Of a DNA stretch of 24,641 nucleotides, positions 1 to 24,641 are shown piece after piece. This DNA comes from a virus. The stretch is taken from positions 1 to 24,641 of IMG/VR virus record IMGVR_UViG_3300032070_000774. One strand, given 5' to 3'. Both the position numbers and the translations under genes were made by a program. How positions within the stretch are numbered: the stretch's first letter is position 1; each line of letters begins with the position of its first letter. The notes under the pieces were generated by a model. The model was given only the letters and a program-made list of their open reading frames with translations. It was not told where the DNA came from and searched no databases.

Positions 1-70
1 CTATTCATGCAATTTTTGGGAGCGAAACCGAAAGTCAAGTATATAGAACATTTTTCCAGAAAGTTTTAAT

Positions 71-351
71 GTGTGTGAAGCGGGGTTCACCACAGCCATT
101 AGTTTGACTAAGACTGCTAGCGCTTCTAAGGTTGAGAATGGTTCATCGGTGACGTACACGTACAACGTTACCAACACTGGCGACACAGCGTTGACGGTCA
201 GTCTGGTTGACACCAAGTTCGGAACGCTCTTTACGGGGAAGGTTTTGGCTGCTGGCGAATCAAACATAACCACCATTAGCAGGGTGCTGACCACTAACAC
301 TACTAATGTTGCCACGGCCACGGATGTGGATCAGTTTAGCGCGCGCGTCTG
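71..351 (+). pseudogene. Fragment of a DUF11-like surface protein gene
   Basis: The reading frame encodes a typical DUF11 / conserved-repeat beta-sandwich of archaeal surface proteins: an ISLTKTAS start, then VTYTYNVTNTGDTALT, and an end near NVATATD. Only this one domain is present. There is no signal peptide or anchor. In the same frame a TAG stop lies at 44-46, so it is cut off on the left. Similarity ends near 350, where the frame runs into the opposite-strand gene that begins at 358. The GTG at 71 need not be a real start. It may be a remnant of a host surface gene next to the virus or of a viral adhesin. The domain assignment is fairly sure; its status as a pseudogene is inferred from its shortness. 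Confidence 0.5.
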
Positions 352-357
352 TCTCTT

Positions 358-774
358 TTATTCTATTATTTGTGGGAGTTTCCAGCCTTCCTCACGCTTT
401 TTCAGTATGACTTTTTGGATTGTTGGAACTGTTAGGGCGAATTGGATGTGGCGGCAGTTGCGCGCTTGGCAGTGTTCGCACCAGACGCCTTCAGGCTTGA
501 AGTAAACGTCTATGATTCTTCCCCTTGATATTCCATTTGCGAGGGTTCTGTCTAAAATGCGGACGCCGTTTTCGCTTAGGTTGAAATGTTCAAGTTGCGG
601 AAGTTCAGGTGTGGGCGTCAGGATTTTTAGTTGTTCGCATTTTTCGCGGATGGCGTCTGTTATGAAGTCTGCGAGGCTTGTGTAGCCCATTTCTGGATAA
701 GCCTTAATGTATTCTTCTATTTTGTTTACGAGTTCTCTTTGGAGGGTTACTCCGCGGTATTTTCCTATTGGCAT
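358..774 (-). CDS. Ribbon-helix-helix regulator with C-terminal CxxC...CxH zinc motif
   Basis: This 138-residue protein is probably a DNA-binding regulator. Residues 1-48 form a ribbon-helix-helix domain: a short beta strand (YRGVTL), then two helices ending in DFITDAIREKCEQL. The C-terminal part holds C99-x2-C102-x4-C107-x-H109, a compact probable zinc site resembling a SWIM-type motif, followed by a basic tail. The N-terminus (PxGxYxxVTLxxELV) closely matches that of the divergent gene starting at 922, so the two are paralogues sharing one intergenic control region. The start ATG is preceded by an AAGGT-like ribosome site. A role as repressor of the neighbouring operon is inferred; the target site is unknown. 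Confidence 0.75.
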   Translation of the reverse strand: MPIGKYRGVTLQRELVNKIEEYIKAYPEMGYTSLADFITDAIREKCEQLKILTPTPELPQLEHFNLSENGVRILDRTLANGISRGRIIDVYFKPEGVWCEHCQARNCRHIQFALTVPTIQKVILKKREEGWKLPQIIE

Positions 775-921
775 ATACCTTACCTTTACCCTATCTATAC
801 ATCAGTCAAGCTCTAATAAAATTTTCGCCTTCCACGCTTATCTTTTTAACTAAGTTGATTCGACAACTCTTAAATCAAACCACATGAACACCATATTAGA
901 GAAGTTTGAGCGGGGTATAAA
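775..921. promoter_or_regulatory. Divergent promoter region between two RHH regulators
   Basis: This 147-base stretch separates two oppositely directed regulator genes and must carry both promoters. For the plus-strand gene a TATA-like CTTAAATC lies at about 868-875, some 25 bases before a plausible transcription start near 895-900. For the minus-strand gene an AT-rich TTTTATT-like box lies around 815-823 (read on the minus strand). These boxes are pattern matches only; no start site has been measured. Confidence 0.45.
853..868. promoter_or_regulatory. Inverted repeat, candidate RHH operator
   Basis: AGTTG at 853-857 and CAACT at 864-868 form a perfect 5-base inverted repeat with a 6-base spacer. 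It directly abuts the TATA-like box of the plus-strand regulator, where a bound dimer could block TFB/TBP. Short symmetric operators of this kind are usual for ribbon-helix-helix proteins. A 5-base arm can occur by chance. Confidence 0.35.
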
Positions 922-1110
922 ATGCCAAAGGGAAACTACAAAAGTGTCACACTCAAAGAAGAGCTCGTCGACCGCGTGGCAAAAGCCATCCGCAGGGCAG
1001 GAACATACCACAGCATCGCAGAGTTTGTATCAGAAGCCGTGCGTTTAAGGCTTGAAACCACAGAGAAACAGATGAAGGCGAGGGAGGCGGAAGATGAGCC
1101 TAAAAAGTGA
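922..1110 (+). CDS. Small ribbon-helix-helix transcription regulator
   Basis: This 62-residue protein is almost entirely a ribbon-helix-helix (MetJ/Arc/CopG-type) DNA-binding domain: strand YKSVTL, helix 1 around ELVDRVAKAIRRAG, helix 2 SIAEFVSEAVRLRLE, then a charged tail. It lacks the C-terminal zinc motif of its paralogue at 358-774. It is the first gene of the rightward operon, so it may autoregulate and control the packaging and head genes behind it. The ATG is preceded by GCGGGGT, a weak ribosome site; the transcript leader is short. Confidence 0.8.
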   Translation: MPKGNYKSVTLKEELVDRVAKAIRRAGTYHSIAEFVSEAVRLRLETTEKQMKAREAEDEPKK

Positions 1111-1166
1111 CCCGCGATTTTAAGCCTTTCTTGTTTCGCCGCCTCAGCGTGGTGTTAGGTGATTTT

Positions 1167-1406
1167 ATGCATAGGAGAAGCGAGTTGCAGCGTCAGAAGC
1201 GGAGTATTCGCAGAATCATTTTCGCAAGCAGTTTCCATGACAAAATTTTATGCGAAACAATTTGCAGACTTTCGCGTGATGAAGTCTTAGGCTTGCTCCG
1301 CGAGCCTGTTCAGGTCAGCCTTGTTCCAGACGTGGAGAAGGGTGAAGTGTTGCTTGACTCTCGTGGTAGAGGAAGCTTTCAAAAGAGGTGCAGTGAGGAC
1401 GGCTAG
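1167..1406 (+). CDS. Small basic protein of unknown function before the terminase genes
   Basis: The frame is open from a GTG at 1107, but the ATG at 1167 is a better start because it follows AGGTGATTTT, the same ribosome site seen before several genes here (for example at 5698 and 7666). From there it encodes 79 residues with a basic N-terminus (RRSELQRQKRSIRRI) and a more hydrophobic middle. I recognise no family. It overlaps the preferred start of the next gene by 14 bases, which fits a tightly packed operon. Its place just before the terminase suggests a packaging or DNA-binding role, but that is positional only. Confidence 0.5.
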   Translation: MHRRSELQRQKRSIRRIIFASSFHDKILCETICRLSRDEVLGLLREPVQVSLVPDVEKGEVLLDSRGRGSFQKRCSEDG

Positions 1407-1839
1407 GGGTAAGCCTTGGACAGATGCGGAATTAAAACTCCTGATGGATATGGCTGCTCAAGGGTTTAATCCACAACAGATTTATGACAGTGGCAAATTT
1501 CCGGAGAGAACTTATAATGCCATTAAAAAACAGATGCTCGTGCTTAGATTAGTTGCAACTAGGCAGAAATCAATAGTTGCAACTATCCAGCCGTCTCAGA
1601 AGACTTTGAGTATGGAGGAGGTTGTTAGGCTTTTCAGCAGGGCTTTTAAGCAGATCTGCGGTTTGAGTGTGGTTGATAAGCTTGTGCTTGAGCGTTTTCG
1701 GATAATCTTTCAGGCTGCGAGGGATTATGGGCCGTTGTTGGCTCATTACGAGAAGTGGGAAAAAATTGAAAGGCAGATTGAAGAGCTTGCTGCTGTTGTG
1801 GCGGAGTTACAGGCAGCGAAGGGCGCTAAAAAAGTTTGA
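1393..1839 (+). CDS. Probable terminase small subunit (Myb/SANT-like HTH)
   Basis: About 148 residues from a GTG at 1393 (the frame is open from a TTG at 1321). The N-terminus is a helical DNA-binding unit resembling Myb/SANT: KPWTDAELKLLMDMAAQG, then RTYNAIKKQM as recognition helix. The middle and C-terminus are helical, ending in a likely coiled coil (EKWEKIERQIEELAAVVAELQ) suitable for oligomerisation. A small DNA-binding protein directly before TerL is the standard position of TerS, which recognises the packaging site. The GTG is preceded by GAGGTG at short spacing; the TTG at 1321 also has an AGGT nearby, so the start is unsure. The TerS call rests on domain type and position. Confidence 0.65.
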   Translation: MRTARGKPWTDAELKLLMDMAAQGFNPQQIYDSGKFPERTYNAIKKQMLVLRLVATRQKSIVATIQPSQKTLSMEEVVRLFSRAFKQICGLSVVDKLVLERFRIIFQAARDYGPLLAHYEKWEKIERQIEELAAVVAELQAAKGAKKV

Positions 1840-3163
1840 GGCGACTCAACAGGCGGTAAGGCAGCTTCTGAGTGAAGAAGCGGTTGAAATCAGGGGATCT
1901 GTTGATTTTGTCGAGAAAGTTTTGGGCGTTAAGCCCTTCCCGTATCAGGTTAAGCTTCTTGAAGACCCGAGTAAGCGCATCGTAGCTTGTATGGGACGCC
2001 AGTCAGGAAAAACCACAACTATTGCAATGAAAGCCATACACTTTGCATACACAAACCCGAACGTTACGGTCCTAATAACTTCGCCAAGCCTAAGACAGAG
2101 CGCGATAATGTTCGATCGCATCGCAACATTTGTCTATTCCACACCACGGTTGAGAAACAAGACACTGCGAGCAACGAGGACACTGATTCATTTTGAAAAC
2201 TGGAGCCGCATCATTGCTTTGCCTTGTTCTGAAAACCTGCTGCGCGGCTTCAGCGCGGACATGTGTATCTGCGACGAAGCCGCCTTCATGCCCGAAAGAG
2301 TTATAACTCAAGTTATTTTTCCGATGCTCTCTACCACAGACGGCTACGCGATCTTCCTCAGCACGCCCTGGGGCAAGGATCATTTTTTCTACCGAGCTTT
2401 TGTTAATCCTGCCTATAGCGTGCACCGAGTCAAGTCAAGCGAGTGTCCATTGATCAAACCCGAGTTTCTTGAGGAGATGCGGCAGAACATGACACGTGAG
2501 GCCTATCTGATGGAATACGAGACAGAGTTTGTTGAAGCCTTAAACAGCTATTTCCCGCAGGACTTAATACGCGGATGCGTGGAGCTTGCCCAAAAGTTTA
2601 GTCTGGAATTATGCACAAATCTTGAAGTTTCATTTCCAAGCGGGGATTACTACGCGGGGATCGATTTCGGCAAGTTGCTGGATTACAGCGTCATAACGGT
2701 CTTGAAGCGTGAAGGAGACACGCTTAAGCTCGTTTACATGTATCAGTTTCCGCTTGAAACGCCTTACACCCATGTGATTGGCCACTTAGTTAGGGCTTAT
2801 CAGAAGTTTCATTTCCGAAGCGTGCTTGTGGACCAGACAGGCTTAGGCGAGCCGGTCCTTGAGGAGATCCGCAACCAAGGCGTAGGCTGCGCTGAAGGCT
2901 TGAAGTTTACGGTTCAGACGAAAGAGGACTTATTGACGACGTTGAAAATTGCAATGGAACAGAACCGTTTAGCAATACCGTATCATAGACAGTTATGCGA
3001 GCAAATCAACGAGCAACAATACGCCTATAGCAAAAGCGGGCACTTACAGTTCAGCCATCCAGAAAACAGCCACGATGACATGTTGTGGTCCTTCGCATTA
3101 GGAGTTTACACAGGCACGCAGGCGCCTCCACCTGGAAAGGGCGCGGTTATGCTTCCACATTAA
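1727..3163 (+). CDS. terL: Terminase large subunit (packaging ATPase and nuclease)
   Basis: The motor that pumps DNA into the capsid. Counted from the ATG at 1727, Walker A is GRQSGKTT (residues 90-97). Walker B is MCICDE with D183 and E184. The C-terminal RNase H-like nuclease shows D313 (AGIDFG), D369 (LVDQTG) and D450/D451 (HDDM), the expected acidic residues. The length is normal once the N-terminus is trimmed. Residues 1 to about 36 overlap the end of the preceding gene and do not look like terminase, so the true start is unclear. TTG codons at 1787 and 1796 are options, or translation could pass from the upstream frame through the A6 run at 1828-1833. Confidence 0.95.
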   Translation: MGRCWLITRSGKKLKGRLKSLLLLWRSYRQRRALKKFEATQQAVRQLLSEEAVEIRGSVDFVEKVLGVKPFPYQVKLLEDPSKRIVACMGRQSGKTTTIAMKAIHFAYTNPNVTVLITSPSLRQSAIMFDRIATFVYSTPRLRNKTLRATRTLIHFENWSRIIALPCSENLLRGFSADMCICDEAAFMPERVITQVIFPMLSTTDGYAIFLSTPWGKDHFFYRAFVNPAYSVHRVKSSECPLIKPEFLEEMRQNMTREAYLMEYETEFVEALNSYFPQDLIRGCVELAQKFSLELCTNLEVSFPSGDYYAGIDFGKLLDYSVITVLKREGDTLKLVYMYQFPLETPYTHVIGHLVRAYQKFHFRSVLVDQTGLGEPVLEEIRNQGVGCAEGLKFTVQTKEDLLTTLKIAMEQNRLAIPYHRQLCEQINEQQYAYSKSGHLQFSHPENSHDDMLWSFALGVYTGTQAPPPGKGAVMLPH

Positions 3164-3185
3164 AAGTAGTATCAAAGTGACCTGA

Positions 3186-3383
3186 ATGGAAGAAGAAATT
3201 TTTGTTGCTAATTCAAAGGGTGACGTGAAGGCATTAGGCATGAAAATAAATTGTGCTCCAGCGGATCTTCACATCTACGTTAACGGCGTGGACATTACAA
3301 AGAACGTGGTTCTCGAGGAGATCCGCATTGTAATGGAGAGGATGCCTGAAAGTAAAGGTGTTGTCTTAACGGCTACAAAGTAG
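3186..3383 (+). CDS. Small protein of unknown function between TerL and portal
   Basis: A 65-residue protein with alternating polar and hydrophobic residues suggesting a small beta-rich fold: DLHIYVNGVDITKNVVLEEI resembles a short beta-hairpin unit. The start ATG follows an AAAGTGA site, the same arrangement as the portal gene behind it. It sits between terminase and portal, where tailed viruses often carry small accessory genes. No known family is recognised. Confidence 0.55.
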   Translation: MEEEIFVANSKGDVKALGMKINCAPADLHIYVNGVDITKNVVLEEIRIVMERMPESKGVVLTATK

Positions 3384-3399
3384 CTAGAAAGTGAAAACT

Positions 3400-4800
3400 A
3401 TGCCGTGGAAAAGCACTTTAGAAAAAGAGGGATTTGAAGCTCAACGCCAAGTTCCGCCAGAAATTAGCAAGCGCCAGATTGAAGAGGAGATTCCTGTTAG
3501 CTGGAAAGCTGATGGGATGCTTTGGGGCTACGTTACGAAATATATGCTTAAGGGCAGCGGTGCGGGCTTCGTCACTCCACCTTATACGGCCTATTGGGAG
3601 CGCATCTGGGGCGCCGTCCCCATTGAGGATCTTCCGAAGTACAAAGATCTTTTTACGTTTACTCCGTATATCTCCGCATGTATCAATGTTACGATTAATC
3701 TTGCGATTAGTAACGGTTTCGAGTTGGAAGGCGGAGATGAAGCTGTTAAAGAGTGGTTGACAGACTGGCTTGATGAGCATAACATCTTGCAGACTCTGCG
3801 TATCATTGGAACGGATATGCTTGTTTTTGGCAATGGAGAGTTTGAGATCTGCCGAGAAGAGGGTATGCCGCCTGAAGAATGGTGGCTTAAACCGTTGGAT
3901 CCTGTGCATGTGCGGGTCCGCAGAGATGCTTATGGCAATGTGTTCGGTTACATTCAGCTTTTGACTTTTCCCCCTGTCGTATTTACAGCTCAGGACATAG
4001 TTCATTTTCGATGGGGCGCCAAAAGTTGGTGGTACGAGTTCAGCTATGGCACAAGCCTGCTTAGACCGTTGCTGAAGATTCAGGCATTAATCGATCAGCT
4101 TGAAGATGACATGGCAATCATTATGCACCTTTACACTAAGCCCATGCTTGTAGTCAAAGCGGGAAGACCTGAGATGCCCTTCAGCGATCCGCAGCTTCAG
4201 CAACTTATGGAAGCTTTCCGTGATCGCCAGCCTGCTACAGACGTGTTTGTGCGTGGTGATGTTGCCGTTGATGTTGTACCCAGCCTTACCAAGGATGTGA
4301 ATGTTCAGTTTTGGCTTGATTATCTCTACAAGCAACGCGAAGCAGTTTTAGGCGTTCCAAAAATCTTTCTCGGACAAAGTGAAGGGACTAACCGGGCTAC
4401 GGCTGAAATCGTGATGCAAGAGTATGTCACGCGCTTGCGAATGCTGCAGGAGCTCATCGGCGACACGCTTGAAACAGACTTGTTTAAGCAGCTCCTGGAA
4501 GCTAAGTTTGGCGAAGGCGTTGAAGTTCCCACTATTAAGTGGCGTCCACTGTGGGAGCCTACACTTGACGTGAAAGCCAAGTTCATCAGTGATCTTGTGG
4601 ACAAGAACATTATTCTGCGAAGTGAAGCTCGGCCACAGTTAGGCTATCCAGAACAGCCTACTGATGAAGCGTTAGCAGCTGAAAACATGCTTCCCGCACC
4701 GCAGCCGAAGGGACAAGTTGACAATACAATTCAAAAAACTGTGAAGCATGTGCTCGAGGAGTCGCAAGTACCTGGAGAACAGGAGGAGCCCCCGCAATGA
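3400..4800 (+). CDS. Portal protein
   Basis: The dodecameric ring at the capsid vertex through which DNA enters and to which the neck attaches. The sequence has the layout of the HK97/SPP1 portal superfamily: an N-terminal region leading to PYISACINVTINLAISNGF, the domain around LVFGNGEFEICREEG with KPLDPVHVRVRRD, a VVFTAQDIVHFRW segment, the long stem helices after YGTSLLRPLLKIQ, and the conserved VPKIFLGQSEGTNRATAE region followed by a helical end. An earlier in-frame GTG exists at 3391, but the ATG at 3400 follows an AAAGTGA site at better spacing. It comes right after the terminase, as expected, and overlaps the next gene by ATGA. Confidence 0.93.
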   Translation: MPWKSTLEKEGFEAQRQVPPEISKRQIEEEIPVSWKADGMLWGYVTKYMLKGSGAGFVTPPYTAYWERIWGAVPIEDLPKYKDLFTFTPYISACINVTINLAISNGFELEGGDEAVKEWLTDWLDEHNILQTLRIIGTDMLVFGNGEFEICREEGMPPEEWWLKPLDPVHVRVRRDAYGNVFGYIQLLTFPPVVFTAQDIVHFRWGAKSWWYEFSYGTSLLRPLLKIQALIDQLEDDMAIIMHLYTKPMLVVKAGRPEMPFSDPQLQQLMEAFRDRQPATDVFVRGDVAVDVVPSLTKDVNVQFWLDYLYKQREAVLGVPKIFLGQSEGTNRATAEIVMQEYVTRLRMLQELIGDTLETDLFKQLLEAKFGEGVEVPTIKWRPLWEPTLDVKAKFISDLVDKNIILRSEARPQLGYPEQPTDEALAAENMLPAPQPKGQVDNTIQKTVKHVLEESQVPGEQEEPPQ

Positions 4801-5054
4801 GTTTTGCGTGTAAAACACTGTGTGGGCATAAATTGAAGCGTCCACATTTTACGTGTTTATTCTGTCGGATTAGACGGTTTTTCTATGGAAAAATGGACCC
4901 GAAGAAATATCATTATAATAGCAAGATGCGCATAGTGATGCCGCAGGATTGTCAAACATACGTGCTTTTCATTGATAATAAGCGTCCACACAGAAAAATA
5001 AAGGAATTGTTCCTCAAACGTGTTCTCACAATAGCTGAATGGTTGTCGAATTAA
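4797..5054 (+). CDS. Small Cys-rich protein, possible zinc finger
   Basis: This 85-residue basic protein starts by ATGA overlap with the portal stop and has a good AGGAGG site upstream. Residues C5, C9, H11, H17, C20 and C23 at the N-terminus could bind a metal (the C20-x2-C23 knuckle is clear). The rest is rich in Lys and Arg and ends in a helix. It is otherwise unrecognised. Translational coupling to the portal suggests a role in head assembly or in the capsid interior, but nothing more specific can be supported. Confidence 0.55.
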   Translation: MSFACKTLCGHKLKRPHFTCLFCRIRRFFYGKMDPKKYHYNSKMRIVMPQDCQTYVLFIDNKRPHRKIKELFLKRVLTIAEWLSN

Positions 5055-5055
5055 G

Positions 5056-5367
5056 ATGCCAGGCTTAGAAGAAGGACCAAAAGTTTTCAGGTACAGGGTT
5101 CAGGACCCGGGAAAGTTTGAGAAGTTCAGGGTTAAGGAGCTTGGTAAAGGCATCAAAATCACACTTGGCAAAGTGAAAGGTTCGGACCGGTGGGAGATCC
5201 AGAATTACATGTTTGAGAAGGAGTTATTTAAAAATCGTGAGCAAGTGCGAAAGTGGCTTGACCAACACTTGAAAAGCGAAATTCAGACTTTGCTCGATTT
5301 TAAGGCTTGGAATGAGTATCGCCGAAGGGTCATCAACGCTTACGTTCAGATTTCAGATGTAAAATAG
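5056..5367 (+). CDS. Small head-module protein with XkdF-associated-type domain
   Basis: A 103-residue protein. Its pattern (VQDPGKFEKFRVKELG, then GIKITLGKVKG, then WEIQNYMFEKELF and a helix with VRKWLDQH) matches by eye a small domain seen in many tailed phages at the front of, or beside, the head maturation protease (XkdF-like) gene. Its exact job is not known to me. It sits four genes upstream of the capsid genes, with a separate minus-strand gene between it and the next related protein. The similarity is from memory of the motif, not from a search. Confidence 0.55.
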   Translation: MPGLEEGPKVFRYRVQDPGKFEKFRVKELGKGIKITLGKVKGSDRWEIQNYMFEKELFKNREQVRKWLDQHLKSEIQTLLDFKAWNEYRRRVINAYVQISDVK

Positions 5368-5371
5368 TGCA

Positions 5372-5665
5372 TCAGAATTTTTGCTCTGCCCAGCTCCTGT
5401 TATCGACAAGGAAAAAGTCCTTCATTTTGGCTACCACTAAAAGTGGTAAGTCGAAAAGCTTGGCCTGCTCCTTCGTTAGATCATCAGGCATGAATATGTT
5501 TCTTAGTTCTTTGTTTAATATTTCGAATACTTCGTGGCTCACAAGCAAAGCTACTGGTTCTCTCCCTGCCTTATAACATAGGCTCATAGCTTCCTGAATT
5601 TGCCTTACTACAGGTATCTCTCTGATTTGCTCTGTCATATACGTCTGATGTGTCATGCTAATCAT
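5372..5665 (-). CDS. Small protein of unknown function on the opposite strand
   Basis: A 97-residue protein encoded against the direction of the head operon, filling the gap between two plus-strand genes with only a few bases to spare. The middle reads VALLVSHEVFEILNKEL and the end LFDLPLLVVAKMKDFFLVD: an alpha helix followed by beta strands ending in a short LPLLVV-type turn. This spacing resembles the end of some capsid-like proteins, but I do not claim homology. Several in-frame ATGs exist (residues 1, 4 and 10). No clear ribosome site is seen, and an ATTTAAAT box lies close upstream on its strand, so it may be leaderless. Confidence 0.55.
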   Translation of the reverse strand: MISMTHQTYMTEQIREIPVVRQIQEAMSLCYKAGREPVALLVSHEVFEILNKELRNIFMPDDLTKEQAKLFDLPLLVVAKMKDFFLVDNRSWAEQKF

Positions 5666-5697
5666 TTAAATTTAGTGTTTCCTAACGGTGATTTGAA

Positions 5698-6102
5698 ATG
5701 AGTTTCTACGCGAAAGAATGGAATATAGCATACATCAATGACCTACCAGATTCCGCATTCGCTCTGGTAGTTAAAGGTGAAAAACAAGAAGGCAAAACGG
5801 TTCCAAGAACAAACCGTAACCTACCACACCATGATAGCAGCGGAAAAGTTGACTTGCCACACTTGAGAAACGCTATGGCACGTGTGACACACACAAACTT
5901 AAGCAAAGCCCAGCAGAAAGAAGCCCACGACCATCTTTTGAGGCACTACAGAGAGCTTGGTATGGAACATCCGAAGTGCAGTGTTCCCGGCTGCCAAGGC
6001 TATGCGCCGAAGAAGAGTATGCTCGAAGATACTGAAGCTTTCAGAGCGTATCAGGAAGCCTGGTTTAGATCGCAAGGTAAACGTGCAGTTTTGGTGACGT
6101 AG
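5698..6102 (+). CDS. Head-module protein with DUF6582-like domain
   Basis: A 134-residue protein beginning INDLPDSAFALVV, followed by GKTVPRTNRNLPHHD, a helical segment with LPHLRNAMARV and a final RELGM. This order (PDSAFA, EGKTVPR, LPHHD, HLRNAMAR) matches a small domain common in phage head genes, usually fused to or beside the maturation protease and sometimes called DUF6582. Two Cys (CSVPGC) sit in the C-terminal third. The ATG follows GGTGATTTGAA, a strong site. The protease gene begins three bases after the stop. A role in procapsid assembly is inferred from position. Confidence 0.65.
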   Translation: MSFYAKEWNIAYINDLPDSAFALVVKGEKQEGKTVPRTNRNLPHHDSSGKVDLPHLRNAMARVTHTNLSKAQQKEAHDHLLRHYRELGMEHPKCSVPGCQGYAPKKSMLEDTEAFRAYQEAWFRSQGKRAVLVT

Positions 6103-6105
6103 AAA

Positions 6106-7260
6106 ATGCAGCTTCGATATTTTGTTCCGTTCAAGGCTCAAGAAGGCGTTTCAGCAGAGTTTGCGCTGAAAGAGAAGCTTGTCAACATTGAAGGCGTGGC
6201 CATCGATACGAGCGTCAACGCTAACAAATGGCAAATTCCAGACGAAGACCTTGATTTCTTCGTTCAAAGTCTCCAAGGCGCCCAGTTACGTGTCGACCAT
6301 GCTGAAAGCGCATTGATGGTTGTGGGTAAACTTACAGAGGCTAAACGCGATGGCAACAGGGTTCTTTTCCGTGCTGAAGTTGGGGAAGAGAAGCTTATCG
6401 AGAAAATCCTTCGCAATTATGTTAATCATGTCTCTGCTCAGGTTGACAGTGACGATGTAGAATGCAGCAAATGCAAGAAACCTACACGCAAAGAGGGCAT
6501 GCTTGTGCATTTATGTCCTGGAGCTTGGGAGATCGTGCACAAGCCAAAAGTGAGGGAGCTCAGCATTGTTGCAAGCCCAGCTTACACGAACACTCAGTTT
6601 GAACCTGTTGGCTTTTTTGCTGCCATGAATGATTCTCAATATGATGCTATTTTAAAGAATATTCAAAATTCACAGTTATCGGAAGATAACAAAGATGTGG
6701 GTTCTAGGCAGAAGGAGCCGCAAGAACCTGAAAACCAAAAGAGTGAAGCAAAAAAGGAGGTGAAACCTTTGTCTGAACAGAATGCTCAGGCGAAGGCTTC
6801 TCCGCATCAGGCGCAAGGCGTAGTGAACGTGGCGCCAGGCGAATCGACGCCTAAACAAGTGGAATACCAAGACCTCATGAATCAGCTGCAACAACTGGAG
6901 AAGCAGATTAGGGAAGGTCCAAGCGCAAGCGACGCAGAACTGGACACCTTAAAGAAAAGGGTGGCTGAATTAGAGAGTGAAATCGGAAAAAGAGCAACGA
7001 AACGAAGTCTAAGCAAGAAAATAAGTGAACTGTCAAAGAAGCTTGCCGAACCAGCAGAGGAAGGCGAAGAGGGCGAGGAAGCTGAAGAGGCATCTAAGAT
7101 TCCGACATTAGCTGAAGCTCAGAAAAACGCTGGCAAAGCATCGGGCAAGGGCATAGTCGCAGTTGACGAGATACAGAAGGATGCACTGGGCAATTATGAT
7201 TGGTTCAAGGACATTCTCAAAGCTCACAAGAGGCTTCAAACTGAAGGCTTCAAGGGTTAG
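6106..7260 (+). CDS. Capsid maturation protease fused to scaffold
   Basis: A 384-residue protein. Residues 1 to about 175 look like a prohead protease of the XkdF/HK97 (S78-like) group: a mixed beta domain, D64-H65 (RVDHAE) and S153 in RELSIVASPAY as probable catalytic His and Ser. A metal-like insert C120-x2-C123, H135, C137 lies between them. After residue about 180 the sequence turns low-complexity (Glu, Gln, Lys) with a coiled coil around residues 250-320, as expected of an internal scaffold that is cut out on maturation. The final region (GNYDWFKDILKAH) resembles a capsid-binding end. This fits the capsid protein itself lacking a delta domain. Confidence 0.8.
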   Translation: MQLRYFVPFKAQEGVSAEFALKEKLVNIEGVAIDTSVNANKWQIPDEDLDFFVQSLQGAQLRVDHAESALMVVGKLTEAKRDGNRVLFRAEVGEEKLIEKILRNYVNHVSAQVDSDDVECSKCKKPTRKEGMLVHLCPGAWEIVHKPKVRELSIVASPAYTNTQFEPVGFFAAMNDSQYDAILKNIQNSQLSEDNKDVGSRQKEPQEPENQKSEAKKEVKPLSEQNAQAKASPHQAQGVVNVAPGESTPKQVEYQDLMNQLQQLEKQIREGPSASDAELDTLKKRVAELESEIGKRATKRSLSKKISELSKKLAEPAEEGEEGEEAEEASKIPTLAEAQKNAGKASGKGIVAVDEIQKDALGNYDWFKDILKAHKRLQTEGFKG

Positions 7261-7268
7261 TGTTTTGA

Positions 7269-7652
7269 ATGAGCACTCCACAATTAGAAGGAACAAGCCC
7301 GCTTGTCTCAGATCGTTACATTGTAACCCTTATCGCGGGCGAAGACATTAACATAGGCGATGTTCTCGAATACAGCGGAGATTGGACGGTTAAAAGGTCA
7401 ACTGTCGTTGCGGGCACTAAGAAATTTGCAGGTATAGCTCTTACGAAGGCTCTAAGCGGCAAAAGCGTTAGTGTTGTGAAAAGAGGAATTTGCAGAGTAA
7501 TCGCTTATGGCACTATAGTTGCAGGAGATCAAGTCAAACCACAGAATGGCACACGATTTGTAACAGATAACACGACTCTGAACACTACGATTGTAGGTCA
7601 AGCAACCGCAGGCGCCGCAAGCGGCGGCACCGCATACATTGACCTCTGGTAA
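7269..7652 (+). CDS. Capsid decoration protein (DUF2190 / gpD-like)
   Basis: A 127-residue beta-rich protein. The layout YIVTLIAGEDINIGDVLEYSG, then KFAGIALTKALSGKSVSVVK, GICRVIAYGTIVAGDQV, and a Gly/Ala-rich close (GQATAGAASGGTAYIDLW) is characteristic of DUF2190 proteins, which share the beta-barrel of lambda gpD and bind the outside of the capsid as cement. It lies directly before the major capsid gene, the usual place. The ATG at 7269 follows shortly after the protease stop, so the two are likely co-translated. Confidence 0.85.
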   Translation: MSTPQLEGTSPLVSDRYIVTLIAGEDINIGDVLEYSGDWTVKRSTVVAGTKKFAGIALTKALSGKSVSVVKRGICRVIAYGTIVAGDQVKPQNGTRFVTDNTTLNTTIVGQATAGAASGGTAYIDLW

Positions 7653-7665
7653 AAGGTGATTTGAG

Positions 7666-8559
7666 ATGGCTATGATTCGTGATGCTTTTACATGGGTTGA
7701 CACAGGCGCTATAGCGTATCCCGCTCTGCACAAGCATATCATAGAATTGACCATGCCCGCTCTCGTCGTAAAACGGCTTTTGCCAGAGTTTCCGCTTGTT
7801 GCAGGTCGAACAGCAACATTTCCAAAAGAACAAGGTTCAAGAAGCATTGGCATCAGCGAGATCAGCGAAGGAGCGGAAATTCCGATGGACTTTACGCCTT
7901 TAACAACCGTAACTGTCACCCCTTATAAGAAGGGTCTGCGAGAAAGGATTCCGCGTGAGGCAATCGAAGATTTCTACATTCCAGTGATTGAACAGCAGCT
8001 GCGACGTCTAGCAAGACGTATGGCTTATCAAATTGATAAGGACTGCATGACTGTGATTGATCTTGCAGCTGGTAGTAGCAGTGCTGGCACGGGCAAGAGC
8101 CTTGGAGCCCAAGGTACAGAGTACACCTTAAGTGGTGCCATAGGCACTAAAGATCTGCTTTGGGCTGACGCAAAAATTGCTAGCTACAACTTCATCGCTG
8201 ATACTTTGCTTTGTAACCCTGTTAATGCGCGTGATCTGAAGTATTTGCCCCAATTTTCATTATACGCTTACTATGGCGAGCCTGTGGTTCAAAGCGGTGC
8301 AATAGGAACTGTCTATGGATTGCAATTCTACGTTAGCAACGTTGTGCCAGCAGGTACTGCTTACGTGCTTAGTACAGGGCAAAACCTAAGCGCATCCTAT
8401 GCGCCCTTGGGATTCTTCGTGATAAAACGGCCTTTGTTAACTGATATTGACATCAAAAAAGAGTTTGATGCAGTCGACATAGTGCTTACGGCAAGGTTCG
8501 CGCCTGTTATTACATGCGGAGAGGCAATTTCGAAAATAACGGGTTTAGCGACAACTTAG
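7666..8559 (+). CDS. Major capsid protein, HK97 fold
   Basis: A 297-residue protein with HK97-fold features: an N-terminal arm, an extended loop region with ISEISEGAEIPMDFTPLTTVTVTPYKKG, the spine helix region VIEQQLRRLARRMAYQIDKDCM, and a C-terminal axial-domain half with LLCNPVNARDLKYLP, AIGTVYGLQFYVSNVVPAGTAYVL and FFVIKRPLLTDIDI. No delta domain precedes it, in agreement with the scaffold attached to the protease. The strong AAAAGGTGATTTGAG ribosome site is among the best in the window, fitting high expression. A T-rich stretch follows the stop. Confidence 0.93.
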   Translation: MAMIRDAFTWVDTGAIAYPALHKHIIELTMPALVVKRLLPEFPLVAGRTATFPKEQGSRSIGISEISEGAEIPMDFTPLTTVTVTPYKKGLRERIPREAIEDFYIPVIEQQLRRLARRMAYQIDKDCMTVIDLAAGSSSAGTGKSLGAQGTEYTLSGAIGTKDLLWADAKIASYNFIADTLLCNPVNARDLKYLPQFSLYAYYGEPVVQSGAIGTVYGLQFYVSNVVPAGTAYVLSTGQNLSASYAPLGFFVIKRPLLTDIDIKKEFDAVDIVLTARFAPVITCGEAISKITGLATT

Positions 8560-8585
8560 TTTGAACTTTTCGGATTCATTTCCCC

Positions 8586-8612
8586 ATTTTCAGTTTCCAT
8601 TTTTTGTTTCAA
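8586..8612 (+). terminator. T-rich candidate terminator after the major capsid gene
   Basis: Runs of T and C after the capsid stop, with TTTTTTG near 8600, match the U-rich signals at which archaeal RNA polymerase stops. A partial stop here would give more capsid mRNA than downstream mRNA. No hairpin is evident. The next gene has its own strong GAGGTGAAAAGG ribosome site at about 8656-8667. Confidence 0.35.
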
Positions 8613-8673
8613 TGCTCACTCACATTGCGGGGTGGGCGAAACAAGAAAAAGAAAATAGAGGTGAAAAGGAAAA

Positions 8674-9156
8674 ATGGCACTGCAATTCAATCTGACGAAA
8701 GGGCTACTCTATGGCATAACTCTTGGCTTACTCTTCGGCGTTGCCATATACGTTCTCGCTTCAAACGCTTATGGCTTAGGTTTCATTCCCGTCGCATTAA
8801 CGCCAACTGTTCTTGCTGGTTTAGTGTTCGGTAATGGAATTTTGTCAGGCGTTAGCTGGGAATATGGCAAGTGGCTTAAAGAGTCACACAATTTGGGTCT
8901 TTTGTTCTGTGTAACCAATGGATTCTTGGTGGGCATAACCTTCGGCATCTACTTTGGCATAGGAATATTCATCCTGGCTGGCATAGCTGCCGGATTGGGA
9001 TGGTTAACGCTGACCCCAGTGGAGTTAGCAGGAATAGCTTTTGGCGCTTCAATACTAATGTTCATAACAAATGAGTACGCTGATTGGCTTGATCGTCAGA
9101 AAACATCCACGCCGATTAGTCCAACAAGCGGCACAGGACCGCCTCCAACGATTTAG
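8674..9156 (+). CDS. Membrane protein with an internal tandem duplication
   Basis: A 160-residue, very hydrophobic protein with about four membrane segments and a Pro/Thr/Ser-rich tail. Residues 8-68 and 81-139 repeat the same unit: T-x-G-x-L-x-GIT-x-G near the start, AxGLG in the middle, then LTP-x-x-LAG-x-x-FG-x-x-I and EY-x-x-WL at the end. The fold thus has two equivalent halves, each with two membrane segments. It lies between the major capsid gene and the head-tail connector, an odd place for a membrane protein. A virion membrane component, a lysis or superinfection factor, or host-envelope targeting are all possible; none is shown. Confidence 0.7.
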   Translation: MALQFNLTKGLLYGITLGLLFGVAIYVLASNAYGLGFIPVALTPTVLAGLVFGNGILSGVSWEYGKWLKESHNLGLLFCVTNGFLVGITFGIYFGIGIFILAGIAAGLGWLTLTPVELAGIAFGASILMFITNEYADWLDRQKTSTPISPTSGTGPPPTI

Positions 9157-9205
9157 CCCTTTTCGGCTTCTTTGCCTCAATTTTCCCTTTTTTAGGAACT
9201 TTTCA
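9157..9205 (+). terminator. T-rich candidate terminator
   Basis: The short gap after the membrane protein gene holds several T runs (CCCTTTT, TTTTCCCTTTTTT), a pattern typical of archaeal intrinsic termination. It lies just before the ribosome site (AGAGGAT) of the connector gene. Assigned on base composition only. Confidence 0.35.
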
Positions 9206-9225
9206 GTTTTTAGAGGATAAACGGT

Positions 9226-9690
9226 ATGACAGTACAATATGTCACAATTAGTGATATTCAGTCTCATCTTAACGCTAGTTTTGACTCTTCGAGCTTGGCT
9301 TACGGGGTGTTCGGTTTGCCCGTAGCCCAGGCATCTTTCCAAGCTCATGTTGATTATGCAAACTTATACGCCAACAGTATTGTGGGTCAGGATTTGCTTG
9401 TGACTGATCCACGGTATAATTGGGCGAAGATGGCTGCCATAAACCTAGCTTGCCTTCGCATTCTCGTGGCTGCTAGCGGAGGCATGCTGCTCGGCGCCTT
9501 TGATTATCGTTTAGGCGATCTTTTCATTACCAAGGCTACGATCGGTCGAGTAGCCTTTCAGAATGCAGCTCAGGACTTTAAGGATGATCTTGTTAGAATG
9601 CTCATGAATTTTGCAACTCCCATTATTGCCGCAGAAGCAAGCACGAAAGATGATGTTCCTATTTACCGCGGAGGACTCGTTAATCCATGA
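9226..9690 (+). CDS. Head-tail connector / adaptor protein
   Basis: A 154-residue, mainly helical protein: an N-terminal TISDIQSHLNASFD helix, then a helical segment FQAHVDYANLYANSIVG, DPRYNWAKMAAINLACLRILVAA and a C-terminal helix QDFKDDLVRMLMNFA. This arrangement (short helix starting at a D-x-x-x-x-L motif, a residue-dense alpha bundle, and a C-terminal helix) is typical of gp6/gp15-type connectors that bind the underside of the portal. Its place between capsid and tail genes agrees. It ends with ATGA overlap to the next small gene. The specific family is inferred from architecture and position. Confidence 0.65.
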   Translation: MTVQYVTISDIQSHLNASFDSSSLAYGVFGLPVAQASFQAHVDYANLYANSIVGQDLLVTDPRYNWAKMAAINLACLRILVAASGGMLLGAFDYRLGDLFITKATIGRVAFQNAAQDFKDDLVRMLMNFATPIIAAEASTKDDVPIYRGGLVNP

Positions 9691-9818
9691 GCAAAGTCTT
9701 AGGCAAAGGCAACTATATCGTTGCAAAAGTGAATAACGTGAAGCAAGTTTTGACAAGTGCTGAGTTAAAGCAGCTTTTAGACAACGGTTACGATGTTGAA
9801 GTGATAACGCCATCATAA
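9687..9818 (+). CDS. Tiny 43-residue protein after the connector
   Basis: A 43-residue reading frame whose ATG overlaps the connector stop codon (ATGA). It encodes a short strand pair followed by VLTSAELKQLLDNGYDVEVI, a helix-strand unit with a clean amphipathic pattern. The coupling and amino-acid composition argue that it is real. Such tiny proteins often follow head-tail connectors in phages, with mostly unknown roles. It is the last head gene before the inserted region at 9819-11396. Confidence 0.55.
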   Translation: MSKVLGKGNYIVAKVNNVKQVLTSAELKQLLDNGYDVEVITPS

Positions 9819-9820
9819 AA

Positions 9821-9835
9821 CCTGAAACACTCAGG
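9821..9835 (+). terminator. Small hairpin after the head operon
   Basis: CCTGA (9821-9825) and TCAGG (9831-9835) form a perfect 5-base stem with an AACAC loop just three bases after the stop of the tiny gene. It could mark the end of the head transcript. No long T run follows at once, so termination is a guess. Confidence 0.3.
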
Positions 9836-10101
9836 GGCTTACTTATAACTCTCCTTTCTCGGCTCTGTTAACTCTTAGGGTCTTAAGTGTTTTACAGAGA
9901 GGCTTGTTAACCAGAGGGGCTTTTTCTAAATTTACTACGTACATCTGGGTGTTTCTTATTAAAATAAACTAAAAATGTGGTAATACTGATACTGAATTTT
10001 GTTTTCCACATAAGAAAGGTTTTTATACAAAGTTTACGCTTATAGCATTTGACCCACTATGTCGAACTAAACAAAAACAAATCATTGCATGACAACTCAA
10101 C

Positions 10102-10109
10102 TTTATATA
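10102..10109 (+). promoter_or_regulatory. TATA box of the Panacea two-gene unit
   Basis: TTTATATA is a good archaeal TATA box. A start site about 25 bases on would fall near 10132-10135, giving a leader of roughly 15 bases before the TTG start at 10148. This gives the accessory unit its own promoter, as expected of a toxin-antitoxin pair. It was identified by motif only. Confidence 0.5.
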
Positions 10110-10147
10110 CTCTCAATGATAACAATTAGTTCAATGGCGGGTCAAAA

Positions 10148-10450
10148 TTGCCTTCTCGAAAAAAACAAGAAGATCCATGGTGGTTTTCCCCAACTATCTT
10201 TGACATCATGGCTACAGCCAAAGTATTGCAAAAATTCAATTCAGCGATGCTTCAAAAAATCTTTCATGCGATGACACGATTGATGTACCCAAATAGACCC
10301 AGACGTGCTAAGAGTAGTTGGACAGAAGCAGTCGATGTAGATGGCGCAACCTTCCAGTTGAGTTGTTATATCGATGAAAATGCAAAAAAAATCGTAGTAA
10401 CGTATATAAAACCCCCGAAAAAAATGATGAGATCTCGTAGACACAAATAG
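10148..10450 (+). CDS. Small basic protein, possible toxin paired with a Panacea protein
   Basis: A 100-residue protein of unrecognised family with a TTG start. It begins with Lys/Trp-rich residues (DPWWFSPTIFDI), then a helix MATAKVLQKFNSAMLQKIFH, and ends in beta strands (TFQLSCYIDENAKKIVVTYI) and a basic tail. The next gene, three bases on, carries a Panacea-type domain, and in known PanAT systems the partner is a small toxin of diverse fold. The beta ending is loosely RelE-like, but no catalytic residues can be assigned. An internal ATG at 10208 is a second possible start. Gene existence is likely; the toxin role is inferred from its neighbour. Confidence 0.5.
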   Translation: MPSRKKQEDPWWFSPTIFDIMATAKVLQKFNSAMLQKIFHAMTRLMYPNRPRRAKSSWTEAVDVDGATFQLSCYIDENAKKIVVTYIKPPKKMMRSRRHK

Positions 10451-10462
10451 AAGGTGAATGGA

Positions 10463-11119
10463 TTGGAATCAAGATGGATTGAAACTGAAACCACTATCGA
10501 CACAGTCGATTGGAGAGGTGAGCCTATACAAGTGACAAGAGTCAAGGCGTTGCAAAATCAAAAAACTGGAGAAATTCTGGTATATCCGTCTGAAGTAGCC
10601 AAAGCTGAAATCAATCAAATTGCAGAAGAATTAGGCATTTGCCCTACAGATGTGGGAACATTGTTAATGATACTTGCTAAACCAGGCAATTTCAATGAGG
10701 GCGATGTCTTCTACAAATATCATTTGCAGAAGATGATGTTTTATATGTGGAAATCATTGAGTAGAGTTTATGGCGATTCACTTCCACTAGACCAATTTAT
10801 TCCAGCAGAAAATGGGCCTGTTCCTGAACATTTAGACAGTGATTTGCAGAGATTTGAGGAGAAAAAGCTGATTAGAACGCGATCTGAAAAATGGAAAGAC
10901 GCAACGAATAAAATAGTTACATCGAAGAGAATAATGCTAACAGAAGAAGGAAAAAGAATAGCTGATGAGTTGTGGCGTAGACTACCAGACCCATATAAAG
11001 AAATTGCCTTAAGCGTAAAAAAACGGATATACCCTCTAAGCCCAGACAGAGTTCGCGAATTAGTCCATAAAGAATTTCCCGAATACAAAAATAGCTACAT
11101 AAAGAATGACATAGAGTAA
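10463..11119 (+). CDS. Panacea (SocA/DUF4065-like) domain protein, probable antitoxin
   Basis: About 218 residues from the TTG at 10463, chosen because AAGGTGA lies five bases before it (a GTG at 10454 is also open). Counting from 10454, residues about 20-50 (RGEPIQVTRVKALQN, KTGEILVYPSEVAKAE) resemble an MqsA/YgiT-type N-terminal unit that has lost its zinc Cys. Residues 90-130 carry the Panacea signature: LQKMMFYMW, then a G, F-x-x-A and GPVPEHL. The C-terminus (SPDRVRELVHKEFPEYKNS) also matches the family. Panacea domains neutralise many unrelated toxins. The T-rich sequence after the stop is a likely terminator. The family call is by motif; the function is inferred. Confidence 0.65.
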   Translation: MESRWIETETTIDTVDWRGEPIQVTRVKALQNQKTGEILVYPSEVAKAEINQIAEELGICPTDVGTLLMILAKPGNFNEGDVFYKYHLQKMMFYMWKSLSRVYGDSLPLDQFIPAENGPVPEHLDSDLQRFEEKKLIRTRSEKWKDATNKIVTSKRIMLTEEGKRIADELWRRLPDPYKEIALSVKKRIYPLSPDRVRELVHKEFPEYKNSYIKNDIE

Positions 11120-11127
11120 ACTGCAAA

Positions 11128-11160
11128 TTCCCCTCTTTTGTTTAATGACTTTTTTGTTTT
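11128..11160 (+). terminator. T-rich candidate terminator after the Panacea gene
   Basis: CCCCTCTTTTG and ACTTTTTTGTTTT follow the stop of the Panacea gene. Such pyrimidine/T-rich ends are typical of archaeal termination and would keep this unit's transcript apart from the tail genes. The site overlaps the end of the opposite-strand transposase fragment. Confidence 0.4.
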
Positions 11161-11396
11161 GATGCTTTCTTGATTAAGGACAGCCAATTTTGGCTTGAAT
11201 CAACATCAATCTTTGCTTTTTGCGCTGGCGTTTTGCCGTCTAACGCTATGTGCGGTCTTATGAAGTTGTAGTAGATTCTCATTCCATCCATCATAGTCTG
11301 TGCAGAAGCCTCTTGATCTAAGCCTCTCATTACTTTGTTTCTCTGTCTGATAGTGCCATGAAGTCTCTCTACCATGTTGTTGTTTGACCGATCTGC
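11142..11396 (-). pseudogene. Truncated transposase, C-terminal DDE part
   Basis: The minus-strand frame encodes about 85 residues matching the end of a DDE (IS6/IS240- or rve-like) transposase: ADRSNNNMVERLHGTIRQRN, KVMRGL, MRIYYNFIRPH, ALDGKTPAQKAKID. The Glu after NNN-x-V is a probable third catalytic residue. The N-terminal domain and first two Asp are missing. Upstream of residue 56 the frame is the shadow of another gene. The break lies at 11396 next to GCATGCATGC. No terminal inverted repeats were found. It is therefore a scar of an insertion sequence and cannot be active. Confidence 0.8.
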
Positions 11397-11432
11397 ATGC
11401 ATGCATTTGGCCTTCTGGGGACGGGAAATTTT

Positions 11433-11552
11433 ATGATTGGTAAACTGAAGCGTCTTAGTAAGCTTGTGTGCGAAAAGTGTTCTGTAGCCGATTATTCTGT
11501 TTGCGTTAATTGCGAGATTAAAAAGTTGATAAATGAGCTGATGGAAAAGTGA
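11433..11552 (+). CDS. Tiny two-CxxC protein, possible zinc finger
   Basis: A 39-residue reading frame that ends in GTGA overlap with the next gene. It carries C13-x2-C16 and C24-x2-C27, spaced as in a compact zinc knuckle, between basic helices (MIGKLKRLSKL and IKKLINELMEK). The GTGA coupling and two clean CxxC pairs make chance unlikely. A GGGGACGGG stretch lies just upstream. It lies right beside the transposase scar and is the first gene of the neck and tail operon. Function unknown; nucleic-acid or protein binding is plausible. Confidence 0.55.
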   Translation: MIGKLKRLSKLVCEKCSVADYSVCVNCEIKKLINELMEK

Positions 11553-13168
11553 ACGTTCCACAAAGCTATTACGATTTCATAATGCATTACGCACCGTATT
11601 TTTACGTTATCCCAACATTGATGACAGCGGACTCGCTGGCTGGCCAGAAAAATGTGACAGTTGCGGATGGCACAAAATTTCAAGCGGGCTTTCCGGTGCA
11701 GATCTACGATAACTCCAATAGCGAATGGAATGTTGTTGGAAGTGTCAATGGCAACATTGTGACGATGCAGAATAACCTTGTGAATACTTATCATGTGGCA
11801 AATGGCGGAACAGTTGAAGGCCCAGATCCTGCTTATGGGCAAGGCGTGTTTCCAGCCGCTTTTGCGATTGACTTCCTATATCAAGCCTACAGTGCGCCTC
11901 AATTCGCTGCGAACCAAGCTGCCATTCTCGCGGAGATCCAGAGCCTAGCAAACTTCATTCTAACGCAGCAGTGCATGAACGCTTCAAAGAATGCTTACGG
12001 TGGTTTCGCCAGCAGTGTCGGCAGTACACAGTATTATGCTGTTGATGCGGCAAGATGTATCCCAAGCCTTCTCAGAGCTTACGCCTTAACAAATACAGCC
12101 AGTTATCTTTCAGCCGCGGTTCTCGCTGGCTACACTTTCCTTCATAATATGCAAACTCTTCCTGTCTTTTTTGGCATTTTCGATAGGTATTACGGTGGTT
12201 TCGCCAGGTACGTCGACATCAACGATAACTGGAGCAGGTACATGGATATTGAGCCAATTTATGGGTTTATCGGTTTGCAGATGCTCGCAGAAACTTACGA
12301 TGTGGGCAACGCTAGCACATATACTACTATGATGAGTGATGCGATTGCGTTCCTTCGAAGTGGCTTTGAGCAACTTTACCTTTATTTTGACCCGAAACCG
12401 TATGGTGACGGAAAATGGCATCGAGTCGGCTTAGGTGAAACTCAGGTTTATGATGATCCTATTAGCTTCGCACTGCTGGGCTTGTATACATATGAAGGTT
12501 GGTCTGCAAGCTGCCAGAGAGTCTACAGTTTTGTGGAGACGATCCGAGCTTCAGCCCAGTACCCAGCCTATAACCCAGCGATTTGTTGGCCAGGCTACAT
12601 TGACGTCGTGACTCGTTTTCCAGCGTGCGCCTATTACGATGCAGTCACAAGCGGAATATTATGTAAGATAAGAGCAGCACATGACAAGCCAAGCCTCGCC
12701 TACAGCATGCAAATAATTAACATGTATCAAACGCAGTGGATGTATTGGGGTCCACAGTTCACTGATTACTCGCCAATAACAGCGCAAAAGGCTATGACAA
12801 ACGTAACTTGGCTTGCGCAGCTATTCCTTGCTTATCAGGACCCTTCAACAGATATAACGCACATTCTAAGCGTGAATGGTGAAGGTCTGCTTCTCTATCC
12901 GGTGCAGCAAGCGGCTGACCAAGTGACGTGGGGATCGCCGCTTAATCTATTGGGCTTGGTGACTTTGGGCGCAGTGGGCGAGATTGTCTTGGAGCCTGGC
13001 TACATTACTGAGGACCATATTACGGTTTACAGCTTTTTGCCAGTGCGTGTGCATGACAAGATAAGGCGTGCAGGCGTCGACTATGAAGTTATTACAGTGT
13101 CGGTTTCTGACTTGAACGGTGATCCTCAAGTTTACAAGAGCGTCTGCAGGAAGTTGATCAATCAATGA
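11549..13168 (+). CDS. Neck protein with a large alpha/alpha-toroid-like domain
   Basis: A 539-residue protein from a GTG start. The C-terminal 50 residues (ITEDHITVYSFLPVRVHDKI, then AGVDYEVITV and VCRKLINQ) look like a phage head-closure or stopper module. Residues 30-90 form a beta-rich unit. In between, about residues 95-445 consist of repeated helical hairpins rich in Tyr, Gly and Trp (AARCIPSLLRAYAL, YIDVVTRFPACAYYDAVTSG) resembling alpha/alpha-toroid enzymes such as glycoside hydrolases or C5-epimerases. No catalytic pair can be fixed. It sits next to tail genes with ATGA coupling to the next gene, so it is probably a virion protein; a glycan-cutting role is inferred. Confidence 0.6.
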   Translation: MNVPQSYYDFIMHYAPYFYVIPTLMTADSLAGQKNVTVADGTKFQAGFPVQIYDNSNSEWNVVGSVNGNIVTMQNNLVNTYHVANGGTVEGPDPAYGQGVFPAAFAIDFLYQAYSAPQFAANQAAILAEIQSLANFILTQQCMNASKNAYGGFASSVGSTQYYAVDAARCIPSLLRAYALTNTASYLSAAVLAGYTFLHNMQTLPVFFGIFDRYYGGFARYVDINDNWSRYMDIEPIYGFIGLQMLAETYDVGNASTYTTMMSDAIAFLRSGFEQLYLYFDPKPYGDGKWHRVGLGETQVYDDPISFALLGLYTYEGWSASCQRVYSFVETIRASAQYPAYNPAICWPGYIDVVTRFPACAYYDAVTSGILCKIRAAHDKPSLAYSMQIINMYQTQWMYWGPQFTDYSPITAQKAMTNVTWLAQLFLAYQDPSTDITHILSVNGEGLLLYPVQQAADQVTWGSPLNLLGLVTLGAVGEIVLEPGYITEDHITVYSFLPVRVHDKIRRAGVDYEVITVSVSDLNGDPQVYKSVCRKLINQ

Positions 13169-14151
13169 GCGCGTACGAGGACCCTGTAACAACACTAATC
13201 AGGCTTCTTAGCAAGAAAATCCAAGTGATTAAAAACGGCAACTCAATCGCAACTGTTTACGTAAGCAAAGAGTGGTATGACCGTGAGCTTTTCAAAAATT
13301 ATGATGCTCAAATAAGCGTGGGCTTAGCTCAGAGTCAGGATCAGATGCTTGAGATCTCTGGCAGAATACGGAGACGTATAGGGAGACTTCGTGTTAATAT
13401 TTGGGCCACAGATAGGCCTCAGACATCTGATCCAGGCAGAACAATGCGACAGAAGGTCGTTGAAGAGATTAACCGTGTTGTTAGGCAAAACATGAAGACT
13501 CCGAATCAAGCGTTTTATGACTTCTCCGGCTTGGGCTATCCTTCAGGTGATCCGCATAAAGCGTTCTCAGGCGCCGCAGCGATTGAGTTAGTGCCGAGCG
13601 ATGCTGGCTGGGCTGAGCTTTCTGATTTAGATTATCAGAAAATTTGGCATCCAGATGGTACTGACTACAGCAAGAGCACATCGGTGAATTTTCAGTATAG
13701 TATGATGCTTTTCCGTTTCAAACTTGATATGGATGCGTCAAAAGTTCAGCAGATCGTCTTGAGTTTTCTTGGTTATGGAACTGCTCCTGCAGGTAATGGC
13801 TCCACGACAAAAGTCTGGAATGCAGTAGCTCAAGCTTGGCAAAACGCTGCGAGTGGATCTGGAAGCGCTAATGAATACGTAACTATTACTTTATCCTCAA
13901 ACATCACGAATTACATTGACTCTAATGGGTATGTTTGGCTTCTCGCAAGAACAACAAACCCGAGCAACGGAACAACAGCAGCTGTGATCAACTGTGATTA
14001 TGTGAGCTGCACGGTCTCAGTTAATGGCATCACATACCTAAATATTGAGAGTTATCGTGACGTTGACAGGGTTGATGTTAAGCCTTTCATCTTCAGGACG
14101 GAGTTTATCCTGAAATCATGGTCCTTCGAGGACATTGGAGGAGTATTCTAA
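13165..14151 (+). CDS. Tail terminator-like protein with inserted beta-sandwich
   Basis: A 328-residue protein. The N-terminal part (residues 1-110) has DPVTTLIRLLSKKIQVI, VYVSKEWYDRELF, DAQISVGLAQSQD and RLRVNIWATD, the alternating strands and helices of a tail terminator or neck-completion protein. The C-terminus (VDVKPFIFRTEFILKSWSFE) returns to that theme. Between them, residues about 140-290 form a beta-sandwich with repeated FxFKL, VWNAVAQAW and NGYVWLLARTT patterns, resembling carbohydrate-binding or DNRLRE-like domains found on archaeal surface proteins. It overlaps the previous gene by ATGA and precedes the tail tube gene, the expected place. Confidence 0.65.
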   Translation: MSAYEDPVTTLIRLLSKKIQVIKNGNSIATVYVSKEWYDRELFKNYDAQISVGLAQSQDQMLEISGRIRRRIGRLRVNIWATDRPQTSDPGRTMRQKVVEEINRVVRQNMKTPNQAFYDFSGLGYPSGDPHKAFSGAAAIELVPSDAGWAELSDLDYQKIWHPDGTDYSKSTSVNFQYSMMLFRFKLDMDASKVQQIVLSFLGYGTAPAGNGSTTKVWNAVAQAWQNAASGSGSANEYVTITLSSNITNYIDSNGYVWLLARTTNPSNGTTAAVINCDYVSCTVSVNGITYLNIESYRDVDRVDVKPFIFRTEFILKSWSFEDIGGVF

Positions 14152-14167
14152 ACAAAGGTGAAAAAAC

Positions 14168-15043
14168 ATGAGTGTTGAAACATATGGCGCACATGAGTGC
14201 CGAGTCTATTTCGTGCAAGAAACAACATATGGGCAGATACCGGCGAATCCTTCGATGCTGGGAATAAACAACGAAGGTCCAGAGCCGAAAATAGCCCCAA
14301 GCCTCATTGAAATCATGGGCGTAGGCAGCAGAGACCTTCAAAACTTGGTCGCTGGCATGAGAAAAGTCGACTTAAAGATTCCGCACACATTGAGTCCTCT
14401 TGCTCCCATCAATTTCATCCAGCACGTGCAGACATTGAACAGCCTAAGCGTTCTGGTGGCTTACTACAAGGGCTTATTTGCGAGCCCAACAAACATCATT
14501 GCTCATCTACATACTGGCTGCAAAATCGATAAAGTAAGCGTCTCATGCAAAGTTGATGACATAGTTAAGGCAGATGTTGAGCTGATTGGGCAAAATGTTT
14601 CGAGATCAACATCACTACCTACTGGCGCAACCTATGGCGACTACCCTGGAGGGATTCCATTTTACAATACTAAAGTGCAGAAAGGAGCTGCTGGAGGCGG
14701 AAGCTTAACAGATCTTACTGATGTCACGGACTGGAAGTTTGAGATTCAGAACAACCTTAAAGCTGTCGTTACGATTCAGAGTGGCGGAACAGGGCTTTTG
14801 CTGAAGTATCTGCGTGAACGCAACCGAAAACTGAGTGGAGAGCTTACGTTAGAGTTTGAGAATGACTGGGCATTAGCTGATCTCTTGGCTGATTCTCAAT
14901 TTAGCCTTAACTTCAACTTGGGTGGTGGAAAGGCAGCTCTGTTTACGTATTGCAAGTGGGAAGAGTTCAATCCAACGACAAAAATCAAAGATCTCGTAAG
15001 CGTTAAACTGAAGTTTCTCGCTCAAACCGTAGCCATAAGTTAG
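14168..15043 (+). CDS. Major tail tube protein
   Basis: A 291-residue protein, the likely subunit of the tail tube. The sequence is beta-rich with a long N-terminal arm and the pattern CKIDKVSVSCKVDDIVKADV, then DWKFEIQNNLKAVVTI, RNRKLSGELTLEFE and VSVKLKFLA, as in siphoviral tube proteins (Phage_tube-type folds). It precedes two tail chaperone genes and a tape measure gene, which is the standard order. The ATG is preceded by a purine-rich AAAGGTGAAAAAAC site. High expression is expected. Confidence 0.85.
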   Translation: MSVETYGAHECRVYFVQETTYGQIPANPSMLGINNEGPEPKIAPSLIEIMGVGSRDLQNLVAGMRKVDLKIPHTLSPLAPINFIQHVQTLNSLSVLVAYYKGLFASPTNIIAHLHTGCKIDKVSVSCKVDDIVKADVELIGQNVSRSTSLPTGATYGDYPGGIPFYNTKVQKGAAGGGSLTDLTDVTDWKFEIQNNLKAVVTIQSGGTGLLLKYLRERNRKLSGELTLEFENDWALADLLADSQFSLNFNLGGGKAALFTYCKWEEFNPTTKIKDLVSVKLKFLAQTVAIS

Positions 15044-15051
15044 GTGATTCT

Positions 15052-15390
15052 GTGCGAACGGAAACACTTGAAGTTGACGAACGTTTTGGTAAGGAATACG
15101 CTGGCCGCTACGTTTTCAGAGAGATCACGTGGGCTAAACGCAATCGCATTCTGCAGAAGTACACACAGTATAGTCCTAAAACGGGCACTGTAATAACTAC
15201 GGATTACGTGGCTATTCAAGCTGAGACAATATGGGCTTCGCTTAAGGAGCAGCCGGATGGCAAGCCCTTATCGTTAGAAAAGCTGCTCGGCGAAGATGAG
15301 AATGGCATTCCCATAGGCTTAGGCGAATTACTCAGCAAGACAGCTAACAAGCTCAACGCTCTTTCAATAGAAGAGACAAAAAACTCTTGA
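15052..15390 (+). CDS. Tail assembly chaperone, first frame (gpG-like)
   Basis: A 112-residue protein that guards the tape measure protein during tail assembly. It starts with GTG preceded by TAGGTGATTCT. The sequence is charged and mostly helical (YAGRYVFREITWAKRNRILQ, then a helical second half). It sits directly between the tube and tape measure genes, as gpG does in lambda-like phages. Its last codons contain A AAA AAC (15378-15384), a canonical -1 slippery heptamer in the right reading phase, just six bases before its TGA stop, giving a route to the fused form. Confidence 0.8.
   Translation: MRTETLEVDERFGKEYAGRYVFREITWAKRNRILQKYTQYSPKTGTVITTDYVAIQAETIWASLKEQPDGKPLSLEKLLGEDENGIPIGLGELLSKTANKLNALSIEETKNS
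15378..15384 (+). promoter_or_regulatory. -1 ribosomal frameshift slippery site
   Basis: The heptamer A AAA AAC lies in the gpG-like frame with codons ACA AAA AAC, so tandem slippage by one base re-pairs both tRNAs on AAA AAA. The -1 frame after it continues as CTC TTG AGG without a stop into the next open frame. It lies six bases upstream of the zero-frame stop. This is the classical arrangement for G/GT tail chaperones. Confidence 0.75.
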
Positions 15391-15584
15391 GGGCGATGAG
15401 GCGGAAGAGCCCGCACCAGTCCGTCACAGAGTTTAGGTTATGCAAAGAGTTCGGGTGGACCATTCAGCAGCTTTATCAGCAGCCGAGCAAGAAAATCAGC
15501 GAGTTTCTCGTTATCTTAAGTGAAATAGATCAACAGACACAGGAAGAAATTGACAAGGCTAAAACAGACTCGAGGCGCCGTTAG
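15384..15584 (+). CDS. Tail assembly chaperone, second frame (gpT part of gpGT)
   Basis: The T-like part encodes FRLCKEFGWTIQQLYQQ followed by a helix ending in EIDKAKTDSRRR, the usual FGWT-type T domain that contacts the tape measure protein. It lies in the -1 frame relative to the upstream gene, and is joined to it by the slippery site at 15378-15384. The fused product would be about 177 residues (111 plus 66). An independent start (ATG at 15396 after GAGGG) is possible but weaker. I annotate the fused portion from the slippery site onward. Confidence 0.78.
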   Translation, partial: LLRAMRRKSPHQSVTEFRLCKEFGWTIQQLYQQPSKKISEFLVILSEIDQQTQEEIDKAKTDSRRR

Positions 15585-15587
15585 AGA

Positions 15588-15962
15588 ATGAGTATCCAGT
15601 TTCGTGTTGAGCTTAGTGGCGTTGAAGATTTTGCTGCTAAAATGCGCACGTTAGACGAGGCTATGCAGGACTGTGTCCAAGAAGCTTTGAATCAGACAGG
15701 TCAAATGGTTGTGCGTCGTGCTCAGGAGTTGGCGCCGGTACGGACTGGTCGCTTGATAGCGGGGATTTACGCTCAGATCATTTACAAGTGGGTTGTCAAA
15801 GTCGCGTGCATGGTGCCCTACGCTTTGTTTCAGGAACTTGGCACAAGATACATTAGTCCCCGCTACTTTTTGACGCGGGCTTTGGCGGAGAATGCGAGTA
15901 ACTTTATGTTTATTGTCTCTGCGGCTTTGGAGCGTGCTGCAGAGGAGGCGGGTGCAGAATGA
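15588..15962 (+). CDS. HK97 gp10-like tail completion / neck protein
   Basis: A 124-residue protein with the hallmark order of HK97 gp10-like proteins: an N-terminal VELSGVEDFAAKM segment, a helix ending in a APVRTGRLIAGI loop, then a beta region, a VPYALFQELGTRYISPRYFL segment, and a C-terminal helix. The TGRL and GT-x-x-x-x-PR-x-FL positions are the family signatures. In most siphoviruses this gene lies before the tail tube gene; here it follows the chaperones, an unusual but not unique order. It is ATGA-coupled to the tape measure gene. Role in closing the tail or neck is inferred from family. Confidence 0.75.
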   Translation: MSIQFRVELSGVEDFAAKMRTLDEAMQDCVQEALNQTGQMVVRRAQELAPVRTGRLIAGIYAQIIYKWVVKVACMVPYALFQELGTRYISPRYFLTRALAENASNFMFIVSAALERAAEEAGAE

Positions 15963-16876
15963 GTACAATGGGTGAGATAGCTGTTACGATTCGTGCGGTG
16001 AATGAGGCTACGCCCGAGTTTGAAGCTGTCGCAAGTGATGCGGCGCGTATGGCTTCAGAGGTTGGCGCTCAGGCCGTAACTATTCATACAGAGAATTTGG
16101 CAAGCCCAGAGATTAACAGGGTTGCTGAAGACGCTGCAAGGGTTAAGGCTGAGGTTGAAGGTTCGCCGATAACGATTACTTTCGCGCCAGTTGAAGTCCC
16201 ACCCTTGCCACCGCTCGACACTGCGCCTATCCAAGCAAGCCTTAACGAAGTCGGAGTTGCTGCAACAGGGATGAGTGCAGATGTTGAAGCTGCGTCGACG
16301 AGTTTTGATGATATGTCTGCGCATGCTGAAGCGACTATGGTAAGCTTGCGCACGGTTGCAGGTGGCATACGGAGCTTCAGTATGATGGGTATGGAGCTTA
16401 CGACTGTAGCGACTGACTTCGGCATACTCGATAGAGAGACGGCGAAGTACGTGCGTGGACTGATGGCTGTTATAATGATTGTTTCCACTGCTGCTCGTAT
16501 GTACAGCTTCTTAACGCTCATGACGACTGGGCATACTGCTGCTCTAGCCGTTGAAACTACCACGGAAACGGGGGCTACTGCAGCCGAGACTTCTCATTCA
16601 GTCGCTCATGGAATTTATGCTGCCGCTTGCAACATTGCAACGATGGCTGAAAACGCCTTAAACATTAGCCACGCAACCTTCCTGGCTCTAACAGGCGTCG
16701 GGATCGGCGTGATTATTGCTGCTGCAGTTGCCATTTCCTATTTCGCCTCTCAAATGAATCAAGCGACAGAAAGCGTTAAAAGTTATAATGCTGCCGCAGC
16801 GGAAACCTCAGCGAAAACAAGCAGCATCACAAGAGCACAAGAGCAATCTTTGTCACGGAAGGGCGTTGAGCCATGA
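15959..16876 (+). CDS. Tail tape measure protein (short)
   Basis: A 305-residue protein rich in Ala, Thr, Glu and Ser, with helical heptads, starting inside the previous stop (ATGA). It has three to four hydrophobic segments (around residues 160-180, 195-215 and 240-265), typical of tape measure proteins that insert into the host membrane. Position after the chaperones and before the tail hub is diagnostic. Using the usual figure of about 0.15 nm per residue, the tail would be near 45 nm, so it is short for a siphovirus. It ends by ATGA overlap with the hub gene. Confidence 0.8.
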   Translation: MSTMGEIAVTIRAVNEATPEFEAVASDAARMASEVGAQAVTIHTENLASPEINRVAEDAARVKAEVEGSPITITFAPVEVPPLPPLDTAPIQASLNEVGVAATGMSADVEAASTSFDDMSAHAEATMVSLRTVAGGIRSFSMMGMELTTVATDFGILDRETAKYVRGLMAVIMIVSTAARMYSFLTLMTTGHTAALAVETTTETGATAAETSHSVAHGIYAAACNIATMAENALNISHATFLALTGVGIGVIIAAAVAISYFASQMNQATESVKSYNAAAAETSAKTSSITRAQEQSLSRKGVEP

Positions 16877-18492
16877 GCGTCAACATTCCAAAGTGTGCCA
16901 TTGTTTTCGGCACTGTTACTCCTCCTCAAGGTGATGTTACCGATCTTAGGGTTCATTTGGGTTGCACCAAAGAGGTTAGCAGCTTTGAAATTCTGCTAGA
17001 GAACTGGAACAAAAAGTATAGCCCCGGCGGAACTTCGCCTATTACTGTGGGTATGGATGGTAGCATAAGCATTGGAAGAGGCGCAAATGTTCCGCAGATT
17101 ATAACTTGTCGTGTTGAAAAGGTTCAATGTGAGTCCACACCGAATGAAAACTATATTCGTGTAAGTGGGCGTTGCTGGGGAGAGAAGCTTTTCCGCAAGG
17201 TTGTGATAAAAACTTATGATAACCAAAAAGGCGAAGCGATCGTTAAAGATCTGATAGATTATTATGTGGGCTTAAGTCATGTGCGAAATAGCGTAGAATT
17301 AATTGAGAATACTGACACGACTTTTACTCACTTACAATATGAGAACAGTCCTGTATGGGATATTCTCAAGTATATTGCTCAAAGTTCTGATAAGGCTGGA
17401 GTTATCGGTTTTGACTTTAGAATTGCAGCAGATGGGAAATTCGAGTTTTTCCCAATGAATGAAAAAGCATCATCAGTGAGCCTCAGCAATAATATTGAAG
17501 TTAGTGAATACAGAAAAGACATCAGCAGGGTAAGAAACAAAATAATGATTTATGGCTTAGCAGATAAAAGCGTTCCACTTGACAAGGACGCTTGGACCGA
17601 GAGCCTAACGCCTGCTGACGGCAGCTGGAGTGGTGCCACCGGAAACACGTTGAGCCTCGATGGTGGTTCAAAGGTTAAGGGTTCGTACAGCATAAAAAAC
17701 GTTCGCGGAATCGAGGAATATGCGGTCTCAACCTTCACTTTAAACAGCGGAAAAGAAGTGAACGCGAACTTGTACCCTGAACTCGGGGTTTTCATAGCCG
17801 CTGACACAGCCTATCCTGTTAAAGTCTTATTGTATGACACTTCAAACAGAATCGCAGCTTACGGCAACAATATGGATGTGGGACTTGAAACCGTCGCTAA
17901 TAAATGGACTCTCTTTAAGCGTAATGTTGGCGTGAACTATGCGGATCAGTGGACCGTGGACGCTAATTTTGATTGGACTTTAATCAAGAAGGTTGAGTTT
18001 CAATATTTTGGGTATGCTGCTGGCGGAACAATCCTGTGGATTGATGGCTTGTACTTTGGCGGCTGCAGATACTCAGCCTTCAGAGAAGATACGGCAAGCG
18101 AAAACAGTTATGGCACCCGTGAGCTTTCAGAGACTGATGAGGAGCTTATCACCGACAACGAGTGCGACTTGAGGGCCAAGGCGTTACTCGCCTACCTCAA
18201 AGACCCAGCGGAATCTCTCACCTTAACCAGCACCGTCATAGACTATGGCACTACGCCGCTTCTTGCCGCAGACAAGATTCACGTAACACTTCCCAATGAG
18301 AACGTTGACTCTGATTTTCACATAGAAACCGTTGAGTACCGCGTGGACGCTAAGACTCAGACGCTTGAAATAACTATGGAGCTTGGCAAACTTCCGCCTC
18401 AGCTTGCTGATTACTTGTACGGCATGCGCACAATGTCCATAACCATTGAGAAGCTTACACGGACAAAAGTTGGTAGAGGTGTTTTAGCGTGA
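16873..18492 (+). CDS. Tail hub / baseplate protein with carbohydrate-binding-like insert
   Basis: A 539-residue protein. Residues 1-230 carry the beta-rich hub pattern (CTKEVSSFEILLENWNKKY, ITCRVEKVQCES, VSGRCWGEKLFRKVV and later VWDILKYIA), resembling Gp27/Gp37-type baseplate hubs. Residues about 235-400 are an inserted jelly-roll domain that includes GSYSIKN, a run of strands and ILWIDGLYFGG, similar to carbohydrate-binding modules. The C-terminal part (NECDLRAKALLAYLKDPAE, then VEYRVDAKTQTLEITMELG) is the second hub half. No separate distal tail protein gene is seen, so this one may combine both roles. Confidence 0.75.
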   Translation: MSVNIPKCAIVFGTVTPPQGDVTDLRVHLGCTKEVSSFEILLENWNKKYSPGGTSPITVGMDGSISIGRGANVPQIITCRVEKVQCESTPNENYIRVSGRCWGEKLFRKVVIKTYDNQKGEAIVKDLIDYYVGLSHVRNSVELIENTDTTFTHLQYENSPVWDILKYIAQSSDKAGVIGFDFRIAADGKFEFFPMNEKASSVSLSNNIEVSEYRKDISRVRNKIMIYGLADKSVPLDKDAWTESLTPADGSWSGATGNTLSLDGGSKVKGSYSIKNVRGIEEYAVSTFTLNSGKEVNANLYPELGVFIAADTAYPVKVLLYDTSNRIAAYGNNMDVGLETVANKWTLFKRNVGVNYADQWTVDANFDWTLIKKVEFQYFGYAAGGTILWIDGLYFGGCRYSAFREDTASENSYGTRELSETDEELITDNECDLRAKALLAYLKDPAESLTLTSTVIDYGTTPLLAADKIHVTLPNENVDSDFHIETVEYRVDAKTQTLEITMELGKLPPQLADYLYGMRTMSITIEKLTRTKVGRGVLA

Positions 18493-18704
18493 GTCGATGG
18501 GCTGGCGAATCAATCCACGATGCCATTCTAAGCACGTTAACAAGTGCTCCAATAGGGAAAAAAATCGCTAAATTCGCCTTTACATGGAATGCGGATGGAA
18601 CGGTTTCTACGATTAAGGTGTATGATCCTGATGGTAACTTACTTTTCACTCTCACTTTTTCATGGAACGCAGATGGAACGCTAAAAGAATTGGCTCGAAC
18701 ATAG
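18489..18704 (+). CDS. Small tail-tip protein with a doubled WNADGT motif
   Basis: This 71-residue protein overlaps the hub gene by GTGA and begins with GTG. Its second half repeats the strand-turn F-x-WNADGT at residues 31-38 and 58-63, giving a small beta meander. The first half (IHDAILSTLTSAPIGKKI) resembles the start of the protein at 18901-19557 (TIDDFVKAAIQKAPIGRTI), so the two may be distant paralogues or share a docking segment. Position suggests a tip component. No known family is recognised. Confidence 0.6.
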   Translation: MSRWAGESIHDAILSTLTSAPIGKKIAKFAFTWNADGTVSTIKVYDPDGNLLFTLTFSWNADGTLKELART

Positions 18705-18758
18705 TCAGCACGCCTGATTATGCGAGAAACCGAAAATAATGGAGGGAAAAGAAAGAAA

Positions 18759-18908
18759 ATGTCAGAAGAAAAGCCTATTTTAGCTTGGGTTGGAACGTCT
18801 TGTCCATGGTGCGGATGGTCAGGCAGAGTCGAAGTGACAGAGAAAGATGCAAACGGCAAGCTTGTTGTGCGATGCCCTGAGTGTAAGGAGAGGATAAAAA
18901 TTGAGTGA
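18759..18908 (+). CDS. Zinc-ribbon protein
   Basis: A 49-residue protein from the ATG at 18759 (the frame is open from 18720). It carries two CPxC knuckles, SCPWCGWSG and RCPECKERI, about 24 residues apart: a classic zinc ribbon. GGAGGG lies 12 bases before this ATG, a somewhat long spacing. It overlaps the next gene's TTG start by 8 bases. A zinc ribbon among tail-tip genes is unexpected; it could be structural or act in transcription. Confidence 0.65.
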   Translation: MSEEKPILAWVGTSCPWCGWSGRVEVTEKDANGKLVVRCPECKERIKIE

Positions 18909-19557
18909 GAAATGTCCATGTGAAATGAACGAGAACTTGGGTACAATTGACGATTTCGTAAAGGCGGCTATACAAAAAGCTCCAATAGGCAGAACTATTG
19001 ATGAGACGCTACGACAAATAAAGGTCAAATTCAAGGTTGAGATTAAGCGATGGGACCCGAAGCATAAAAAGTACAGGATGCAGCGTGACTCTAAAACTGG
19101 AAAATTGTCTCTGTGGCAGTTGCATTATGACAGCGAAGAACTAAGCCTTGATGACTTGCTTACCAAAGTTGGAAGAGACTTAATTCACAACGCAAGTTTT
19201 ATGACGGGTTCGCAGCCTGCAGCCTTAACCTATTATGCTGTTGGTCACACGAGCTTTACGCCAGCTGACACGGACACGACTTTAAACGGGGAAGAGTCAG
19301 GGTCTGGTCTTGCGAGACACGTGTGCAACGGCTCAGTTGATGGAGTCACAGAATCTTTCACGCATACGGCAAGCGGAAACACTACGGTTGTCATCTGTGG
19401 GTTCAAAAATAGCACTGCGGGCCCGGTTACTCTCTACGCCTATGGAAACTTTAACGCGGCATCGAGCGGAACGTTAGGAACAGAATCGACATTCACTTCT
19501 GTGACTTTGCAGATTAACGACATCTTGAAACTCACAGTAACGCTCACACTTGGGTAA
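18901..19557 (+). CDS. Tail-tip / fibre-like structural protein
   Basis: A 218-residue protein from a TTG start with a strong AAGGAGAGGAT ribosome site. The N-terminal 90 residues contain CPCE, an APIGRTI segment shared with the protein at 18489-18704, and a charged stretch. The C-terminal 110 residues are Thr/Ser/Gly-rich beta strands (YYAVGHTSFTPADTDTTLNG, then ASGNTTVVICGF and VTLYAYGNFN) as in phage tail-fibre and tip proteins. It is followed by a T-rich region before the large tip gene. A virion tip role is inferred from composition and position. Confidence 0.6.
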   Translation: MSEKCPCEMNENLGTIDDFVKAAIQKAPIGRTIDETLRQIKVKFKVEIKRWDPKHKKYRMQRDSKTGKLSLWQLHYDSEELSLDDLLTKVGRDLIHNASFMTGSQPAALTYYAVGHTSFTPADTDTTLNGEESGSGLARHVCNGSVDGVTESFTHTASGNTTVVICGFKNSTAGPVTLYAYGNFNAASSGTLGTESTFTSVTLQINDILKLTVTLTLG

Positions 19558-19574
19558 ATTTGGCACAGGAATAC

Positions 19575-19603
19575 AAGTGAAATTCCCCTTTTTTGAAACG
19601 TTT
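19575..19603 (+). terminator. T-rich candidate terminator
   Basis: The gap between two tip genes contains CCCCTTTTTTG (about 19584-19594), a U-rich signal of the type used by archaeal polymerase, before GGAGTGATG, the ribosome site for the large tip gene. It may separate expression of the large tip gene from that of the upstream operon. Composition only. Confidence 0.35.
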
Positions 19604-19628
19604 ACAATAACAACGGAGTGATGTATTA

Positions 19629-22076
19629 ATGCCAACAATAGTCAGCACTGCTGCGGGACAGTATGCTGCGGCTTTAGGTAACAGTAGAAAGCTTTTCCGA
19701 GACGCTTATGGCAAATACATCGCAATATACAAAAATTCGCATGTTATGCTTGGCTACTGCAACAATGACCCGCCCACAAGTGGATGGGTTGACAACGATT
19801 TGGGCTCAAGTTATGGTGCTATTACTGGAGAAGAGTTCGGAATAGCAGCAGCATACGATAGTACGAATGACAAGCTTATGGTTATCGCTAATTATAGCGC
19901 GACAGCTGTTAACGTATTTCAAATAACTTTTTCACGAGATGCAAACCATAACATCACAGGTTATACAGCTGGAACTGCACTAAATCTTATAGCAACATAT
20001 TCAGCGTTTCATAATCCTTCCTTATGGATGCTTCATAACGGTGAAGTTGCCTGTGTGTGGGGAGACGATAAAACAGGTGGCGCAAAACACAGTGTCGTCA
20101 AGTTTTGCCGTTTAGTCTTTGGCAGTCCGCCGACTTACAAGAATGCTGCTGGAACTGCTTCGCAAATTGACACAATATTTGTAGATTACACAGGTGCTAT
20201 TGTCATTCGATTTCCTACAGTAACTCAGCGAATAAATGCGGGAACTGGACAATATGATTTATTCGCCTTTACCACATATAATAATACCGACGTAAGTGTT
20301 AGAAAAGTTAAGGCTACTTGGGGTTCACCCAACTGGGCATGGGGTTCAGAAGTCACCAGTCCGTCAAACAGTACAAATTTTAAATCTACTTTTAGTGCTT
20401 ATGATACAATTAATGGTTTAATAGTCTATGGTACATCAGGCGTATGTAGAACAATAGCAGCTGATGACACGGACTCTAACGTTTCACCTCCTACCAATCC
20501 GAACGCATCAGTTAGTCTTGCTATTAACCAAACAAACGGAGATTACTACATTTGGTACCCTAAAAGCTTAAACGTTTATTATCAAAAACGTTCCAGCGGT
20601 TCATGGGGAAGCGAAACTCGATTCACCACAACGGCGAACGAAAACTATCCCAGTTGTAAAGTTGACGGTGCAGGCAACAAGATAGAACTGATTTGGACGC
20701 ATTACACAGGCTCAGCCTACAACGTTTACTATGATTATCTTTCCTTAGCTGCAGGGGTCACGTATCCTGTCAGCGTTTCTGAATTGCTTGGGTCCCCGTC
20801 TGATTCTGTGAGTTACAGTGTGAGAAGGGCTGCGGCGGTTTCTGAGAGTTTAGGCAGTCCCTCTGATGCAGTGACAAGGGTTCTTAATGCTTTCAGAACC
20901 GTTTCAGAAGCTTCAATAAGTGCAAGCGACGCCCTTACCGCTGGTTTATTCAAAAGCATCAGCGTTTCTGAACCTTTGGGTTCTTCATCTGACTCCGTGG
21001 GCTACACTTTAAGGAGAACAGTTTCAATATCTGAACCTTCCATTTCCATGTCAGACTCGCCTACTTACACTCTACGCCGAGACAAAGCCGTGTCAGAGCC
21101 CACCATCACAGTTTCAGATGGAATAGTAAGAGTGCTCTGGGCATACAGAACCGTTTCTGAGCCTTCGATATCTGCAAGCGACGCCGTTACCCGCGGTTTA
21201 TTCAGAAGCATAAGCGTCTCCGAAACTTCCATAAGCGTCACGGATTCAACGGGCTACATGTTTTACCGAGGCAGAGTCCCTTCTGAATCTTTGGGTTCTG
21301 TTTCTGACATCGTTGGCTATAATGTTAGGCGCGTCATCACTATCAGTGAGCCTTCGATATCCATTTCAGACTCTCCAGCACGGGGATTATTCAGAAGCGT
21401 AAGCATTTCTGAACCGACCGTTTCCGTTTCAGACTCGCCAACCTACAACATAAGACGAATAATCTCAATAAGTGAACCTTCCATCACAGTTTCGGATGGA
21501 GTGACGCGTTTTTTCTGGGGATACAGAACAATCTCGGAGCCTTCAATTTCGGTAAGTGACAGCGTTGCTCGGGGCTTGTTCAGAGCAGTGACAATTTCAG
21601 AAGCTTCAATCACGTTCTCAGATTCAACCGTGCAAGTGCTCCGCAGAAGCGTGACGATTTCTGAACCCACTATATCAGTATCGGACAGCCTTTCCTATAA
21701 TCTGCGTAGAGTTGCATCAATATCTGAGCCGAGTATCACCGTGTCAGACTCTATCGCTGCTGTTCTATGCAGACTGGTTTCAATAAGCGAAACAAGCATC
21801 TCCGTGTCGGACTCCGTTGTAAAGCTGTTTTGGGCGTACAGAACTCTTCAAGAACCCACCATTTCAGCGGCAGACAGTGTTTCCGCTGAGAAGTATGTTA
21901 TAGGCCTCGAAAGAAGTGTCTCAGAACCCAGTATCTCGGTTTCGGATAGCCTTTCATACGTGATGATAAGAGGACGAATGATCACTGAACCCGGCATCCC
22001 GTTTAAGCTGGAACTTGTGATAGGCAACGTAACCATCGATTTGAAAACGGGTAAAGTCGGATTTGTAGTTACTTAG
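19629..22076 (+). CDS. Large tail-tip / receptor-binding protein with 21-residue repeats
   Basis: An 815-residue protein. Residues 1 to about 380 form a beta-rich region with repeated strands and turns (DAYGKYIAIYKNS, AAAYDSTNDKLMVIANYS, VDGAGNKIELIWTHYTG), resembling a beta-propeller or BNR/sialidase-like domain. Residues 383-784 are nineteen copies of a 21-residue unit, [VI]SEPSISVSDS followed by a variable half with an Arg or aromatic. It ends with a short beta segment. Such propeller-plus-repeat stalk designs fit a receptor-binding fibre; function is inferred. No signal peptide is seen. The ribosome site GGAGTGATG is good. Confidence 0.7.
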   Translation: MPTIVSTAAGQYAAALGNSRKLFRDAYGKYIAIYKNSHVMLGYCNNDPPTSGWVDNDLGSSYGAITGEEFGIAAAYDSTNDKLMVIANYSATAVNVFQITFSRDANHNITGYTAGTALNLIATYSAFHNPSLWMLHNGEVACVWGDDKTGGAKHSVVKFCRLVFGSPPTYKNAAGTASQIDTIFVDYTGAIVIRFPTVTQRINAGTGQYDLFAFTTYNNTDVSVRKVKATWGSPNWAWGSEVTSPSNSTNFKSTFSAYDTINGLIVYGTSGVCRTIAADDTDSNVSPPTNPNASVSLAINQTNGDYYIWYPKSLNVYYQKRSSGSWGSETRFTTTANENYPSCKVDGAGNKIELIWTHYTGSAYNVYYDYLSLAAGVTYPVSVSELLGSPSDSVSYSVRRAAAVSESLGSPSDAVTRVLNAFRTVSEASISASDALTAGLFKSISVSEPLGSSSDSVGYTLRRTVSISEPSISMSDSPTYTLRRDKAVSEPTITVSDGIVRVLWAYRTVSEPSISASDAVTRGLFRSISVSETSISVTDSTGYMFYRGRVPSESLGSVSDIVGYNVRRVITISEPSISISDSPARGLFRSVSISEPTVSVSDSPTYNIRRIISISEPSITVSDGVTRFFWGYRTISEPSISVSDSVARGLFRAVTISEASITFSDSTVQVLRRSVTISEPTISVSDSLSYNLRRVASISEPSITVSDSIAAVLCRLVSISETSISVSDSVVKLFWAYRTLQEPTISAADSVSAEKYVIGLERSVSEPSISVSDSLSYVMIRGRMITEPGIPFKLELVIGNVTIDLKTGKVGFVVT
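20775..21980 (+). repeat. Nineteen tandem 63-base repeats within the tip gene
   Basis: The array holds 19 units; eighteen are 63 bases (21 codons) and one (21846-21917) is 72. The protein consensus starts VSEPSIS or ISEPTIT, then VSDS, followed by 11 more variable residues. A higher-order pattern is visible: units ending in W-x-YRT or FRT are followed by units with GLF at residues 15-17 in several places (units 2-3, 6-7 and 12-13). A partial copy (ITEPG) follows. The bases vary enough that the repeats are old rather than freshly copied. Confidence 0.85.
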
Positions 22077-22092
22077 TCGAGATGTTGACAAA

Positions 22093-22158
22093 ATGAAAAA
22101 TATACACAAAAACTTGAAAAAGCAGCTTAAAGCCTTAAGCCGAGGCGATTTTACGTGA
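22093..22158 (+). CDS. Possible 21-residue basic peptide
   Basis: A tiny frame whose stop overlaps the GTG of the next gene (GTGA, 22155-22158). It is basic and helical (IHKNLKKQLKALSRG). It may be a leader peptide coupling translation of the next gene. No strong ribosome site is visible. Existence is uncertain. Confidence 0.3.
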   Translation: MKNIHKNLKKQLKALSRGDFT

Positions 22159-22535
22159 ATAAGAAAAAAGAAAAGCTTGAACCAGGAGACCTTGTCTGCA
22201 TATTGTGGAACGACGCAAGCATCGGATCCAGCTTCACCACCGCGGGAATTCCGGTTCCCGTTAAAAGCGTAGGCATATACGTAGGCTACGCTGGACAGCC
22301 AAAACATGCAATTCTCTGCCAAAACGACTTTTCCTACAACCCTGAATTGCACGATGTGGATTATACAGCAATCCCGTTTCCATGGTTCAAACAAACTCAA
22401 ATTCTCCATAAGGCTTTTGTAACAAGTGAAGAAGCAACGTTGATTCTCCAAAACGTTCTAACAGGCATGGGAACACGAAGAAGATGCAGAAGAATTTTCC
22501 AGATGAGGGCCAACAACCATGACAAGCTGGATTAG
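22155..22535 (+). CDS. Conserved-looking protein of unknown function
   Basis: A 126-residue protein from a GTG start after GAGGCGATTTTAC. A beta-rich N-terminal half starts with LEPGDLVCILWNDASIGSS, continues VKSVGIYVGYAGQPKHAILC and ends with DVDYTAIPFPW. The C-terminal helix precedes an Arg-rich end. The order is reminiscent of small beta-barrel proteins in archaeal viral and proviral regions, but I recognise no named family. It overlaps the next gene by 17 bases. The two are probably translated together. Confidence 0.6.
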   Translation: MNKKKEKLEPGDLVCILWNDASIGSSFTTAGIPVPVKSVGIYVGYAGQPKHAILCQNDFSYNPELHDVDYTAIPFPWFKQTQILHKAFVTSEEATLILQNVLTGMGTRRRCRRIFQMRANNHDKLD

Positions 22536-22776
22536 AAGGGCTTTAACAAAAAAGATAGCTCGCAAAGGACCAAAGGGAAAACAGCAAATAATAGTCATTG
22601 AACCGAACGAAAAACTTGTTTTAATGGTGAAATTCGCAATAGCCATGACTGTTTGCCTCACAGCTCTCGAAGTTGCGCACATTGCTTTTCTGGGCAGATG
22701 GAATAGCGAAGTGTTCTCAGTCATAACAGGTCTAATAGGAACTATTTTAGGTGTATTAATTGGACAGCGTGCGTAA
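22519..22776 (+). CDS. Small two-segment membrane protein, holin candidate
   Basis: An 85-residue protein with a basic N-terminus (RRALTKKIARKGPKGKQQ) and two hydrophobic segments, near residues 34-57 and 66-84 (SVITGLIGTILGVLIG), ending soon after the second. Size, two segments, a charged front and position after the tail genes are holin-like. Archaeal viruses mostly lack known holins and no partner endolysin is visible here, so this is only a candidate. Confidence 0.5.
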   Translation: MTSWIRRALTKKIARKGPKGKQQIIVIEPNEKLVLMVKFAIAMTVCLTALEVAHIAFLGRWNSEVFSVITGLIGTILGVLIGQRA

Positions 22777-22840
22777 AAGAAAGCTTGAAGAGTTGCGCAA
22801 GAAACTGAAGGAACACCAATCAACAGGCGTAACCCGATAG
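22760..22840 (+). CDS. Possible 26-residue basic peptide
   Basis: A short frame from a TTG preceded by AGGTG, overlapping the holin candidate's end. It is highly basic and helical (KRKLEELRKKLKEH). In-frame stop at 22838-22840. Evidence is weak; overlap coupling and helix-forming content are its only support. Confidence 0.3.
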   Translation: MDSVRKRKLEELRKKLKEHQSTGVTR

Positions 22841-22885
22841 ATTTCTGCCGATTTTTGAGCATTTTAATCGCTGTCAGCGGAGAGC

Positions 22886-24340
22886 ATGCACATGAGAAAA
22901 CATGAATATTTTCAAATACAACAATATAGGAGACGATACGACCGCAAAACAGACAGATTCATAATTAACTTAGGCTACAAGACGGCTCCGCCGAAACCGA
23001 CAAGCAGAGTTGTGAGCGTTGCTGAAGGCTTCGGACTTGGCATGGATCAGTGGGAGAAGTTCATAGTTTACGATAATGTTGAGTTGAAAATAGGACGTAC
23101 TGATATTACATATATCACGGGCGATTCAGGCTCAGGCAAAAGTGTGCTGCTTAAGGCTTTGGAAAAAGATATCAAAGGGGACATGGGCGTAAGCTGCATT
23201 AACATTACCGACATCCAGCCTGAACCTGGCAAGCCTCTAATCGAAACAGTCGGCAAAACCCTCGAAGAAGGCTTGGAGCTTCTGAGTAAGGTAGGCTTAA
23301 ACGATGCTTTCCTTTTCCTTCGCAGTTATGAGCAGCTTAGCGACGGACAGAAATACCGTTATAAAATTGCGAAAATGATGGAGAGCCAAGCTCAATTCTG
23401 GGTTATGGATGAAGCTATGGCTACGCTTGACAGGGACACAGCTAAAATCGTTGCTTTTAACCTTCAGAAGCTCGCCAGGCAGCAGGGTAAAGCGGTTTTG
23501 GCAGCCACAACCCACGCAGACCTTTTTGAGGATTTAAACCCGTCAGTGCACATTCACAAGCGATTCGGCAAAGAAATAACAGTAAACTATTACCCAAACA
23601 CGCCGGCAAGGGAATGCAGTCTCATAAGAGAAATGCGAATAGAGCAAGGCACTGTTCAAGCTTGGCGCATGCTCGCAAGCTTCCACTACCGAAGCCACAA
23701 AATAGCAGGACCGCGCAAAATCTTCTGCCTCAAACGTGGAGACGAACTCTGCGGAGTAATAGTCTACTGCTATCCGCCACCCACATGTTTTGGGCGCAGG
23801 CTCGTTCTGCCAAAAATGACCATGAAAGAATTGAATGAAAAGCTAAGCATCATCAGCCGAGTTGTTGTTCATCCGAAATACCGCACCATAGGTTTAGGCG
23901 CAAAACTCGTAAAGGAAACATTAGCAAAAGCTGGAACGCCATATGTGGAAATGCCAGCAGTCATGGCGAAATACAATCCCTTCGCGGAAAAAGCGGGCAT
24001 GGAGAAAATAGCTGAGCAGCCTCCGCCCAAAGAGGCTTTAAGGGTTGCAGAGACACTACAGCACTTAGGCTTTAACGTCCAGCTTTTAAGCAGTGAAAAA
24101 TACGTTTTGAGAAAGCTGCAGGCCTTAAGAGGCGAAGACCTGACAAAATTAAGGGAGGCATTCATTAAACATAGCCACTTACGGTTTATGAAGTATTTCT
24201 TCTGCCACATGCCTTTCGGAAGGAAGGAAGTTTACGCCAAAGAAGTAATGAAAGCCAACCTTGAAAGGCTTTCGCGCTTGATCAAAGTCTGCGGCTTCCT
24301 TATGCAGACTAAAGTTTACCTCTTCTGGAAACGAAGGTGA
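22886..24340 (+). CDS. ABC-type ATPase fused to a GNAT acetyltransferase (COG2401-like)
   Basis: A 484-residue soluble protein. Residues about 40-230 are an ABC ATPase: Walker A GDSGSGKS (79-86), signature LSDGQ (151-155), Walker B with D175 and E176 (VMDEA), and H210 (THAD). The C-terminal half is a GNAT domain with RVVVHPKYRTIGLGAKL (acetyl-CoA loop R333-x-x-G336-x-G338). No membrane segments are present. This fusion is known as COG2401. Mu Mom, a DNA-modifying acyltransferase, has the same GNAT fold, so a nucleic-acid modifying role is conceivable but unproven. Start: ATG 22886 or 22892, both after GGAGAG. Confidence 0.85.
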   Translation: MHMRKHEYFQIQQYRRRYDRKTDRFIINLGYKTAPPKPTSRVVSVAEGFGLGMDQWEKFIVYDNVELKIGRTDITYITGDSGSGKSVLLKALEKDIKGDMGVSCINITDIQPEPGKPLIETVGKTLEEGLELLSKVGLNDAFLFLRSYEQLSDGQKYRYKIAKMMESQAQFWVMDEAMATLDRDTAKIVAFNLQKLARQQGKAVLAATTHADLFEDLNPSVHIHKRFGKEITVNYYPNTPARECSLIREMRIEQGTVQAWRMLASFHYRSHKIAGPRKIFCLKRGDELCGVIVYCYPPPTCFGRRLVLPKMTMKELNEKLSIISRVVVHPKYRTIGLGAKLVKETLAKAGTPYVEMPAVMAKYNPFAEKAGMEKIAEQPPPKEALRVAETLQHLGFNVQLLSSEKYVLRKLQALRGEDLTKLREAFIKHSHLRFMKYFFCHMPFGRKEVYAKEVMKANLERLSRLIKVCGFLMQTKVYLFWKRR

Positions 24341-24500
24341 ATGGCAAGTTTTGTCAACAGAAAAAAAGGGAAGGTTAAGCAGCGCCGAAGTTCGGTCGCA
24401 GAACTTGTCTAGCGCGCATGCATGCTGAAGGGTGCGAACCTACAAAGCCCACAGTCATAAGCAAACTTTTAGTAATAGTTCGTTCATGATCTCTACAGGG
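24341..24500. other. Intergenic stretch before the HicB-like gene
   Basis: About 160 bases without a supported gene. A 23-codon frame at 24341-24412 starts directly on the previous stop and lacks a spaced ribosome site. An imperfect hairpin (AAGTTC and GAACTT arms, about 24389-24407) and the palindrome GCATGCATGC (24416-24425) are present. AT-rich sequence around 24464-24490 may hold the promoter of the next gene. Confidence 0.4.
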
Positions 24501-24641
24501 ATGATCGGCTTGAAATTTGCAGTTGTCGTCGAAAAAGATGAGGAAGAATACTATGTGGCTTCCGTTCCTGAACTACCCGGTTGTCATACCCAAGCAAAAA
24601 CGCTTGATGAGTTGACAACAAGAATCAAAGAGGCTATCGAA
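24501..24641 (+). CDS. hicB: HicB-like antitoxin, partial at window end
   Basis: The first 47 codons encode the start of a HicB-family antitoxin: MKFAVVVEKDEEEYYVAS-type opening, VPELPGCHTQA and TLDELTTRIKEAI. HicB usually neutralises the mRNA-interferase HicA and represses its own operon; its C-terminal DNA-binding half lies beyond the window. No hicA is visible upstream, so it would lie downstream or be absent. Start at the ATG (24501) or a TTG (24510), the latter better placed after GGATGATC. It may belong to the host or to the viral cargo. Confidence 0.8.
   Translation, partial: MIGLKFAVVVEKDEEEYYVASVPELPGCHTQAKTLDELTTRIKEAIE

Follow-up and report, generated by a model that had tools for sequence, protein, structure and literature searches.

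The question raised by this locus is whether an archaeal virus joins its two tail chaperone frames by a programmed -1 ribosomal frameshift, or translates the second frame on its own. The window, that is the whole stretch of DNA analysed, comprises 24,641 nt (positions 1 to 24,641 of the IMG/VR virus record IMGVR_UViG_3300032070_000774), and the tail genes and junction features given below are all on the plus strand. The two frames, G and T, sit between the tail tube and tape measure genes in the order tube-G-T-gp10-TMP. Upstream of G lies the tail tube gene (14168-15043; Pfam Phage_tube_2, PF18906, E 1.3e-19), and downstream of T lie an HK97 gp10-like tail completion gene (15588-15962; PHROG_5, E 8.9e-20, and PF04883) and a probable tape measure gene (15959-16876), assigned from its position and a weak match to PHROG_339 (E 0.0095).

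Gene G (15052-15390, frame 0, 112 aa) begins with a GTG codon preceded at 3 nt by the Shine-Dalgarno sequence AGGTGAT. The T segment that ribosomes would translate once they had slipped into the -1 frame covers 15384-15584 and has 66 codons ending at a TAG (15582-15584). T is identified as a PHROG_9001 tail assembly chaperone by profile match (E 5.5e-11, residues 7-56) and contains the motif CKEFGWT, in agreement with the FGWT-type T domain originally assigned to the -1 frame. Sequence searches with gene G gave no matches. Its AlphaFold2 model (pLDDT 89) was compared with the viral structure library BFVD, where the top match (E 2e-5) is a protein from an uncultured virus of archaea, followed at E 1e-3 to 2e-3 by tail assembly chaperones of a siphovirus, HCTV-1 and Bacillus phage Gemini. 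The best match in the PDB is YqbN, a weak one (E 0.38). The modelled structure of G points to a tail assembly chaperone fold.

The slip site and its conservation

Frame 0 of G ends GAG ACA AAA AAC TCT TGA, with the heptamer A AAA AAC (15378-15384) read in phase as ACA AAA AAC; X is the third base of ACA, which gives the correct X XXY YYZ phase. T lies in the -1 frame, which is open from stop to stop between 15348 and 15584. The original prediction located the heptamer and its phase correctly, and its 177-residue fusion agrees with the 111 + 66 aa that a -1 shift would join. It counted six bases from the heptamer to the stop of the first frame, which is wrong: the TGA (15388-15390) follows after three (TCT). 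The number of heptamers means nothing by itself, as A AAA AAC occurs in the window no more often than expected by chance (9 found versus 9.8 expected); what exceeds chance by far is where it lies and in which frame. The case for a frameshift is convincing because of conservation among related junctions and not because of the heptamer count.

Scans of viral and genome sequences yielded 161 distinct G/T junctions, which form 115 clusters at 90% and 73 clusters at 80% DNA identity. Alignment of homologues had been proposed as a check on the slip site, and in all 161 junctions T is in the -1 frame with an in-phase X XXY YYZ heptamer. The heptamers are T TTT TTA (103 junctions), A AAA AAC (37), T TTT TTG (15), A AAA AAT (3) and A AAA AAA (3), and A AAA AAG is found at none of these 161 related archaeal-virus junctions. 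No in-frame G-T fusion occurs among them, and the alignment of the fused GT protein runs unbroken through the junction. One apparent junction without a heptamer (L049:3935) was rejected as a 31-bit chance match lacking T.

The constraint is visible at the level of single bases. Slip codons are AAA or TTT in 100% of cases, compared with 159 of 324 Lys codons (AAA) and 101 of 352 Phe codons (TTT) elsewhere in the genes. At the first two slip codons, the one that contains X and the XXY codon, synonymous identity reaches 1.00, versus a background of 0.50-0.52. Base X is invariably A at the junctions with an A6 heptamer (class A) and invariably T at those with a T6 heptamer (class B). This identity holds for all 161 junctions, and in an earlier set of 146 junctions X was spread over 8 different codons in class A and 9 in class B.

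Loci in named genomes belong to Bathyarchaeota in 22 of 23 cases, with a 1.72 Mb chromosome and a contig of 2.15 Mb among the sequences that carry them. The window is syntenic with Bathyarchaeota loci, at identities of 74% for the terminase (TerL), 77-83% for an ABC-GNAT gene and 35-73% for all tail genes. The sole match in a non-archaeal genome (L131) lies on a 24 kb contig of a Bipolaricaulis MAG. It is the single hit across 100 genomes from this phylum and probably reflects misbinning. These relationships indicate Bathyarchaeia (sediment archaea) as the host group of the window virus. Separately, the single Bathyarchaeia genomes G003 (A05DMB-2), G188, G253, G313 and G325 hold three to five G/T pairs each, i.e. 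several related proviruses.

Two junction designs and a downstream stem-loop

The 161 junctions follow two designs, the second of which, like the stem-loop downstream of the heptamer, the original prediction overlooked although it had the slip site right. Class A (43 junctions, the window included) has A6C/T/A followed by a stem-loop, and class B (118 junctions) has T TTT TTA/G and no downstream structure. The class B slip site lies one codon downstream of that of class A (EET-RF-LIRAIRR versus EET-KN-LLRAMRR). The distance from heptamer to stop seen in the window is shared by 34 of the 43 class A junctions.

In the window the putative stimulator is a two-tier stem-loop at 15385-15430 (-17.2 kcal/mol, z -1.8). 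Its apical hairpin (15401-15414) pairs GCGG at 15401-15404 with CCGC at 15411-15414, and its basal helix (15388-15426) pairs 15388-15390 with 15424-15426 and 15392-15393 with 15421-15422. We evaluated structure with single-sequence folds, shuffled and synonymous controls and a pair counter. The stem-loop of the window is only modestly stable by this measure, with 13 of 200 shuffles folding equally well, which counts against the frameshift reading. Across class A, a scan from 240 nt upstream to 150 nt downstream places the structure maximum in the 50 nt 3' of the heptamer, where the mean is -15.8 kcal/mol (z -1.8 versus dinucleotide shuffles) and synonymous recodings reach -10.6.

The apical helix can be formed, in either of two registers, by 28 of 33 distinct class A sequences, and the register of the stem-loop, basal helix included, varies among relatives. 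Among 22 aligned class A sequences, one pair of third codon positions in the equivalent of this apical helix covaries as GC, UG, AU, CG and UA, with 13 double changes, a number reached by none of 500 shuffles. Structure 3' of the heptamer is thus backed by covariation, in class A only. Conversely, class B folds below its control (mean -4.5 kcal/mol versus -6.5 for synonymous recodings). A comparison with Rfam gave no match.

Class B junctions differ from class A also in what surrounds T. From the last upstream stop to the RLC motif, 102 of the 118 have no ATG, GTG or TTG in the T frame that could start T, and translation of T in these 102 would therefore depend on the shift, barring a rarer start codon. 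We also observed that frame 0 of class B G (for example L016:8334-8456) continues across T, mostly for 123-138 nt, so that the unshifted G bears a tail of 40-46 aa.

Competing explanations and known systems

Based on these comparisons, we consider G/T very probably to be a -1 programmed frameshift tail-chaperone pair of a Bathyarchaeia siphovirus. The G/GT arrangement originally proposed for an archaeal virus is well supported by the PHROG_9001 match, the G model and the Bathyarchaeia relatives. Most ribosomes would terminate at the TGA at 15388 and release G, while a minority would pause on ACA-AAA-AAC, with the P-site tRNA-Lys and the A-site tRNA-Asn re-pairing one base back on AAA AAA. T would then be translated to give the GT fusion, whose ratio to G would likely be low and fixed. 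In the clade of the window the stem-loop, which begins 3-7 nt 3' of A AAA AAC, would probably raise slippage; in the class B clade T TTT TTA/G would work without such a stem-loop. A role in tail length is suggested by analogy with lambda.

Alternatively, T could be translated independently by termination and reinitiation, with ribosomes stopping at TGA 15388-15390 and restarting at TTG 15387 or at ATG 15396, the A-run being incidental. The window has a TTGA overlap and, 5 nt past the G stop, a T-frame ATG (15396-15398) that may serve as a restart for free T. A start codon at this +12 position is present in 43 of 43 class A junctions (ATG in 41, GTG in 2), 20 of them with GAGG ahead of it, and the annotation of Bacillus relatives likewise gives T its own start. 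However, the sole Shine-Dalgarno-like match of the window, GAGG, is just 3 nt upstream of the ATG, a Shine-Dalgarno match is absent in 19 of the 43, and T is intact in class B despite its 102 startless junctions. Reinitiation also fails to explain why AAA and base X are perfectly conserved and why a stem-loop is present at slip-site distance, and we regard it as very unlikely. Homologues without the slip site and with a clear start for T had been named as the finding that would speak against a frameshift; instead, 161 of 161 keep the site. Restart at +12 may nonetheless supply free T in class A, beside the shift, and this codon may alternatively be conserved because its TG pairs within the stem-loop.

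Slippage of the archaeal RNA polymerase on A6 or T6, which would provide the -1 frame through an altered mRNA with the ribosome uninvolved, is in our judgement less likely still. All homologues do carry six-base homopolymer runs, but polymerase slippage usually requires runs longer than six. It has no need of the ribosomal phase or of a stem-loop 3-7 nt downstream, nor of the fixed class of last base that we observe (C, T or A after A6; A or G after T6, never C or T). The position of a homopolymer exactly at the junction might suggest that G and T had once been one frame and that the gene has decayed, or that a sequencing error misread the A-run. This explanation has a negligible probability and is refuted by the junction set: 161 distinct junctions from many samples use two motifs, place every T in -1 and include zero in-frame fusions.

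The -1 frameshift that is very probable here resembles that of lambda gpG/gpGT and the related shifts of other tailed phages (Xu, Hendrix and Duda, 2004, as summarised in PMC5009743). In both, the tube and tape measure genes flank two frames, a -1 shift would take place near the end of G at an X XXY YYZ heptamer, and the chaperone fold is shared as far as the model of G indicates. Unlike lambda, the group of the window has an archaeal host, A AAA AAC or T TTT TTA/G as slip site, and a covarying stem-loop in one clade.

Recoding in an archaeal virus, as originally suggested, is supported by our data but has precedent, even with the same heptamer. According to the reviews PMC5009743 and PMC8211752, a tail-chaperone -1 frameshift was inferred for the haloarchaeal viruses HVTV-1, HCTV-1, -2 and -5, with A_AAA_AAC as the slip site of HCTV-2; the slip site of Hardycor1 is G GGA AAT (PMC7911831). 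In addition to the inferred chaperone shift and the identical heptamer of HCTV-2, the predicted structure of G resembles the HCTV-1 chaperone. The haloarchaeal viruses differ in belonging to another archaeal phylum, in their few sequences and in the sites other than that of HCTV-2 (G_GGA_AAC, G_GGA_AAG or G_GGA_AAT). An experimentally tested archaeal -1 frameshift is that of Sulfolobus solfataricus fucA1 (PMC8211752), which differs from G/T in being a cellular enzyme gene and in having no comparable conservation set. The word "frameshift" is absent from a paper on Bathyarchaeia viruses (PMC10848311), and a provirus paper (PMC11705971) mentions neither recoding nor slippage. The evidence for archaeal -1 frameshifting has so far consisted of a single cellular gene that was tested and a few viruses of haloarchaea for which the shift was inferred. 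The 161 junctions, which are not the first archaeal case, form a large comparative one from another archaeal lineage; they add a new host group, a conservation test of this size, two designs and a hairpin.

Bacterial relatives are found among Bacillus and Geobacillus phages with a homologous T, of which Riggi, Blastoid, Jayan and GBK1 have A AAA AAG and Andromeda and Eoghan have A AAA AAA. In these six phages the heptamer is at -10 from the G stop, the same distance as in the window. They share with the window a PHROG_9001-type T, an A6 heptamer at -10 and, as judged from Gemini, a similar predicted G fold; sequence homology between the archaeal and the Bacillus G was not detected (probability 1%). 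They differ in the last base of the heptamer, which is G or A and never C, and in that T is annotated as a separate gene. As a side observation, the Bacillus/Geobacillus phage loci L231, L232, L233, L235, L236 and L237 have T annotated with its own start despite an in-phase A AAA AAG/A, and these annotations are probably missed frameshifts.

Possible cassette exchange and other genes of the window

A AAA AAC is a weak slip site in E. coli, which counts against the frameshift reading. The strong site in E. coli is A_AAA_AAG, whereas A_AAA_AAC is strong with mammalian ribosomes and HIV uses U_UUU_UUA (PMC5009743). The HIV-1 gag-pol heptamer U_UUU_UUA corresponds to T TTT TTA of class B; class B has no downstream structure, and the genes are unrelated.

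The two designs appear in otherwise closely related loci. Both flanks of L100, a class A locus, are 93-94% identical to those of L096/L097, which belong to class B, but identity is 55% over the 47 bp that span slip site, spacer and hairpin, while within-class pairs of similar flank identity have a mean of 92% over the same 47 bp. An assembly error is unlikely, since each design of the apparently swapped pair was seen in two samples (L100/L101 versus L096/L097). A single host genome (G211) has both designs, at L204 and L220. Parsimony counted 10 and 5 slip-site changes on the trees of G and T, respectively, from few alignment columns with which a single change is also compatible.

We tentatively propose, with slightly less than even confidence, that Bathyarchaeia viruses have two exchangeable cassettes at a single gene junction, A AAA AAC with a stimulatory stem-loop and the HIV-type T TTT TTA/G with none, which have been swapped and avoid the bacterial AAG, pointing to slip rules in archaea like those of eukaryotes. 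That AAG is absent fits such rules but is confounded by shared ancestry. An ARAGORN inventory of tRNA-Lys, tRNA-Asn and tRNA-Leu in one Bathyarchaeia genome missed many tRNAs, which are probably intron-bearing. If the proposal is true, archaeal ribosomes and tRNAs would obey eukaryote-like slip rules. A host genome that contains both slip sites, one with a hairpin and one lacking it, amounts to a natural experiment, to which the bacterial relatives add a third site, and it makes the slip rules of the archaeal ribosome directly testable.

Several other genes of the window deserve mention. Between the head and tail genes, 10148-11119 holds a small ORF and a protein with a Panacea (SocA-like) antitoxin domain (PF13274, E 1.3e-7), likely a toxin-antitoxin pair. 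A fragment of a DDE transposase (rve_3, IS240-like) lies on the minus strand at 11142-11561, inside the structural operon of the virus. The long protein encoded at 19629-22076 has many SISEPSISVSDS-like motif repeats and is probably a tail fibre. The ABC-GNAT gene (22886-24340) encodes an ABC-type ATPase with a fused GNAT domain, and its 77-83% identity to Bathyarchaeia provirus copies is a conservation far above that of the tail genes. At 24432-24641 is the start of a HicB-like antitoxin gene that runs past the end of the record.
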